A stretch of DNA of 64,000 nt from Saprospiraceae bacterium. Its GTDB lineage: Bacteria; Bacteroidota; Bacteroidia; Chitinophagales; Saprospiraceae. Positions 1 through 64,000 of the stretch are shown piece by piece. The first letter of the stretch is position 1. Each line of letters begins with the position of its first letter. Both the position numbers and the translations under genes were made by a program. Under the pieces are notes generated by a model. It was not told the origin of the DNA, did no database searches, and saw only the letters and a program-made list of their open reading frames with translations. The stretch lies in assembly GCA_020631405.1 (NCBI GenBank), contig JAHDHH010000010.1, positions 1-64,000 of the forward strand. Reading direction: 5' to 3'.

Positions 1-40
1 ATTTCGGATTGGCTCTGATTTGTTATAGCTATTATTCTGT

Positions 41-2764
41 TTAGAATGAATATTTTAAAGAAGCATTCCAAGTTCTACCAAATCCAAACCAAACGTAATT
101 CAACTTATTAACTCCGTTATAAGTCTCATCTCCAGCTTCTGCCGGAATATTCGTATTTGATTCAGCTATATATTCTGTATCAAGTAAGTTGTTAACATTT
201 ACTCTAAAAGTTAACAATTGGTCATTCTTCATATTATGATTATATGTAAGACCAAAATCCATCAACCCATAAGAAGGCAACTTAACTGCTCCAGCGTTAT
301 TTGGCTCTAAAAACGTATCATCTGTTACCGCGAAATCTGCATACAAGTTGTCGAAATATAAATAGCTAGCATCAACACTTAAGCCATCAATAATTTTATA
401 ATCAGCACCTAGGCTTAAAGTAGTCTGAGCTGCGTCACCAACTTTAACTCCCTCTAGGTAAAGTGTTCCTGTGCCAACACTCTCTTGATTATCATCAAAT
501 ACTTCAGATTCAACATCACCATTATAAGTCCAGTTGCCAAATGAAGCCATAACGTCTAAAGAAAGATCATTTGTAACTTCATAATCTGCCTCAATTTCAA
601 TACCGGAATGAATATTACTTAGATTAGAAAATGTTGCTGTTCCTTCAGCACCACTATCAAAAGTAAAACCTCTTGTTATGAATCTATTACCCCATGATGT
701 CGTATATAGGTTTACATTTACATCTAAAGCACTGCCATCAAAACCATAGCCTAATTCATAAGAAAGTATTTCTTCATTTTCGATATTATCACTAATGTTG
801 TTTGCAAAATTTGGAAATATTGCATCAAAGTTTGGTTGTCTCAAAATGTAACCAGCATTAGCAAAGACATTATGTTGTCCATTAATTGAATAATTTACAC
901 CACCTTTTACAAAACCACCAAGCTGACTATGTGTATCTGACTGTTGCTCATCTCCGGAATATCTGAAGAAATCTTCTCTTTGATAAGATTGATTTGATAC
1001 TCCACCTTGAACTACTGCAGAAAAAGAACTAGTAGCATACTCAGCTAATGCATTTACTCCTAACCAATTAACATTTCCTATATTATAATAATTTAATTTA
1101 TCGTCAAGGTTTATAGATACAAATGGTCTAGCCTCAGCTGAAGTATTTATAATATTTGGACTATTATTACTATCTCCAGTTGCAGCATACCCATCAAGAC
1201 CTAATAAGTCATTTAAAATTCTGTAATGCAAACCACTATATGATCTTCCGTCAAGACCTATTCCTAACTTCAAGTCACCAATCTGATGGTTCAAGTTGAC
1301 AATTCCTCCATACCAGTTGTGAGAATTTATTGATGATCTTCTAATTGCAACATTAGTATTAATTCCATCTACTCCTCCCAAGTCACTATCATTTGCTCCA
1401 ATAATTCCTCCAGCGAAACCAGAAACTCCTCCTGTATAAGGAGTACCTGATTGGTTGTTTGCGATTACCGCATCGAAATCAATTAATCCTTCAGATGTTC
1501 TGTATGGTAAACCATCATCGCTCATAGCAGCAGTAAGATCTTCTCTAAATGGATATATTCCAAAATTTCTACCACGTGGTCCAGTTCCGCCACCTCTACC
1601 CCATGATCCATAAAGCACAGTTGCTAAAGTAGTTTTATCAGATATCTCCCAATCCCAGTTTACTGATGCTAATGGCTTATTGTAAAAGTTTCTTCTAAAT
1701 GTAAACTCTTCTCCATCTCTCATTCCCCAATCACCATTGAATTTTCTGAAGTCATCTCCTCCATAGTTCTCATAATCTCTTATGCTTAACCATAGGTCTC
1801 TTTGATGATGCCATTGCCCTGCACCAAGAAAGCTTGCGTTAATTTTATGACCATTTCCGACATTATATCCGAATGCCGCAAGATAGTTGTAGCCCTCTCC
1901 TTTAGTTCCATCAACATATCCATTTCCCTGCCATCTTCCAATTAAAACACTTGCAGATAGTCCATTTTCCATTTCCCCAGTTCCGTAAGAAAGAGTTGTT
2001 TTGAGATATCCATCATTTCCAACACCAACATTTACGAATCCTCCTTCTTCTCTATCTGTTGATTTAGTTACGATATTCACTGTACCACCAACAGAAGGTA
2101 CTGCAAGTCTTGAAGCACCAATTCCTCTTTGAATTTGAATAACTGACGCAATATCCTGTAATCCAGCCCAATTTGACCAAAATACTCGACCATTTTCCAT
2201 ATCGTTAACAGGCTGTCCATTGATTATATATGAAGTGTTTGTTTGATCAAACCCTCTAACACTAATCCTTCCATCACCATAACCTCCACCTTGTTTAGTA
2301 GTGTAGATAGATGGTGTATTTTTCATAATTTCAGGGAATTCTTGATTACCTAATTTCATCTGTATATCCTTAGCAGATATGTTAGACAATGCAATAGGAG
2401 TTCTTCTGTCAGTTACAATATCCATTGTTCCTGTTACAACTACCTCACCTAATACATTCGCATTTCCTTTCATCATAATAGCACCAAGATCCATCATTTG
2501 ACCATTTGCTGCTACATCATAAGACATATCATTGTATCCTAAGTAAGATACAACAAGCGTCTGACTGCCATCTGGCACATTACCTAACTTAAAACTACCA
2601 TCGTAGTCAGTTATAGTTCCAATAGTTGATCCTTTGACCATAACTGATGCTCCGATTAAAGGTTCATTACTTTTAGAGTCCATTATCTTTCCAGATATCG
2701 TGGACTGCGCCATCATCATTCCGCATGTGAATACGAAAGCTAATAACATGGTTAGTTTTTTCAT
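41..2764 (-). CDS. TonB-dependent outer-membrane receptor with N-terminal carboxypeptidase-regulatory-like domain (ligand unknown)
   Basis: Outer-membrane, TonB-energised uptake channel of about 907 residues. It begins with a signal peptide (MKKLTMLLAF..., ending near MMMAQ), followed by a carboxypeptidase-regulatory-like beta-sandwich (about residues 22-105), a plug domain opening with GEVVVTGT and containing SVRGFDQT and GGTVNIVTK, and a long beta-barrel ending in the aromatic residue of SLKYSF. I chose the ATG at 2764 because it starts exactly at a signal peptide; a further 17 upstream codons are open but have no signal-like character. No SusD partner lies next to it, so it is not a standard Sus pair, and the ligand (siderophore, peptide, cobalamin or glycan) cannot be read from sequence. 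A TAnnTTTG box and an operator-like palindrome lie upstream. The receptor family is certain, the substrate unknown. Confidence 0.92.
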   Translation of the reverse strand: MKKLTMLLAFVFTCGMMMAQSTISGKIMDSKSNEPLIGASVMVKGSTIGTITDYDGSFKLGNVPDGSQTLVVSYLGYNDMSYDVAANGQMMDLGAIMMKGNANVLGEVVVTGTMDIVTDRRTPIALSNISAKDIQMKLGNQEFPEIMKNTPSIYTTKQGGGYGDGRISVRGFDQTNTSYIINGQPVNDMENGRVFWSNWAGLQDIASVIQIQRGIGASRLAVPSVGGTVNIVTKSTDREEGGFVNVGVGNDGYLKTTLSYGTGEMENGLSASVLIGRWQGNGYVDGTKGEGYNYLAAFGYNVGNGHKINASFLGAGQWHHQRDLWLSIRDYENYGGDDFRKFNGDWGMRDGEEFTFRRNFYNKPLASVNWDWEISDKTTLATVLYGSWGRGGGTGPRGRNFGIYPFREDLTAAMSDDGLPYRTSEGLIDFDAVIANNQSGTPYTGGVSGFAGGIIGANDSDLGGVDGINTNVAIRRSSINSHNWYGGIVNLNHQIGDLKLGIGLDGRSYSGLHYRILNDLLGLDGYAATGDSNNSPNIINTSAEARPFVSINLDDKLNYYNIGNVNWLGVNALAEYATSSFSAVVQGGVSNQSYQREDFFRYSGDEQQSDTHSQLGGFVKGGVNYSINGQHNVFANAGYILRQPNFDAIFPNFANNISDNIENEEILSYELGYGFDGSALDVNVNLYTTSWGNRFITRGFTFDSGAEGTATFSNLSNIHSGIEIEADYEVTNDLSLDVMASFGNWTYNGDVESEVFDDNQESVGTGTLYLEGVKVGDAAQTTLSLGADYKIIDGLSVDASYLYFDNLYADFAVTDDTFLEPNNAGAVKLPSYGLMDFGLTYNHNMKNDQLLTFRVNVNNLLDTEYIAESNTNIPAEAGDETYNGVNKLNYVWFGFGRTWNASLKYSF

Positions 2765-2790
2765 TTTAGAAAGTTTAATTATCAATAACA

Positions 2791-2798
2791 CAAATTTA
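2791..2798 (-). promoter_or_regulatory. Candidate Bacteroidota -7 promoter box for the TonB receptor
   Basis: Read on the minus strand this is TAAATTTG, an exact match to the Bacteroidota -7 consensus TAnnTTTG, 27 bases upstream of the chosen start codon. A convincing -33 TTTG at the usual spacing is not evident. An exact box of this kind arises by chance about once per 2 kb per strand in DNA this AT-rich, so position is the main support. Confidence 0.45.
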
Positions 2799-2830
2799 CA
2801 TATTGAATTTTTCAAAATATAACTTACATG

Positions 2831-2845
2831 TTAACATATTGTTAA
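2831..2845. promoter_or_regulatory. Operator-like palindrome TTAAC-N5-GTTAA upstream of the TonB receptor
   Basis: The bases read TTAAC, five spacer bases (atatt), then GTTAA, a perfect 5+5 inverted repeat. It overlaps a 10-bp palindrome ATGTTAACAT (2828-2837), and a second copy of that 10-mer occurs at 3210-3219. The same TTAAC-N5-GTTAA arrangement occurs twice upstream of the susC-like gene near 33.1 kb. The site lies 33 bases upstream of the candidate -7 box, where an activator might bind. Function is inferred from symmetry and recurrence only. Confidence 0.4.
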
Positions 2846-3307
2846 AAACTTTATCTATTGGTTTCATCTCCCGTACAGATGACCTTCATTTTGACTGAAC
2901 AGTTTAATATTTATAGTGCTGACCAGGTAAAACAATGTCAATGTAACGTGCTATATATCAACACATTATTAAAGTAGTATTAATGCCTAAATATAAATAT
3001 CACAGCTATTTATCAATTATTAACCGATGAAGTTTTCGAGATCAATTACGTGAATAAAATATTAAAACTTAAACAATTGGTTAGAAGGTTGAAATAAGCT
3101 AAACAGGGAAGATGATTGACGTAGTTCCTGTTATCGTACGTAGATAATATTACTTCGTAAATAGAGATTAGTGTGCTAAAGGGCTATTTACTGCAACATT
3201 CTCAACACAATGTTAACATGAAAGTAAACCTATGACTCCAAAGCGAAGACTTAGACAGCTGACTATTCACTAATAATTATTCTTGGTAAATTCAAGGCAA
3301 GTATATC
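2846..3307. other. Non-coding, AT-rich gap between the CtlX-type gene and the TonB receptor
   Basis: About 460 bases without a plausible coding frame on either strand. Apart from the second ATGTTAACAT palindrome at 3210-3219 I see no tRNA, no conserved RNA fold that I recognise and no strong terminator after the CtlX-type gene. It could hold the long leader or regulatory region of the receptor. Confidence 0.6.
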
Positions 3308-4222
3308 CTATGCAAAAATCTCTGCCATCATACACCTTACACTGCCCCCACCAATGGTTTCTATTAGAGTAATATCAGGTGAAAGTATTTCGGCATATTG
3401 CTCAATTTGGGTTATTTGAGACTGATCTAGTGTCTCGTAGGCAGTCTTTGACATCACTAAATATGGCTTGCCATCGGGGTCTTCGACTTGCAACATATTC
3501 CCTGCGAATTGTTCCATCTGCTCAAAGCTGATAGTAATGACTTCTTTACCTGTAGCACTAAAACTATCTAAAAGCTTTTGCCTATCTGTGAGGTCCTTAA
3601 TAGAGTCCATACAGATAACTACGTACTCTGAGCCAAGGGCCATCATGACATTGGTATGATAGATGGCTTGGTCATGACGATCTGTTGCAAGAAAACTCAT
3701 CGGTTCATACCTGTAGTCTTGACACCACTGTAGAAAGAGTTGTTCATGAGTCCTCACACTAGTACAGGCATAGGCTATCATATTATCTCTATCCAAGATG
3801 AGAGAGCCTGTTCCTTCGAGGATAATATCTAATTGCTCGTTGTGGGTATAGTCTCTGATTGAAGCATAGTGGTTTGCTGACATGAGGTTATCAATGATAT
3901 CACCACGTCGTTCTACCCTTCTAGACATTGCATGCATTGGATAGATAGCTATAGAACCTTGGTGTGTCGAAAACCAATTGTTTGGAAAGATAGCATCTGG
4001 TTTAATAGGGACTTCCGTGTCCTCTATGACTATAACTTCCACTTCCTTTGACCTAAGCAGACTGACCATTTCGTCAAATTCTTCTCTAGCTTTGAGCCTC
4101 ACTTCATCCGTGGACATATCTAGTTTAGTTTGAAAGGCATTGTTCTCAGCTGTTTCGGCATTGTATCCAAAATTGGCTGGTCTAACCATCAATACTGTAT
4201 TCGTAAAACTCTTCATAGTCAT
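3308..4222 (-). CDS. ctlX: Citrulline utilization hydrolase CtlX-type (arginine deiminase / amidinotransferase superfamily)
   Basis: Cytosolic enzyme of the guanidino-group-modifying superfamily, 304 residues (302 if the second Met is used). The N-terminal VLMVRPANFGYN, the central DAIFPNNWFSTH and EGTGSLILDR segments, the YHTNVMMALG histidine motif and the C-terminal GGGSVRC with the catalytic Cys near residue 297 match the CtlX branch, which lacks the long insert of classical ArcA. Members are thought to hydrolyse citrulline or a related ureido/guanidino compound; the exact substrate here is inferred. It begins 2 bases after the stop of the upstream queuosine-precursor transporter gene, so the two are probably co-transcribed, with no obvious metabolic link. 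A general arginine-deiminase-related hydrolase is the alternative. Confidence 0.8.
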   Translation of the reverse strand: MTMKSFTNTVLMVRPANFGYNAETAENNAFQTKLDMSTDEVRLKAREEFDEMVSLLRSKEVEVIVIEDTEVPIKPDAIFPNNWFSTHQGSIAIYPMHAMSRRVERRGDIIDNLMSANHYASIRDYTHNEQLDIILEGTGSLILDRDNMIAYACTSVRTHEQLFLQWCQDYRYEPMSFLATDRHDQAIYHTNVMMALGSEYVVICMDSIKDLTDRQKLLDSFSATGKEVITISFEQMEQFAGNMLQVEDPDGKPYLVMSKTAYETLDQSQITQIEQYAEILSPDITLIETIGGGSVRCMMAEIFA

Positions 4223-4224
4223 AG

Positions 4225-4992
4225 TTAATTCAATGTAGTCATAGAGGCATTTGCCTTCATCTCATCAGCTAAGTCATCTCCTAAGTACTCATCAATGAAA
4301 TGATGTGCAAGATAAATAACTGGCGTCAATATTACAGCTACAACAAACTTGTAGATATAATTCATACTACCTATTGCCAATACCCTTACTAACTCCCAGT
4401 CTGAACCAATGTAAAATGCAATAAGTAATACAAGGTAACTATCGACTAACTGAGAGACTAGTGTCGACCCCGTAGCTCTAAGCCATACCTTAGACTCTCC
4501 TGTCTTAGCTTTGATAGACTGGAATACTACTACATCTAAAACTTGGCCTACCAAGAAGGCTACCATACTACCAATAATGATCCATAGTCCTTGACCAAAT
4601 ACAGCATTGTAAGACAACGACATATCTTTAATACCAGACGACTGACCACTTAAATTTTGCCACCAATCATTAGGTGAGAGGTGTATAGCGCCATAAATCA
4701 TTACAAAACTGTAACAAACTAGGCCAATAGCTAGGTAGCTGAGCAGACGAACTCCTCTTCCTCCATAGTACTCGTTAATAATGTCCGTCATGACAAAGAC
4801 TACTGGCCAAATCAGTACACCTGCAGTCAGGTTGAATCCTAATCCTGAAACTCCAAGAATAGTCCAATCAAAGGGATCAAAACCAAGAGTTGCCTCCAAA
4901 GAAAATATTTTAACCCCGATAAATTCAGCTAATAGTGTATTTGCAATGAAGAAACCTCCAAGGATAATAAACAATCGTGTAGCTTTGCTCAT
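4225..4992 (-). CDS. yhhQ: Queuosine precursor transporter (YhhQ/VUT family)
   Basis: Integral inner-membrane protein of about 255 residues with six or so hydrophobic segments. Segments typical of the family are the N-terminal hydrophobic stretch with ANTLLAEFIGVKIF, the WPVVFVMTDIINEYYG signature, and the later DVVVFQSIKA and STLVSQLVDSYLVLLIAF segments. The family imports preQ0 or preQ1 for queuosine tRNA modification. I start it at the ATG at 4992 (MSKATRLF); an ATG at 5001 is equally possible, while the open frame up to 5058 would overlap the divergent hscA gene and adds no family-like sequence. The CtlX-type gene follows after 2 bases. Function rests on family similarity; the family assignment is strong. 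Confidence 0.85.
   Translation of the reverse strand: MSKATRLFIILGGFFIANTLLAEFIGVKIFSLEATLGFDPFDWTILGVSGLGFNLTAGVLIWPVVFVMTDIINEYYGGRGVRLLSYLAIGLVCYSFVMIYGAIHLSPNDWWQNLSGQSSGIKDMSLSYNAVFGQGLWIIIGSMVAFLVGQVLDVVVFQSIKAKTGESKVWLRATGSTLVSQLVDSYLVLLIAFYIGSDWELVRVLAIGSMNYIYKFVVAVILTPVIYLAHHFIDEYLGDDLADEMKANASMTTLN
4980..4987 (+). promoter_or_regulatory. Candidate -7 box for hscA
   Basis: TAGCTTTG matches TAnnTTTG exactly and ends 35 bases before the hscA start codon. It lies inside the 5' end of the divergent transporter gene, which is expected because only about 30 bases separate the two starts. No clear -33 element was seen. Confidence 0.4.
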
Positions 4993-5022
4993 TGACTTCA
5001 TTAGTGCTAAGATAAATGTGAT

Positions 5023-6882
5023 ATGCCAAGAATTCCAATAAATATTAAAGAAGGTCAAATAGAAGATGCAAGTCCTAAGTCTTCACCAGTAATCATAGGT
5101 ATAGACTTAGGTACCACCAATAGCCTAGTAGCCTATGTCAAAGATGGAAAGGCTAGTATTTTGACCGAAGATAATAAATCTGGATTAGTCCCGTCAGTCA
5201 TTCACTTTGATGACAATGGAGAAATAGTAATTGGAAGTAGTGCCCAAACTAAGCTCATCTCTCAACCCGAAAGAACAATATACTCTGCAAAACGACTCAT
5301 GGGTAAGTCTCTTGACGACCTCAAAGGTTATCTTGATTCTGTAGGTTACAAGATTGTAGGGAATGCAGCAGACGAACAGAAATTGCTACAGGTGAGAATC
5401 GATGATCGCTTCTACAATCCCATACAACTCTCTGCAGAGATATTGAAGTCTCTCAAGGCTAAGGCAGAAGCCATCCTCGATACTGATATCCAACAAGCTG
5501 TAATCACAGTCCCAGCCTACTTTAATGATACCCAGCGTCAAGCAACAAGGCAGGCAGGAAAACTAGCTGGGCTCGATGTACTAAGAATCATCAATGAGCC
5601 CACTGCAGCAAGTTTAGCTTATGGGAATGGCATTGACTTAGATACTATTGAAAATATCGTAGTCTATGACTTAGGTGGCGGTACATTCGATGTCTCTGTT
5701 CTGCATATTGAAAAAGGCATTTTCGAAGTACTCTCTACACATGGAGATACCTTTTTGGGTGGTGATGATATAGATCATGCCATTATTAAGTATTGGATGG
5801 CAAATCATGAAGCAATTAGCATTGAAGATAAGTCAGTCTTAAAAACCACTGCAGAGGAAGCTAAAAAGTGGTTGACTACTCACAAAAGATTTTCTACTGA
5901 ATTCAAAGGCAGCACATTGAACCTAGACATTGAGGAGTTTAATACGTTGTTGCAACCCATCATTACTCAAACATTAACATCTTGTCAAAAAGCAATAACA
6001 GATTCTAAACTTAAGCTCGATGAAATTGACAAGGTAATTATGGTGGGAGGATCAACGCGAACTCTGCAAATCAAGCAAGCAGTTTCTGACTTCTTCAAAC
6101 AACCTATCTATGATGGGATCAACCCTGATGAGGTAGTTGCCCTTGGTGCTGCAATTCAGGGAGACATATTAGCAGGGAATAGACGTGATATTTTACTTTT
6201 AGATGTGACGCCTCTATCGTTGGGCATTGAGACTGTGGGTGGCCTAATGGATTCTATCATTAGTAGAAATTCTAAGGTGCCACAGGGAGCTGGCAGGAAC
6301 TATACCACATCAGTGGACGGTCAGACCAAGCTGAGAGTGACAGTCTACCAAGGAGAGAGAGACATGGTAGAGGATAATCGAAAACTTGGCGAACTCATCC
6401 TTTCTGGAATACCACCAATGCCTGCAGGTATTCCCAAAATAGAAATCAAATTCTTGCTTGACCCTGATGGCATCTTGACAGTATCGGCAGAAGAACTCAG
6501 ATCAAACACCAAAGCTAGCATTCAAATCCAATCACAGTACGGCATAAGTGAGGAGGAAATGGGCATGATGTTGATAGAGTCAATACAGAATGCAGAAGCA
6601 GACATGAAGTTAAGAAGTCTTCAAGAAGCTAAGACTGAAGCTGCTACAATTATACTTTCGACTGACAAGTTCATTGCACAGAATGAGAATTGGCTCAGTG
6701 AGGAAGAAGTCAAGGAGATCAAGAGATTGAAAGACGAGCTAGCAAGTACTCTTAATGGGACTGACAAAGACGTGATTCACAAAGCAATGGATACTATGAA
6801 TGCTTACTCTAGACCCCTGGCTGAGAAAGCACTTGACAAGGCAGTAGAAAGCAATCTAGCTGGAAAGTCTATCATTGAGTAA
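5023..6882 (+). CDS. hscA: Fe-S cluster assembly Hsp70 chaperone HscA
   Basis: Cytosolic Hsp70-class chaperone specialised for iron-sulfur cluster transfer from IscU, 619 residues, close to the 616 of E. coli HscA. The nucleotide-binding domain has GIDLGTTNS (26-34), the [34 protein letters not shown] and MVGGSTR motifs. The short pre-ATPase extension, the SAKRLMGKS segment, the substrate-binding region with [12 protein letters not shown] and the C-terminal lid with [13 protein letters not shown] point to HscA rather than DnaK. The start at 5023 gives the Bacteroidota-type N-terminus (IPINIKEG). No hscB, iscU or fdx gene is adjacent, so it lies apart from any isc operon. Its last 27 bases overlap the end of convergent pnuC. 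Confidence 0.87.
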
Positions 6883-7419
6883 TCTCCGCCACGATACGTA
6901 GCCATAAATAGAGACAACAAAGTACACTAACATGAGCCCCGCATATAGAGGGAGGCCTCTTGAGTAGTACACAACTGTGGTCACGAGGTTAAGAACTATC
7001 CAAAAGTACCAAGTCGCAATATATCTATGCGCCTCCAGATAGGTAGCTATCAGTCCGAAAACTGAAGTACAGGCGTCTACATAAGGGATAGCTGCATCTG
7101 TAAACCGTTTCGCTAAGTAACCTACTAAAATGGTCAAAGGTACTCCCACTAGAAAGCCAAATAAGAGATGGGTAATACTAAAGCCTGTCACCTTGACTTC
7201 GTCTTGTTTATCTTGCTGCCATACTAGCCAGCCATAGACTCCAAACACCACATAACAAGCATACAATACCGCTTCTGAATACAACTTATATTCTATAAAT
7301 AAGTAGACACTCAACACTGATGAAAATATACCAAAAGGCCAGCACCAGATATTCTGTTTGATCAGTAAATAGAGAAAGATCAAGGAGCTGACAACAGAGA
7401 CTATTTCAACTGGGTTCAT
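6856..7419 (-). CDS. pnuC: Nicotinamide riboside transporter PnuC
   Basis: Inner-membrane carrier of 187 residues with about seven hydrophobic helices. The segment [20 protein letters not shown] near residue 22, the central [10 protein letters not shown], and the C-terminal half with [20 protein letters not shown] are characteristic of PnuC, which takes up nicotinamide riboside for NAD salvage. No nadR-like or riboswitch-like sequence lies next to it. The gene starts 34 bases beyond the intrinsic terminator of rpoC on the same strand, so it depends on its own promoter or on read-through. It overlaps the 3' end of convergent hscA by 27 bases. Thiamine-transporting PnuT relatives are the main alternative. 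Confidence 0.85.
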
Positions 7420-7452
7420 CTTGTGAAGATCGATATTTTGATAATTAACAAT

Positions 7453-7487
7453 GAAAAAGGGCCTACCAATTTGTAATGGTAAGCCCT
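7453..7487 (-). terminator. Rho-independent terminator after rpoC
   Basis: On the minus strand an 11-bp stem (arms at 7477-7487 and 7458-7468, one mismatch, 8-base loop) is followed directly by a run of five T. The stem is GC-rich at its base (AGGGC/GCCCT). The T run is present only on the minus strand, so it ends the rpoC transcript, 31 bases after the rpoC stop codon. Confidence 0.85.
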
Positions 7488-7517
7488 AGTATTCTTCATA
7501 TACGTATTTGTTATTGC

Positions 7518-10500
7518 TTATTCACCAACTTCTTCTTCTACGTATTCTTTCTCGTTACGTGTTACGAATACATCTCTGTACTCTCTAAGTCCTGTACCTG
7601 CTGGGATATTCTTACCAGAGATTACATTCTCTTTCAATCCTAACAAGATATCTTGCTTAGCTCCAATTGCAGCCGTACTCAACACCTTAGTTGTTTCCTG
7701 GAATGATGCAGCTGAAATCCAACTGAATACACCAAGTGATGATCTCGTGATACCTTGTAGCATTGGCTTAGATGTAGCTGGTACTGCATCCCTAGCTTCT
7801 ACTACCTTCATATCATTTCTCTTCAAGAATGAATTCTCTTCTCTAAGTTGTCTTAAGGTCACTAATTGTCCCATTTTCAACTTAGTACTTTCTCCAGCTT
7901 CAATAACTATCTTCTTATCGTAGATGAAGTCATTTTGCTCTAAGAAATCCAGTTTTTCGACAGCTTCTCCTTCTAAGAATGTAGTATCCCCAGCATCTTC
8001 AATTTCAACTCTTCTCATCATCTGTCTGACGATTACTTCGATATGCTTATCATTGATACCAATACCTTGCGATCTATAGACTTCTTGTACACCATTAACT
8101 AAGTACTGTTGTACAGCAAACGGTCCAGAAATATTTAAGATATCAAATGGTGAAGTAGCTCCATCACTTAATTTAGTTCCAGATCTTACAAAGTCACCAT
8201 CTTGGACAAGCATCAAGAGACCCTTACCAATCATATACTTACGCTTCTGATTAGTTTTTTCGTCTTCTACGAATACCTCTCTGTTACCTCTCTTCAATTT
8301 ACCAAAAGTCACAATACCATCAATCTCTGCAACTACGGCAGGATTAGAAGGATTTCTCGCTTCAAACAGCTCAGTAACTCTCGGCAGACCACCGGTAATA
8401 TCCTGAATCTTACCCAGTTTTCTAGGAATCTTCGCTATTCTCATACCTGGAGTTACCTCGTCGCCATTACTTACGGCTAGGTATGCACCCACTGGCATTG
8501 AATAACTCTTCAATAATTCACCTGATGGAGAAAGCACGTTAATCTGAGGAAGTAACTTCTTATTTCTAGATTCGATTATGATCTTTTCAGTAAACCCTGT
8601 TTGATCATCTCTCTCTGTTCTAAATGTTACTCCTTCTTCTACACCGTCAAATTCTAAAATACCACCAAACTCAGAGATAATCGCTGAGTTAAAAGCATCC
8701 CACTGACAGATAGCGTCTCCCTTCTTAATTTTTTGACCTTCTTTTACTTTCAATATACTACCGTATGGTATAAATGAAGTAGTTAAGATCTTATTAGTAC
8801 CATCTTCTAATGTTCTAATTTCTCCTGATCTTGATAGTACAATGATTTCTTTCACACCATTGTTATCAGATTCTATCGTCTTGATATTATCAAAGTCTAA
8901 TGTACCATCATACTTTGAGATAATCTCAGACTCAGTCTTAGATACTGATGCGATACCACCGACGTGGAATGTTCTCAATGTCAACTGTGTTCCTGGCTCA
9001 CCAATACTTTGTGCAGCGATAATACCAACTGCATCACCCTTTTCAGAGATTCTGTTAGTTGCTAAGTTCTTACCATAACACTTAGTACAAACACCACTCT
9101 TAGCATCACAAGTCAATACTGATCTAATCACTACTGATTCGATACCAATTTCATCCACTTGCTTAGCAATCTTAGTTGTAATGTATTCTCCATTACCGAC
9201 GATTACCTCATCTGTTTCTGGATGTAAGACATCATGCAATGAGTATCTTCCTGCAATTCTATCACCTAGTGCTTCGATAATCTTATCGTTTTCAACTAAG
9301 GCCTTAGTCTCGATTCCTCTCAATGTATCACAGTCATTCTCTCTAATTACTACATCTTGAGAAACATCAACAAGTCTCCTAGTAAGGTAACCTGCATCGG
9401 CAGTCTTTAAGGCTGTATCGGCAAGACCCTTTCTAGCACCGTGAGTCGAGATAAAGTAATCTTGAATTGATAATCCTTCTAAGAAGTTAGAAAGAATCGG
9501 GTTTTCAATTACTGCACCTCCTGTATCACCTGACTTTCTTGGTTTAGCCATCAGTCCCCTCAATCCACATAACTGCTTAATCTGTTGCTTAGAACCCCTC
9601 GCTCCAGAATCAAGCATCATATATACTGAGTTGAAACCATCTTTGTGAGCAGCAAGCTCAGTCATGAGATTTTCTGTAATCTTATTATCGGCATAAGTCC
9701 ACTTATCAATAACCTGGTTGTATCTCTCATTATTCGTAATAAGACCCATGTTATAGTTTTCCCATACCTCGTCTACTTCTTCTTGTGCAGTGAGCAGTGT
9801 ACTCTCTTTTACTGAAGGATTGATGAGGTCTCCAAGGTTAAACGATAGTCCGCCTTTGAATGACCAATAGAATCCCATTTCCTTAATCTTGTCAAGGAAT
9901 TCAGCCGCTTGGGTAAAGTTGGTTCTCTGAATTAAATCATTGATTACTTTTTTAAGATTTCTCTTAGTAAGTACTGAATTAATGAATGGAACACCTTCTG
10001 GCTTGGCACTATTGAATAAGATTCTACCTACAGTAGTATCTGTAAGTACAAATTCCAATTCTCCTTCTTCATTCTCAACCTCAACCTTAGCCTTTACGGG
10101 AGAGTGAAGGTCTACTTTACCTTCGTTATAAGCAATTTCTGCTTCCTCTGCTGAGTAGAATATTCTACCTCTCTTAGTCTGCTTACTTGTTGATCTCTCT
10201 TTTGTTAGATAGTAGAGACCAAGTACCATATCCTGTGAAGGTAGTGTAATCGGTGTACCATTCTGAGGGTTCAACATGTTGTGAGATGCAAGCATCAATA
10301 CCTGAGCTTCAAGTATTGCTGCGTGACTCAATGGCACGTGAACAGCCATCTGATCACCATCAAAATCGGCGTTGAATGCACCACAAACTAGTGGGTGAAG
10401 CTGTATCGCTTTTCCTTCAACCAATTTTGGTTGGAATGACTGTATTGATAATCTGTGTAGAGTTGGCGCTCTATTCAGCATGATAGGATGGCCCTTCAAT

Positions 10501-11783
10501 ATATTTTCTAGAATGTCCCAGATTACTGGGTCTTTTTTATCTACTAATTTCTTTGCAGACTTTACAGTCTTTACAATTCCTCTCTCTATTAATTTTCTAA
10601 TGATGAACGGCTTGAATAACTCAGATGCCATTCCCTTAGGCAGACCACACTCATGTAATTTAAGACTTGGCCCAACTACGATTACAGATCTACCAGAATA
10701 ATCAACCCTTTTTCCTAATAGGTTCTGTCTGAATCTACCTTGCTTTCCTTTAAGCACATCACTCAATGACTTCAAGGCTCTTCCACCTTCTGCTTTTACA
10801 GCATTAGATTTTCTAGAGTTATCGAATAGACTATCTACAGCCTCTTGAAGCATTCTCTTCTCATTTCTAAGAATTACCTCTGGGGCTTTAATTTCGATTA
10901 GTCTCTTAAGTCTATTATTTCTGATGATTACTCTTCTGTAAAGATCATTCAAATCAGAACTTGCAAACCTTCCACCATCTAACGGTACTAGTGGTCTCAA
11001 TTCTGGTGGAATTACTGGAAGGTAATCAATGATAGTCCACTCAGGTCTGTTCTCTATCCTAGTCTGTCCATCTCTGAATGCTTCTACAACTCTCAATCTC
11101 TTCAATGCTTCAGATTTTCTCTGTCTAGAAGTCTCTGTCGCAGCTTGATGTCTAAGGTCGTATGACAATTGATCAAGATCAAGTCTTGCTAGTAACTCTC
11201 TAATTCCGTCTGCACCCATCTTAGCGATGAACTTATTTGGATCTGAGTCATCTAATAACTGGTTATCAGCAGGCAGACTATCAAGTACTTCGAAGTACTC
11301 CTCCTCGGTCAATAGATCTTTGATTGCTATTTCGCCTTCTTTTACTCCTGGCTGTATGACTGCATATCTTTCATAATATACAATAGTCTCCAACTTTTTA
11401 GATGGGATACCAAGTAGGTAACCAATCTTGTTAGGTAGTGATTTGAAAAACCAAATATGTACAACAGGCACAACTAATTTGATGTGTCCCATTCTCTCTC
11501 TTCTGACTTTTTTCTCAGTCACCTCTACCCCACATCTATCACATACAATTCCCTTGTATCTGATTCTTTTATACTTCCCACAGTAACACTCGTAATCCTT
11601 GACAGGTCCGAATATTCTTTCGCAGAATAAACCATCTCTCTCTGGCTTATAGGTTCTGTAGTTAATTGTTTCAGGCTTCAATACCTCACCATATGATCTA
11701 TCCAGAATCTGATCTGGAGAGCTCAATCCAATAGTGATAGCGTCAAAACTTTTCTGAGTATTAAAATTCTTTTTGAATGACAT
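7518..11783 (-). CDS. rpoC: DNA-directed RNA polymerase subunit beta'
   Basis: Largest core RNA polymerase subunit, 1421 residues, normal for Bacteroidota. The N-terminal zinc ribbon has Cys 66, 68, 81 and 84. The catalytic magnesium-binding motif NADFDGD is near residue 470. Downstream are the bridge-helix/trigger-loop region with [16 protein letters not shown], the [16 protein letters not shown] motif and the second Cys cluster ([13 protein letters not shown]). It is the last gene of the tRNA-tuf-secE-nusG-rpl-rpoB operon, 25 bases after rpoB, and is followed by an intrinsic terminator. Nothing is truncated or unusual. Confidence 0.99.
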
Positions 11784-11808
11784 ATGTGTAATTCTAAATT
11801 TTTAAAAT

Positions 11809-14800
11809 TTAATCAAACTTGACATCTAGTGCCAATCCTCTTAATTCGTGAATCAATACGTTGAATGACTCAGGAATTCCTGGTTCTGGTAGTCTATCAC
11901 CTTTAACAATAGCTTCATAAGCTTTTGCTCTACCGTGTATATCATCTGACTTAATAGTCAATAACTCTCTCAATATATTAGATGCACCGAATGCTTCAAG
12001 TGCCCATACTTCCATCTCTCCAAATCTCTGTCCACCAAACTGAGCCTTACCACCTAATGGTTGCTGAGTAATCAATGAGTATGGTCCAATAGATCTAGCA
12101 TGCATCTTATCATCAACCATGTGAGATAACTTCAACATATAGATGATACCAACGGTAGCCTCTTGGTGAAACTTGTCACCAGACTCACCATCGTACAAAT
12201 ATGTTTGGCCTAGTGAAGGCAACTTTGCTTTCTGGATATAAGTCTCGATTTCGTCAAGACTAGCACCATCGAAGATTGGTGTAGAAAATTTCACACCTAA
12301 CTTCTGTCCAGCCCAACCTAATACAGTTTCGAAAATCTGTCCCAAGTTCATCCTTGACGGTACCCCTAGTGGGTTCAACACGATATCTACTGGAGTTCCA
12401 TCTTCAAGGAATGGCATATCTTCTAACTTTACGATAGAAGAAACGATACCCTTGTTTCCGTGTCTTCCCGCTAACTTATCTCCAACTTTAAGCTTACGCT
12501 TCTTAGCCATGTATACTTTAGCAAGCTTGAGTACACCTGAAGGCAACTCATCTCCAATACTAATATTAAACTTCTCTCTCTTATATCTACCGATTTCTTC
12601 ATTTACCTTGATGGTATAATTATGAAGTAACCTAGCAATCAACTTATTCTTGTCATCATCTTTAGTCCAACCAGTGTAGTCTACTTGGCTATACTCGATA
12701 TCCTTCAATGCCTTGACAGTGAATTTTGATCCTTTTGCTACTATTTCTTCTTTGTAGATTGACTTGACTCCTTGAGATACAATACCTCCAACAAGCTTCA
12801 TCAACTTATCTACAAGGATAGTTTTCAATTCGTTAAGTGTCACAGCATGGCTGTCATCTAACTTGGCGAGTAAGTCTTTCTCCTGAACCTTCTGGAATTT
12901 ATCCTTTTTAGCTCTAGCAAATAGTTGCTTATTGATAATAACTCCCTTAGTAGACGGTGGTGCTTTTAATGAAGCATCCTTTACATCACCAGCCTTATCA
13001 CCAAAGATTGCTCTAAGTAACTTTTCTTCTGGTGTTGGATCAGATTCCCCTTTTGGAGTAATCTTTCCTATGATAATATCTCCTTCCTTAATCCATGCTC
13101 CAACTCTAATGACACCATTTTCATCAAGATCCTTAGTCGCTTCTTCACTGACATTTGGAATATCATTAGTAAGCTCTTCTTCTCCTAACTTAGTATCTCT
13201 TACCTCTAATTCAAAACTTTCAATATGTAATGAAGTAAAGACATCTTCTCTAACTACTCTCTCTGAAAGTACAATTGCATCCTCAAAGTTATAACCCTTC
13301 CAAGGCATAAATGATACTAGAAGGTTTTGTCCTAGTGCAAGCTCTCCTTTTTGAGTCGCATAACCTTCACAAAGCAATGAACCCTTCCTCACTCTATCTC
13401 CCTTTCTTACAATTGGCTTAAGGTTGATACAAGTTCCTTGATTGGTTCTTCTGAACTTAGTCAACTTATACTTGACTACATTATCCTCAAATGATACCAA
13501 CTGATCTTGCTCAGATCTATCATATCTAATGATGACTTCATTAGCATCAACATATTCTACTATACCCTCTCCTTCTGCATTGATAAGCATTCTTGAATCT
13601 TGAGCCACCTTGCCTTCAATACCTGTACCAACGATCGGTGAGTTAGGTATTAGACAAGGTACAGCTTGACGTTGCATGTTGGATCCCATCAGGGCTCTGT
13701 TGGCATCATCATTTTCCAAGAATGGAATCAAGGATGCACTAACCCCTACAATTTGGTTAGGGGCTACATCCATATACTCAACCTCAGAAGGCTCTAGTAC
13801 TGGGAAGTCACCGTGATCTCTTGACTTAATTCTATCGTTTGTAAATGCACCCTTCTCATTGATTGGTGAGTTAGCCTGTGCTATTTTCTTGTAATCTTCT
13901 CCCTCTGCACTCAAGTAAACTGGCTCTTCCTTCACGTCAACCTTACCTTCTCTTACCATTCTATATGGTGTCTCTAAGAACCCCATCTTATTCACCTTTG
14001 CGTGAACACAGAGTGTAGAGATAAGACCAATATTCGGTCCCTCTGGTGTCTCAATCGTACAAAGTCTACCATAGTGAGAATAGTGAACATCTCTAACCTC
14101 AAATCCTGCTCTCTCTCTCGAAAGACCACCTGGTCCTAAGGCCGATATTCTTCTCTTATGTGTAATTTCAGAAAGTGGGTTTGTCTGATCTAAGAACTGT
14201 GATAATTGCGATGTTCCAAAGAATGAATTAATCACAGAAGACAAAGTCCTCGCATTAATCAAATCAACTGGGGTAAACACCTCGTTGTCTCTGACGTTCA
14301 TTCTCTCCCTAATCGTTCTTGCCATTCTTGCAAGTCCCACACCAAACTGACCATATAATTGCTCCCCTACGGTCTTCACTCTTCTATTACTCAGGTGATC
14401 AATATCATCCAATTCTGCATTCTGGTTGATTAGAGCAACCAAATACTTCACAATCTCGATGATATCCTCCTTGGTCAATACCAAGACATCATTGCTGATT
14501 TCAGTACCTAACTTTCTATTTATCTTATATCTACCAACCTCACCAAGGTTATATCTCTTATCTGAGAAGAATAATTTGTCAATAATACCTCTTGCAGTCT
14601 CCTCATCAGGTGGATCAGTACCTCTAAGTTGTCTATAGATATGAGCTACGGCTTCTAATTCTGAGTTCGAAGCATCTTTTTGTAACGTATTGTAGATGAT
14701 GGTATAATCATCTTGGTTTTCCTCTTCCTTCTGAAGGATGATAGTGTCTACATTAGCATCCTCAATGAGTTCAATATTAGACTCGTCCAATATTGCATTT

Positions 14801-15618
14801 CTTTCGAGTAATACCTCATTTCTTTCAATTGTTACCACCTCACCAGTATCTTCATCTACGAAGTCTTCTGACCACTTTCTAAGTACTCTTGCGGCAAGCT
14901 TCCTTCCCACTGCATTCTTCAGGCCTTTCTTATCTGCTTTGATTTCCTCAGATAAGTCAAATATTTCAAGAATATCTTTGTCTGAATCAAAACCAATGGC
15001 TCTTAGCAAAGTAGTTACTGGGAACTTCTTCTTTCTGTCAATGTATGCATACATGACCATATTAATGTCAGATGCAAATTCCATCCAAGCACCTTTGAAT
15101 GGGATTATTCTCGCAGAATAGATTTTTGTACCATTCGGGTGGAAAGTCTGGCTAAAGAATACACCTGGTGATCTATGCAGCTGAGATACGATAACTCTTT
15201 CAGCACCATTTACTACGAATGTACCTTTTGGAGTCATGTATGGTATATTACCTAGAAACACATCTTGTACAATCGTCTGAAAATCAACATGCTCTTCATC
15301 ATTACAAGATAACCTCAACTTAGCTTTTAAAGGAACTGCATAAGTCAGTCCTCTCTGCATACACTCTTCGATAGAGTATCTTGGAGGGTCAATAAAGTAA
15401 TCTAAAAATTCTAGTACAAATATATTTCTCGCATCAGTTATCGGAAAGTTCTCTTGAAATACCCTAAACAGACCCTCATTACCTCTATTCTCAGGAGTAG
15501 TCTCTAATTGAAAAAACTCATGGAAAGATTTTAATTGAATCTCTAATAAGTCAGGAGTATTTTCGGGAAGAGTAATCTTTCCAAAATTTATTCTCTCTAA
15601 AGAAGGATTTTTTGTCAT
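11809..15618 (-). CDS. rpoB: DNA-directed RNA polymerase subunit beta
   Basis: Core RNA polymerase subunit of 1269 residues. I start it at the ATG at 15618 ([14 protein letters not shown]), the conserved N-terminus in this phylum; the open frame continues 22 codons upstream through an intergenic hairpin and is not credible there. The rifampicin pocket reads [20 protein letters not shown] then RISALGPGG, retaining Gln, Asp, His, Arg and Ser at the positions where resistance mutations arise, so a sensitive-type allele is predicted. The C-terminal [20 protein letters not shown] motif is intact. It follows rplL after a gap of 144 bases that holds a stem-loop. Confidence 0.99.
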
Positions 15619-15673
15619 AATAATTAAACCTATAAGGTTGAAAAATGGAAAATTGAAGACTACAAACAAACAT

Positions 15674-15704
15674 AGGCCTAGCACTCGCTATGAGTACTAA
15701 GCCT
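15674..15704 (-). promoter_or_regulatory. Stem-loop in the rplL-rpoB intergenic region (attenuator or processing site)
   Basis: On the minus strand the arms at 15692-15704 and 15674-15686 form a 13-bp helix with a 5-base loop. Two pairs are G-U in the minus-strand RNA but would be A-C mismatches in the plus-strand RNA, so the helix is specific to the operon transcript. The sequence after it (ATGTTTGTTTG) is only moderately T-rich. E. coli also has a partial terminator and RNase III site between rplL and rpoB; an equivalent role here is inferred. Confidence 0.6.
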
Positions 15705-15762
15705 TGTTTATTTTGTGTATTTAGCTGTCTTCTTCTGTCATTAGCTAGTTAGAATCAAAATA

Positions 15763-16143
15763 TTATTTCAATTCTACCTCAGCTCCTGCTTCAGTTAATG
15801 CAGCCTGAATACTTTCAGCGTCAGCTTTAGCAACGCCTTCCTTGATTGCGCAAGGTGCTCCGTCTACTAAGTCTTTAGCTTCTTTCAATCCTACACCAAG
15901 AAGATTTTTCACTTCTTTTACAACTGCTAATTTAGCTGCTCCAGCAGAATTCAACATTACTGTAAATTCTGTCTGCTCTTCAGCTGCGGCTCCACCGCCA
16001 GCTCCACCACCACCTGCTGCTACAGCTACTGCTGCTGCTGCTGGCTCGATGCCATACTCATCCTTAAGGATGTCAGCTAATTCACTTACTTCCTTAACTG
16101 TAAGGTTGACTAGTGAATCTGCTAATGTTTTCAAATCTGCCAT
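15763..16143 (-). CDS. rplL: 50S ribosomal protein L7/L12
   Basis: Acidic stalk protein of 126 residues that recruits translation GTPases to the ribosome. It has the N-terminal dimerisation part ([19 protein letters not shown]), an Ala/Gly-rich hinge near residues 36-55, and the conserved C-terminal domain with [20 protein letters not shown]. It lies 60 bases after rplJ in the usual L10-L12 pair and is followed by the stem-loop before rpoB, an arrangement that lets L12 be made in excess over RNA polymerase. Confidence 0.98.
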
Positions 16144-16203
16144 TTTAAAAATTTTTTAAATGCTTAATAAATATATTAATGCGTTTAAGCTTGGAAGCCT
16201 TAA

Positions 16204-16731
16204 CTAGTTTGCTCTTTCTTCAAGAGCTTTAATCAAGCCAGCAATAGTGCTGCCACCTGATTTCAATGCACTGATCACATTCTTCGCAGGAGACTGTAAT
16301 AACAATATAACTTCTCCAATTAAATCTTCCTTAGATTTAAGATCTGCTAATACTGCTACATTTTCATCACCTATAAATACATCTGAATCGATGTAAGCTG
16401 CCTTCAAAATAGGCTTGTCATGTGTCTTTCTAAACTCTTTGATGAGTTTAGCTGGTGCATTGGCCACTTCACTGAACATCAATGAAGTTGGTCCTTTCAA
16501 TATATCGAATAAAGGAGTGTATCCTTTTTCTTCTGCTGTTTCTTCTAAAGCTTTGATGATTAGTGTATTCTTAACAACATGCATTTGTATGTCATTTTCA
16601 AAACACTTTTGTCTCAAATCATTTACTTGAGCAACATTCAAGCTTGAAGAGTCAGTAACATAAAAGAATGAAGCTTCATTGAACTTCTCTTTTAGTACTT
16701 CTATTGCTTTTGCTTTATCTTCCCTTGTCAT
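16204..16731 (-). CDS. rplJ: 50S ribosomal protein L10
   Basis: Ribosomal stalk base protein of 175 residues that binds 23S rRNA and anchors L7/L12 dimers through its C-terminal helix. It begins MTREDKAKAIEVLKEKF and contains the conserved VVKNTLIIKAL and LKGPTSLMFSE segments and the C-terminal ALKSGGSTIAGLIKALEER stretch. It starts 24 bases after rplA. I did not recognise an L10-type autoregulatory leader in the short gap before it. Confidence 0.97.
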   Translation of the reverse strand: MTREDKAKAIEVLKEKFNEASFFYVTDSSSLNVAQVNDLRQKCFENDIQMHVVKNTLIIKALEETAEEKGYTPLFDILKGPTSLMFSEVANAPAKLIKEFRKTHDKPILKAAYIDSDVFIGDENVAVLADLKSKEDLIGEVILLLQSPAKNVISALKSGGSTIAGLIKALEERAN

Positions 16732-16755
16732 TTGAAATATATTTTGCTGGTAAGA

Positions 16756-17448
16756 TTATTTAATTTCTTTTGGATCAATCTTAATCCCTGGACTCATAGT
16801 ACTAGCAACAGCTAAAGACTTCATATACTCTCCCTTTGCTGAAGATGGTTTCATCTTAACAATTGTAGATATTAGTTCTTTAGCGTTCTCTTGTAATTTC
16901 TCAGCAGAGAAACTTACTCTACCAACAGATGAGTGAATGATACCATACTTATCAACCCTAAAAGCGATTTTACCACCTTTAACATCACTGACAGCCCCTG
17001 CCACATCCTGAGTCACAGTTCCAGTCTTAGGATTTGGCATTAGACCTCTTGGTCCTAATATTCTACCAATCTTACCAACTTGAGCCATTACATTTGGAGT
17101 AGCAATGATTACATCTACATCTGTCCAACCTGCTTGTACCTTCTTGACATATTCATCAAGACCAGCAAAATCAGCACCCGCGTCAAGTGCTTCTTTCTCC
17201 TTATCTGGAGTACAGAATACTAGTACTTTCTTTGTCTTACCAGTACCATTTGGTAATGTCACTGTACCTCTGATAGCTTGATCTGCCTTTCTTGGATCTA
17301 CACCCAATCTAATATGCAAATCAACTGATGCATCAAAACTAGCACAGTTCACTTCTTTGACAAGGCTCATTGCATCCTTGATAGAGTAGAGTCTATCTAC
17401 ATCTACTTTTTCAAGGGCAGCCTTACGTTTTTTAGAAACTTTTGCCAT
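16756..17448 (-). CDS. rplA: 50S ribosomal protein L1
   Basis: 23S rRNA-binding protein of 230 residues at the L1 stalk. The signature region around [20 protein letters not shown] and the C-terminal [19 protein letters not shown] are intact. It is 59 bases downstream of rplK. L1 commonly represses its own operon by binding a leader that mimics its rRNA site; such a site is not obvious here and I do not claim one. Confidence 0.98.
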
Positions 17449-17507
17449 TATAAAAAATTTAAAAGGTTAAGCGCTGTTACCAGCTCCCTTTTGTTAATAA
17501 TCAAAAT

Positions 17508-17951
17508 TTAGTTTTCCCAAGGTGGAGTACCACTTACAGTGACACCCATGCTTCTTGCAGTACCCGCTACCATTCTCATAGCTGATTCTACTTTATAAGC
17601 ATTTAGGTCTTCCATCTTATTTTCAGCTATTTCCTTAATTGCATCCCATGTAATAGAACCTACCTTATCTCTGTTTGGCTCTGACGAACCACTCTTAAGG
17701 TTGATTTTTTCCATGATTTGTGATGCAGCAGGTACAGTCTTTATAACAAATTCAAAAGACTTATCCTTGAATACAGTAATAACAACTGGTAATAACTTAC
17801 CCCTACTATCTTCAGTCTTAGCATTGAACCTCTTACAAAATTCCATGATGTTAACACCTTTAGCACCTAATGCAGGTCCAACCGGTGGTGCAGGGTTTGC
17901 TGATCCTCCCTTTACTTGCAATTTTATAAAGCCATCTACTTCTTTAGCCAT
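17508..17951 (-). CDS. rplK: 50S ribosomal protein L11
   Basis: Ribosomal protein of 147 residues at the GTPase-associated centre. The N-terminal domain with [20 protein letters not shown] and the Pro-rich hinge are typical, and the C-terminal rRNA-binding domain ends in [10 protein letters not shown]. It lies 29 bases after nusG in the standard nusG-rplK-rplA order. Confidence 0.98.
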
Positions 17952-17980
17952 GATATAAAACAGTTTATCAATTTAAAATC

Positions 17981-18526
17981 TTATGTTTTTTCTACTTGCA
18001 TGAAGTTCAATTCGACTTCAGTACCTCTTCCAAATATCTTAACAATTACCTTCAACTTCTTCTTGTCTTCATTCACCTCTTTGACATCTCCTACGAAGTC
18101 ATTGAATGGCCCGTCTACTACTTTTACAGTTTCACCCACTATGTAAGGCTCAATCATTGACTCAGAAACCTCTTGGCTCTCATCGACCTTACCTAACATT
18201 CTATTAGCTTCTGACTGCCTCATCGGTATAGGCTGAGTCTTTCCTAAGAAATGGATTACATTAGGCATACCTGATATAGTCTGAATTATCTCCCCAGAGA
18301 ATTTGCCTGGAAAAGCTTCAATCAAAATATAACCTGGTAATATATTCCTCTCCATGATCACCTTCTTCCCTTTTCTAATCTTATACACCTTCTCTGAAGG
18401 TACTAATACTTGAGGAACGAAGTCACCCCACTTATTTCTTTGGATTTCAAGCTCAATCCTTTCTTTAATCTTCTTCTCTTTTCCACTTATTACCCTTAAA
18501 GAGTACCAACGAGTTTCTTCTGACAT
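17981..18526 (-). CDS. nusG: Transcription termination/antitermination factor NusG
   Basis: RNA-polymerase-binding elongation factor of 181 residues. The NGN domain contains the WYSLRVISGKEKKIKERIE start and the MERNILPGYILIEA and ISGMPNVIHFLG segments. The C-terminal KOW domain contains VKVVDGPFNDFVGDVKEV. It links transcription to Rho or ribosomes. It starts 19 bases after secE, as in most bacteria. Size and domain order indicate the housekeeping NusG and not a specialised paralogue such as UpxY. Confidence 0.96.
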   Translation of the reverse strand: MSEETRWYSLRVISGKEKKIKERIELEIQRNKWGDFVPQVLVPSEKVYKIRKGKKVIMERNILPGYILIEAFPGKFSGEIIQTISGMPNVIHFLGKTQPIPMRQSEANRMLGKVDESQEVSESMIEPYIVGETVKVVDGPFNDFVGDVKEVNEDKKKLKVIVKIFGRGTEVELNFMQVEKT

Positions 18527-18545
18527 AGCTAGTTACTTTTATTGG

Positions 18546-18740
18546 CTAAAAGCCTAAGTTGTAAATAGTGGTTGTCAAAAACTTTGAAACCAAATCCATT
18601 AGGAATATGAGAAGTGCTATAATAACAGAAGCTACTATAACAATTCTAGAATTACGTATAAGCTCAGACCAAGTTGGCCAATGCACTTTATGTAATAGTT
18701 CGTCGTAGCTTTCCTTTATATATAATACTATGTCATTCAT
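18546..18740 (-). CDS. secE: Preprotein translocase subunit SecE
   Basis: Small essential subunit of the SecYEG channel, 64 residues. It has the amphipathic helix with ESYDELLHKVHWPTWSELIR and one C-terminal transmembrane segment (about residues 30-52), the minimal one-helix form usual outside enterobacteria. It lies between tRNA-Trp and nusG. Confidence 0.94.
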   Translation of the reverse strand: MNDIVLYIKESYDELLHKVHWPTWSELIRNSRIVIVASVIIALLIFLMDLVSKFLTTTIYNLGF

Positions 18741-18758
18741 ATCTAGTGAATCTATTTG

Positions 18759-18831
18759 CAGGGGAGACAGGATTCGAACCCGCGGCCTATGGTTTTGGAG
18801 ACCACCGCTCTACCAACTGAGCTACTCCCCT
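18759..18831 (-). tRNA. tRNA-Trp (anticodon CCA)
   Basis: A full cloverleaf can be drawn: acceptor AGGGGAG/CTCCCCT, D-stem GCTC/GAGC, anticodon stem GTGGT/ACCAT around loop CTCCAAA, and T-loop TTCGAAT, with discriminator G. The anticodon bases are at 18796-18798. The 3' CCA is not encoded. Its position between tuf and secE is conserved in many bacteria. Confidence 0.97.
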
Positions 18832-18867
18832 AAATCTATTTATAAAAAATATCTTCTATATATGAGA

Positions 18868-18897
18868 AATTAAGCACCCACATTTGAGTGCTTAATT
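18868..18897 (-). terminator. Stem-loop downstream of tuf, possible weak terminator or processing signal
   Basis: A perfect 10-bp stem (18888-18897 with 18868-18877, 10-base loop) lies 50 bases after the tuf stop. The helix is AT-rich at its base and is followed on the minus strand by only a mixed T/A stretch. Because tRNA-Trp, secE and nusG follow on the same strand, partial termination or RNA processing is likelier than a full stop. Confidence 0.5.
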
Positions 18898-18947
18898 CTT
18901 CAATATTATCTATATGACTTATAAAACTTACTCTCGAAAAGTAAATT

Positions 18948-20144
18948 CTAGTCTAAAATTTCAGTTACTTGACCTGCACCTACTGTTCTTCCACCTTCTC
19001 TAATCGCAAATCTCAAACCTTTCTCCATTGCAATCTTATTCAATAACTTAACTTCCAATGCTACGTTATCACCTGGCATTACCATCTCTACACCACCTGG
19101 CAAAGTAACATCACCAGTTACATCAGTAGTTCTAAAGTAAAATTGCGGTCTATATCCATTAAAGAATGGTGTATGCCTTCCACCTTCGTCCTTACTTAAT
19201 ACATATACTTCACTCTTAAAGTGTGCATGTGGATTAACAGATCCTGGCTTAACGATAACCATTCCTCTTTTAATAGATTCTTTATCAATACCTCTCAAAA
19301 GGATACCAGCATTATCACCAGCTTCTCCTCTTTCAAGAATCTTTCTAAACATCTCTACCCCTGTTACAGTTGACGTAAGAGGCTTTTCACCATCTTTCAT
19401 CATACCAACTATCTCTACTGGCTCACCAGTATTGATTACTCCTCTCTCAATTCTACCAGTTGCTACCGTACCTCTACCCGTGATAGTGAATACATCTTCA
19501 ATTGGCATCAAGAATGGCTTATCTACATCTCTTTCTGGCTCAGGAATCTGTGCATCAACTGCAGCCATAAGCTCGTTGATTTTAGCAACAGCTCCAGCGT
19601 CACCTTCTAATGCTTTAAGCGCAGAACCTTGGACGATAGCTGATCCATCTCCATCAAACTCATACTGATCAAGAAGTTCTCTAACCTCCATCTCTACAAG
19701 CTCCAACATCTCTTCATCATCAACTAGATCCACTTTATTCATGAATACAACGATACTAGGCACTCCAACTTGTCTACATAGAAGGATATGCTCTCTTGTT
19801 TGAGGCATAGGTCCATCAGTAGCAGCAACCACTAATATTGCTCCATCCATTTGTGCAGCACCCGTTACCATGTTCTTAACATAATCGGCGTGACCTGGAC
19901 AATCTACGTGTGCATAGTGTCTGTTTGCTGTCTCATACTCAACGTGAGCAGTGTTGATAGTAATACCTCTTTCTTTTTCTTCAGGTGCAGCATCAATAGA
20001 AGAATAATCCTTCTTTTCTGCTAAACCTTGATCTGCTAGCACATTAGTAATGGCAGCAGTTAGTGTTGTTTTACCATGATCTACGTGACCAATAGTTCCA
20101 ATATTTACGTGTGGTTTGCTACGATTAAACGTTTCTTTAGCCAT
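18948..20144 (-). CDS. tuf: Elongation factor Tu
   Basis: GTPase of 398 residues that delivers aminoacyl-tRNA to the ribosome. The GTP-binding motifs [17 protein letters not shown] and NKVD are intact, as are the effector region [17 protein letters not shown] and the C-terminal [15 protein letters not shown]. It is flanked by four tRNA genes upstream and tRNA-Trp downstream on the same strand. This is the tufB-type arrangement also known in E. coli, where tRNA and tuf are co-transcribed. No second tuf copy is in the window. Confidence 0.99.
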
Positions 20145-20198
20145 CAGATAAATTTTTAAATGTTAATATTCAGTTTTATAAGTTACATGTTCTATTCG

Positions 20199-20270
<72 letters not shown>

Positions 20271-20283
20271 AGTATTTCAAAAG

Positions 20284-20356
20284 AGCGGGCGATGAGACTC
20301 GAACCCACGACCCTCAGCTTGGAAGGCTGATGCTCTACCAACTGAGCTACACCCGC
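20284..20356 (-). tRNA. tRNA-Gly (anticodon TCC)
   Basis: Acceptor GCGGGTG/CGCCCGC (with G-U tolerance), D-stem GCTC/GAGC, anticodon stem TCAGC/GCTGA around loop CTTCCAA, T-loop TTCGAGT. The TCC anticodon reads GGA/GGG. It corresponds to glyT in the E. coli thrU-tyrU-glyT-thrT-tufB cluster. Confidence 0.96.
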
Positions 20357-20367
20357 GTATTTTTCTG

Positions 20368-20449
20368 TGGGGATGGTAGGATTCGAACCTACTCAGCCGA
20401 AACAACAGATTTACAGTCTGTCCCGCCTCTCCAACTGCGGCGCATCCCC
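20368..20449 (-). tRNA. tRNA-Tyr (anticodon GTA)
   Basis: Class II tRNA of 82 bases with acceptor GGGGATG/CATCCCC, anticodon stem ACAGA/TCTGT around loop CTGTAAA, a long variable arm, T-loop TTCGAAT and discriminator A. It occupies the tyrU position in the conserved cluster. Confidence 0.97.
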
Positions 20450-20462
20450 TTACCAATAAAAG

Positions 20463-20536
20463 AGCCGATGGACGGATTCGAACCGCCGACCCGCTGATTA
20501 CAAATCAGCTGCTCTGGCCAACTGAGCTACATCGGC
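20463..20536 (-). tRNA. tRNA-Thr (anticodon TGT)
   Basis: Acceptor GCCGATG/CATCGGC, D-stem GCTC/GAGC, anticodon stem GCTGA/TCAGC around loop TTTGTAA, T-loop TTCGAAT, discriminator T. First gene of the tRNA-tuf operon, 25 bases after the candidate -7 box. It matches thrU of the E. coli cluster. Confidence 0.97.
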
Positions 20537-20560
20537 TAATAGCTTTCTATTAAGCGATTG

Positions 20561-20568
20561 CAAAAGTA
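20561..20568 (-). promoter_or_regulatory. Candidate -7 promoter box for the tRNA-tuf-secE-nusG-rpl-rpo operon
   Basis: The minus strand reads TACTTTTG, an exact TAnnTTTG, in a very AT-rich 119-base gap between the Xer-type recombinase gene and the first tRNA. A start site about 6 bases downstream would give a 5' leader under 20 bases before tRNA-Thr. A -33 TTG lies slightly farther upstream than usual (24-base spacing). Confidence 0.6.
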
Positions 20569-20655
20569 TTATTAATTTTCAATATTAAAAAACAATTTTT
20601 GCAAAATATTGAATTAAATTTTACCCGCAATTATAACTAATTGAATTTGTACGAC

Positions 20656-21537
20656 TTATGATCTTGGATGCGAAGACCTATATGCTTTTTTTAATGCACC
20701 TAGCGAAGAATGAGTATAGATTTGAGTAGCTGCAAGGGAATTGTGTCCAAGCAAATCCTTAATTGCATTAATCTGAGCCCCATTATCTGATAGCAATGTC
20801 GCAAAAGTATGTCTAAGTACGTGAGGTGACTTCTTTGATATAGTCTGAACCTCTGACAAACTGGTCTTTACCAAATTATACACGAATTTAGGATAAAGTT
20901 TGTTTCCGTTCTCTAATAGAAACAAATGATTTGTCTGAATTTGCTCTAATGATCCTCTGAGATTGATGTAAGTGTCAAACTTTTCGAGCAATCTCTCATT
21001 TAGGGGTAGCTTTCTTTGCTTATTTCCCTTTCCAGTGATCACAAGGTGCTTGCCAATCGTATTCACATCCCCTACCAATATATTAATCAACTCAGACCTT
21101 CTTAGCCCTAAAGAGATAAAACACATCAAAATAAGATGGTTTCTAAACGAGACAAAGTCTGAAGGATCAACTACCCTATCTAATAACAGCGTGGTCTCTT
21201 CTTGTTTAACATAATTAGGCAACCTTTTAGGAATCTTGGGTGCCACAACATTTAGCGAAGGATTAGTTTCTATATATCCTTTCTTTCGAAGAAACTTAAA
21301 GTATGACCGAATACTTGATATCTTCCGGTTGACTGACTTTTCCGTGATAGCATTCCTCATTAATTCAACTATGTAAGATCTGATATGTATATGCTTTACC
21401 AAAGTCAAATCTTCAATATTGAAACTCTCTGTTAGATAATCTACAAAAAGATGGATATCTTTGGAATATGCTAAAATGGTATGTTCCGAATATCGTTTTT
21501 GATGCTTGATATAATCTAGAAAATTTTCAATATACAT
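20656..21537 (-). CDS. xerC: Tyrosine recombinase of the XerC/XerD type
   Basis: Site-specific recombinase of 293 residues, the usual Xer length. The N-terminal SAM-like core-binding domain spans about residues 1-85 and the catalytic domain about 105-290. The catalytic set is complete: Arg146 (GLRRSEL), Lys170 (GKGNKQRKLP), His239 and Arg242 in HVLRH, His265 (LLGHNS) and the nucleophile Tyr274. In Bacteroidota a housekeeping Xer gene often lies next to this tRNA-tuf cluster, usually with a hibernation-factor gene between them; none is present here. The context argues for chromosome-dimer resolution rather than a mobile-element integrase. XerC versus XerD cannot be settled from sequence. Confidence 0.85.
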   Translation of the reverse strand: MYIENFLDYIKHQKRYSEHTILAYSKDIHLFVDYLTESFNIEDLTLVKHIHIRSYIVELMRNAITEKSVNRKISSIRSYFKFLRKKGYIETNPSLNVVAPKIPKRLPNYVKQEETTLLLDRVVDPSDFVSFRNHLILMCFISLGLRRSELINILVGDVNTIGKHLVITGKGNKQRKLPLNERLLEKFDTYINLRGSLEQIQTNHLFLLENGNKLYPKFVYNLVKTSLSEVQTISKKSPHVLRHTFATLLSDNGAQINAIKDLLGHNSLAATQIYTHSSLGALKKAYRSSHPRS

Positions 21538-21541
21538 ATTA

Positions 21542-21549
21542 CAAATATA
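21542..21549 (-). promoter_or_regulatory. Candidate -7 box immediately upstream of the xer gene
   Basis: The minus strand reads TATATTTG, ending only 4 bases before the xer start codon. If used, the transcript would begin at or next to the ATG and be essentially leaderless. The surrounding sequence is almost pure A/T, so chance occurrence is quite possible. Confidence 0.3.
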
Positions 21550-21579
21550 ATTAATATATTAAAGAATACAGCAGGAATC

Positions 21580-24500
21580 ATGATCTCCATAGTTTTCTGC
21601 TTTTATTTGACTCCGTCCATTGGTCAAGATCTTCTGTTTGAGGAAAGTCAAATCCTACTTAATCACAGTCATCTAGGAGCTGGAGGAGGAGGTCTAAGTA
21701 CAATTGATTTTAATAGGGATGGTTATGATGACTTATCCCTAGCAGGAAGTAAGGGAAAGCAGAGCCAATTTTATATCAACACACAAGGCAATCTACAAGA
21801 TACACTATTAACTGGGGTAAATAATGTTGATGAAGTGAAGCAATTACTCTGGATTGATATTGACAATGATGGTGACTATGATCTATTCCTGACTTGTAAA
21901 GAGTCTCAAAATAAACTGTACATCAACCAAGGCGAATTAGTATTCGAAGAGGCCTTACTGAATTATGGTTTAGGGCAACCTCAAAAAAATAATTTTGGAG
22001 CAGCGTTCTTAGATATTGATAGAGATGGCTTCCTTGATTTATACTATGCTGAGCGACCATACACTAACTTATCAGGAGACAATCATTTTCGATTATACAA
22101 AAACAACTCAGGCAAACATTTTACTGAGGTCACATCACAGTACGCATGTGGAGATAAGGGCAAGCGGCCATTTGGCACTTTAGTTATTGATGCCAATAAA
22201 GACTTATACCCAGATATTTTGAATGCCCATGACAGAGGAAATGGAAACAGTCTATTCGTAAACGAACATGGGAAGCTTTACAGAGATATTTCAATAGAGT
22301 CAAATATTTGCATTGACATTGACGCAATGGGTATGACTAGTACTGACCTCAACAAGGATGGCTTTGAAGATATCTACATATCGAATATCGACACAGGCAA
22401 TAAATTATACCTATCTAATCAGAGTGACTCAATCCTTTCATTTACCGAGCAAGCAGAATCTTATGGTCTTGTTCATAATAAGTTGGGATGGAGTACTCAA
22501 TTTTTTGATGCAAATAATGATGGAAGAGATGAGCTCTACATTGTTCATGCCGCAACTGCAGCAGAGCATAGTAACGTCCTCTACCAATCTAATGCTGACT
22601 CCAATTATACTCCACACTTGATAATTGGTGATACCTTGAGTAATTTTTCTTCAGGTACGATGGACCTAGACAATGACCAAAGGTTAGACATTATTAATGC
22701 CGGTGTTTATGGTGATCAAAGTAAACTCTATATCAATAAATCAGAGCAAGGCAATGTCATTTCAATCTCATTGCGTGGCAAATACAGCAATATTGACGGC
22801 ATAGGGTCTTGGATTACAATACATCAGGATAGCAAAAAGGCGACATCTTACACAAGGTCATGTGAGGGTTTTCTTACTCAATTATCAAACAAACATCATT
22901 TTGGTCTTAGCTCTAGTGAGCAAATAGATAGCATCGTGGTTTGGTGGCCTACGGGTCATACTGATAGACTCTACAATATTACACCTAACCAACATCTTGA
23001 AATTATTGAAGGGAGTACAAGTCAAGGCGTAATTACTGTTGATCAAGAGGTAGAGCATCTCTATGTTGCTAATAAGCTCTTTACAGATGTTACCTCAACC
23101 ATGCAGATTAATCATTTTGTATACCATTCTTCATTTCATGGAGGAGGATGTGCCTTCTTTGACAGTGACAATGATGGAGATGACGACTTGTATGTTATTG
23201 GTGGTTTAAATGCAGATAAATTGTATGTGAATAATGATTCTATTTTTGAGGAAGATGGATTCTTCTCAGGGATAGGAATTACCAATAGTTTTTATACAAC
23301 TGGAGTTTCTCCTGGAGATTTCAACAACGACGGTCTAGAAGATCTATTTGTCACTACTAATGGGAGTGATTCATTGAGTCGCAAAAACCTATTATTAGTA
23401 AATCTAGGCAATAATACATTTCAAGATGTTTGGTCATTTGTTGATACAATAGGATACTCTTTTGGAGCTTCACTCTTTGATTTTAATTTAGATGGACTAC
23501 TTGACATTGTAGTGATGAACTATGTACAGAGCCCTAAATTCGTCTACGATGAAGATGGCCAAATTATAGGATACGATCATACTTGCTACCAAAATACCAT
23601 CTATGAAAACTTAGGAAACTTTCAATTTAAACTAGCAAATGGTGATCTGCTCCCAAGTGGTGAAGGTGGGTGCAGTCTGGCGTCTCTCGCTAGTGATTAT
23701 GACAAAGATGGTGACACCGACTTAATAGAAGTTAATGACTTTGGCTCAGATGTTCAGCCAAATAGATTATTGACCAACAATTATCCGGAGCGACAATTCT
23801 TGTCCAATGGAGACTTAATGAATTTTGAGGATGGAATCTATGGCATGGGAATCAGTGGTAGTGACATAGACAATGACCTTGACATTGATTACTACATTAC
23901 CAACTTCGGTAAAAATATATTAAAACTCAATCATAATGGGGTCTTCGACAATGGGCATGACAGCTTGAATATTTATAGCGAGCTCAACAGCCAAGATACT
24001 TCATTGCAGAGCTTAAGTATCAGCTGGGGAGTGATCTCTCAAGACTTTGACAATAATGGCCACAGTGACTTATTAATAGGCAATGGCTATGTTCCCAGCC
24101 CCAATTTCATCCCAGGCAAACAATTAGATCATGATAGGCTTTACATGAATCAAGGAGAACTCAATTTTGTAGAGCCAAATACTTTTGACAGTGGTATTGA
24201 TAATCTTTATTCAACTCGAGGAATTGCATCATCTGATTTTGACAATGATGGAGACGTTGACTTCTTTGCTAATGTCATGAGAATACCTGTGCATCAATCT
24301 GGAATCAATTCAAAGCTCTATCGAAATAATGGACAAGGTGACAAGAATTATATTCAGGTGAAGCTCACAGGAAGCGTCTCAAATAATAGTGCCTGCGGGG
24401 CTAAAATTGAAATTTACGCTAAGCAGCACCATTCTATCCAAGAGATACACTGTGGTAGCAGTTTTGCTTCATCGAATTCTAAGGTTATTCATTTTGGACT

Positions 24501-25002
24501 AGATACTATAAAAGTTGTAGATAGCATCAAAATCTACTGGCCATCAAAACACTACAATACCGAAACACTAGTCAATCCAAACATTAATACTAGGCACTAC
24601 GTAGTCGAAGACGATTCTTTCTTGAATGAGGAAGAAGAAGAAGAAGAAGAAGAAGAAGAATTTAGTGATGGTGGCATTATGGCTCAACTTCCAATAATCA
24701 AGTCGGATGCCTTACTTCGAGAAAGTACTAAAGAATCACAGTCTAGTGAAAGTCATCTGATATTCCCCAACCCAACTACAAATAACCAATTGACTATAAT
24801 GTCTGAGAGTCAAATAGAAGGTTTTGGGCTGTTATCCCCGAGTGGCAAGGATTTGGCTGCAGATATCACTCAAATGGCCACGCAAGAGAATAACTACCTC
24901 TATCACGTCTCTATTGACCTTCCTTCTGGTATATACTTTGTTCGGTATCGAGTAGGAGGGCAATATCATACACACAGGATTGTGATAATCAATCACAAAT
25001 AA
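21580..25002 (+). CDS. Secreted FG-GAP/VCBS-repeat protein with two ASPIC/UnbV domains and a T9SS type-A sorting domain (CRTAC1-like)
   Basis: Exported protein of 1140 residues of unknown biochemical role. A short signal peptide ends near PSIGQ. At least eleven FG-GAP/VCBS units follow, each with a calcium-binding-like loop (DFNRDGYDD, DIDNDGDYD, DSDNDGDDD, DFDNDGDVD and others), predicting a beta-propeller surface protein. Two ASPIC/UnbV-type domains occur at about residues 395-480 and 925-1005 (GIGSWITI...VVWWPTGH and CGAKIEI...IKIYWPSKH), so the protein looks like a tandem duplication of a propeller-UnbV unit. A run of 11 Glu (about 1017-1027) precedes a C-terminal sorting domain (FPNPTTNN...LPSGIYFVRY). 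The last 14 bases overlap the convergent sulfotransferase-like gene. Confidence 0.85.
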   Translation: MISIVFCFYLTPSIGQDLLFEESQILLNHSHLGAGGGGLSTIDFNRDGYDDLSLAGSKGKQSQFYINTQGNLQDTLLTGVNNVDEVKQLLWIDIDNDGDYDLFLTCKESQNKLYINQGELVFEEALLNYGLGQPQKNNFGAAFLDIDRDGFLDLYYAERPYTNLSGDNHFRLYKNNSGKHFTEVTSQYACGDKGKRPFGTLVIDANKDLYPDILNAHDRGNGNSLFVNEHGKLYRDISIESNICIDIDAMGMTSTDLNKDGFEDIYISNIDTGNKLYLSNQSDSILSFTEQAESYGLVHNKLGWSTQFFDANNDGRDELYIVHAATAAEHSNVLYQSNADSNYTPHLIIGDTLSNFSSGTMDLDNDQRLDIINAGVYGDQSKLYINKSEQGNVISISLRGKYSNIDGIGSWITIHQDSKKATSYTRSCEGFLTQLSNKHHFGLSSSEQIDSIVVWWPTGHTDRLYNITPNQHLEIIEGSTSQGVITVDQEVEHLYVANKLFTDVTSTMQINHFVYHSSFHGGGCAFFDSDNDGDDDLYVIGGLNADKLYVNNDSIFEEDGFFSGIGITNSFYTTGVSPGDFNNDGLEDLFVTTNGSDSLSRKNLLLVNLGNNTFQDVWSFVDTIGYSFGASLFDFNLDGLLDIVVMNYVQSPKFVYDEDGQIIGYDHTCYQNTIYENLGNFQFKLANGDLLPSGEGGCSLASLASDYDKDGDTDLIEVNDFGSDVQPNRLLTNNYPERQFLSNGDLMNFEDGIYGMGISGSDIDNDLDIDYYITNFGKNILKLNHNGVFDNGHDSLNIYSELNSQDTSLQSLSISWGVISQDFDNNGHSDLLIGNGYVPSPNFIPGKQLDHDRLYMNQGELNFVEPNTFDSGIDNLYSTRGIASSDFDNDGDVDFFANVMRIPVHQSGINSKLYRNNGQGDKNYIQVKLTGSVSNNSACGAKIEIYAKQHHSIQEIHCGSSFASSNSKVIHFGLDTIKVVDSIKIYWPSKHYNTETLVNPNINTRHYVVEDDSFLNEEEEEEEEEEEFSDGGIMAQLPIIKSDALLRESTKESQSSESHLIFPNPTTNNQLTIMSESQIEGFGLLSPSGKDLAADITQMATQENNYLYHVSIDLPSGIYFVRYRVGGQYHTHRIVIINHK
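24628..24660 (+). repeat. (GAA)10 trinucleotide microsatellite inside a coding region
   Basis: One GAG followed by ten consecutive GAA codons encodes a run of 11 glutamates between the second UnbV domain and the sorting domain of the FG-GAP protein. Slippage by whole triplets would vary the acidic linker length without a frameshift. Confidence 0.95.
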
Positions 25003-26641
25003 TTGAACACTTGGTCATCCTTCCCGAGTTTATTTCTTTGAGAAGGTATATTCCTGAAGGTAGATTTGCGACAGATATCTTACATGGTAGATGTTGGACT
25101 ATTTGCGATAAAACCAATTGTCCACTGATGTTGTATAATTGCAGTATATCACCTTTCACTACCCCACTAGCTGTCAAATCATTAATTGAAGGGTTCGGAT
25201 AAACTGAAAGAGGTTCATAAGTCAGATCGGTAGCTATAACCGAAGAGACCACACAGTAGGATTTATCAGAGGACGACTCAATATATTCAAGGTTATCCAA
25301 TGGCACCTCTTTAAAAAAATCGTAAGCATACTTCTTAGCTTGAAAAGTAAAATTTTCACTTAGACTCAACTCTTCACCTTGCTCTATTGGAAATCCATTC
25401 CGCATTGGGACTAGATACTCCCAAACTAAATCTCCATTGTCAGTCACTTCGAATATTCTGCCTTGTCTTCCAGCACACATCAATACATTCCCGTTGGGTA
25501 ATAATTGTATAGAAGAAGCAGCAGTTGAAAAATTCTTGCTTGTATCCGGATGAGAATAAGTATCTGCAACCGTAAGTGGCAAATATTGGTTTGACAATGA
25601 GTCAAATGCGTAGGATTGGGTCGTCTGGTCAAAAACAGGTACAATACTATTGCCTAATGAGAGATTCTCTCCTACCCAATTATTATAAAAATATAGCTTC
25701 GTATCACTGCTATCTATGTCACTCCATGCCACATCATGTTGGAAGAAACTTTGCCGATCTTCTTGTGAACCTGACTGATATGCTTCTGGATTGCCCCATC
25801 TGTACAAAATGCTCCCACCTTTCATAGAATTGCCGCCAGTCTCTAAGGATGCTTCTAAAGAGGTGGTAGAATGATCTATAATATAGAATTCGTTCATATA
25901 CTTTGAACTAATTACAATCTGATCTAACCTTGGGTTGTAATCAATACTGTTACAATGCAGCCAATCTTGTCTACCAGCGCTATATTTCTGATAATTGATA
26001 TCCAGTCTGTGTGGTTGTTCTCTGATAGATCCGTAGTTCATCTTGGTTGAATCAAAATCTTGAATCAGGTGATCCCAAGCATGCCATTCCCAAACAATCG
26101 AATCGTTAGTCGGATCTACCTCGAAAATAGCATCAGACCATATTTCTTTTTGTGGATTATTGATGGTATCAAATCCCATTTCAACGATTTCACTCAGTCT
26201 GTGTCTTTCCCATGCTATCATGATTACATTTCCACTTGGCAGCAGCTCAATATCATGATGCTGTCTGTATTGATCGTTTGCAAGCTTGTATTGCCAAAGT
26301 AATGTTCCATTCCAGTCATACTGCTCAATAAGTCCTCCTGCCCCGCCTGTACCAAGAGTCGGCTCTGTAAGTACTGCACCATTCAAGCTACAAACATAAA
26401 GGTTGCCTAGGCTATCAAGCAGGCTTTTACTTCCTGGTCTACTAGAGGGATCTAATTGCCAAGTATTTACTATCTCACCACAATTATTAATGAGAAAGAC
26501 TGTCGACTGCTGATTTGGATAAAACAACGTGAAGCCTTGATCAACTGCTTCATCATCAATCAATAAGGTCCCCACCGTCTGTTGGCTAACCAACGAGATC
26601 GAAGAAGAACAAAGCAATAATATAAAAACTCTATAAAGCAT
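24989..26641 (-). CDS. Arylsulfotransferase (ASST)-like secreted beta-propeller protein with T9SS sorting domain
   Basis: Exported protein of about 550 residues. The start at 26641 (MLYRVFILLL) puts a signal peptide first; 13 more upstream codons are open but would be translated from a terminator hairpin. The body resembles the ASST/arylsulfotransferase propeller family: repeated W-D/N-G-T-L-W type blades, a QHHDIELLPSGNVIMIAWE segment and a later FFQHDVAW and SIQLLPNGNVLMCAGR. Bacterial AssT uses an active-site His and moves sulfate between phenolic compounds; whether the catalytic residues are conserved here cannot be confirmed. The C-terminus (VYPNPS...NLPSGIYLLK) is a T9SS type-A signal. 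It follows the SusCD cluster on the same strand but behind a strong terminator. Confidence 0.72.
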   Translation of the reverse strand: MLYRVFILLLCSSSISLVSQQTVGTLLIDDEAVDQGFTLFYPNQQSTVFLINNCGEIVNTWQLDPSSRPGSKSLLDSLGNLYVCSLNGAVLTEPTLGTGGAGGLIEQYDWNGTLLWQYKLANDQYRQHHDIELLPSGNVIMIAWERHRLSEIVEMGFDTINNPQKEIWSDAIFEVDPTNDSIVWEWHAWDHLIQDFDSTKMNYGSIREQPHRLDINYQKYSAGRQDWLHCNSIDYNPRLDQIVISSKYMNEFYIIDHSTTSLEASLETGGNSMKGGSILYRWGNPEAYQSGSQEDRQSFFQHDVAWSDIDSSDTKLYFYNNWVGENLSLGNSIVPVFDQTTQSYAFDSLSNQYLPLTVADTYSHPDTSKNFSTAASSIQLLPNGNVLMCAGRQGRIFEVTDNGDLVWEYLVPMRNGFPIEQGEELSLSENFTFQAKKYAYDFFKEVPLDNLEYIESSSDKSYCVVSSVIATDLTYEPLSVYPNPSINDLTASGVVKGDILQLYNISGQLVLSQIVQHLPCKISVANLPSGIYLLKEINSGRMTKCSIICD

Positions 26642-26647
26642 AGATAT

Positions 26648-26677
26648 AAAAAAAGGGAAGGCGTAACACCTTCCCTT
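26648..26677 (-). terminator. Rho-independent terminator between the lipoprotein gene and the ASST-like gene
   Basis: A perfect 9-bp stem (AAGGGAAGG/CCTTCCCTT, 7-base loop; arms 26669-26677 and 26653-26661) is followed on the minus strand by seven T. It lies 23 bases after the stop of the lipoprotein gene and only 6 bases before the start codon of the ASST-like gene. Confidence 0.88.
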
Positions 26678-26700
26678 CATATGTATTGTAAACTAAAATT

Positions 26701-27624
26701 TTAGTTTGTCAAATCCGCTGGCCAATCTACGCCATCAGTTCTTGTTAATTGAACGTCAGCACCTTCGCCGTAATCATTACTCCAGTTGAAAGTTAATACA
26801 TTACCCTCTACTGATAGTGAGTTAATAGTATAAACCTCACCCCATTGAGATGCACCTTGAATAGTAATTGTACCATCAACATCAGAAATAGTAAGGTCTC
26901 CCATACCTGAACCGTTATTCGGCAAGCTACCCTGAGCATCTGTACCATAACATGAATAGTAAGCTCCGTGAGACATATCATCAAACTTTTCTTCAGCAGC
27001 AGAAGTAGTAAGTACTGTATAGTTACCATCTCCATTTGGATCAGTATGGTTTCTTACCCATTCAGCAGTACCTTCCCAAGTCTGACCTTCGCAGTCATCC
27101 CAGCCGTAACCGCCCATTTGGTTTGTAAGAGTTGTTAGACAACTAAATACGCCTGCAAGTGCAGACTTAAATATTGTTACCACTTCTACACCTACAGTTG
27201 CTCCTGCCTTATATTCTCCAGAAGAAGTAACTACTTCGCCAAATGAGAATGTAAATGCATCTCCAGGTGTCAATGCATCAGCACTAACTCCTGCAGCAGC
27301 CGCAGCTTCATTCATATTGAAGCTCTCCGTTGAAGGAAGACTAGAAATACTCTTAACTAATTGTGGAGCACCTCCATTGTATGATATATACATATTAACA
27401 GAAGATACAGCTTCACCATTGCTTGTGACATCAAATGCAATAGGTGTCAAATCAAGATCTGCAATATTGTATTCTGATCCAGTGATACCACTTACTCCAA
27501 TAGTTGCTCCAGCAACACCAAAGAGTGAATCTTCAGCTTTCTCAACAATAGGGTCTTCATTACAACCAACTGCGAAAAGCAAACCGAAGATTAAGCATAA
27601 ATTAAATATATTATTAATTTTCAT
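26701..27624 (-). CDS. Putative surface lipoprotein of unknown function in a SusCD cluster
   Basis: Lipoprotein of 307 residues with a type II signal peptide (FAVGC, acylated Cys near residue 21). The rest is beta-rich and low in charge, with an Ala-rich stretch (NEAAAAAG) near residue 110, a Cys/Trp-bearing middle (GGYGWDDCEGQTWEGTAEWV) and a C-terminal half resembling a small calycin- or lipocalin-like barrel (TWEGTAEW ... GDLTISDVDGTITIQG). Its place at the end of a SusC-SusD-unknown cluster suggests a SusE/SusF-like surface ligand-binding role, which is inference. A strong terminator closes the transcript after it. No family name is assigned with confidence. Confidence 0.7.
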   Translation of the reverse strand: MKINNIFNLCLIFGLLFAVGCNEDPIVEKAEDSLFGVAGATIGVSGITGSEYNIADLDLTPIAFDVTSNGEAVSSVNMYISYNGGAPQLVKSISSLPSTESFNMNEAAAAAGVSADALTPGDAFTFSFGEVVTSSGEYKAGATVGVEVVTIFKSALAGVFSCLTTLTNQMGGYGWDDCEGQTWEGTAEWVRNHTDPNGDGNYTVLTTSAAEEKFDDMSHGAYYSCYGTDAQGSLPNNGSGMGDLTISDVDGTITIQGASQWGEVYTINSLSVEGNVLTFNWSNDYGEGADVQLTRTDGVDWPADLTN

Positions 27625-27638
27625 TTTTAACTTAATTT

Positions 27639-28358
27639 TTAATTTTTGAAATTTGAAATCATTTTCTTGACTTCACTAATTTTATTTAAATTAATATTTT
27701 CTTTCTTGACATAAGCAACAAATTCCTGATTGCTCAGCTTACTCAAAATCTTATTGTTAGATCCCTTCAATTTCACTACTTCATCATCTACAATCAGGAC
27801 ATGTTCTGAGTTCTTTATGTATTTGTCATTGACATTTCCAACATCTATTGCAACATTATAACTTGCCTTTACGAGCTTTACAGAATGAAGCAATGCAAAT
27901 GTGGCGATGCTATTCGACTCGACAACCTCATAATAGTTACTAGACGAATTTTCAACATCAACTACTCTTACAAAATTTACAATTTCCACTTTACCAGTAT
28001 CCGTCAATTTGGTTGTATTAAATTGAGTAAATACTGAATTTGGCAACGTGAAATACTGCCCTTCAATTTGAACGACTAAAGTCTGATCTGAAACATTAAA
28101 CTTAAGAGGCAAGTCTGAAAGTACTTTACCATCAAAGAGCTTAATACTTCCATTAAACCATGCGTTATCCAAGTAAGGGCTTCCCTCTGCTTTATAATCT
28201 CTTAAGTCAAATGAATTTATCCCATATACTGACATCTGCTGTCGATTAGCCAGTAATGTAGGATTGTGTCTTAATGAAACTTCATTAATTGTCGATTGAC
28301 AAAATGAAATTTCATTAAGCACAAACAAAATTATTGATATAGTCAAGAATCTAATCAC
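27639..28358 (-). CDS. Exported protein of unknown function in a SusCD cluster
   Basis: A 239-residue protein with an N-terminal signal peptide (MIRFLTISII..., cleavage near SFCQS) and no lipobox. The mature part is mixed beta/alpha and Lys-rich at the end (KKENINLNKISEVKKMISNF). It contains an LKFNVSDQTLVVQIEGQYF stretch and looks soluble and periplasmic. The start codon is GTG and shares its G with the TAG stop of the upstream SusD gene (TAGTG), which implies translational coupling and a role tied to the SusCD complex. The next gene follows after 14 bases. I do not recognise the family. Confidence 0.75.
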   Translation of the reverse strand: MIRFLTISIILFVLNEISFCQSTINEVSLRHNPTLLANRQQMSVYGINSFDLRDYKAEGSPYLDNAWFNGSIKLFDGKVLSDLPLKFNVSDQTLVVQIEGQYFTLPNSVFTQFNTTKLTDTGKVEIVNFVRVVDVENSSSNYYEVVESNSIATFALLHSVKLVKASYNVAIDVGNVNDKYIKNSEHVLIVDDEVVKLKGSNNKILSKLSNQEFVAYVKKENINLNKISEVKKMISNFKN

Positions 28359-29734
28359 TATTGAAATGCCCAGACATCAACATTAAGTAATCCATCTCCA
28401 CCCTGTGCAGCTTTAGCAGCTTCTACATTAATAGAGTTAGTTGCAGATTCTGTATCGGCATATAAATATCTTCTAGGTATTTGACCACCTGGGTTCAATC
28501 CATTTGCTTCATTGTTCTGCGGCGTAATAGCCGGATATCCGGTTCTTCTATAATTAGACCAAGTCTCATGGAAGTTATAACCATAGTAAGCCTTATAAGC
28601 TTCAGTCATAATTACATTCAACGCATCTTCTGTAGACAACCCAGCTAAAGAACTATTTGCAGCAGCGTAAGCTCCTCCATCATCTAATCCAATCTGAGCC
28701 ATGGAAGCATTGATAGCTTCAGCTAATACTGCAGACGCATCCGAACCATTTCTTGTCATACATTCAGCTTGAATCATCTTCACTTCTACGTACGAGATAA
28801 GTGGTAAAGTAGCATCATTCTTAGACCAAGCTAAAGCACCTTGATTCCAAAAATCCCAAACACTTACGCTATCAGTTACAAAGTAAGACTCTGCTCTAGG
28901 ATCACCATCAAGCATAGCTGCAAAGTCAGGGTGAAAACCTAAAGTACCTGGTCTCTCACTTCCAAACTTAGCTAATGCGTGGTTTGCTGTCTGAGAAGAC
29001 TCAAATGTCAAATTCGGCTGTGCATCTAAGCTTGTAAATGCAGCTTGAACTGCAGACATTGCATTTGCGATGTCACCAGAATTCCTCTTAGAAGTATGCA
29101 TGTAAAATCTTGCTTTGAACGCTTGTGCTGTTGCAATCCAAGCTGCAGCATCACCATCAAAAACAAGGTCTCCTCCAGCATATCCAGTAGCTGAACCTAG
29201 GTCAGCTATTCCTGCATCAAGCATATCTTGAACAGCAATGTAAACACTCTCTTGACTGTCATAAGATGGCTGAGTTATAGCAATACCTTGTAATGCTTCA
29301 GTCATAGGAATATCACCGAAATATGATGTAGCAAGTCCATATTGGTTTGCCATTAGTATTTTGGCAACACCTGAATAGAATGATGCTTCTTCTACTTCAG
29401 CCTTTTCAATTATAGCTTGACATGCTCTTAGCGATCCTGCATATAATCCTGTATTCCAGAAATTATTCATTGCATTTTCAGAAATATTGTAATTTCCGTA
29501 GTCAATCTGCTGAGCATCAAGACCTTGAAATTGCTTCATTATAAGTCCAGCAACTCTAGCTGGGTTAGTTCCTTCATTAAAGAAAGACTGTACTACTGCC
29601 TCAGGCAACATTAACCTTAGGTCTACCTCAGTAAGGCTATTTGGATCAGTATTGATCTCTTCTAATGTCTCACTACATGAGTTGAAAACAAAGGTTCCAA
29701 CTATAAGTAGCAATAAATATTTTAAATTATTCAT
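28358..29734 (-). CDS. SusD/RagB-family nutrient-binding outer-membrane lipoprotein
   Basis: Surface lipoprotein of 458 residues that caps a SusC channel. The signal peptide ends in a lipobox (VFNSC, Cys near residue 20), followed by the typical NTDPNSLTEVDLRLMLPEAV segment and helical TPR-like parts (FWNTGLYAGSLRACQAIIEKA). It belongs to the shorter SusD-like subgroup often linked to peptide or unknown substrates. It lies 24 bases after susC and its stop codon overlaps the GTG start of the next gene by one base. No glycoside hydrolase accompanies it, so the imported substrate is open. Confidence 0.93.
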   Translation of the reverse strand: MNNLKYLLLLIVGTFVFNSCSETLEEINTDPNSLTEVDLRLMLPEAVVQSFFNEGTNPARVAGLIMKQFQGLDAQQIDYGNYNISENAMNNFWNTGLYAGSLRACQAIIEKAEVEEASFYSGVAKILMANQYGLATSYFGDIPMTEALQGIAITQPSYDSQESVYIAVQDMLDAGIADLGSATGYAGGDLVFDGDAAAWIATAQAFKARFYMHTSKRNSGDIANAMSAVQAAFTSLDAQPNLTFESSQTANHALAKFGSERPGTLGFHPDFAAMLDGDPRAESYFVTDSVSVWDFWNQGALAWSKNDATLPLISYVEVKMIQAECMTRNGSDASAVLAEAINASMAQIGLDDGGAYAAANSSLAGLSTEDALNVIMTEAYKAYYGYNFHETWSNYRRTGYPAITPQNNEANGLNPGGQIPRRYLYADTESATNSINVEAAKAAQGGDGLLNVDVWAFQ

Positions 29735-29758
29735 TATGTATTACTTTTTAATTAATAG

Positions 29759-32700
29759 TTAGAAAGAAAGTTTCACGGTAGCATTGTAGCTTTTCGTGTT
29801 CGGATTATTAAAGTAATCCAATCCATATCCGTTAGTATCTCCAGTTAAGTTAGTCTCTGGATCAATTCCAGGGTACTCTGTCTTTAACCAAAGGTTTCTT
29901 CCAGATAATGTAATGTCTACTCCTTCTATTCCAGAATTACCTAAAGCAGAAGTTGGCAAGCTAAATCCTAAAGTCAATTCTCTCAATCTCACCCAACTTG
30001 CATCAAATATATTCATCTCTCCAATTCCTCCAAATCCATATCTTACTCTGTAGTAATCTCCAACACCGTTAGGGCTTGATGGATCTGCTAGAGCAACAGG
30101 AGTAGTGTTAGCTTCATATACTGGCTCATCTGCTGTTCCAGTATTAACAACACCATTGAATACTACAACATCATCTCTTTCTTCAGCAGATAATTCTGAA
30201 GTCCCGAAGTAATTGATAATTCCACAAGTACCACACCATACAGATCCACCTTGTCTGATATCAAGTAAACCTGAAAGAGTCACTCCTTTGTAAGTGAATG
30301 AGTTTCTCCATCCTGCTGTCCAGTCTGGGTTAGGATCAGCTAAAGCCTTTGGTGTAGGATCAACTAACGGCCATCCATCATTTCCTACAATAATTTGATT
30401 ATCATCAGTTCTTTGGAAACCAAGTCCATAAATCGCAGAATATGGTTGACCTGCAACTGCTCTCGCTGATGTAGAAGTAAATCCTGCTAAGAAATCATTC
30501 TCTAAATCATCTTTTAAGCTTTCTACAGTGTTTTCCATTGCAGTAAAGTTCACTTCTGTGTCCCATCTGAAATCACCAACTCTAACTGGGTTTGCATATG
30601 CTGAAACCTCCCATCCTGCATTTGTTATCACTGCTGCATTTTCTACTGCATTAGTATAACCTGTAGTTGGAGATATTTCAACAGCAATAATTACATCACT
30701 TGACTCTGCATTGAAATAATTCACATCAACACCTAATCTATCATTTAAGAATTTAAATTCTCCACCAATTTCATAAGAAGTAGTTGATTCTGGTACTATC
30801 AAGTTATTCCCAAGAAGGATATCTCTTTCGTATGCACTTGTTCCGAATGCAGGGAAGTCAAATGATGTAATAAATCCATCACCACCGATACCTGCATCTG
30901 TTGCACTTGAAGCAAGTAAGAATACATTGTTAGTTGCATATACAAATGCATCAAGTCCAACCTTACCTGCTGATAATCTAAGTTTACCATAGTTAAAGAA
31001 ACTAGAGCTCAAGTCCATTAATTCAGAGAATGCAAAACCTAAACTTGCAGAATATGATTGGTATGTGTTATTCGCAGCCGGAAGCGTTGAAGACCAGTCA
31101 TTTCTAGCAGTTAAGTTTAAGAATAAGTATTCTGAAAAGTTGAAATCTACTGTTCCATACACTCCCATGATTCTCTTTCTCAAAATCTCTTCTGAACCTT
31201 GAATATCAGTAGCATTACTGATATGGTAGAAGTTAGGAGAAGACAATGTAGTACCCCTAGTAGATCTTTGATAGAACCTAGTATCATAAGCATTGAATCC
31301 TGCTAAAGCTGAGATTCCAAACTTATCAGATAATTGATCATTGAAACTTAATGTCAAATCAGAGTTCAAGTCACGATTCGACAAATCATGCTGTGCTACT
31401 GAACCTACTGTCCATCCTGGAACTATATCCTCTGTATCTAGTCTTCTATCTGAGTAAGTATCTAGACCTAACTTGTAACCCAATCTTAATGTTGGAGTCA
31501 AATCATATCCTAAATTGACATTTCCTATAACTCTATTGACATTGTCAAATGATTGGTTCTTGTTTACCACCCAGTAAGGGTTGTCATAAATACCAGCTCT
31601 ATATGATCTCTGATCTCCATTAGCTAATTCGTAAGTACTTACCTCATCTGCAGCTTCTTGTCCACTAAGACCATTTCCTACGTCAAATGTTGGTGTATTT
31701 CTAAGCAGTCCTAACATTACTCCTCTAAGGTTTGATCCTCTTTGAAGTCTTGTTCCTCCTGAGTTAATGTAATTAATGTCCAATCCTACATCAAACTTGT
31801 CAGTGACTGCAGAGTTAGTATTTAATCTAAATGAATTTCTATTGAATTCAGAATTTGGTACGATTCCATCCTGAGATAGTCTTCCAAAAGACATGAAATA
31901 TTTAAATGCTTCCGATCCGCCTGAAACATTAGCATTTAAATCATAAGTATTACCATTTACGAAAAAATCGTATGGATCATATGCTTCTGCAGCTTGTCCA
32001 CTTCCTTCTCCTGTTGGTACAAGGCTACCTCTTGAGTCATAAGGATAATCTTCATTACCATCAAACTCTAACCCAGAAATTGCTGGTCCCCAGCTAAATC
32101 CTTCGAAAGTCTCTGGACCTCTCCATGTAGGTACACCACCAACTGGTCTTCCTTGAGCATAAATTGATTGTCTCGCTGGCAATTGGTTAGCTTGGTCAAG
32201 ACCATAAGAAGCAGACACTGTAACTTTTGGTTTTCCAGTAGTACCTCTTTTTGTTGTAATAACAATAGCTCCGTTTGCAGCTCTTACACCATATAAAGCT
32301 GTTGCAGCAGCACCTTTAAGTACTGTCAATGACTCTACATCGTTAGGATTAATGTCGATTGCTCTGTTTGAGTAATCCACACCCGATACATTTGATGATC
32401 CAGGATCTGCTCCTGTTCCAACTGAAGAGTTATCAATTGGCACACCATCAACTACGAATAATGGACTGTTAGACCCATTAATTGATACTGATCCTCTAAT
32501 TCTGATGTTAGAAGAAGCACCTGGAGACCCAGAACTACTTACAACTGATACACCTGCAACCTTTGAATTCAATGCATCAACAAAGTTGACTTCTTGAGAA
32601 CTGATTAAGTCATCTGGATCTACATTTTGTACTGCATACCCGAGAGTTCTTTTGTTCCTTTCTAGACCAGTTGCAGTAACTACAACTTCATCTAAAATAG

Positions 32701-32989
32701 CTCCTTCTGACAAAGTGACAACAATGCTACTAAGTCCTGCAACACTCACTTCTTGAGTAGCAAAACCAGTATAACTTACTGTTACCATGTCAACACCTTC
32801 AGGAACTTCGATAGCAAAGTTTCCATCAATGTCAGTAATTGTACCTACAGAGGTACCTTTTGCAATGACGTTAACACCAATCAGAGGCATTCCATCATTG
32901 TCTGTGATTGTTCCCGTTACTGTCTGTTGAGCCATACTCAACGTTACGCAGCACACAAGGAAACAGAATAGCAAGGCTAGTCTTTTCAT
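29759..32989 (-). CDS. SusC/RagA-family TonB-linked outer-membrane transporter
   Basis: TonB-dependent channel of about 1076 residues. The start at 32989 gives a signal peptide (MKRLALLFCFLVCC...) ending near SMAQQ. A carboxypeptidase-regulatory-like domain follows (TVTGTITDNDGMPLIGVNVI), then the SusC-type plug with EVVVTATGLERNKRTLGYAV, the IRIRGSVSINGSNSPLFVVD box and GVRAANGAIVITTKRG, and a barrel ending in ATVKLSF. SusD follows after 24 bases, making a standard uptake pair. An open frame continues to a GTG at 33043 but has no signal-like character. Two operator-like palindromes and a -7 box lie upstream. Confidence 0.95.
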   Translation of the reverse strand: MKRLALLFCFLVCCVTLSMAQQTVTGTITDNDGMPLIGVNVIAKGTSVGTITDIDGNFAIEVPEGVDMVTVSYTGFATQEVSVAGLSSIVVTLSEGAILDEVVVTATGLERNKRTLGYAVQNVDPDDLISSQEVNFVDALNSKVAGVSVVSSSGSPGASSNIRIRGSVSINGSNSPLFVVDGVPIDNSSVGTGADPGSSNVSGVDYSNRAIDINPNDVESLTVLKGAAATALYGVRAANGAIVITTKRGTTGKPKVTVSASYGLDQANQLPARQSIYAQGRPVGGVPTWRGPETFEGFSWGPAISGLEFDGNEDYPYDSRGSLVPTGEGSGQAAEAYDPYDFFVNGNTYDLNANVSGGSEAFKYFMSFGRLSQDGIVPNSEFNRNSFRLNTNSAVTDKFDVGLDINYINSGGTRLQRGSNLRGVMLGLLRNTPTFDVGNGLSGQEAADEVSTYELANGDQRSYRAGIYDNPYWVVNKNQSFDNVNRVIGNVNLGYDLTPTLRLGYKLGLDTYSDRRLDTEDIVPGWTVGSVAQHDLSNRDLNSDLTLSFNDQLSDKFGISALAGFNAYDTRFYQRSTRGTTLSSPNFYHISNATDIQGSEEILRKRIMGVYGTVDFNFSEYLFLNLTARNDWSSTLPAANNTYQSYSASLGFAFSELMDLSSSFFNYGKLRLSAGKVGLDAFVYATNNVFLLASSATDAGIGGDGFITSFDFPAFGTSAYERDILLGNNLIVPESTTSYEIGGEFKFLNDRLGVDVNYFNAESSDVIIAVEISPTTGYTNAVENAAVITNAGWEVSAYANPVRVGDFRWDTEVNFTAMENTVESLKDDLENDFLAGFTSTSARAVAGQPYSAIYGLGFQRTDDNQIIVGNDGWPLVDPTPKALADPNPDWTAGWRNSFTYKGVTLSGLLDIRQGGSVWCGTCGIINYFGTSELSAEERDDVVVFNGVVNTGTADEPVYEANTTPVALADPSSPNGVGDYYRVRYGFGGIGEMNIFDASWVRLRELTLGFSLPTSALGNSGIEGVDITLSGRNLWLKTEYPGIDPETNLTGDTNGYGLDYFNNPNTKSYNATVKLSF

Positions 32990-33065
32990 ATAAACATACT
33001 TTTTAGTTAACAATTCAAAATGTGTACAAAAGAATATTTGCACACGGATTTCATCTTAATTCAAA

Positions 33066-33073
33066 CAAATATA
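33066..33073 (-). promoter_or_regulatory. Candidate -7 box of the SusC-SusD cluster near 33 kb
   Basis: The minus strand reads TATATTTG, an exact TAnnTTTG, giving a leader of about 70 bases before the susC ATG. It lies directly downstream of two palindromes, the nearer of which would cover the -33 region. Confidence 0.5.
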
Positions 33074-33083
33074 AATTAATATC

Positions 33084-33130
33084 TTAACACAGAGTTAATA
33101 AATCAATCAAAAGTCTTAACGAGGTGTTAA
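33084..33130. promoter_or_regulatory. Pair of operator-like palindromes TTAAC-N5-GTTAA upstream of susC
   Basis: Copies at 33084-33098 and 33116-33130 are each a perfect 5+5 inverted repeat with a 5-base spacer; including the preceding C, 12 of 16 bases agree between the copies. Their centres are 32 bp apart, close to three helical turns, as expected for a regulator binding one DNA face. The nearer copy falls at roughly -25 to -39 relative to the predicted start. The same motif occurs at 2831-2845 upstream of the orphan TonB receptor. Confidence 0.55.
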
Positions 33131-33164
33131 CGTATTAACTTGGGTAAATGTAATTGTTAATTTT

Positions 33165-33881
33165 TTAAGCCAATTGTCTTTTGTACATCAAAATTGTGTT
33201 GCTCAAACCATAATAGAGGGAATCTGAAATCAGTGCATGACCTATGGAGACCTCCAATACTTGGGGCACTTCATTGACATAGTATTTCAAATTCTTTAGA
33301 TTTAAATCATGCCCAGCGTTGACACCTAGACCTAACTTTGCTGCTTCTTTTGCCGCCTCGATATGTGGCATTACTGCTAATTTGGGATCATCAACAAACC
33401 TCTCTGCATAGCCACCTGTATAGAACTCTACCCTATCAGTATTCACTTCTTTGGCAAGCTCCATTAAACCAGCCTGAGCCTCCATAAATATTGAAACACG
33501 TATACCGCCTGCTTTTAAAGCCGATATGACTTCCAATAACAGATTTTTATCCCTGGATATATCCCAACCTTCTGAGCTTGTCAATACTCCCGGAGGGTCT
33601 GGAACCAACGTACACTGATGTGGCTTTACGCTTAGCACATGGTTAAGAAACTTAGGTGATGGATATCCTTCAATATTAAACTCAGTGGTATTGGCCTCCA
33701 TAAGAATTGGAAGATCTGAATATCTTACGTGTCTTTCATCAGGCCTTGGGTGTACAGTAATGCCTTCAGCTCCAAATTCTTCACAGTCGATAGCAACTTG
33801 TCTTAGATTTGGCAGATTACCACCACGTGAATTTCTAATTAAGGCTACTTTATTAATATTAACACTTAGCTTTGTGCTCAT
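33165..33881 (-). CDS. pdxJ: Pyridoxine 5'-phosphate synthase
   Basis: Cytosolic TIM-barrel enzyme of 238 residues that condenses 1-deoxyxylulose 5-phosphate with 3-amino-2-oxopropyl phosphate in de novo vitamin B6 synthesis. The N-terminal LSVNINKVALIRNSRGG, the ITVHPRPDERHVRYSD segment, the CTLVPDPPGVLTSSEGWD loop and GLGVNAGHDLNLKN near the C-terminus are diagnostic. It stands alone between susC (downstream) and divergent cdsA, and no pdxA is nearby. Confidence 0.96.
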   Translation of the reverse strand: MSTKLSVNINKVALIRNSRGGNLPNLRQVAIDCEEFGAEGITVHPRPDERHVRYSDLPILMEANTTEFNIEGYPSPKFLNHVLSVKPHQCTLVPDPPGVLTSSEGWDISRDKNLLLEVISALKAGGIRVSIFMEAQAGLMELAKEVNTDRVEFYTGGYAERFVDDPKLAVMPHIEAAKEAAKLGLGVNAGHDLNLKNLKYYVNEVPQVLEVSIGHALISDSLYYGLSNTILMYKRQLA

Positions 33882-33898
33882 TAGCGATATGATTTTTG

Positions 33899-33906
33899 CA
33901 AAACTA
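33899..33906 (-). promoter_or_regulatory. Candidate -7 box for pdxJ
   Basis: The minus strand reads TAGTTTTG, an exact TAnnTTTG, 17 bases upstream of the pdxJ start codon inside the 52-base divergent gap with cdsA. I found no equally good box for cdsA on the plus strand. Confidence 0.42.
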
Positions 33907-33933
33907 ATTTAAAGTTTAAAGAGTACTTCTTGA

Positions 33934-34725
33934 ATGGCTGAAAAAAACAAGAATAAGAGCAGGTTGTTTGGTGGATTTTTGGTAGGAGCTATTTGCTTAT
34001 TCGTAGCATTTAGCAATAGTTATATCCAATGTCTATTTATGGTTCTTGTCAGTTTGTTAACTCTTTGGGAGTTCAGCAAGTTCATTCCTCAATTATCTCA
34101 ACTTCATCAGATTGGATTTCTTGTTAGTGTAGTTGGAATTATTCTTCCCTTCATCCCTGCAATACCTCAATTAGCGCTTCTTGTTGGATGCTGTGCTGTG
34201 CTTATCATTTTTACCTTGCGGCTAATTGCCACCACTATACACTATACTACGACACGATTATTAGTAGTGGCTTTTATTTATCCCTGTCTAGCACTAGGGC
34301 TATTTGCTAGTACCTTACTTGTTAATAATCTATCTTATGCTCTGCTATTATACTTTTTAATGATCTGGGCCTCCGATGTAGGAGCTTATTATACAGGAAG
34401 GGCTTTCGGTCGAAAAAAACTCATGCCAAAGATATCTCCAGGAAAGACAGTAGCTGGATTCTTAGGTGCAGGAGTAAGTGTAATTCTAGTTTGTGTAATA
34501 TTCAATACTTACTTTCAATACTTTACTCTAGCACATGCCATACTTCTAGGTATTACTATTTGGTTGTTTTCCTCATTTGGTGATTTATTTCAATCAAGTC
34601 TTAAACGATATGCGGGGATAAAAGACTCTGGTAATATTATTCCTGGCCATGGAGGCATCTTTGATCGGTTTGATGGCTTTATATTTGCGGCGCCTTTCTA
34701 CTCACTCTATTTGACATTATTATAA
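33934..34725 (+). CDS. cdsA: Phosphatidate cytidylyltransferase (CDP-diacylglycerol synthase)
   Basis: Inner-membrane enzyme of 263 residues that makes CDP-diacylglycerol from phosphatidate and CTP. It has seven or eight hydrophobic segments, and the C-terminal family signature is present: SSFGDLFQSSLKRYAGIKDS then IIPGHGGIFDRFDG, with the metal-binding Asp residues. The WASDVGAYYTGRAFGRKK loop and KISPGKTVAGFLG are also typical. psd begins one base after its stop codon, so the two phospholipid genes form an operon. Confidence 0.95.
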   Translation: MAEKNKNKSRLFGGFLVGAICLFVAFSNSYIQCLFMVLVSLLTLWEFSKFIPQLSQLHQIGFLVSVVGIILPFIPAIPQLALLVGCCAVLIIFTLRLIATTIHYTTTRLLVVAFIYPCLALGLFASTLLVNNLSYALLLYFLMIWASDVGAYYTGRAFGRKKLMPKISPGKTVAGFLGAGVSVILVCVIFNTYFQYFTLAHAILLGITIWLFSSFGDLFQSSLKRYAGIKDSGNIIPGHGGIFDRFDGFIFAAPFYSLYLTLL

Positions 34726-34726
34726 T

Positions 34727-35392
34727 ATGATAAGAATTCATAACACTGGATACCCTACTCTATTGCTTTCACTCTTGGTACTTGGCTGCCTTGCTGTTGT
34801 AGCATATATCCAATTACCTCAAGTTTTGGGCTTTGCTATTATTACACTTTGTGTTGGAGTCTATATTTTTCTGTTGTCTTTCTTCAGAAACCCAGTAAGA
34901 ACCATTAGTAAGTTCGATGACACCAAGGTCTATGCCCCAGCAGACGGAAAGGTTGTGGTAATTGAGCCAGTAGAAAATGCCGACTACTTTCAAGACAAGC
35001 GGATACAGGTGTCAATATTCATGTCTCCACTAAATGTCCATGTCAATAGAGCAGCAATTGGAGGAGTAGTTGACTTTGTAGAGCATAGAAATGGAAAGTA
35101 TATGCCAGCATGGAACCCAAAATCAAGTACTGACAATGAGCAATGCGTAACCGTCATTACCAATAACAAAGGACAGACCATTTTACTAAAGCAAATAGCA
35201 GGGGCTCTAGCTCGACGAATTGTGAACTTTACGAGAGTTGGAGCAACACTAGAGCAAGGTCAAGAGTACGGGTTTATCAAGTTTGGCTCAAGGGTTGATA
35301 TATTACTTCCTCCAGAAAGTAAGGTCCTAGTGAATAAAGAACAGGTTGTTAAAGGCAATATTGATATTATTGCAGAACTTCCAACTTCCTAG
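34727..35392 (+). CDS. psd: Phosphatidylserine decarboxylase (short, archaeal-type proenzyme)
   Basis: Membrane-associated enzyme of 221 residues that makes phosphatidylethanolamine. Two N-terminal hydrophobic segments are followed by FFRNPVRTI, the YAPADGKVVVIE segment, the SIFMSPLNVHVNRAAIGG motif and, near residue 186, FGSRVDIL, where the proenzyme is expected to cut at Gly-Ser to create the pyruvoyl group. The length fits the short form found in Bacteroidota. It is coupled to cdsA (1-base gap). Its final 26 bases overlap the 3' end of convergent hemH. Confidence 0.93.
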   Translation: MIRIHNTGYPTLLLSLLVLGCLAVVAYIQLPQVLGFAIITLCVGVYIFLLSFFRNPVRTISKFDDTKVYAPADGKVVVIEPVENADYFQDKRIQVSIFMSPLNVHVNRAAIGGVVDFVEHRNGKYMPAWNPKSSTDNEQCVTVITNNKGQTILLKQIAGALARRIVNFTRVGATLEQGQEYGFIKFGSRVDILLPPESKVLVNKEQVVKGNIDIIAELPTS

Positions 35393-36401
35393 TAAGTATC
35401 ATTGACTTAATGGCTTCTATCCAAAGAGCATTATCATTGAGGCTTTCAACTAAGTCTAACTTTTCACCACCTTTTTCTTCGAATTCTTCCTTGTATTCAT
35501 AGCCTATTTCTATGGTTGTTTCTAGGCAATCTGCTACAAATGCAGGACTGAATACCAAGACATTCTTCTTACCAGCTTCAACCAATTCGTCAAGTACTAC
35601 ACTTGTGTAAGGCTGAGTCCAATCTTCAAACCCAAGCCTTGATTGAAAACATACAGTAAACTGATCTTTAGTCAAATTCAGCTTGTCTGCAATCTTATAT
35701 GCTGTACTATGGCATTGAGCAGAGTAACAAAACTGGTTTTGAGTTGTCAATGTTTTACAACAGTCATCTCTTAGACAAACTGCATTATCATCAGCCTTAT
35801 GTAACTGTCTTTGAGGTACACCATGAAAAGAGAATACTATGTGGTCATAATCCTCCATATTGTACTTCAATGCATTATCAGCAAAGGCACTGATAATCTT
35901 ATCATTCATCGGATAAGAGTTAATAAAAGATAGCTCTGGTATACTTTGCCATTTTGAAACAATTCGCATCACCTCTTGATGAACTGATCCCGTGGTAGCT
36001 GAGGCATACTGAGGAAATAGTGGAAGTATAATAATCTGGTTGACATTGTGTTTTTTGAGTTCGAGTAAGCCAGCCTTAATTGATGGAGTTTGGTATCTCA
36101 TTGCCAGTCTCACTACAAAGTCATCACCTAGGTCATTGGCTATAATCCCTGTAATTTTCTCGCCATATATCTTTAGTGGAGATCCATCTTCAGTCCAGAG
36201 TCTTTGATACAACTTTGCAGAACTTCCAGATCTAAAAGGAGCAATAATCCCTCTCACTAATAGATTTCTAGGTAGCCAAGGGTAATCTATTACTCTTCCA
36301 TCTAACAAGAACTCTTTCAAATACCTATATACTGCACCTCGTGTAGGAGCATCGGGTGTACCCAAATTGACAAGTAATACTCCAGTCTTCGCATCCATCA
36401 T
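35367..36401 (-). CDS. hemH: Ferrochelatase
   Basis: Enzyme of 344 residues that inserts ferrous iron into a porphyrin at the end of haem synthesis. It has the N-terminal GVLLVNLGTPDAP, the YQRLWTEDGSPL loop, the catalytic-His motif VFSFHGVPQRQL near residue 190 and the C-terminal VVLDELVEAGKKNVLVFSPAFVADCLET region with its conserved Glu. Whether it acts on protoporphyrin IX or coproporphyrin III cannot be decided here. It stands alone, convergent with psd. A purine-rich AGGAG lies 13 bases before the ATG, farther than a normal Shine-Dalgarno site. Confidence 0.95.
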   Translation of the reverse strand: MMDAKTGVLLVNLGTPDAPTRGAVYRYLKEFLLDGRVIDYPWLPRNLLVRGIIAPFRSGSSAKLYQRLWTEDGSPLKIYGEKITGIIANDLGDDFVVRLAMRYQTPSIKAGLLELKKHNVNQIIILPLFPQYASATTGSVHQEVMRIVSKWQSIPELSFINSYPMNDKIISAFADNALKYNMEDYDHIVFSFHGVPQRQLHKADDNAVCLRDDCCKTLTTQNQFCYSAQCHSTAYKIADKLNLTKDQFTVCFQSRLGFEDWTQPYTSVVLDELVEAGKKNVLVFSPAFVADCLETTIEIGYEYKEEFEEKGGEKLDLVESLNDNALWIEAIKSMILTRKLEVLQ

Positions 36402-36748
36402 AATTATTACATTTCTCCTTTAACTTAAAAAGCTAAACAAAGGTTGACAAAAGGGGTCAGAAATAAAAGTTTACTTCTTACTTAGTGGTTGCTAGTTTCA
36501 AGATTTTAATTTACTATGAAAGATTAGTTTTGCCAAGAAGTCCACGGTCTAAACTTCCTGAAATGACTAAACACAGATAGTATCACACACCTCTTGTCTT
36601 GCAACCGTTATACATTTTTGAAACCCAGTTTTATTGTGCTAACGTCCGCAATAAGTCATGTTGGACACATGACAAATGAAGTATTAAATTATATTTGTCC
36701 CACATTAAGATTTCTGACGTTAAAAGAAATGAAACAACCTTTACACCT
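36402..36748. other. Divergent intergenic region between hemH and the M43-like protease gene
   Basis: About 350 bases, AT-rich, with no coding frame I trust; frames across it have neither signal peptide nor family resemblance. It contains the candidate promoter of the protease at 36690-36697. No RNA gene, terminator or riboswitch was recognised. Confidence 0.6.
36690..36697 (+). promoter_or_regulatory. Candidate -7 box of the M43-like protease gene
   Basis: TATATTTG matches TAnnTTTG exactly, about 50 bases upstream of the chosen ATG at 36749. A TTG 26 bases farther upstream is a weak -33 candidate. Confidence 0.42.
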
Positions 36749-38260
36749 ATGAGAACAATATATACTACCCTAATTTTACTCTTTATCATAGCTATTGCTA
36801 ATGGACAACACAAACATTGTGCAACTGACCACGAACTGCTCATTGACCGAGTAGATGCTAATAGAAAGTATGCTGAAGAACACCAAGTAGAAATGCGTGG
36901 CATTGACACGAGGTATATTCCAATCAAGTTTCACTTAGTTGGGAGGACTGATGGTACAGGGAGGTTAAGATTTTCTTCCTTACTAGATAACCTTTGTAGG
37001 TTTAACAGAGACTTCTCTAAATTGGATATGATAGGTTATATAAATGAAGGTGTCAACAACTATAACAATACTGGTGTATTTGAGCAACCACAGTCATCAT
37101 CTTCAGTGTTCAAGATGAGGTCGCAATTTGATGACGAAAGTATGAATGTATTTATTGTTGATTCAGCTGATGATGGTACCGGTCAAGGGATCACACTTGG
37201 TTACTATAGCCCAAGTGATGACTTCATTGTATTGAGACAAGAAGAATTTATCGATAGCACTGTAAGTTTTACACATGAAGCGGGGCATTTCCTCTCACTT
37301 ATGCACCCTTTCTTTGGATGGGAAGTAGACCCATACAATCCTGCAAAACATGGTAATCCGCTTGATGTATTTTTTACTGGAGGTGGGTTCAATGCCTGTA
37401 TAGAAGTGGTAGATGGATCTAATTGCACCCAATGCGGTGACAGAATATGCGATACGCCTCCAGCATATCACTTCTCATTTGGAAGTGGGATATCAGTTGC
37501 TCCATGCGAGTTGGTATCTGAAGTGTATGACTCAAATGTAGACCTTGTCGACCCTATGGAAAACAATGTCATGGACTATTTTAGCGATTGTACGGTCTAT
37601 GACTTTACTCCAGATCAAGCAAGTGTCATGCAGGCAGACTTTGACTCTCCAAGTAGAAACTATATTAGAAGTAGCTATGTACCGAATACAGCTCAGATAG
37701 AACAAGAAGCAGAAATCATCTACCCAACAACGGGTACAGTTGTAGAAGCATACAATAGTGTATTTTTTGATTGGACTGACGTCGAGCATGCGGACACCTA
37801 TTTGGTAGAAGTTCAAGATGTATTTGGAGGTACCATCACAGAATACTTTACAAGTGAATCTTACCTATGGCTGACTGATTTGGAAGCTGATACAAAGTAT
37901 GCTTATTTTGTCCATCCTTTCAACGAAACGAATGCTTGCTTCAAGACCAACAAAGTCATTTTCGATACAGGAAGTGGATTGACTTCAGTACATGAGATAA
38001 GAAATTTGGAAACATTTGAAATATTTCCTAATCCCATCTCTGACCAAGGTGACATTACAATAGGACTATCCACACTAACAAGTCTAGATGCTACAATACA
38101 AATAAGCTCTGCAAATGGCAGCAAAGTCTACAGCCAATTTATATCTGGAATAAAGGGAAAAACACAATTCACTATTCCTTCGCCTGTAGCGGCTGGAATG
38201 TATTTTATTTCAATTATCACAAATGAAGGTTCTACGACAAGAAGGATTATAAAACAATAA
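36749..38260 (+). CDS. Secreted M43-like (pappalysin/cytophagalysin) zinc metalloprotease with T9SS sorting domain
   Basis: Exported protease of about 503 residues. The ATG at 36749 begins a signal peptide (MRTIYTTLIL..., cleavage near ANGQ); the upstream in-frame codons lack signal character. The zinc site HEAGHFLSLMH (about residues 175-186) fits HExxHxxxxxH of the metzincin M43 family, with a Cys-rich loop after it (CTQCGDRICDTP) and the NNVMDYFSDC methionine-turn-like motif. A fibronectin-III-like segment (about 345-420) and a T9SS type-A C-terminus (FEIFPNPISDQ...AAGMYFISI) follow. It stands alone downstream of a -7 box. Substrate unknown. Confidence 0.88.
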   Translation: MRTIYTTLILLFIIAIANGQHKHCATDHELLIDRVDANRKYAEEHQVEMRGIDTRYIPIKFHLVGRTDGTGRLRFSSLLDNLCRFNRDFSKLDMIGYINEGVNNYNNTGVFEQPQSSSSVFKMRSQFDDESMNVFIVDSADDGTGQGITLGYYSPSDDFIVLRQEEFIDSTVSFTHEAGHFLSLMHPFFGWEVDPYNPAKHGNPLDVFFTGGGFNACIEVVDGSNCTQCGDRICDTPPAYHFSFGSGISVAPCELVSEVYDSNVDLVDPMENNVMDYFSDCTVYDFTPDQASVMQADFDSPSRNYIRSSYVPNTAQIEQEAEIIYPTTGTVVEAYNSVFFDWTDVEHADTYLVEVQDVFGGTITEYFTSESYLWLTDLEADTKYAYFVHPFNETNACFKTNKVIFDTGSGLTSVHEIRNLETFEIFPNPISDQGDITIGLSTLTSLDATIQISSANGSKVYSQFISGIKGKTQFTIPSPVAAGMYFISIITNEGSTTRRIIKQ

Positions 38261-38263
38261 TAT

Positions 38264-38271
38264 TACCTTTG
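38264..38271 (+). promoter_or_regulatory. Candidate -7 box for sucC
   Basis: TACCTTTG matches TAnnTTTG exactly, 31 bases before the sucC ATG and just after the stop of the protease gene. No clear -33 element was seen. Confidence 0.45.
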
Positions 38272-38302
38272 CGCTAATTCTAATATATCGTAATACAAAG
38301 AG

Positions 38303-39505
38303 ATGAATTTACACGAATACCAAGGAAAAGAACTTCTAGCTTCATATGGAGTAAATATCCAAAGAGGGGAAATTGCAAATACAGTTGAAGAAGCAGTGTC
38401 TAGCTTTGCTAAATTACAAGCAGACACAGGCACTCAATTTGCAGTAGTCAAGGCTCAGATCCATGCAGGAGGAAGAGGAAAAGGTGGAGGCGTGAAGTTA
38501 GCTAAGAATGCTGACGAGCTCAAAGAACATGCTAGCAATATCCTTGGCATGATGCTCAAAACACCACAGACACCAGGAGGTCTTGATGGTGAAGGTAAAT
38601 TGGTTAGAAAGATTTTAATTGCTGAGGATGTCTATGCACCAGACTTTGATGCTTGCGAAGAAATGTACATTTCTGTTTTGATGGACAGAGAGAAAAAGCA
38701 AAATGTTATTATCTATTCAACAGAAGGTGGGATGGACATAGAGGATGTCGCAGAAAATACTCCTCATTTAGTACACAAAGAATATATCGATCCAAATTTA
38801 GGATTACTTCCATTTCAAGCTAGAAAGGTAGCATTCAACCTTGGTCTGTCTGGGACAGCATTTAAAGGAATGACAAAGTTCATCAACAATCTCTACAAAG
38901 CATTTGTCGGATCTGATGCAAGTATGTTTGAAATCAACCCTTGCCTCAAGGCTGGTGATGATAGCATCATTGCTGTAGACTGTAAAGTGAGTCTTGACGA
39001 GAATGCCTTATTCAGGCACCCAAATCTTGCTGAGATGAGGGACGAAAAAGAAGAAGATGCAACTGAAGTAGAAGCTAAGTCATATGGTCTTAACTTCGTC
39101 AACCTAGACGGAAATGTAGGATGCATGGTTAATGGTGCTGGTCTTGCAATGGCAACAATGGATATCATAAAACTCTCAGGAGGATCTCCTGCAAACTTCC
39201 TCGATGTAGGTGGTACTGCTGATGCTGCAAGAGTTGAACAGGCCTTCAGAATCATCCTTAGAGATGATAATGTAAAAGCAATTTTGATTAACATCTTCGG
39301 AGGTATTGTAAGATGTGATAGAGTAGCAAATGGGGTCGTCGATGCTTACAAAAACATAGGAGACATTAAGGTCCCAATCATTGTAAGACTTCAAGGAACT
39401 AATGCTGACATTGCGAAGAAAATCATAGATGAGAGTGGATTAGAAGTACACTCAGCTATTCAGTTAAAAGAGGCAGCAGAAATTGTAGAGAAAGTACTGA
39501 AATAG
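38303..39505 (+). CDS. sucC: Succinyl-CoA synthetase (ADP-forming) subunit beta
   Basis: TCA-cycle enzyme subunit of 400 residues (E. coli 388) that phosphorylates ADP or GDP while releasing succinate from succinyl-CoA. It has the N-terminal [20 protein letters not shown]-grasp start, [29 protein letters not shown], the [20 protein letters not shown] loop and [13 protein letters not shown]. No sucD is adjacent, which is common in this phylum. A stem-loop terminator follows 25 bases after the stop. Confidence 0.97.
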
Positions 39506-39530
39506 TATTTTCTGCTACCGATACTCGCAA

Positions 39531-39565
39531 GTTGTCGGACATCTGTCTTCTGACAATAGTTTTAT
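39531..39565 (+). terminator. Probable Rho-independent terminator after sucC
   Basis: An 8-9 bp stem (TTGTCGGA with TCTGACAA; one G-U pair) with a 9-base loop is followed by TAGTTTTATC. The T run is short and interrupted, so efficiency may be moderate. Confidence 0.6.
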
Positions 39566-39584
39566 CTACCGTATCATATTGGTC

Positions 39585-39623
39585 TATAGGATTGTATTAT
39601 CTTTAATGTAATACAATCCTATA
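39585..39623. promoter_or_regulatory. Perfect 15-bp inverted repeat just upstream of the M4 protease gene
   Basis: Arms at 39585-39599 and 39609-39623 are exact inverse complements with a 9-base spacer, ending 3 bases before the ATG at 39627. A near-consensus -7 box (TATCTTTA, 39598-39605) lies in the centre. The element could be a dimeric operator over the promoter or, if transcription starts farther upstream, an mRNA hairpin that hides the start codon. No T tract follows on the plus strand, so a terminator is unlikely. Confidence 0.6.
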
Positions 39624-39626
39624 TCT

Positions 39627-42600
39627 ATGAAAGGTCACTTCCTACTCCTGTCCATATTGTGTTTTAGCTCAGTCTTATTCTGTCAATCATCTAGTGTAGT
39701 TGATGGAAGATATACGACGCCTGCCACTTTTTTCCAACAATATCAAGAGAGGTTAAACCTTTCTACCAAAGATGATATGGTAGCCAAAGCAACCATTAAT
39801 TCTCCTAACCAATGGAAGAGGCACCGATATACACAGACACATCTCGGATTTACTGTTATTGGACATGAGATAATTCTGCATGAGCAAAATGGGATACTCA
39901 AGAAATATAGTGGAAGTGTAGCCACAGATATTTCAATAACAGAAGACTACAAGATCACCAAGAAGGATATCGGTGAAATCTGCAGTCAAGCATTTGGCAA
40001 ACCCTATAGCTTAGCAGTCTCTGATACTGTCATAGTAGACAAGGCTTTCCCTAGTGAAAGCAAACAATATGCACTAGCCTATGAAGTAATAGCTTCAGGA
40101 GACAATGCTGATGCTCCATTCAAACAAAAACTCTACATTGATACTCAGTCAGGAGCAGTGCTATATAATAGCTCCCTTGTGAAGTATGATTCCGAACTTA
40201 CAACTGTTGAAACTAGATACTACGACAGTCAAGAAATCACTACAGAATTAGTTGAGACAGCTACATCGAATTACTACGTACTACGAGACTATACACGTGG
40301 CAATGGAGTAATTACTTTGAATGGCAATGACAGAGTGAGTGGAGTTGAATATTCTTACGCTGACTTCAAATCAACAGACAATAGTTGGGAAAGAGATGAC
40401 GATTGGGAGAATGAAGCTGCCGTAGATGCTCACTATTGTGCCGAGAAATATTATGATTATATGTCAGAACGCTTTGGTTATTCTGGTCTAGATGGCGAAG
40501 GTAGCGAACTCGTGTGTGTAACCAATACGAATGGCAAATATTACGTCAATGCTTATTGGAATGGTAGCTATACCCACTATGGCAATGGAGACTGTGCTAA
40601 CTATGACCCTCTAACTACCTTAGATGTGGTAGGACACGAATTTACCCACGGCTTTACAGATTATACTTCAGACCTAGTCTATAAGGATGAATCGGGTGCA
40701 TTGAATGAGGCAATGAGCGACATCTTTGGCAAAGCTCTTGAGTTTCAATATGACTTCAACAATTTTGACTGGCTGATCGGAAGCCGATTTAGAGAGAATG
40801 AAGAGGTCAATGTGTTCAGGTCAATGAGTAACCCAAATGACAGAAACGATCCGAAATACTATGGTGGAAAATATTGGTATGTAGGTACGGGAGACAATGG
40901 AGGCGTCCATAGTAATAGCGGTGCACTCAACTATTGGTTCTATCTCTTGTGTGAAGGAGGTAATATCGTCAATGAACAAGAACAAAGCTTTAGCATTATT
41001 CCTATCGGTATCGACAAGGCAATGGATGTTGTCTTCTCAATGCAAGCAGGATATTTGACAGTAAACAGCAATTATATAGATGCCATGTATGCCTCACTTG
41101 AGGTTGCAGAAGATCTCTATGGATCTGCGTCAGTAGAATATAACACTATACTAGATGCATGGGCAGCAGTGGGACTATTTCCTGGTTTTGACGCTGTAGA
41201 TTTGAGCCTCGTATTCCACGAAGACCATAGTAGAAGCTACTGTGCCAATGAGTCTGCGAGTATGATCGTGACTATCTACAACAATGGTACAGAGGTCTAT
41301 CCAAATACAAGTATTACTCTCTATTCAGAATTCGAACCGCTTCAACCTTATTTATCTGACGCGTTTGAGTTGCCTGTGCCCTTTATGCCAGGTGACAGTA
41401 TCAATATTGCATTCGATGACATCATAGTTGAGAAGGAGACACAACATCAAATCTTTGTCTCAATAGTGAATGATGACTTCAATCAACTCAATAACAGCAA
41501 CTTTGAGTACTTATATCACTTTGAAGAATCCATAATAGATTTAGAACTAATAGACTTTAGTTTCAACTACGGATCACCTTGCAATCAAAACTCTATTGAA
41601 AGCTATTCATATCGTATCCGAAACAATGGATGCACAGGAATACCTGCAGACAGTACATTTTATATAGACTTATATGCGAGTGATGGTAGTGTAAGTACAG
41701 TTGAGACTATTAACTTCTCGATATTTAACTCAAGGTCTACAAGAGCTTCTACAAGATACATTGACTCAGAAGATGATATAGTTAAAGATTTTGTCCTAGC
41801 CAGATTGAGATATGTCAATGATCAAAACACTGATAATAACACAATAGAGAAAGAAGCTAATGAAGTCATAATTGTTGAAAAAGGCTATTATGAAGGTTTT
41901 GATGATGCAAGTAATTTGGACTTTGACATCTCTGGCTCTATCTATGTCTCACAACACAATGTCATTCCCTATCAAGGTAACTCTGTCTTGGCGATAAAGG
42001 GAAGATCTAACCCATCTAGCTTTATCAATTGTCCTGACGAAGAAGATTTCTTCGAATATAACTATCAAAAGAAGTCTCTTAGTTTTTGTGTCGATGCCTC
42101 TGATCTGCATAATCCTACCTTTTCATTCAGATCTCTATCCATAGCCAATCAGACAGAAGATATACCTGATGCTAACTACAGGACACTTATCCTGTTATCC
42201 GTTGATGGAGAAGAAGAGCTCATCTCAGACCTGCCCTTTGATAGTTACGTACTGCACACAATACATCTTGATCAAGGCTTCACAGGGCTGATTGAGGTCA
42301 CAGCATTTGTCTTGTCCGGTAATGGTATTGAATTTACTGAGGTTGGTGATGATGCTGACTACCTCCTTTTTGATGATTTTGAGCTATCAGAATTATCATC
42401 TGCGGACGACTTTGAAGCACAGCAAGGATTCATTGCTTTCCCAAATCCTACCAGTAATCAATTGAGGATAGAGGATATCAATGGTACGGAGTCCTTTGAA
42501 TTAGCAGTCTACAATTCAATTGGTCAGATGGTATTAGCTCGTGAACATCTCTCATACATATACAACCTAGATACTTCTCAATTTTTAGAAGGAGTCTACT

Positions 42601-42662
42601 ATGCAAGCATTAGTCGAAATGGCAAAGTGGTGACCTCGTTAAAATTTCAAAAAACGAACTAA
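39627..42662 (+). CDS. Secreted M4-family (thermolysin-like) metallopeptidase with T9SS sorting domain
   Basis: Exported zinc protease of 1011 residues. A signal peptide (MKGHFLLLSI..., cleavage near LFCQS) precedes a fungalysin/thermolysin propeptide region with PepSY-like features (about 25-185). The catalytic domain carries HEFTH at 337-341 and the downstream zinc ligand in GALNEAMSDIFG; GVHSNSGALNYWFYLL carries the conserved His that stabilises the transition state. After about residue 520 come CARDB-like and other beta domains (IYNNGTEVYPNTSITL), then a T9SS type-A C-terminus (FIAFPNPTSNQ...FLEGVYYASI). The N-terminal half is typical of M4 proenzymes; the long C-terminal extension suggests attachment to surface or substrate. 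Confidence 0.93.
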   Translation: MKGHFLLLSILCFSSVLFCQSSSVVDGRYTTPATFFQQYQERLNLSTKDDMVAKATINSPNQWKRHRYTQTHLGFTVIGHEIILHEQNGILKKYSGSVATDISITEDYKITKKDIGEICSQAFGKPYSLAVSDTVIVDKAFPSESKQYALAYEVIASGDNADAPFKQKLYIDTQSGAVLYNSSLVKYDSELTTVETRYYDSQEITTELVETATSNYYVLRDYTRGNGVITLNGNDRVSGVEYSYADFKSTDNSWERDDDWENEAAVDAHYCAEKYYDYMSERFGYSGLDGEGSELVCVTNTNGKYYVNAYWNGSYTHYGNGDCANYDPLTTLDVVGHEFTHGFTDYTSDLVYKDESGALNEAMSDIFGKALEFQYDFNNFDWLIGSRFRENEEVNVFRSMSNPNDRNDPKYYGGKYWYVGTGDNGGVHSNSGALNYWFYLLCEGGNIVNEQEQSFSIIPIGIDKAMDVVFSMQAGYLTVNSNYIDAMYASLEVAEDLYGSASVEYNTILDAWAAVGLFPGFDAVDLSLVFHEDHSRSYCANESASMIVTIYNNGTEVYPNTSITLYSEFEPLQPYLSDAFELPVPFMPGDSINIAFDDIIVEKETQHQIFVSIVNDDFNQLNNSNFEYLYHFEESIIDLELIDFSFNYGSPCNQNSIESYSYRIRNNGCTGIPADSTFYIDLYASDGSVSTVETINFSIFNSRSTRASTRYIDSEDDIVKDFVLARLRYVNDQNTDNNTIEKEANEVIIVEKGYYEGFDDASNLDFDISGSIYVSQHNVIPYQGNSVLAIKGRSNPSSFINCPDEEDFFEYNYQKKSLSFCVDASDLHNPTFSFRSLSIANQTEDIPDANYRTLILLSVDGEEELISDLPFDSYVLHTIHLDQGFTGLIEVTAFVLSGNGIEFTEVGDDADYLLFDDFELSELSSADDFEAQQGFIAFPNPTSNQLRIEDINGTESFELAVYNSIGQMVLAREHLSYIYNLDTSQFLEGVYYASISRNGKVVTSLKFQKTN

Positions 42663-42757
42663 TATGTTAGCAAATTTATTAACAGTTATATAATATGGCA
42701 TTAGTGCCTGTCTTAAGGAATAATGAGCAATTTTGATAGAGCATAAAACAGAGTATA

Positions 42758-43444
42758 ATGAATGAGGATGTTAGAATACTAATTGTAGATGATGAAGAGG
42801 ACATCTTAGAGTTTCTAGAGTACAACTTGACCAAGGCAGGTTATACTGTGAGCAAAGCCTCTAGTGGAGAAGAAGCGCTAGCTTCGATCGAAGAAGTCAG
42901 GCCAGACCTAGCTATATTAGACATTATGATGCCAACAATGGATGGGATAGAACTCTGCGAACGCATTAGAGCAACCGAAGAAAATCATGATATGCTGATT
43001 ACCTTTTTAACTGCAAGGTCAGAGTCTTTCACTCAAATATCCGCATTAGAAGCTGGAGCTGATGACTACATTACCAAGCCCATCAAACCAAGTCTCTTTG
43101 TCAGTAAGGTAAAGTCAATATTAAGAAGACATCCAAAGCTTAGTGAAAAACAAGGCAACAACTTGATGACGTTCGGCAATCTAGAAATTAATACACAAGC
43201 TTATTCTGTTGTATTAGATGGCAAGACTATCATACTTGCTAAGAAAGAATTTGAACTATTAGCCCTGCTTGCTTCTAAGCCTGGGAAAGTATTCAAAAGA
43301 TTAGAAATACTCCATAAAGTGTGGGGAGTTGATGTCATTGTTGGGGATCGTACTATTGATGTCCATATCCGGAAATTGAGGGAGAAAATTGGAAGCCAAT
43401 ATATTCGAACCCTGAAGGGTGTAGGTTACAAATTCGAAGTGTGA
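42758..43444 (+). CDS. OmpR/PhoB-type two-component response regulator
   Basis: Cytoplasmic transcription factor of 228 residues. The receiver domain (about 5-120) has the acidic pocket DDEED, the phospho-acceptor Asp55 in LAILDIMMP, the conserved Thr in TFLTARSE and Lys in DYITKPIKP. A winged-helix DNA-binding domain (about 130-228) contains KKEFELLALLASKPGKVF and RTIDVHIRKLREKIG. Its TGA stop overlaps the ATG of the histidine kinase by one base. The pair resembles the single PhoB/PhoR- or RprY-like systems of Bacteroidota; the target regulon is not visible. Confidence 0.94.
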   Translation: MNEDVRILIVDDEEDILEFLEYNLTKAGYTVSKASSGEEALASIEEVRPDLAILDIMMPTMDGIELCERIRATEENHDMLITFLTARSESFTQISALEAGADDYITKPIKPSLFVSKVKSILRRHPKLSEKQGNNLMTFGNLEINTQAYSVVLDGKTIILAKKEFELLALLASKPGKVFKRLEILHKVWGVDVIVGDRTIDVHIRKLREKIGSQYIRTLKGVGYKFEV

Positions 43445-44502
43445 TGCTTGGCAAAGATTTTAAAAGAATACAACTAGCTCTTTTATTGTCGCTGATGACC
43501 TCAGGTATAGTCACTGTGATTGTCATCCTACTCTACCTTTCTTCTTTGATTGAAAACCCAATCATAGCTGTAGGACTGATTTTTTTACTCGTTCTCATTA
43601 TATCATTCATCATCCTGTCTCAATTCTTAGAACGCTATGTATTAAGGAGAATTCGCCTTATATATAAGATTATCAACTCAACAAAACTTGGTGGTAATCC
43701 AAATCTCACTGATAGTGATTTCTATAAGTCTAGCTCTCTTGAAGAAGTCAATACAGAAGTTGTCAGCTGGGCCAAGAATACAGCACAAGAAATCAAAGCA
43801 CTCAAGTCACTAGAAGAATACCGCAAGCAATATGTCGGGGATATTTCACATGAACTCAAAACTCCCATATTCTCACTACAAGGATACTTACATACCTTGC
43901 TTGAAGGAGGAATGTATGATGAGAAAATATTGAAGAGGTATATTGAAAAAGCCTCCGCTAATGCAGACAGGCTAGAAATGATAGTAAAAGACCTCGAATA
44001 TATCAATGTACTAGAAGGACAGGAAACTACTCTAGAATTCTCCTCGTTTCCACTAAAACCGTTGATAGATGAAGTACTTTCTGACTTAACGCTAACTGCA
44101 AATGAAAAGAACATATCATTTGGCTTCAAAGCAGGAGATGACGAAGATTTCATAGCAAAGGCTGACAAAGACACGATTATACAAGTACTCACTAATCTTA
44201 TCGTAAATTCAATAAAGTACGGGAAGGTTGGAGGGACAACTCGAATTGGGCTCTATGATATGGACGAGAATATATTGATAGAAATATCAGATGATGGGAT
44301 AGGAATTGAAGACCATCACCACAAGCATTTATTTGATAGGTTCTACCGTGTAGAACGCAGTAGAAATCGAGAAGATGGGGGATCAGGTCTTGGCCTATCT
44401 ATAGTCAAGCATATCATTGAAGCTCATGGACAGACGATCAGTGTCAGAAGCACAAAGGATGTCGGGAGTACATTTGGATTTACGTTAGCGAAGCATCACT
44501 AG
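43444..44502 (+). CDS. Sensor histidine kinase
   Basis: Membrane sensor kinase of 352 residues, partner of the upstream regulator. Two hydrophobic segments (about 10-35 and 38-62) lie close together, leaving almost no periplasmic loop, so it probably senses within or at the membrane. The H-box DISHELKTP carries the phospho-acceptor His136. N (LIVNSIKYG), G1 (EISDDGIGIE), F (LFDRFYRVERSR) and G2 (GSGLGLSIVKHI) boxes are complete. I use the ATG at 43444 (TGATG overlap) rather than the in-frame GTG one codon earlier. It ends 3 bases before the stop of convergent tamL. Confidence 0.93.
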   Translation: MLGKDFKRIQLALLLSLMTSGIVTVIVILLYLSSLIENPIIAVGLIFLLVLIISFIILSQFLERYVLRRIRLIYKIINSTKLGGNPNLTDSDFYKSSSLEEVNTEVVSWAKNTAQEIKALKSLEEYRKQYVGDISHELKTPIFSLQGYLHTLLEGGMYDEKILKRYIEKASANADRLEMIVKDLEYINVLEGQETTLEFSSFPLKPLIDEVLSDLTLTANEKNISFGFKAGDDEDFIAKADKDTIIQVLTNLIVNSIKYGKVGGTTRIGLYDMDENILIEISDDGIGIEDHHHKHLFDRFYRVERSRNREDGGSGLGLSIVKHIIEAHGQTISVRSTKDVGSTFGFTLAKHH

Positions 44503-44505
44503 GTT

Positions 44506-46833
44506 TTAGAATGGATAATTAATTGCAACATTAAGATTCCCAAGTAATCCTTGTCGTTTTCCTACCATCCACCTGGATCCACTGCTGTCTTCGTAGGCAT
44601 TGAATATCTTGTAACCAAAATCAAATCTAATATTGAAGTAGTTAAAGTCCATACGCAACCCATAACCAGCCCCTATCGCAATCTGTTCATAGAATCTAGA
44701 AGTAAATTTTGCCCCAACTCTAGTATCTTGACTAGATAGGCTCCAGACATTTCCTCCATCTATAAATAAAGCACCTTCGAAGATGTAAAATAGGTCTGTC
44801 CTATATTCCAGGTTAAACTCTAACTTCAAGTCACCAGATTGATAGAATAATCGATCTGATATATTACTATTCTCTATATAGGCACCTGGGCCAAGCTCTC
44901 TGGCTTGCCATGCCCGAATACTGTTGGGGCCACCCACATAAAATTGCTTAACAAAAGGCACTGCTACGTCATTATAATAAGGTGTCGCTATACCAAAGAA
45001 TCCTCTCGCAGCTACTGAAGTACGCTTGCTGAACTCTTTATAGAATCTTCCATCGACTGAAAATTTTAAAAAGTTAGCAAAATCAATATCATCGGTTACC
45101 CTCCATGGTGTCTCAGTGACAAACTTATTGACTAATGCTATCTCTAAGCCTGATGCCTCGAGAGAGGTTAAGACTGAATAGGAGTTTCCCTTTCTATTCG
45201 TTGCCTTCTGGAATATTAGGGACAATTCATTGAAAAACAAGCCAGTAAACAGATTACTTTCGAGTGATTTTTCGACTAATGGATTATCCTCCAGTACTAC
45301 CTGAAAAGGAGGCTTGATATCATAGAGAAAGAGACCCACTCCCAATTGTCTGAACCTCACCCTACGATGCGTAGTCTGGAAGTCAAATCCGTATGTGGCA
45401 GATACAGAAGTAACATCATAAAAGTCAATGATACTTTGAAATGAGCCTCCTAATCCAACCTCTGTCTGTGCCCTCCTTCTAATCTTTTTATAGGTGTCAT
45501 CCGATATAATCTTCAGTGCCTTTAATGTATAGAATGTTTGTGTGACATCTAGCAATCTTGGAAACTTCAAGGCATTCTGCAGACTAAAAGACAGAGTGTT
45601 AATACTTAGCTTATCTGTAATATTTAGCTCTACCCCAGTCTCAGCATTGAGACTAAATGTTTCAGACCCTCCAAGAGCATTTCTATTCAATAGGCTACCA
45701 CCAATACTGAACCCTAATTGCTTCCGTGTAATACTGTTCACAGTGCTGTAGAATACATCATTGCCAATATCCGAAACCCAAAGATGGTTCTGAGGTGTTA
45801 GGAAGATCTTGTAATCAATGACATACTCTAAACTATCGCTAATCTTGGGTTCAATCCTTACAAACTTATAAGCGCTGAGGTCTCCTAAATTACTGATGGT
45901 TTGGTTGTACTCTTGCTTGCTATAAAGACTATCAGGTAAAAAGCCCAGCTTCTTCGAGATAACACTAGGTTTTACTATAAACTCTTCACTATTGCGATGG
46001 AAAGTCACTCCGTCGATAACGTCCTTGTATTTATTGCTTTCTATTTGAGTATTCAGGTCAAGGTGGTCAGTAAAGATGTCAATCTTGCCAATTCTATATT
46101 TCGGGTGCTTCTCTACATATTGAGGTGAACCAATCTCTATAAATATCTCGACTTCATAATCAGCACTAGTACTATCACCTTTGAAACTAATATAGTTGGC
46201 ATTGAAGTCAGCATAACCATTGTTTTGCAAGAGACTGATGATCCGCTGTTTTTCTAAGTCAAATGTCAAGGCATCAAGAGGAACCCCTTGCTTGATTTTA
46301 GTATTATCCTTATGCTCCACTAAGAGAGCTATGACATCAGTATCATCGCCGTAGTACAGCATTGACTTCGTCTTATATCGCTTACCTAGGTCAATAGTAT
46401 AATCAACGAAGGAATAGTCTCCCAAGGTTGTTTCTTCGCTTGTGACTTTAGCATTGTAGAACCCCTTCTTATTGACTAGGTACTTATTGATATTTTGAGC
46501 TGTGAGATCTTCTAACTCTTGACTGTAAATAGCTGGTGGCTCGGCGACATTCTTTCTGATCCACTTGTTGAACCACTTGCTACTGTCCTTTCTCATATTC
46601 CTATAGTGGAAATATCTACTCGGTACGAACAAGTAATTAGAATTTGGTTCTTGCTCAAAGAGTGATTCCAACTCATATCTTAGGAGTGGAAGATCTGAGG
46701 CATTCTGAGCATTACTAAACTTGATCGCATTCTTCCTAAGAAACGATTCGTCTTCTTGCAAATACTTCGTGGTATTGCAACTACAAGCGAGGAGCAATAA
46801 GACCAAGTAAAAACAATATCTTTGAAATCTCAT
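44506..46833 (-). CDS. tamL: BamA/TamA-family outer-membrane lipoprotein TamL
   Basis: Outer-membrane assembly protein of 775 residues. The N-terminus is a lipoprotein signal with Cys17 in LLAC followed by SCNTTKYL, the hallmark of the lipidated TamA relative of Bacteroidota. POTRA-like segments occupy about 30-330 (for example NKKGFYNAKVTSEE and NNGYADFNANYISFKG), followed by a 16-strand Omp85 barrel with QFYVGGPNSIRAWQARELGPG and a final LNVAINYPF. TamL is thought to work with TamB in outer-membrane protein or lipid transfer. It is divergent from a SpoU-type methyltransferase gene, with 22 bases between start codons, a pairing I recall from other Bacteroidota. Confidence 0.88.
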   Translation of the reverse strand: MRFQRYCFYLVLLLLACSCNTTKYLQEDESFLRKNAIKFSNAQNASDLPLLRYELESLFEQEPNSNYLFVPSRYFHYRNMRKDSSKWFNKWIRKNVAEPPAIYSQELEDLTAQNINKYLVNKKGFYNAKVTSEETTLGDYSFVDYTIDLGKRYKTKSMLYYGDDTDVIALLVEHKDNTKIKQGVPLDALTFDLEKQRIISLLQNNGYADFNANYISFKGDSTSADYEVEIFIEIGSPQYVEKHPKYRIGKIDIFTDHLDLNTQIESNKYKDVIDGVTFHRNSEEFIVKPSVISKKLGFLPDSLYSKQEYNQTISNLGDLSAYKFVRIEPKISDSLEYVIDYKIFLTPQNHLWVSDIGNDVFYSTVNSITRKQLGFSIGGSLLNRNALGGSETFSLNAETGVELNITDKLSINTLSFSLQNALKFPRLLDVTQTFYTLKALKIISDDTYKKIRRRAQTEVGLGGSFQSIIDFYDVTSVSATYGFDFQTTHRRVRFRQLGVGLFLYDIKPPFQVVLEDNPLVEKSLESNLFTGLFFNELSLIFQKATNRKGNSYSVLTSLEASGLEIALVNKFVTETPWRVTDDIDFANFLKFSVDGRFYKEFSKRTSVAARGFFGIATPYYNDVAVPFVKQFYVGGPNSIRAWQARELGPGAYIENSNISDRLFYQSGDLKLEFNLEYRTDLFYIFEGALFIDGGNVWSLSSQDTRVGAKFTSRFYEQIAIGAGYGLRMDFNYFNIRFDFGYKIFNAYEDSSGSRWMVGKRQGLLGNLNVAINYPF
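46817..46824 (+). promoter_or_regulatory. Candidate -7 box for the RNA methyltransferase gene
   Basis: TATCTTTG matches TAnnTTTG exactly, 31 bases before the methyltransferase ATG at 46856. It lies within the first codons of divergent tamL, so transcription of the two genes could interfere. Confidence 0.42.
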
Positions 46834-46855
46834 ATTGAGAATAATAAATTATAGC

Positions 46856-47590
46856 ATGCTTACAAATAACCTCAAGAAATTTACAAAAGCACTCCATCAG
46901 CGAAAGCACAGACAAAAATATGGGAAATTTCTTGTTGAAGGCAGTAAATCATGTCTTGAAGTAATACGAAATATACCCGATGCGGTAGATATGATTATTG
47001 CATCACAAGATTGGCTTGAAGATTCCCAAATAAAACGCCTCAATGACAAGATAATTGTAGCATCTGAAAAAGATATCAATACTATCAGTAGCGTCAAGAC
47101 CAATAAGCATGTCATTTGTATTCTACATGCAGATTTCGAAGTCAATTCTAGCTATGAAACTAACTGGATCATTCACCTTGACAATGTCCAGGATCCAGGA
47201 AATGTAGGCACCATTATTAGAATAGCTGATTGGTATGGCATTCACAAGGTGTCTTTATCGCCACAATCGGCCCAACTTGACAATCCTAAGGTTATACAAT
47301 CTTGTATGGGTAGCTATACCCGAGTTATTGTAGAAGTGAATACATGGGAAGATATTAGTGTTAAGCATGAAGGAATGCCAGTATACGTTGCAGACCTAGA
47401 TGGAAAGTCATTATTTAATGTCATTAAGCCTAATAAAGGAATACTAGTCATTGGTAATGAAGGAAAAGGTCCTTCAAAATCTATTCGAAATCAAGCAGTT
47501 GAGATTATTACCATACAAGGTGGAGGACAAGCTGAATCCCTGAACGCAAGTGTAAGTTGTGGGATTTGTTGTTCTTACTTCATGAGCTAA
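46856..47590 (+). CDS. SpoU/TrmH-family RNA 2'-O-ribose methyltransferase
   Basis: Cytosolic SPOUT methyltransferase of about 244 residues. An N-terminal substrate-binding domain (about 1-90, with HRQKYGKFLVEGSKSC) precedes the trefoil-knot domain with the three SpoU motifs: LDNVQDPGNVGTIIRIADW, ILVIGNEGKGPS, and GGGQAESLNASVSCGI near the C-terminus. It methylates ribose in rRNA or tRNA using S-adenosylmethionine; the target nucleotide cannot be named. I start at 46856 (MLTNNLKKFTKAL); the seven codons before it overlap the divergent promoter region. Its 3' end takes part in a 14-bp inverted repeat. Confidence 0.9.
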   Translation: MLTNNLKKFTKALHQRKHRQKYGKFLVEGSKSCLEVIRNIPDAVDMIIASQDWLEDSQIKRLNDKIIVASEKDINTISSVKTNKHVICILHADFEVNSSYETNWIIHLDNVQDPGNVGTIIRIADWYGIHKVSLSPQSAQLDNPKVIQSCMGSYTRVIVEVNTWEDISVKHEGMPVYVADLDGKSLFNVIKPNKGILVIGNEGKGPSKSIRNQAVEIITIQGGGQAESLNASVSCGICCSYFMS

Positions 47591-47610
47591 AACCTTACAA
47601 ATCCCACAAC
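47556..47610. promoter_or_regulatory. Perfect 14-bp inverted repeat across the 3' end of the methyltransferase gene
   Basis: Arms 47556-47569 and 47597-47610 are exact inverse complements with a 27-base spacer that contains the TAA-type stop region of the methyltransferase. It lies between two convergent genes (bglX stops at 47625). Neither strand has a T run after it, so it is not a textbook terminator, but it could protect or define mRNA ends from both sides. Confidence 0.5.
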
Positions 47611-47624
47611 CTGATTACTTATAT

Positions 47625-49865
47625 CTATAGTGTAATGGTATCAGTGAGTCCAGCAGCAGAACTACCCCCAACCATAATATCAAATTCGCCGGGTTCTACA
47701 ATGTAAACACCTTTGTTATTATAAAAGCCAAGCTCTTTATCAGTTAGGGTAAATGAAACTTGCTGACTCTCCCCTGCTTTGATACTTACTTTTTCGAAGC
47801 CTTTCAATTCTTTCACTGGTCTTGTAACACTGGCCACTTTATCCCTAATGTAAAGCTGAACTACCTCTTCTCCATCTACACTACTTGTATTCTTAACAGT
47901 GACACTAACCTTAACTTTACCATCTACAGTTGCAGTAGAAAGATCTGAATACTCAAACGAAGAGTAACTCAATCCATATCCAAATGGGTACAATGGCTCA
48001 TTAGTCATATCAGAATAGTGAGACCAAAACACTACATCCTTAGGACCCGGTCTACCTGTATTCTTATGATTGTAATAAATCGGAACCTGAGCTACATCCT
48101 TAGGAAAGGTCATCGGCAACTTTCCACTTGGATTATAATCTCCAAACACTACTTGAGCTATTGCATCTCCACTCATTGTACCTGGTTGCCAAGCTTCAAG
48201 AATAGCTGGAACATGTTGGTCAGCCCAATTGATTGCTAGCGGTCTGCCATTCATTAAGACTAGGACCACATTGTTATTGACCTCCATGATGGCTTCAAGC
48301 ATCTCTTGTTGTAGTCCTGGTAGTCCTATGTTAGCCCTACTTCTCCCCTCGCCTGACATGTATCCATGTTCGCCTACCACCAAGACAACTACATCACTTT
48401 CTTGTGCTACTTTGACTGCTTCCTCAATTCCGCTATTATCGTCTTCATTGACATCAATATGCATCGCAAATATCTCTTGACCGTCAAATAACTTAACACC
48501 TTGTTCGTAAACAACCTTATTGCCTGAATACTGTGCAAAACCTTCTACAACAGATACAGCCGTATTGTCTGAAGCACCCATTCTCCAGTTTCCTAAAGGA
48601 CTATTCTTATCATTTGCTAGTTGGCCTATGATGGCAATTTTCTTTCCTGACTTAGGTAATGGTAAGAGATTATCCTGATTTTTCAATAAGACCATTGACT
48701 TCTTAGCCATGTCCAAAGCTCCCTCCTTCTGCTCAGTATTTCCTAATGTACTTGACTCTCGTGCCTCGTCACAATACTTATATGGATCATCGAATAATCC
48801 AAGCTCAAACTTTACTTTCAATATCCTTCTTGCAGCATCGTTGATTTTTGTTTCGTCGACCTTTCCCTCAGCCACCAACGCAGCTAAGTGGTTAACGTAA
48901 GCATTGGATTCCATATCCATATCCGAACCAGCATTAGCAGCTAGCTCAGAAGCATGCTTAGCATCAGCGGCATAACCATGGTCTACCATCTCAATAATAG
49001 ACCCCCAGTCAGATACTATAAACCCATTAAAACCCCATTCTCCCTTTAATAATTCTCTTTGAAGGAAGACATCACCAGTAGCAGGAACTCCATTGAGCTC
49101 ATTGAACGAGTTCATAAACGTCCTCACTCCTGCATCAACTGCTGCCTTGAATGGCGGCAGTATGACATTATAAAGAGTGGACAAGCCCACATCAGCCGTA
49201 TTATAATCCTTACCTGATTCAGCAAAGCCATAGGCAGCAAAATGCTTAGCAGTAGCAGCAATAGTCTCTGGTGATGACAAATCATCACCTTGAAACCCTA
49301 TAACTCTTGCCTCTGCAATCCTACTTCCTAAATAAGGGTCCTCACCAGCTCCTTCCATGACTCTACCCCATCTAGCATCTCTAGAAATATCAACCATCGG
49401 AGCAAATGTCCAATTGAGTCCCGTAGCTGCTGCTTCTTTCGCTGCAAGTCTAGCGCTATTCTGAATTGCTTCTAGATCCCAACTTGCAGACTCTGCCAAT
49501 GGGATAGGTGCCTGTGTACTATACCCATGGATCACGTCATAACCAAATATCAATGGGATACCTAGACGCGACTCTTCTACTGCTAGTTCTTGCATCTTTC
49601 TGACCTCTTTGACACCTCTTACATTGAGTACCGAACCTACTCTTCCCGATCTGATGTGTTCGTACCTTTCCTTAGCGCTTCCCTCTTTGGGAGCAGGACC
49701 AGTCACATCAAAGAAACTAGAGTATTGGTTCATTTGACCAATCTTTTCTTCTAGTGTCATCTTTGCTAGTAAGTCATCTACCTTATCGTCAACAGTCTTA
49801 TTTTGACTAGTGACAGTTGCACACGACATCAAGCCCAGCAACAGAATACTATATAATCTTATCAT
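47625..49865 (-). CDS. bglX: Glycoside hydrolase family 3 beta-glucosidase (BglX type)
   Basis: Exo-acting beta-glucosidase of about 746 residues. The ATG at 49865 (MIRLYSILLL) gives a lipoprotein-like signal with LMSC. The N-terminal TIM barrel contains KHFAAYGF, the nucleophile Asp (near residue 285) in FIVSDWGS, and GLNWTFAPMVDISRDARWGR. The second domain has GEHGYMSGEGRS with the likely acid/base Glu, and a fibronectin-III-like domain closes the protein. It is the last gene of the SusCD-GH16 locus and would release glucose from beta-1,3 or beta-1,6 gluco-oligosaccharides in the periplasm. Linkage preference is inferred from the GH16 partner. Confidence 0.92.
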   Translation of the reverse strand: MIRLYSILLLGLMSCATVTSQNKTVDDKVDDLLAKMTLEEKIGQMNQYSSFFDVTGPAPKEGSAKERYEHIRSGRVGSVLNVRGVKEVRKMQELAVEESRLGIPLIFGYDVIHGYSTQAPIPLAESASWDLEAIQNSARLAAKEAAATGLNWTFAPMVDISRDARWGRVMEGAGEDPYLGSRIAEARVIGFQGDDLSSPETIAATAKHFAAYGFAESGKDYNTADVGLSTLYNVILPPFKAAVDAGVRTFMNSFNELNGVPATGDVFLQRELLKGEWGFNGFIVSDWGSIIEMVDHGYAADAKHASELAANAGSDMDMESNAYVNHLAALVAEGKVDETKINDAARRILKVKFELGLFDDPYKYCDEARESSTLGNTEQKEGALDMAKKSMVLLKNQDNLLPLPKSGKKIAIIGQLANDKNSPLGNWRMGASDNTAVSVVEGFAQYSGNKVVYEQGVKLFDGQEIFAMHIDVNEDDNSGIEEAVKVAQESDVVVLVVGEHGYMSGEGRSRANIGLPGLQQEMLEAIMEVNNNVVLVLMNGRPLAINWADQHVPAILEAWQPGTMSGDAIAQVVFGDYNPSGKLPMTFPKDVAQVPIYYNHKNTGRPGPKDVVFWSHYSDMTNEPLYPFGYGLSYSSFEYSDLSTATVDGKVKVSVTVKNTSSVDGEEVVQLYIRDKVASVTRPVKELKGFEKVSIKAGESQQVSFTLTDKELGFYNNKGVYIVEPGEFDIMVGGSSAAGLTDTITL

Positions 49866-49906
49866 TTCTATTCGTTTGAAAATCAATTTGTCTTGTCAAG
49901 ATTCTA

Positions 49907-51469
49907 CTAATATCCAACATTTTGTAGAAATACTCCATTAGACAAATCAATTTCAGTTTGTGGTATAGGTAAAAAGCCTCTTTTTGATGGATCATATGTA
50001 TGCTCAAAAATCTGCTGGTCACCTTCGTAAAACTGACCTCTTTCATTGTTTGATGTCAACTCAGAGTTAGCGTAAGACTCTCCTCTCCTTACGACATCAA
50101 AATATCTAATTCCTTCTAAGGCAAACTCTCTATGTCTCTCTTCGAACAGATTGTCCTCATTCAGAGGAATACTTGGCATTCCCGCTCTTGCTCTTACCAT
50201 ATCAAAGTATTGTTGTCCATTGCTACTTCCGAGTTCAGCAGCCATAAGTAGGATATCTGAATATCTCAGAATTCTATAATTACATGTCCTGTTATGCTCA
50301 AACTGACCATCAGAACCCCAATGCTCAGCATCGGAAGTATACTTTCTTGAATAGTAACCAGTATGCTGGTATCCTTTTACTAGGTTACCATCTAATTGGT
50401 TTTCAGTCACTATCGTTCCATCAAGTCTTCCATCGCCATCTAGCAATTGGTAGAGTTGTTCTGTTACAGGGGCAAAACTCCAACCTCTATCCCAGTTCTC
50501 AGACCCAGTTACTCTTGGTCCTTGCATTTGTGCAGCTAGATTACCTTCTCCACCTCTCAAGTATCCCCAATCCCACCATGCAGGACTATCACCATGCGAA
50601 ATTTCGAAAATTGATTCAGTACCAAATTCTCCAGCTAGTCTAAAGTTCTGACTAAAGTCCTCCAATAACATGAAGCCCCCATTCTGAATGATATCTTCTA
50701 ACTGTGCAAGGACGTAGGTATCATCTACTTGTCCTTGACTAGTAGAGAGTTGAGTGCCGTATACTCCTTTGTGGAATACATAAGCTCTTGCTAATAATCC
50801 TTGAGCAGCCCACTTAGTAATTCTACCTAACTCATTAGACGGAACACTTGTAGGTAGGTCTGCAGCTGCATCTTGAAGGTCTTGGAAGATTTGAGCATAC
50901 ACTTCATTCGGATCATTCTGTGTTTGACTATACTCAGAAGGACCACTAATCGTAGCTGTAAGTAATGGAATATTCTCAAAACATCTTACTAACTCTAAGT
51001 AAAAGTAAGCTCTCATGAACTTCACCTCAGCTATTGTTCTTTTCTTAAACTCTTCACTTGCCTCAATGTCTCCTATAACTTCTAAGAATAAGTTAGCTCT
51101 GTAGATTCCTGTATAGTTTTTCAACCAGATAGAGTGAACAATAGGATTGGTCGTTGGACAATTGTATGTATTCAACTCTTGTTGCTGCATACCATCATTG
51201 GCATCTGATCCTCCAGCTAAGGCATCATCAGATAGGATATCAAGAACCGTACACATAGGTGCCCAAGATACTCCTGGAGAGGATTGATATTGTAAAGCAT
51301 CGTAGACAGCTACGAGTGCTTGCTGTGCATCTTTTTCTGTTTTGTAGAAGTTAGAAGATACTATTCTATCCCTTGGTTGTCTATCCAAGAAATCATCTCC
51401 ACAACTCGTAGCTAATAAGCATACAACAACAGTTACTATTACTTTTATATATAAATTTAAATTCATCAT
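49907..51469 (-). CDS. SusD/RagB-family glycan-binding lipoprotein of the GH16-GH3 locus
   Basis: Surface lipoprotein of 520 residues. The signal peptide ends in a lipobox (LATSC, Cys near residue 23), followed by the SusD start GDDFLDRQPRDRIVSSNFYKT and the TPR-like helices (FMRAYFYLELVRCFENIPLL). The C-terminus has RHREFALEGIRYFDVVRRGE, typical of the canonical SusD/RagB family. It begins 10 bases after susC. With the GH16 and GH3 neighbours, a beta-glucan ligand is likely. Confidence 0.95.
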   Translation of the reverse strand: MMNLNLYIKVIVTVVVCLLATSCGDDFLDRQPRDRIVSSNFYKTEKDAQQALVAVYDALQYQSSPGVSWAPMCTVLDILSDDALAGGSDANDGMQQQELNTYNCPTTNPIVHSIWLKNYTGIYRANLFLEVIGDIEASEEFKKRTIAEVKFMRAYFYLELVRCFENIPLLTATISGPSEYSQTQNDPNEVYAQIFQDLQDAAADLPTSVPSNELGRITKWAAQGLLARAYVFHKGVYGTQLSTSQGQVDDTYVLAQLEDIIQNGGFMLLEDFSQNFRLAGEFGTESIFEISHGDSPAWWDWGYLRGGEGNLAAQMQGPRVTGSENWDRGWSFAPVTEQLYQLLDGDGRLDGTIVTENQLDGNLVKGYQHTGYYSRKYTSDAEHWGSDGQFEHNRTCNYRILRYSDILLMAAELGSSNGQQYFDMVRARAGMPSIPLNEDNLFEERHREFALEGIRYFDVVRRGESYANSELTSNNERGQFYEGDQQIFEHTYDPSKRGFLPIPQTEIDLSNGVFLQNVGY

Positions 51470-51479
51470 TGTTCAAATA

Positions 51480-54400
51480 TTAATAAGTTAGAGAAACACC
51501 AATTCTAAATGTTCGAGCCTGTGGATAAATGGCTCTGTCAATACCTACGTTGAAGGCATTGTAGTTTCCATTGGAATCAAAATATCCTTGAGCTCCAATT
51601 TCTGGGTCAATACCTGTATACTTAGTCAAGGTAAACACATTTTCTCCTGAGACATAGACTCTCAAGCTTTGTCCACCGACTTTCTTCATACTTGCAGAGC
51701 TGAATGTGTACCCAATCTGGATATTCTTCAACCTCATGTAAGACGCGTCTTCCACATAAAGGTCAGATACTCTATCGTTACCGTTAGTATCAATCCAAGT
51801 ATATCTTGGAATTTCGTTTGATGTACCTTCGCCTGTCCATCTGTCAAGATATGTGGTAGTTCTATTAGTAAATCTCAAGTCTCTTCTCTGAGTACCGTTG
51901 AATACTTGATGACCTAATGCCCCTTGGAAAAATAATGATAAATCAACTCCCTTGTAATCCAGTGATGTATTCAACCCAAATGTAAAGTCAGGGGTAGGAT
52001 TACCGATGAATGTTCTATCATCTTCATTGATGATTCCGTCATTGTTAGTATCGACAAACCTCACATCTCCAGGTACTGCAACTGGTTGTAATAATTCTCC
52101 ATCAGCACTAATATGGGAGAAGACCTCTGCTTGATTCTGGAAGATTCCGTCTGTTTGATATCCCCAGAAGTAAGCTATTGGCAATCCTTCTTCAGTTCGA
52201 GTCACTGCTCCAGCTACTGCCCATCCAGCACCAGGTATTACTTTCTCTGCATTACCTATTTCAGTCATTTCATTGACATTGTAAGCGCCATTCACTCCGA
52301 CGTAGAAGCCGACTGGACCTGCCTTATCTCTATAGTTTAATGATAGCTCTACACCTTCATTTCTCACACTTCCTACATTCGAAATCGGACCATCATTACC
52401 GACGTGTCCAGGAATTGCTACTCTTTCTAGTAGTCCTTTGGTAGTCTTTACATAGTAATCTAATGATCCCTGTATTTGATTTTCTAACATACCAAAGTCT
52501 AAACCAAAGTTAAGTTGTCTTGACTCCTCCCAAGCGATGTCTGCATTTTCAATAAATGCTGGAGAAGATCCTACCTCAGAACCATTTCCGAATGTATACC
52601 TTCTATTCTGAATGATAGATGACACGAATTGGTAGTTACCTATCTCTTGGTTACCATTCACACCCCACGAACCTCTTAGCTTAGCATAATTCAAAAATCC
52701 TAAAGAACTCATAAATGGCTCCTCGCTGATTACCCAAGCTAAACCAATTGAAGGGAATACACCGTATCTATTATTTTCTCCAAACTTAGACGAACCATCT
52801 CGTCTTACTGTAGTAGTCAATGAGTATCTGTCCTTGTAGCTGTAGTTAACTCTTCCAAATAATGAAAACAGCGCAGAATCATATGCTCCACCACTACTTC
52901 TCCAGAGTGTATCTGTAGCTTGGTTCAAGTAGACATGCTCTGGATCATCAGTAGGTACATCTGCATTAAATCCTCCAAGGTCTTCAAAGGCAAACTCATT
53001 AGCTGTAGTACCAGCTAAGAGTCCAAAGCTGTGATCGTTGTTGATTTTAAAATCGTAAGCTAATGTATTCTCCCACTGCCATGTGAAATATCTATCAATA
53101 TCCTTATTAACAGAGGTCTGATTATCATTCAATTGAGCCCCATTCAAATAAAACAATGGCTTAAATGAATCATCTAACACATAGGCCAAGTCTATACCAA
53201 AACTCGTTCGAGCTCTAAGATTCTTAATTGGCTCAACCTCAGCAAACATATTTCCAACTAGTTGATCTTTTCTAGTAGTTGCATTGTCTATCTCTAATAG
53301 AGCTAATGGATTGACAATCTCTGCTCCAACGTTTTGACTAATACCATAAATTTGACCATCAGCATTAGATACTACAGGCTCTACGTTGTATGGGTATTCT
53401 GCAAGCACATTTTCTCTTTCTTCATACACCGGAGTCAAAGGATCAAGGTTAAGAGCACCATTATATGCTCCCGTGAATGATGTATTGGAAGCTACACTTC
53501 TTCTGATTAAGTGGGTATACCCTAGGTTACTTCCAATCTTAATATACTTATTTGCTTGATGGTTGGCATTAACTCTAGCTGTATACCTATCAAACTGAGA
53601 CTTCTCTCCTCCTATGATTCCTCCTTGTGTAAAGTATGACATACTTGATAGAAATGAAGACTGCTTCGTACCTCCACTCAATGAAATCTGATGTGACTGC
53701 ATTGGTACGTTCTTTTGGAACAGAGCATCTTGCCAATCAGTATCAAACTGAGAGATCTCTAATTCGTCAAACGGTTCTGTAAGGCCACCATTTCTTGCCC
53801 CTTCATTCATCAGCATTTTATACTCATCTGCATTGAGCATGTCTAGCTTATTGGTAGCATTTTGCATACCATAGTAGGCATCATATGTTACGGACATCTT
53901 GCCCTCTGAACCACCTTTAGTGGTAATCAATACAACGCCATTTGCGGCTCTAGCACCATATATTGCAGCTGAAGCGGCATCCTTTAAGACGTCAATTGTT
54001 TCAATGTCTCCAGGGTTAAGGTAGTCTATCCCACCTACTGGAAATCCATCAACAATGTATAATGGAGTTGGGTTTCCAGTAGTACCTACACCTCTAACTC
54101 TAACTGTTGGCTCCTCACCGGGTTGCCCAGATTGATTAGTTACTTGAACACCAGCAGTCCTACCTTGAAGTACCTGCTCTACCCTTGCGATGGGAGCCTT
54201 TGTAATCTCTTCAGCATCAAGTGAGGCTATTGCTCCAGTAATCACTTTCTTCTTTTGTCTACCATAACCTACCACTACTATCTCCTCAAGTTCATTGGCT
54301 TGAACCCCAAGTAATACCTCTATCTGCGTCCTTCCTTCTATAGACACTTCCTGGGCTTCATATCCAATATAGGTTATTGTAAGAATGTCGGTGGGAGATA

Positions 54401-54593
54401 CATTCTTGATCTCAAAAGAACCGTCAATATCTGTGATGGTTCCTTGTGTAGTTCCTTTCACTAGTACATTGGCACCAATGATTGTTTCTTGTGACACTTG
54501 ATCTAGCACTGTTCCTGAAACATCAATAGTCTGACCCATTAATGCGGAATATGCTAGTAGCAATATCACAATTGCAATGCTACGATTAAACAT
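51480..54593 (-). CDS. SusC/RagA-family TonB-linked transporter of the GH16-GH3 locus
   Basis: TonB-dependent oligosaccharide channel of 1037 residues. A signal peptide (to about SALMGQ) is followed by a carboxypeptidase-regulatory-like domain (DVSGTVLDQVSQETIIGANV), a plug starting EEIVVVGYGRQKKKVITGAI with VRVRGVGTTGNPTPLYIVDG and GARAANGVVLITTKGG, and a barrel ending GVSLTY. It lies 40 bases after GH16 and 10 bases before susD, within one operon. Upstream of the ATG the leader has a short TTAG tandem repeat (54606-54619), probably without consequence. Confidence 0.96.
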   Translation of the reverse strand: MFNRSIAIVILLLAYSALMGQTIDVSGTVLDQVSQETIIGANVLVKGTTQGTITDIDGSFEIKNVSPTDILTITYIGYEAQEVSIEGRTQIEVLLGVQANELEEIVVVGYGRQKKKVITGAIASLDAEEITKAPIARVEQVLQGRTAGVQVTNQSGQPGEEPTVRVRGVGTTGNPTPLYIVDGFPVGGIDYLNPGDIETIDVLKDAASAAIYGARAANGVVLITTKGGSEGKMSVTYDAYYGMQNATNKLDMLNADEYKMLMNEGARNGGLTEPFDELEISQFDTDWQDALFQKNVPMQSHQISLSGGTKQSSFLSSMSYFTQGGIIGGEKSQFDRYTARVNANHQANKYIKIGSNLGYTHLIRRSVASNTSFTGAYNGALNLDPLTPVYEERENVLAEYPYNVEPVVSNADGQIYGISQNVGAEIVNPLALLEIDNATTRKDQLVGNMFAEVEPIKNLRARTSFGIDLAYVLDDSFKPLFYLNGAQLNDNQTSVNKDIDRYFTWQWENTLAYDFKINNDHSFGLLAGTTANEFAFEDLGGFNADVPTDDPEHVYLNQATDTLWRSSGGAYDSALFSLFGRVNYSYKDRYSLTTTVRRDGSSKFGENNRYGVFPSIGLAWVISEEPFMSSLGFLNYAKLRGSWGVNGNQEIGNYQFVSSIIQNRRYTFGNGSEVGSSPAFIENADIAWEESRQLNFGLDFGMLENQIQGSLDYYVKTTKGLLERVAIPGHVGNDGPISNVGSVRNEGVELSLNYRDKAGPVGFYVGVNGAYNVNEMTEIGNAEKVIPGAGWAVAGAVTRTEEGLPIAYFWGYQTDGIFQNQAEVFSHISADGELLQPVAVPGDVRFVDTNNDGIINEDDRTFIGNPTPDFTFGLNTSLDYKGVDLSLFFQGALGHQVFNGTQRRDLRFTNRTTTYLDRWTGEGTSNEIPRYTWIDTNGNDRVSDLYVEDASYMRLKNIQIGYTFSSASMKKVGGQSLRVYVSGENVFTLTKYTGIDPEIGAQGYFDSNGNYNAFNVGIDRAIYPQARTFRIGVSLTY

Positions 54594-54633
54594 AAATATT
54601 TCGTTTAGTTAGTTAGTTAATTGTTATTTATAA

Positions 54634-55728
54634 TTATTGGTCTTGAAAAACCCTTACATAATCCACTTGCATTTGAGCTGGAAATTCTGTGGTTGCATCA
54701 GGCGATCCAGGCCAATTACCCCCAACAGCTACATTCAATATGAAAAAGAAAGACTGGTGAAACTCACTCATCTCTGGATCTGTAATACTTAATGTGTAGT
54801 ATTCTTTATCATCGAAGTACCATATGATTCTATTCGGATCCCAGTCGATGCTAAACACATGAAACTCATCATCTATGCCTACTTGATTGTCATAGTTATC
54901 TCCATCACTAGCGTAAGTACCTTGAAAATCCCAGTGTGCAGTACCATAGGTAATTGACTCTTTGCCTCCAATCATTTCCATGATATCAACCTCACCACAA
55001 CTCGGCCATCCTTCAGAAGTAATATTGCTGCCTAGCATCCACAAAGCAGGCCACATACCCTTACCTCGAGGCATCTTAGCTCGAATATCTACACGACCAT
55101 ACTTAAATGCATAGTTTCCTTGTGTCTTAATTCTACTTGAAGTATAATTCCTACCACCGAAATTTTCTTGTCGAGCTTCAACGGTTACAACTCCATTTGC
55201 TAGAGTGGTGTTCTGAGCTCTGTAATATTCCAATTCATTGTTCCCCCATCCACATAGATTAGGACATCCGTCACCAATTTCGTGCTTCCAGATAGATGAA
55301 TTAAGTGTATTACCTGTAAACTCATCTGCCCAGACTAAGTCCATACCATCATAAGAGAGTGGCGTGGTGTATCCTGGAAGCAAGTTATCAGGATCGCCAA
55401 AGTCCACAACAATATTTTCAGTGTATTTCAAAAATCTATCTCCAGCTCCAATTGCTTTTACAGAAACTTCATAAAAGCCTCCACTTGCATAATTATACTC
55501 TATATAGCCATTGGGTGTAGAAGAGATTGATCCATCTCCAAAGTCATATTCAAATAGTAATGCATTGTCAGCTGAAGCTGTAATGCTTACAAAGCCTGTA
55601 GAGCCGTCTAGGATATCAATTTGAACTTGGAAATTGCTCACATCAGTCGAGCTACTGTTACTATCTTCTGGTTCTTTGCATGCCGCGAAGGCAAGAATTA
55701 TTAAAAATACAGAAATGCAGTACTTCAT
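54634..55728 (-). CDS. Family 16 glycoside hydrolase lipoprotein with PKD-like domain (endo-beta-1,3-glucanase / laminarinase)
   Basis: Surface endo-glucanase of 364 residues. A lipoprotein signal ends in FAAC (Cys near residue 17). A PKD-like domain (about 30-110, with LFEYDFGDGS) precedes the GH16 jelly roll (about 120-364). The catalytic signature GEVDIMEMIG places the nucleophile at Glu246 and acid/base at Glu251; the extra Met between Asp and Glu is typical of laminarinases rather than of kappa-carrageenases or agarases with other insertions. Trp-rich stretches (MWPALWMLG) line the cleft. It is the first enzyme gene after the regulator, 40 bases before susC. Lichenase or mixed-linkage activity is an alternative. 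Confidence 0.92.
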   Translation of the reverse strand: MKYCISVFLIILAFAACKEPEDSNSSSTDVSNFQVQIDILDGSTGFVSITASADNALLFEYDFGDGSISSTPNGYIEYNYASGGFYEVSVKAIGAGDRFLKYTENIVVDFGDPDNLLPGYTTPLSYDGMDLVWADEFTGNTLNSSIWKHEIGDGCPNLCGWGNNELEYYRAQNTTLANGVVTVEARQENFGGRNYTSSRIKTQGNYAFKYGRVDIRAKMPRGKGMWPALWMLGSNITSEGWPSCGEVDIMEMIGGKESITYGTAHWDFQGTYASDGDNYDNQVGIDDEFHVFSIDWDPNRIIWYFDDKEYYTLSITDPEMSEFHQSFFFILNVAVGGNWPGSPDATTEFPAQMQVDYVRVFQDQ

Positions 55729-55853
55729 AGATAAATAGTTTGCGTCTAATTCAATACCAATGTGAGGTTAGATGTAGACATTTTCATACTAAGGTTTATA
55801 ATAGAATTAAATATGAGTCATAAAAACAATCCTGTAAGCAACACTCATTACGA

Positions 55854-55861
55854 CAAAACTA
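55854..55861 (-). promoter_or_regulatory. Candidate -7 box of the GH16-susC-susD-bglX operon
   Basis: The minus strand reads TAGTTTTG, an exact TAnnTTTG, in the 186-base gap between the regulator and GH16. It predicts a leader of about 120 bases. An inverted repeat at 55867-55888 lies immediately upstream. Confidence 0.5.
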
Positions 55862-55866
55862 CGACA

Positions 55867-55888
55867 ATGCTCCTAATGCTATGAGCAT
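55867..55888. promoter_or_regulatory. Inverted/direct repeat next to the GH16 operon promoter
   Basis: The element contains ATGCTC, then ATGCT-ATG-AGCAT, so ATGCT occurs twice in direct orientation and once inverted within 22 bases. It sits 6 bases upstream of the candidate -7 box, covering where the -33 region would be. It is a plausible binding site for the adjacent LuxR-type regulator, but no site is known to compare it with. Confidence 0.35.
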
Positions 55889-55914
55889 CAAGTAATTAAA
55901 ATTCTACTCAATAT

Positions 55915-58884
55915 TCACTTTTTGACATTATACAATTGAATAAAGCTATCCAAATTCGTCTCAGCTGTGAGTCCCAATTTTTTCTTTAGTCGATATTTTG
56001 CCTTTTCTACTCCTCTCAAGGAGATATTCAATAGTGAGGCAATTTCTTTGGTATTTAGATTAAGTCTCAGCAGTCCACATAGTCGTAAATCATTCTTGGT
56101 TAATACTGGATACTCATTGACTAAAGACTTTAATAAGTTCTTATCAATTTTGTCAAAGTAAATATTGAATTCATTCCAATAATCCCCACTCTGTAGTTCC
56201 GATTCAAGTACTCTAATCGTTTTTCTCAAACTGATCTTTTTCTCATCTTGAATCTTTTCTAACTCTGCCTTCACTCCTATCAGTATGGTGTTTTTATGAG
56301 CCATCTGAGTAGTAGAAAACAGTAGCTTACTATTATTCGCATCTATTTCTGTCTCTAGCTTCTCATTTTTCAATGCGAGGATTTTGCTCTGAGCATCTAG
56401 GAGTTCCTTTTCGTGCCTTTCCTTTTGTCTACGTTGTAAAAAATCATACCCAACTTTCAAAAGCCCAAGACTCAATAGCAGAATCAATAATCGGAACCAA
56501 GTGGTCTCCCAAAAAGGAGGCTTTACAATTAGTCTTAACTGCCTTTCAGCATTTCCCCTTGTCACCTTCAAGAGATACTTTCCTGGATCTAGATTTGTAT
56601 AGGTGATACTGTGAGCATCCTTATCCAACACTTGCCACTCTTCATTAAACCCTTCTAGAAAATAGTAATAAGGTTCGAAAGACTTGCCTACAAAATCAAA
56701 CGTAGTAAAGTGCAGAGTAATAGATTTATCCCGATATGACAATTCTATTTCTTCTGCATCTTCCAATGCTTGATCTAAGACCACAACTCCATGGTGCTCT
56801 TCATTAGGCAAAATCTGCTTATTGAGCACGTATAGGCTAGTAAATGTTATGGGATTGTCTGAGACATCTCCTTGCACCTTAGCCGTATTAATACTATGAA
56901 TCCCATTTATTCCTCCAAACAAGAGATTTCCTTTATAAAGGATACTCGATTGCTGATTGAATTGATTTATCTCTTTTCCGTCAAAATAAAAATTGACAAA
57001 CTGTTCTGATTCTGGGTCAAGTCTTGAAATACCTTTTAGTGATGACACCCAAATATATCCCTGCTCATCATCTTCGATAGACATTATACTATTTGACATC
57101 AGACCATCGTCAGTCTTGTAACTTTTAAACTGTTGGTTTCCAAGGTACTTATTCAGACCTCCACCATCTGTCCCAATCCATATAACTCCGTTGGCATCTT
57201 GATGCAAGGCTCTTACATTATTATTACTTAGACTGGTACTATCATCTCTAGAATGCTTAAAGTTAGTAAAGGATTGATTGCGATCATCAAAGTACCCCAC
57301 TCCTTTGCTACTAGTGCCGACCCAAGGAACATCATCCTCTGTAACCAACACTGACACCACTACTTTCTCAGCAAGTGTAGTACTATCATTCGGGTCATGA
57401 TCAAAATGGATAAATGAATCATCCATAGGGTCAAAGACATTGACTCCGCCACCCAACGTGCCAATCCACAATTGGCCATTTGACCGCTGATCTAAGGACC
57501 AAACAGAGCTATTTGAGAGGACGTTTTCTCCATAATTATAATTAGTAACCTCTTTCGAGAGCAGATCTAGTCTTTCTAATCCCGATCCATATGTACCGAT
57601 CCACAAAACATTATCTGTATTATCAACATGTAGGCACTTAATGATTGAACCATTGATCAAACGATTGATTGGAGATATCTCAATTGACTTCAATGACGAA
57701 TCAATCATACCAATACCTCCACCGTCAGTACCAAAGATCAATTGTCCTCCACTTAACTCATCAAAAGCAAGTATAGACTTAGATGCCAGTCTATTCGCAA
57801 TCAATGAACCTGAAAAATGATCAATTCTAGTCTTACTGCTATCGTAAATATTCACTCCACCATTGAACGTCCCAATCCATAGGTTTTTGTTCATATCCTT
57901 AAAAAGGCAAAGTAAGGCGTCAGAGTTTAGATAATTTTCAAATTGCTGACTTGCACGTTGTGAGGTTGTCTGTCCTGTAAGTAGATCGATAGTACCAATC
58001 CCAGCTCCATCTGTAGCGAATATGACTCTATTATCCTCTATTATGATATCCCTGATAGTATTACTCGAAATTGAACTTACACTTGAGTCTGTTCGATAGT
58101 TTACCGCAGTATTGGCTTCTAAGTCAATATCAAATAAACCCGAACCTTCTGAAGCTACCCATAGGTGGCTCTCATGATGGACCAATCGCTTTCGATAGCC
58201 TTTAAGGTTGCTAAGCGAGGCGATATCCAATTGATGGAAAGTGCCAGATGATTCATCCAGCATGAATACTCCACTTTGATCTGTAACAAGATACATCGCA
58301 TCATTAGAGCCTTGAACAATATCAAATACTCTATCTGTTGGAATTGTACCTGAAGCAGTATTGTATCTTATGACATCTCCAGTTTCGGGATTGTATTTGC
58401 ACAGTCCAGCCCCAATAGTACATATCCAAATAGATTTGGTATTGTCTTCAACTATAGAGTATACTTCACTACCAAGAATCGCTGAGAGTTCTGGATGATT
58501 ATAAAAGCTGTCAAATTCTGCTTTATGTGGTGCTTTATAACTCACTCCATGACTCCTAGATCCAACCCAAAGTCCTCCTTGACTATCCTCCAATAAGGCA
58601 GTAATCATTGATCCAATGTAGCTCTCGGGAATATCAATTGACTGAGATGATGGAACCCTTGTTAGACTTACTCCATCAAATTTATTCAAGCCACTGTCAG
58701 TCCCAATCCATACATAACCAAACTTATCTTGAATAATAGTATTCACTGTATTGTGACTCAGTCCTTGCTCAATAGCAAGGTGGTCAAAGTAAAATCCATT
58801 ATTGGTTTGCCCAACCGACACCAGCGGTAGTACTAGTAATAGTATAACGCTTGAGAATTGTAATCGTAATAATTGATCTATCAT
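55915..58884 (-). CDS. Membrane-anchored propeller sensor with LuxR-type DNA-binding domain (SusR-like regulator without kinase)
   Basis: Predicted one-component glycan sensor of 989 residues. A signal peptide (to about VGQ) leads into a periplasmic sensor made of many two-component-regulator propeller repeats (GYVWIGTDSGLNKFDG, NLWIGTFNGGVNIYD, VIWIGTDGGGLNKY), forming probably two seven-bladed propellers, then a Y_Y_Y-type domain (about 690-780). One transmembrane helix (about 790-812) is followed by a coiled coil and, at the C-terminus (about 925-985), a helix-turn-helix with LTKNDLRLCGLLRLNLNTKE and SLRGVEKAKYRLKKKLG. There is no histidine kinase, ATPase or receiver domain, unlike hybrid two-component sensors of Bacteroides. 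It precedes the GH16 operon on the same strand and most likely regulates it. Confidence 0.88.
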   Translation of the reverse strand: MIDQLLRLQFSSVILLLVLPLVSVGQTNNGFYFDHLAIEQGLSHNTVNTIIQDKFGYVWIGTDSGLNKFDGVSLTRVPSSQSIDIPESYIGSMITALLEDSQGGLWVGSRSHGVSYKAPHKAEFDSFYNHPELSAILGSEVYSIVEDNTKSIWICTIGAGLCKYNPETGDVIRYNTASGTIPTDRVFDIVQGSNDAMYLVTDQSGVFMLDESSGTFHQLDIASLSNLKGYRKRLVHHESHLWVASEGSGLFDIDLEANTAVNYRTDSSVSSISSNTIRDIIIEDNRVIFATDGAGIGTIDLLTGQTTSQRASQQFENYLNSDALLCLFKDMNKNLWIGTFNGGVNIYDSSKTRIDHFSGSLIANRLASKSILAFDELSGGQLIFGTDGGGIGMIDSSLKSIEISPINRLINGSIIKCLHVDNTDNVLWIGTYGSGLERLDLLSKEVTNYNYGENVLSNSSVWSLDQRSNGQLWIGTLGGGVNVFDPMDDSFIHFDHDPNDSTTLAEKVVVSVLVTEDDVPWVGTSSKGVGYFDDRNQSFTNFKHSRDDSTSLSNNNVRALHQDANGVIWIGTDGGGLNKYLGNQQFKSYKTDDGLMSNSIMSIEDDEQGYIWVSSLKGISRLDPESEQFVNFYFDGKEINQFNQQSSILYKGNLLFGGINGIHSINTAKVQGDVSDNPITFTSLYVLNKQILPNEEHHGVVVLDQALEDAEEIELSYRDKSITLHFTTFDFVGKSFEPYYYFLEGFNEEWQVLDKDAHSITYTNLDPGKYLLKVTRGNAERQLRLIVKPPFWETTWFRLLILLLSLGLLKVGYDFLQRRQKERHEKELLDAQSKILALKNEKLETEIDANNSKLLFSTTQMAHKNTILIGVKAELEKIQDEKKISLRKTIRVLESELQSGDYWNEFNIYFDKIDKNLLKSLVNEYPVLTKNDLRLCGLLRLNLNTKEIASLLNISLRGVEKAKYRLKKKLGLTAETNLDSFIQLYNVKK

Positions 58885-58903
58885 TAGACTGCCAATATAC
58901 TTT

Positions 58904-58938
58904 AAAAAAAAGAGGTTGCCTAACCACAGACAACCTCT
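58904..58938 (-). terminator. Rho-independent terminator after the giant T9SS type-B gene
   Basis: A perfect 8-bp stem (AGAGGTTG/CAACCTCT, 12-base loop; arms 58931-58938 and 58911-58918) is followed on the minus strand by eight T. It lies 43 bases after the upstream stop codon and only about 20 bases before the start codon of the propeller-LuxR regulator. Confidence 0.87.
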
Positions 58939-58981
58939 AAACTTGTAAAATTTGAGTAAAAACCGTAAAATTCGTTTTTGC

Positions 58982-61900
58982 TTACCTCAAGAGGCTCACG
59001 TTCCCTGACTTGACATATTTCTCGTCATTAGTACAGGTTATCTTAACACAATAAGCATAGACGTCAGGAGCTAATTGTTCTCCGTTATATGTTCCGTCCC
59101 AACCAATATTGATATTATCAGATCTAAATACTTCTTCTCCCCATCTATCATAGACAAAGAATTCAACATCCTCGACAGAGTTACTTCTTACAAAGAGGAC
59201 ATCATTGTTACTATCTCCATTTGGAGAGAATGCTGTTGGTATGAAGATATCATCGTCATTACATTGAGGCTGCAACACTGTAATTAGCATTTCAAGTACT
59301 TCTGTACAACCATTCTCATCAGTAACAGTCACAGAGTAGATGTTAGATTGTGTCGACTCATCCTCCACCTCAACAACCCCAGTGCCATTGTCACCTGTAC
59401 TCCACTCATAGTCCCAAAAGTCTTCCCCATCGAGTACTGTGAGAATAACTTCTTCGCCAAGGTATATCGTATCATTAGGTGTTACTTCTAAGCTGAGGTC
59501 ACCAAAGCCAGCAAGTAACAATGTATCTGCCAATGTAGCAGTACAACCACTTGTACTCTCCATGATGGTTACAAATATCTCTTTGCTATATACTCCATCG
59601 ACCATGGCTGTCTGTCCAGTAATGTCACCAATAAAACATGTATCAGGCCCCCACGTGTAGATGTAATCTCCGTCAGGAAGCCCTTCTACACTCACTTGGA
59701 TAGGCTCGTTAGAACAGTCAAAATCTGGTGCATCAATAAAAGCATCATCCACGTTGAGTCCTTGTAAGGAAACTGTATCAGCATCAGTACATCCAGGAAC
59801 TCCACCTACTTTTGCAATGTAAGTAGACATCATGCTAACTGTGATCTCTAATACTTCACCACTTCCTACGGTGACACCATTACCATCACACCAAGTAATC
59901 TCACCAGCTCCAAGGTTTGATGTAGCCATTAGAGTCACTTGATCTCCGTCACAAGCATTGACAATATCATCACCAGAAATTTCAACTTCTGGAATCTCGT
60001 CATAAATGTTTAGCACTTGATTATATGGCTGAACTGGACAAGGTGCATTTGGAGCACTGATGCTTACTGTGTATTCGTTAGTAGCAGAGATATCAAAGAC
60101 ATAACAAGTATCTTGGACACCAGTAAATGTATCAAAAAAGCCTGTGTCTGCAGCTATCAACCATTGGATAGTGCCTCCTGCATCTGTATTAGCACTGAAG
60201 CAAACTTCTGTACTTTCACAATCTGGCTGAGTAGCTGTAAAGAACAATGAATCGTTCTCAGTGCCAGGTCCGAAATCATATGGCAGTATATCAAGTAACA
60301 AGGTATCTCCGCATACCCCTCCACTTCCTAACTTAAGAGTCAACTCAGAATAATCTGAACCTAAGAAGGTAAACTCCTGCCCTTGCGCTATCTCTACTCC
60401 ATTCTCACACCAAGAATATACTGGATTCGACGCCGTAGAATTACCTATAAGGGTAACTGAGTCACCTATACAATAGTTTACTACATTGTCATCATATCCG
60501 ACTATGCTAATATCTCCTTGACTACCAAACATGACATCTTGCACATCAAAGTTGACTGGACAAGGCGAGTCAAACGCAAAGAGTCCAACTGTGTAACTAC
60601 CTGAACCTGTTAATGAAAAGTCATAGCAAGGAAATTGATCTCCTAGAATAGTATCTTGAGCTCCATTGCCGCTGATAGTCCAAAATATAGTTCCTCCTGC
60701 ATCTGTATTAGCTTCAAAGCAAATGACATCTACAGCACAATCTGGTTGATCAACTGTAAAACTCAGATCTTCTATCTCTGTACCAGGACCAAAATCGTAC
60801 GGAATGTAGGATATCAGTGTAGTATCATTACACTCAGAGCCCACATCAAGTTTCACTGAGAGCATGCCTTCTTCCGAAGGTACAAATGTATACATCGACC
60901 CAGTAGCTATTTCTACTCCATCAAGGTTACACCAAGAGATCAATGAATCTGGTGCATCTGTCAGAGCCGTTAACGTCAACTCATCACCTAGGCAGTAATT
61001 CACTACCCCATCTTCTGCTCCTATCACATCTACTGTTGGCATTGATTGAACAAAGATTTCTTGGCTAACTGGTTGAATATCACAAGGTGCTCCTGGAGCA
61101 CTTAAAGTAACTGTGTAAGTCCCTGATCCTGTACCAGCAAAATCAAAACATGGAAACTGGGTTCCCAATATTGTTTCATCTGCTCCATTTCCAGTAATGT
61201 CCCAAACAAGAGCTCCACCTGCATCAGTATTAGCCTCAAAGCAAAGTTCTAAACTACTACAATCTAATTGGGCAAAATCAAAATCTAACTGCTCGATTTC
61301 TGTGCCTGGACCAAAGTCATATGGCACATAAGTGATTAGTGTTGTGTCGATACATGCCGTACTTCCCGCAAGTTTTACTGATAGTACACCAGCACTTGAA
61401 GGAGTAAAGGTATATGTTGGACCTGTCTCGATTTGATTGCCATCAGCATCACACCAACTAATCATTGATTCTAGTGTATTGGTCTGGGCCTCTAGTGTCA
61501 ATGCTTCTCCAAGACAGTAGCTAACTGTATCTCCTGACACTCCTACTACATTGACGAATGGCATATCTTGAATATTGACTTCTTGGCTTACTGGTATAAT
61601 GTCACACGGAGCTCCTGGAGCACTAACAGTAACAGTGTATGTACCAGAACCAGTACCAGCAAAGTCAAAACATGGGCTACTCGTACCTAATATTGTTTCA
61701 TTATAGTCTTGTCCTGTAATATTCCACTCAATAAATCCGCCAGCGTCTGTATTGGATTCAAAACAGTGTAACTCTGTAGCACAGTCAAACCCTAGATAGT
61801 CAAATTCAAAAGATGGATTTTCACTATTCGGACCAAAGTCATAGACATCTATATTCAAGCTGTCACTAAAGATACACTCATCGCTAGTTTGAACTTTTAC

Positions 61901-64000
61901 GATGATCTGGTCTGTCTGAATAATTTGTTGAGATGGCAAGACCACAAACCCATCTGCCACTCCACTGCCTGATTGCACGTAAGGTACTAATGTCAAGTCA
62001 TAGCCTGATTGGATTGGATTATTATCATCCAAGCACCAAAATATAAACTCAGCAGGGACATCAGTATTGATAGTATAAGATACTGTGTCATTAGCACAAA
62101 TACTGACTGCATTCGTATCAAATCCATCGACTGTGATTTCTGTCAAGTCGAATACTGGAATAGTCTGTGTCAACACATTGCCTGAGCATAAAGCTCCAAC
62201 TCCAGAAAGTGCAACCTCGTAGTTGCCAAAGTCTGAGAAGGTATGGCATAGGTCTACCCCAATTGCATCATTCTGACTAGATGCAGGGTCTCCAAAATTA
62301 TAAATATATAAGTTGGCTGGATTACCAGAAGGTGTGAAACAAACCGTAAGTTCTCCACATTGTTCGAATTCATAGTCTAGTACTAATTCTGGTTGATCAT
62401 TCAAAACAACTTCGAGGCTATCCGCCATTGTACATCCATATTGATTAGTCACTGAAACATACAAGACAAAGTCTTCTTCGTCATCAGAGACGCCTATCAT
62501 CGGAGTCATCCCATTACTTGCATCAATCACTCTAGGATCATCTCCCCAATCAAATGTCAATTCATCGTCGATATTATTATTAATCACAAAATATTGAGAC
62601 GTATCACCCTTACATATCGTAAATGGCTGAACTAGCTCTATATCTACACTTGCATCATTCACTTGAAATGATTGAGATCCAATCAAACATAAAGGGTTGT
62701 CACCTTGAATCTGCACAAAATAGGTGTCAAATGCAACACCTTCCGTAAGAGTACCACTCAATGTTGGACCAGTTGCAATAATGGTTTCAAATGTCGGAGT
62801 ATCTGACCACTCATAAGTAATCCCTGCTAAAGGCTCTTGCACGAATATTTCAAAAGCACCATCACAAGTCTGGCTAGTCCCAGCTATAGCTAAGTCATCA
62901 TTGCTCATTGTGGTAATCATAATACTAGACTCTACCTCACATATTCCGTTACTTACTGTAACAGTATATACTGTAGGACTCATTGCTGCGACTATTGGGT
63001 TGCTAAAGTCAGTATCCGAACCAAAATTTAGTCCATCTGTAGGTGCCCATGTATAGGTCCATTCTGAATTTGGATTAGCTACAACTGGCACTTCCATACC
63101 TTCACAAGAGAGAATTGGATCACCAGTGAATACTATACTCGGAATGTCCAAGATCACTGACTCTTCAAGTGTAGTTGCAACACATGCATTTTCGAAAGCT
63201 AGTGATAATTGAATATCCAAAGTATCGCTAGCTCCTACAAGTATATCTACCGTATTGCCTGTCGCAGTAGTTTCTATTCCATTAATCGTATAAATCCAAT
63301 CTACTGTGGTTACATCTTCTGCATCTGTAGTATTGACAACTGTAATTGCAATGGCGTCTTGATTACTACAATCGTTTATAGAAATATCAAAGGTTGGGGT
63401 AACAAGACTTACACCACCCATTTCGAAGGTCTCTGAGGCGGAAACTACACAGTTATTATCAAGGGTAACTTCTACAGATACATTCACTTCAGAATTAGCA
63501 TCTACAGTTACAACTATAACCGAATCAGTTTCATTGAATGTATCGCCATTAGTCTCTATTGTCCAATCTTGATTATTGATTCCAGCTCCGTCTGTGATCT
63601 CATAGCTAAATGTTGCTATCACTTGGTCGGCATCATTGCACTCAACATCATCGAGCAAAATTGTCACAGCTGGGATATAATCTCCAGAAGTAACTGTCTC
63701 ACTTGCTGAAACTGAACAACCATTGTCAAAGGTGACTTCTAGGTCAACATCAACTGACTGTCCTTCAATCAGGTCAATAACAATTGTTTCACTTGAATAA
63801 TTGACTGTCTGAGTTCCAGATGTTACTGTCCAAACATAGTCTGTCACTTCACCTCCAAATGATCCTCCAACTAAGTCAGAAGTAAAACTGACACTAAACA
63901 CATCATCTTCTACTTCACAATCATCAGCGCTTGATGTAAGAATTACTGTTGGCAAAATTTCATCGACCACCATTAATGTATCTGTCCCATAGGCTACACA
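58982..64000 (-). CDS. Giant T9SS type-B (CHU_C) secreted protein with PKD/Ig-like repeats, 5' end beyond the window
   Basis: Partial gene: the frame stays open to the window edge, so the visible 1672 codons are the C-terminal part. No start is claimed; the Met at 63973 is internal. From N to C there are three related units of about 90 residues (each ending in a SVSASETV-like motif, 63150-63960), further Ig/PKD-like modules, about five tandem units of roughly 174 residues (60000-62400), and a final CHU_C gliding-motility-type domain (IPTAFSPNGDSNNDVL...VYDRWGEEVFRS...YNGEQLAPDVYAYCVKI), which directs export and surface attachment by T9SS. Regular Cys pairs suggest disulfides. Likely an adhesin or surface filament; no catalytic motif was seen. 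Confidence 0.9.
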   Translation of the reverse strand, partial: CVAYGTDTLMVVDEILPTVILTSSADDCEVEDDVFSVSFTSDLVGGSFGGEVTDYVWTVTSGTQTVNYSSETIVIDLIEGQSVDVDLEVTFDNGCSVSASETVTSGDYIPAVTILLDDVECNDADQVIATFSYEITDGAGINNQDWTIETNGDTFNETDSVIVVTVDANSEVNVSVEVTLDNNCVVSASETFEMGGVSLVTPTFDISINDCSNQDAIAITVVNTTDAEDVTTVDWIYTINGIETTATGNTVDILVGASDTLDIQLSLAFENACVATTLEESVILDIPSIVFTGDPILSCEGMEVPVVANPNSEWTYTWAPTDGLNFGSDTDFSNPIVAAMSPTVYTVTVSNGICEVESSIMITTMSNDDLAIAGTSQTCDGAFEIFVQEPLAGITYEWSDTPTFETIIATGPTLSGTLTEGVAFDTYFVQIQGDNPLCLIGSQSFQVNDASVDIELVQPFTICKGDTSQYFVINNNIDDELTFDWGDDPRVIDASNGMTPMIGVSDDEEDFVLYVSVTNQYGCTMADSLEVVLNDQPELVLDYEFEQCGELTVCFTPSGNPANLYIYNFGDPASSQNDAIGVDLCHTFSDFGNYEVALSGVGALCSGNVLTQTIPVFDLTEITVDGFDTNAVSICANDTVSYTINTDVPAEFIFWCLDDNNPIQSGYDLTLVPYVQSGSGVADGFVVLPSQQIIQTDQIIVKVQTSDECIFSDSLNIDVYDFGPNSENPSFEFDYLGFDCATELHCFESNTDAGGFIEWNITGQDYNETILGTSSPCFDFAGTGSGTYTVTVSAPGAPCDIIPVSQEVNIQDMPFVNVVGVSGDTVSYCLGEALTLEAQTNTLESMISWCDADGNQIETGPTYTFTPSSAGVLSVKLAGSTACIDTTLITYVPYDFGPGTEIEQLDFDFAQLDCSSLELCFEANTDAGGALVWDITGNGADETILGTQFPCFDFAGTGSGTYTVTLSAPGAPCDIQPVSQEIFVQSMPTVDVIGAEDGVVNYCLGDELTLTALTDAPDSLISWCNLDGVEIATGSMYTFVPSEEGMLSVKLDVGSECNDTTLISYIPYDFGPGTEIEDLSFTVDQPDCAVDVICFEANTDAGGTIFWTISGNGAQDTILGDQFPCYDFSLTGSGSYTVGLFAFDSPCPVNFDVQDVMFGSQGDISIVGYDDNVVNYCIGDSVTLIGNSTASNPVYSWCENGVEIAQGQEFTFLGSDYSELTLKLGSGGVCGDTLLLDILPYDFGPGTENDSLFFTATQPDCESTEVCFSANTDAGGTIQWLIAADTGFFDTFTGVQDTCYVFDISATNEYTVSISAPNAPCPVQPYNQVLNIYDEIPEVEISGDDIVNACDGDQVTLMATSNLGAGEITWCDGNGVTVGSGEVLEITVSMMSTYIAKVGGVPGCTDADTVSLQGLNVDDAFIDAPDFDCSNEPIQVSVEGLPDGDYIYTWGPDTCFIGDITGQTAMVDGVYSKEIFVTIMESTSGCTATLADTLLLAGFGDLSLEVTPNDTIYLGEEVILTVLDGEDFWDYEWSTGDNGTGVVEVEDESTQSNIYSVTVTDENGCTEVLEMLITVLQPQCNDDDIFIPTAFSPNGDSNNDVLFVRSNSVEDVEFFVYDRWGEEVFRSDNINIGWDGTYNGEQLAPDVYAYCVKITCTNDEKYVKSGNVSLLR
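60000..62420 (-). repeat. About five tandem ~520-bp coding repeats in the giant T9SS gene
   Basis: The marker encoding NTDAGG recurs near 60178, 60696, 61218 and 61741, spacings of about 518-523 bases (roughly 174 residues). Units share the order CF.ANTDAGG, ITGNG...ETILGT, CFDFAGTGSGTYTV, APGAPC, YCLGD.LTL, SWC and PYDFGPGTE. The two at about 61.1-61.7 kb are closest at DNA level. A fifth, divergent unit lies near 62.1-62.4 kb. The pattern indicates domain duplication within the gene. Confidence 0.88.

Follow-up and report, generated by a model that had tools for sequence, protein, structure and literature searches.

SusCD and TonB-dependent machines dominate the envelope of Bacteroidota, and to our knowledge it is poorly known how these bacteria adjust the synthesis of such machines to the state of the envelope. 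Response regulators of the OmpR family usually leave a dimer footprint made of head-to-tail half-sites one helical turn apart. CpxR, a member of this family, targets DegP/HtrA and activates its own operon, and the Pho boxes bound by PhoB/PhoP are 11-bp head-to-tail TTAAC-like repeats. The CpxR box is given as 5'-GTAAA-N5-GTAAA-3', in head-to-tail orientation, in PMC12802237. The closest described system in Bacteroidota is RprXY: plasmid-borne rprX/rprY is reported to affect OmpF/OmpC in E. coli, while in B. fragilis the two genes are reported to be essential, with no settled reason offered (PMC4072883); in Porphyromonas gingivalis RprY is an orphan (PMC6032018), for which binding to the promoters of groES, clpB and dnaK as well as to its own is reported (PMC5706477). 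A term search found neither 'motif' nor 'consensus' in PMC3646045 and PMC6032018, and no published GTTAA box for an RprXY-like system was found in the open-access literature searched.

The locus that we compare with these systems lies in a window of 64,000 nucleotides (the whole stretch of DNA analysed) from a Saprospiraceae bacterium, in the 175 bp that separate pdxJ, with its stop at 33165, from susC, which starts at 32989. This gap contains two TTAAC-N5-GTTAA palindromes whose starts, at 33084 and 33116, are 32 bp apart. The genus is represented throughout by four genomes: the bacterium's own (G000) and G001, G002 and G003. Gene content, the type of promoter and the phylum to which the closest relatives of the regulators belong agree with an assignment to Bacteroidota. 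The relevant features of the window are as follows; TAnnTTTG is the consensus by which we take 33066..33073 to be the -7 element, and the boxes are predictions whose derivation is given further on.

41..2764, minus strand: TonB-dependent receptor with a CarbopepD_reg_2 domain
2830..2845, plus strand: predicted box GTTAACATATTGTTAA, upstream of the TonB-dependent receptor
2831-2845: palindrome TTAACATATTGTTAA, upstream of the same receptor
26701..27624, minus strand: 307-aa protein, with 27% identity to the lipoprotein encoded in G002 between the boxes and susC
28358..29734, minus strand: susD-like lipoprotein (PF12771)
29759..32989, minus strand: susC, SusC/RagA TonB-linked outer-membrane protein (TIGR04056)
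33066..33073, minus strand: -7 element TATATTTG (TAnnTTTG), called from sequence and identical in the four aligned genus members
33083..33099, minus strand: predicted proximal box ATTAACTCTGTGTTAAG (susC sense strand), which includes the 33084 palindrome; one base differs in G002
33084-33098: palindrome TTAACACAGAGTTAA, perfect 5+5 with a 5-base spacer
33115..33131, minus strand: predicted distal box GTTAACACCTCGTTAAG (susC sense strand), which includes the 33116 palindrome; identical in G002
33116-33130: palindrome TTAACGAGGTGTTAA, perfect 5+5 with a 5-base spacer
33135..33139, plus strand: extra TTAAC half-site upstream of the boxes, with a GTTAA at 33156-33160; may be due to chance
33165..33881, minus strand: pdxJ, upstream neighbour and landmark

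The observations on which the initial annotation of this locus was built were all recovered: two perfect palindromes with the same spacer 32 bp apart, a third copy before another TonB receptor gene (41-2764), and the nearer palindrome over the predicted -33 region of susC, which the proximal box overlaps. From the end of the GTTAA in this proximal box to the -7 element there are 10 bp, and from the end of the second GTTAA in the distal box 42 bp. The estimate of well under one such motif by chance in 64 kb also holds, since dinucleotide shuffling of the window gives an expectation of 0.14, with at least three copies in 0 of 100 shuffles, against the three observed. Genome-wide, the strict palindrome occurs at 6 sites in the 3.79 Mb of the bacterium's own genome, compared with about 8 predicted from the shuffle rate of the window, and 2 of the 6 are in coding sequence; the 21 sites across the genus show no excess over a control with the reversed pattern. 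The local cluster is unusual, yet the palindrome per se carries no genome-wide signal, and as the unit of the site it was rejected, because neither the 6 own-genome nor the 21 genus sites are enriched over the reversed-pattern control. One palindrome form, TTAACAATATGTTAA, occurs in G000 (L004/L089, C34) and G001 (L081, C125) within flanks common to both (GATTAACAATATGTTAAAT); in G000 some 280 bp separate it from a downstream gene whose product exceeds 1500 residues, and in G001 it is near a contig end.

Counts of this kind are what would be expected if the palindromes had arisen by chance or simply followed from the AT-richness of intergenic DNA, and the mostly intergenic location of GTTAA pairs at spacings that differ from the one described below (15 of 22 in the own genome) fits the same explanation. 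The first argument against it is conservation in close relatives, which the initial annotation had proposed to examine. In the alignment of the window with G002, 33 of 34 box positions and 8 of 8 positions of the -7 element are identical, compared with 79 of 136 positions in the rest. Both boxes are kept in G002 at their 32-bp spacing despite the presence of a lipoprotein gene between boxes and susC; the G003 promoter has one perfect palindrome at the proximal place, and that of G001 a degenerate version. The 16-mer GTTAACATATTGTTAA is also found at the homologous TonB receptor of G002 and G003. In G001 the gene at L479 was considered as an orthologue of the window's receptor and rejected, as it encodes a different outer-membrane protein and has no tblastn match at 1e-10.

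Several observations on the gene content of these neighbourhoods can be added. In two relatives (L035/L077 of G002 and L039 of G066) susC is separated from the boxes by a lipoprotein gene; with a relative of the G002 one located downstream of susD in the window, this gene may have been relocated within, or duplicated around, the SusCD operon. At the end of the SusCD cluster of the window (24989-26680) lies the gene for a protein that resembles arylsulfotransferases and has a type IX secretion tail, which is a possible clue to the transported substrate. The box-bearing TonB receptor adjoins a gene for a dimethylarginine dimethylhydrolase-type protein (3308-4222; PF19420, E 1e-99).

For a wider comparison pdxJ was used as a single-copy landmark with which orthologous susC promoters could be fetched. 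After exclusion of the pdxJ loci with no susC detected downstream (21 of 55 in a first set, 33 of 80 in a second, held-out set), 34 and 47 promoters were obtained, or 81 in all; left out were also 16 low-ranking pdxJ matches, matches at contig ends (G106, G116, G141, G074) and fragments (G049). Gaps between pdxJ and susC longer than 600 nt were trimmed to the last 600 nt, and at two loci with an intervening lipoprotein gene only the part before or around the start of that gene was scanned. As an observation in its own right, pdxJ followed by a same-strand susC is a conserved neighbourhood (81 of 135 pdxJ loci from the family and the order) with no obvious metabolic reason. When all 5-mers and spacers are considered, TTAAC-N5-GTTAA is the top inverted pair in the first 34 promoters (8 loci and 11 sites, 0.07 in shuffles), and again in the 47 held-out promoters (9 loci, 0.07 in shuffles), a repetition that also speaks against chance; inverted TTAAC/GTTAA pairs at spacers 0-4 and 6-8 are found in none of the 81. 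The top direct repeat is GTTAA-N6-GTTAA, which is present in 27 of the 81 promoters, compared with 17 for the strict inverted pair. An EM model seeded with the palindrome converges on (G/A)TTAA(C/G)-N5-GTTAA, a direct repeat in which the spacer is A-rich and the logo asymmetric, and GTTAA direct repeats with N5 or N6, head-to-tail and separated by about one helical turn, top the susC promoter set as well as the sets of HtrA and kinase promoters discussed below. Since the strict palindrome is unenriched, and in view of the spacing tables, we have adopted the direct repeat as the unit: the palindrome captures, as judged from these promoters, part of a direct repeat whose period is 11 bp, (G/A)TTAAS-N5-GTTAA, and becomes visible because the first half-site of the repeat can end in C (TTAAC...GTTAA).

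These data also bear on the possibility, implied by the initial annotation, of a symmetric operator that is confined to TonB/SusC genes and is bound by a dimeric one-component regulator of one of the types TetR, GntR, MarR or CRP. Such an operator would explain the perfect dyads at 33084, 33116 and 2831, and why the inverted N5 pair leads all inverted repeats at the pdxJ-susC promoters; it is difficult to reconcile with the higher frequency of the direct repeat at the same promoters, with the asymmetry of the logo, and with the occurrence of the dyad in only 2 of 22 HtrA and 4 of 56 kinase-side promoters, and we consider it improbable.

In the four genus genomes GTTAA-N6-GTTAA has 66 matches at 64 places. 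Of these matches 62 are intergenic, in the sense that they fall outside mechanically chosen ORFs of at least 100 aa (one own-genome site starts at the last base of an ORF), and 60 are located no more than 400 bp upstream of an ORF, as are all 16 of those in the own genome. An equal frequency inside coding regions, which the initial annotation had named as a refutation, is nearly reached by the strict palindrome in the own genome (2 of 6) and not by the direct repeat, of whose 66 matches in the genus 4 are coding. In the own genome the 16 copies at N6 compare with 9, 11, 6, 9, 6 and 6 copies at spacers of 3, 4, 5, 7, 8 and 9, respectively. Since the 15 of 22 intergenic cases mentioned above come from such other spacings, as examined in the own genome (4 of the 15 being at promoters that also bear the N6 repeat), intergenic location is weak evidence when taken alone, and tests based on orthologs and on gene function were added. 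Inside the window GTTAA-N6-GTTAA is found only at 2830 and 33116.

By Pfam assignment, the genes downstream of the box include a trypsin-like/PDZ protease (HtrA type), OmpH proteins (Skp type), a Porin_O_P protein, a DUF1573 lipoprotein, an AhpC/TSA-type (TlpA-like) thiol protein, a CarboxypepD_reg/Plug outer-membrane protein, three ECF-type sigma factors, and two operons that encode a HisKA kinase and a Response_reg/Trans_reg_C regulator. The N6 repeat is present in all four genus genomes at HtrA, at both OmpH/Skp loci, at the DUF1573 lipoprotein and at the CarboxypepD_reg/Plug gene; in three (G000, G002, G003) at the TonB receptor of the window; and in two (G000, G002) at both kinase-regulator operons. 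With a crude signal-peptide rule, and with orthologues that are not independent of each other, 56 of 80 target ORFs look exported, compared with 32 of 118 other ORFs at the same loci. The predicted functions of this gene set are the content of a cell-envelope regulon. The ECF-type sigma-factor genes with a box (Sigma70_r2, Sigma70_r4_2) are those at L462 (G000:C72), L466 (G002:C45) and L245 (G001:C26). The conclusion originally drawn from the palindromes, that of a regulator dedicated to outer-membrane uptake genes, is partly right but too narrow: a real and conserved regulatory site precedes susC and recurs at the second TonB receptor as well as before more outer-membrane genes, but its unit is a direct repeat and not a palindromic operator, and the genes involved go beyond uptake to HtrA, Skp/OmpH, sigma factors and kinase operons.

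The 11-bp TTAAC repeats led us to consider a Pho box of a PhoB-type regulator, with SusCD as a part of phosphate uptake; the window encodes a PhoB-like regulator and kinase (42758-44502), and one own-genome site precedes the Porin_O_P gene. This candidate was dropped because no PstC match over the cut-off is found in the four genus genomes (best E 9e-6). Moreover, no repeat of the window is near the PhoB-like operon, the sites being instead at HtrA, Skp and RprY-like operons, and the gene set differs from that of a Pho regulon in that it concerns the envelope rather than phosphate; we regard a Pho box as very unlikely here. As a separate observation, this PhoB-like regulator and kinase (42758-44502) belong to a genome where no PstC match exceeds the cut-off of the family.

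The box was then sought at orthologous promoters outside the genus, in a scan that left out L428 and L429. HtrA promoters bear the repeat in 18 of 25 cases, which is the sum of 15 of 18 (shuffle mean 0.1, maximum 2) and of 3 of 7 in a second batch (eight loci, seven of them parseable); a match to the -7 consensus was recognized in 5 of 19 box-bearing HtrA promoters, two of them exact, 39 bp after the box. The repeat precedes the Skp-Skp operon in 4 of 4 genus genomes and in 11 of 25 outside the genus (shuffle mean 0.14, maximum 2; locus L435 was unparsed); the 11 are all found among 14 genomes of the same family, compared with 0 of 11 in other families.

The two kinase-regulator operons of the own genome encode regulators that we call RR-A (L248:1253-1972) and RR-B (L251:3374-4069). 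In relatives outside the genus, promoters on the kinase side of RR-B-type regulators have the repeat in 6 of 16 cases, a count from which loci with no complete gene upstream of the regulator were omitted and in which the 16 may include a few non-kinases. A broader search of named genomes with RR-B as the query gave an independent set of 80 loci, of which 58 were examined; 36 of these have a recognised kinase directly upstream, and 35 of the 36, all from Bacteroidota, a promoter longer than 100 nt (L313 and L341, whose titles name other phyla, are outside the 35). GTTAA-N5/N6-GTTAA is present in the 250 bp before the kinase in 17 of these 35 promoters (shuffle mean 0.2, maximum 2), where it is the commonest direct repeat of any 5-mer; by kinase size, the count is 7 of 10 for kinases of up to 445 aa and 10 of 25 for longer ones. 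Of 28 kinase promoters that carry a slightly looser box, 21 have TAnnTTTG with at most one mismatch at a distance of 26-28 bp downstream of it, 14 of them with an exact match, and for 3 of the 7 others the sequence is too short to tell. The kinase promoters of Rhodonellum psychrophilum (L319), Sphingobacterium nematocida (L349) and Pedobacter montanisoli (L309), and those of the Bacteroidales MAGs L293, L299 and L304, have the repeat; those of Prevotella (L300, L301) and Porphyromonas (L342) do not. As controls, the repeat occurs in 1 of 52 of the 250-bp regions upstream of pdxJ and in 11 of 259 other promoters of the same loci, two of which (L323, L325) belong to HisKA kinases beside a regulator of the same type. 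The difference between these controls and the HtrA and kinase promoters, added to the recurrence in held-out promoters and to the conservation of the box positions, makes an origin by chance or base composition extremely improbable.

The box, its conservation, its gene set and its position at RprY-like operons are thus results of the computation itself. That a protein binds the box, and which one, are predictions. Both RR-A (249.5 bits) and RR-B (249.0 bits) have NCBIfam RprY (NF051850, RespRegRprY) as their best family but do not reach its cut-off of 370; RR-C, another regulator found in the genus, scores 300.9 bits, the nearest of the three and still below 370. In G000 as in G002, the gene immediately upstream of RR-A, like the one upstream of RR-B, encodes a HisKA/HATPase_c kinase. 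The likeness to RprXY consists of the best match of all three regulators to RespRegRprY and of the kinase genes that adjoin those of RR-A and RR-B in the own genome. The differences are scores of 249, 249 and 301 against an equivalog cut-off of 370, the lack of a strict box at the RR-C operon, and the targets, which in the accessible parts of the P. gingivalis reports are oxidative-stress, iron, sodium-pump and cytoplasmic chaperone genes, and not HtrA, Skp or SusCD. The likeness to CpxAR is one of function and not of family: head-to-tail pentamers about one turn apart with HtrA among the targets, but the pentamer is GTTAA with N6 (N5 in some cases) rather than GTAAA-N5-GTAAA, and the scores against the CpxR family (NF008199) are 115.9 bits for RR-B and 123.4 bits for RR-A, with a cut-off of 341.

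As for the choice among the three paralogues, RR-B and RR-C were found throughout the four genus genomes, whereas RR-A was recovered from G000 and G002 alone; with HtrA and Skp boxes in all four genomes, RR-B or RR-C would be the better candidate for a common binder. The RR-C operon, in which a gene of 477-479 aa precedes RR-C, has no strict GTTAA-N5/6 repeat in its promoter in 4 of 4 genus genomes, with imperfect pairs in G002 and G003 (GTTAA-N6-CTTAA, GTTAA-N6-ATTAA). The RR-B orthologues of G001 (L403, C94) and G003 (L402, C78) have no kinase gene directly upstream, in which respect they resemble the orphan RprY of P. gingivalis as described in PMC6032018, and no repeat within 1.5 kb, so that the box gives no sign of autoregulation by RR-B in these two genomes. 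We favour RR-B as the putative binder over RR-A and RR-C; given two or three RprY-like regulators in each genus genome, this assignment is a tentative one.

A related possibility is that the regulator belongs to the OmpR family but is none of the RprY-like proteins, the kinase operons being mere targets. Three observations agree with it: a strict box is lacking, in each of the four genomes, from the operon of RR-C, the paralogue nearest to RprY; Trans_reg_C matches number 5 in the own genome; and no kinase-side box is seen in G001 and G003, where HtrA and Skp boxes are present. We nevertheless consider it unlikely, because the repeat precedes operons of this kinase-regulator type across distant Bacteroidota orders at a nearly fixed distance from the -7 element, which is the usual sign of autoregulation, and because RprY of P. 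gingivalis is itself reported to bind its own promoter (PMC5706477).

We conclude that the paired palindromes are probably two tandem boxes for a phosphorylated OmpR-family regulator of an RprXY-like two-component system, which would control an envelope regulon. One box would consist of two GTTAA half-sites in direct repeat, about one helical turn (11 bp) apart. The predicted targets of the regulator would be the HtrA protease, the Skp/OmpH chaperones, lipoproteins, TonB receptors, the SusCD operon of the window and, in many genomes, the operon of the regulator and its kinase. At the kinase promoters, the nearly fixed distance between box and -7 element is of the kind expected for an activator, and would fit positive autoregulation. 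At susC, the position of the proximal box on the -33 region suggests that the regulator may set the output of SusCD directly: with this box over -33 and the distal one 42 bp before the -7 element, RNA polymerase and the regulator would compete or touch. The signal and the sign of the effect at susC are more conjectural; repression of SusCD under envelope stress is a guess, which we think more likely than activation. At other susC promoters the distance from box to -7 element varies (10, 15, 20-21 and 31 bp are among the values), and boxes that end 15, 20-21 or 31 bp before the -7 element suggest that the sign may differ between species.

These results can be placed in a broader context, in which the box would define a response to outer-membrane stress that is general among Bacteroidota, is governed by RprY-like regulators and takes the place of Cpx and sigma-E. 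Under an overload of the envelope by the assembly of SusCD or TonB receptors, the regulator would raise HtrA, Skp, the ECF sigma factors and itself, and would lower the synthesis of SusC and TonB receptors through the boxes at -33. We put this forward tentatively, as a proposal that we hold to be possible and somewhat doubtful. Boxes before ECF sigma-factor genes would chain the regulon to a sigma-factor response, and a box shared among RprY-like paralogues could bear on the reason why rprXY is essential in B. fragilis. Together, the box and its gene set would provide a readable DNA signature for a poorly understood kind of regulator, and with a protease, chaperones, receptors, sigma factors and kinase-regulator operons in this set, the control of SusCD by the state of the envelope becomes directly testable.
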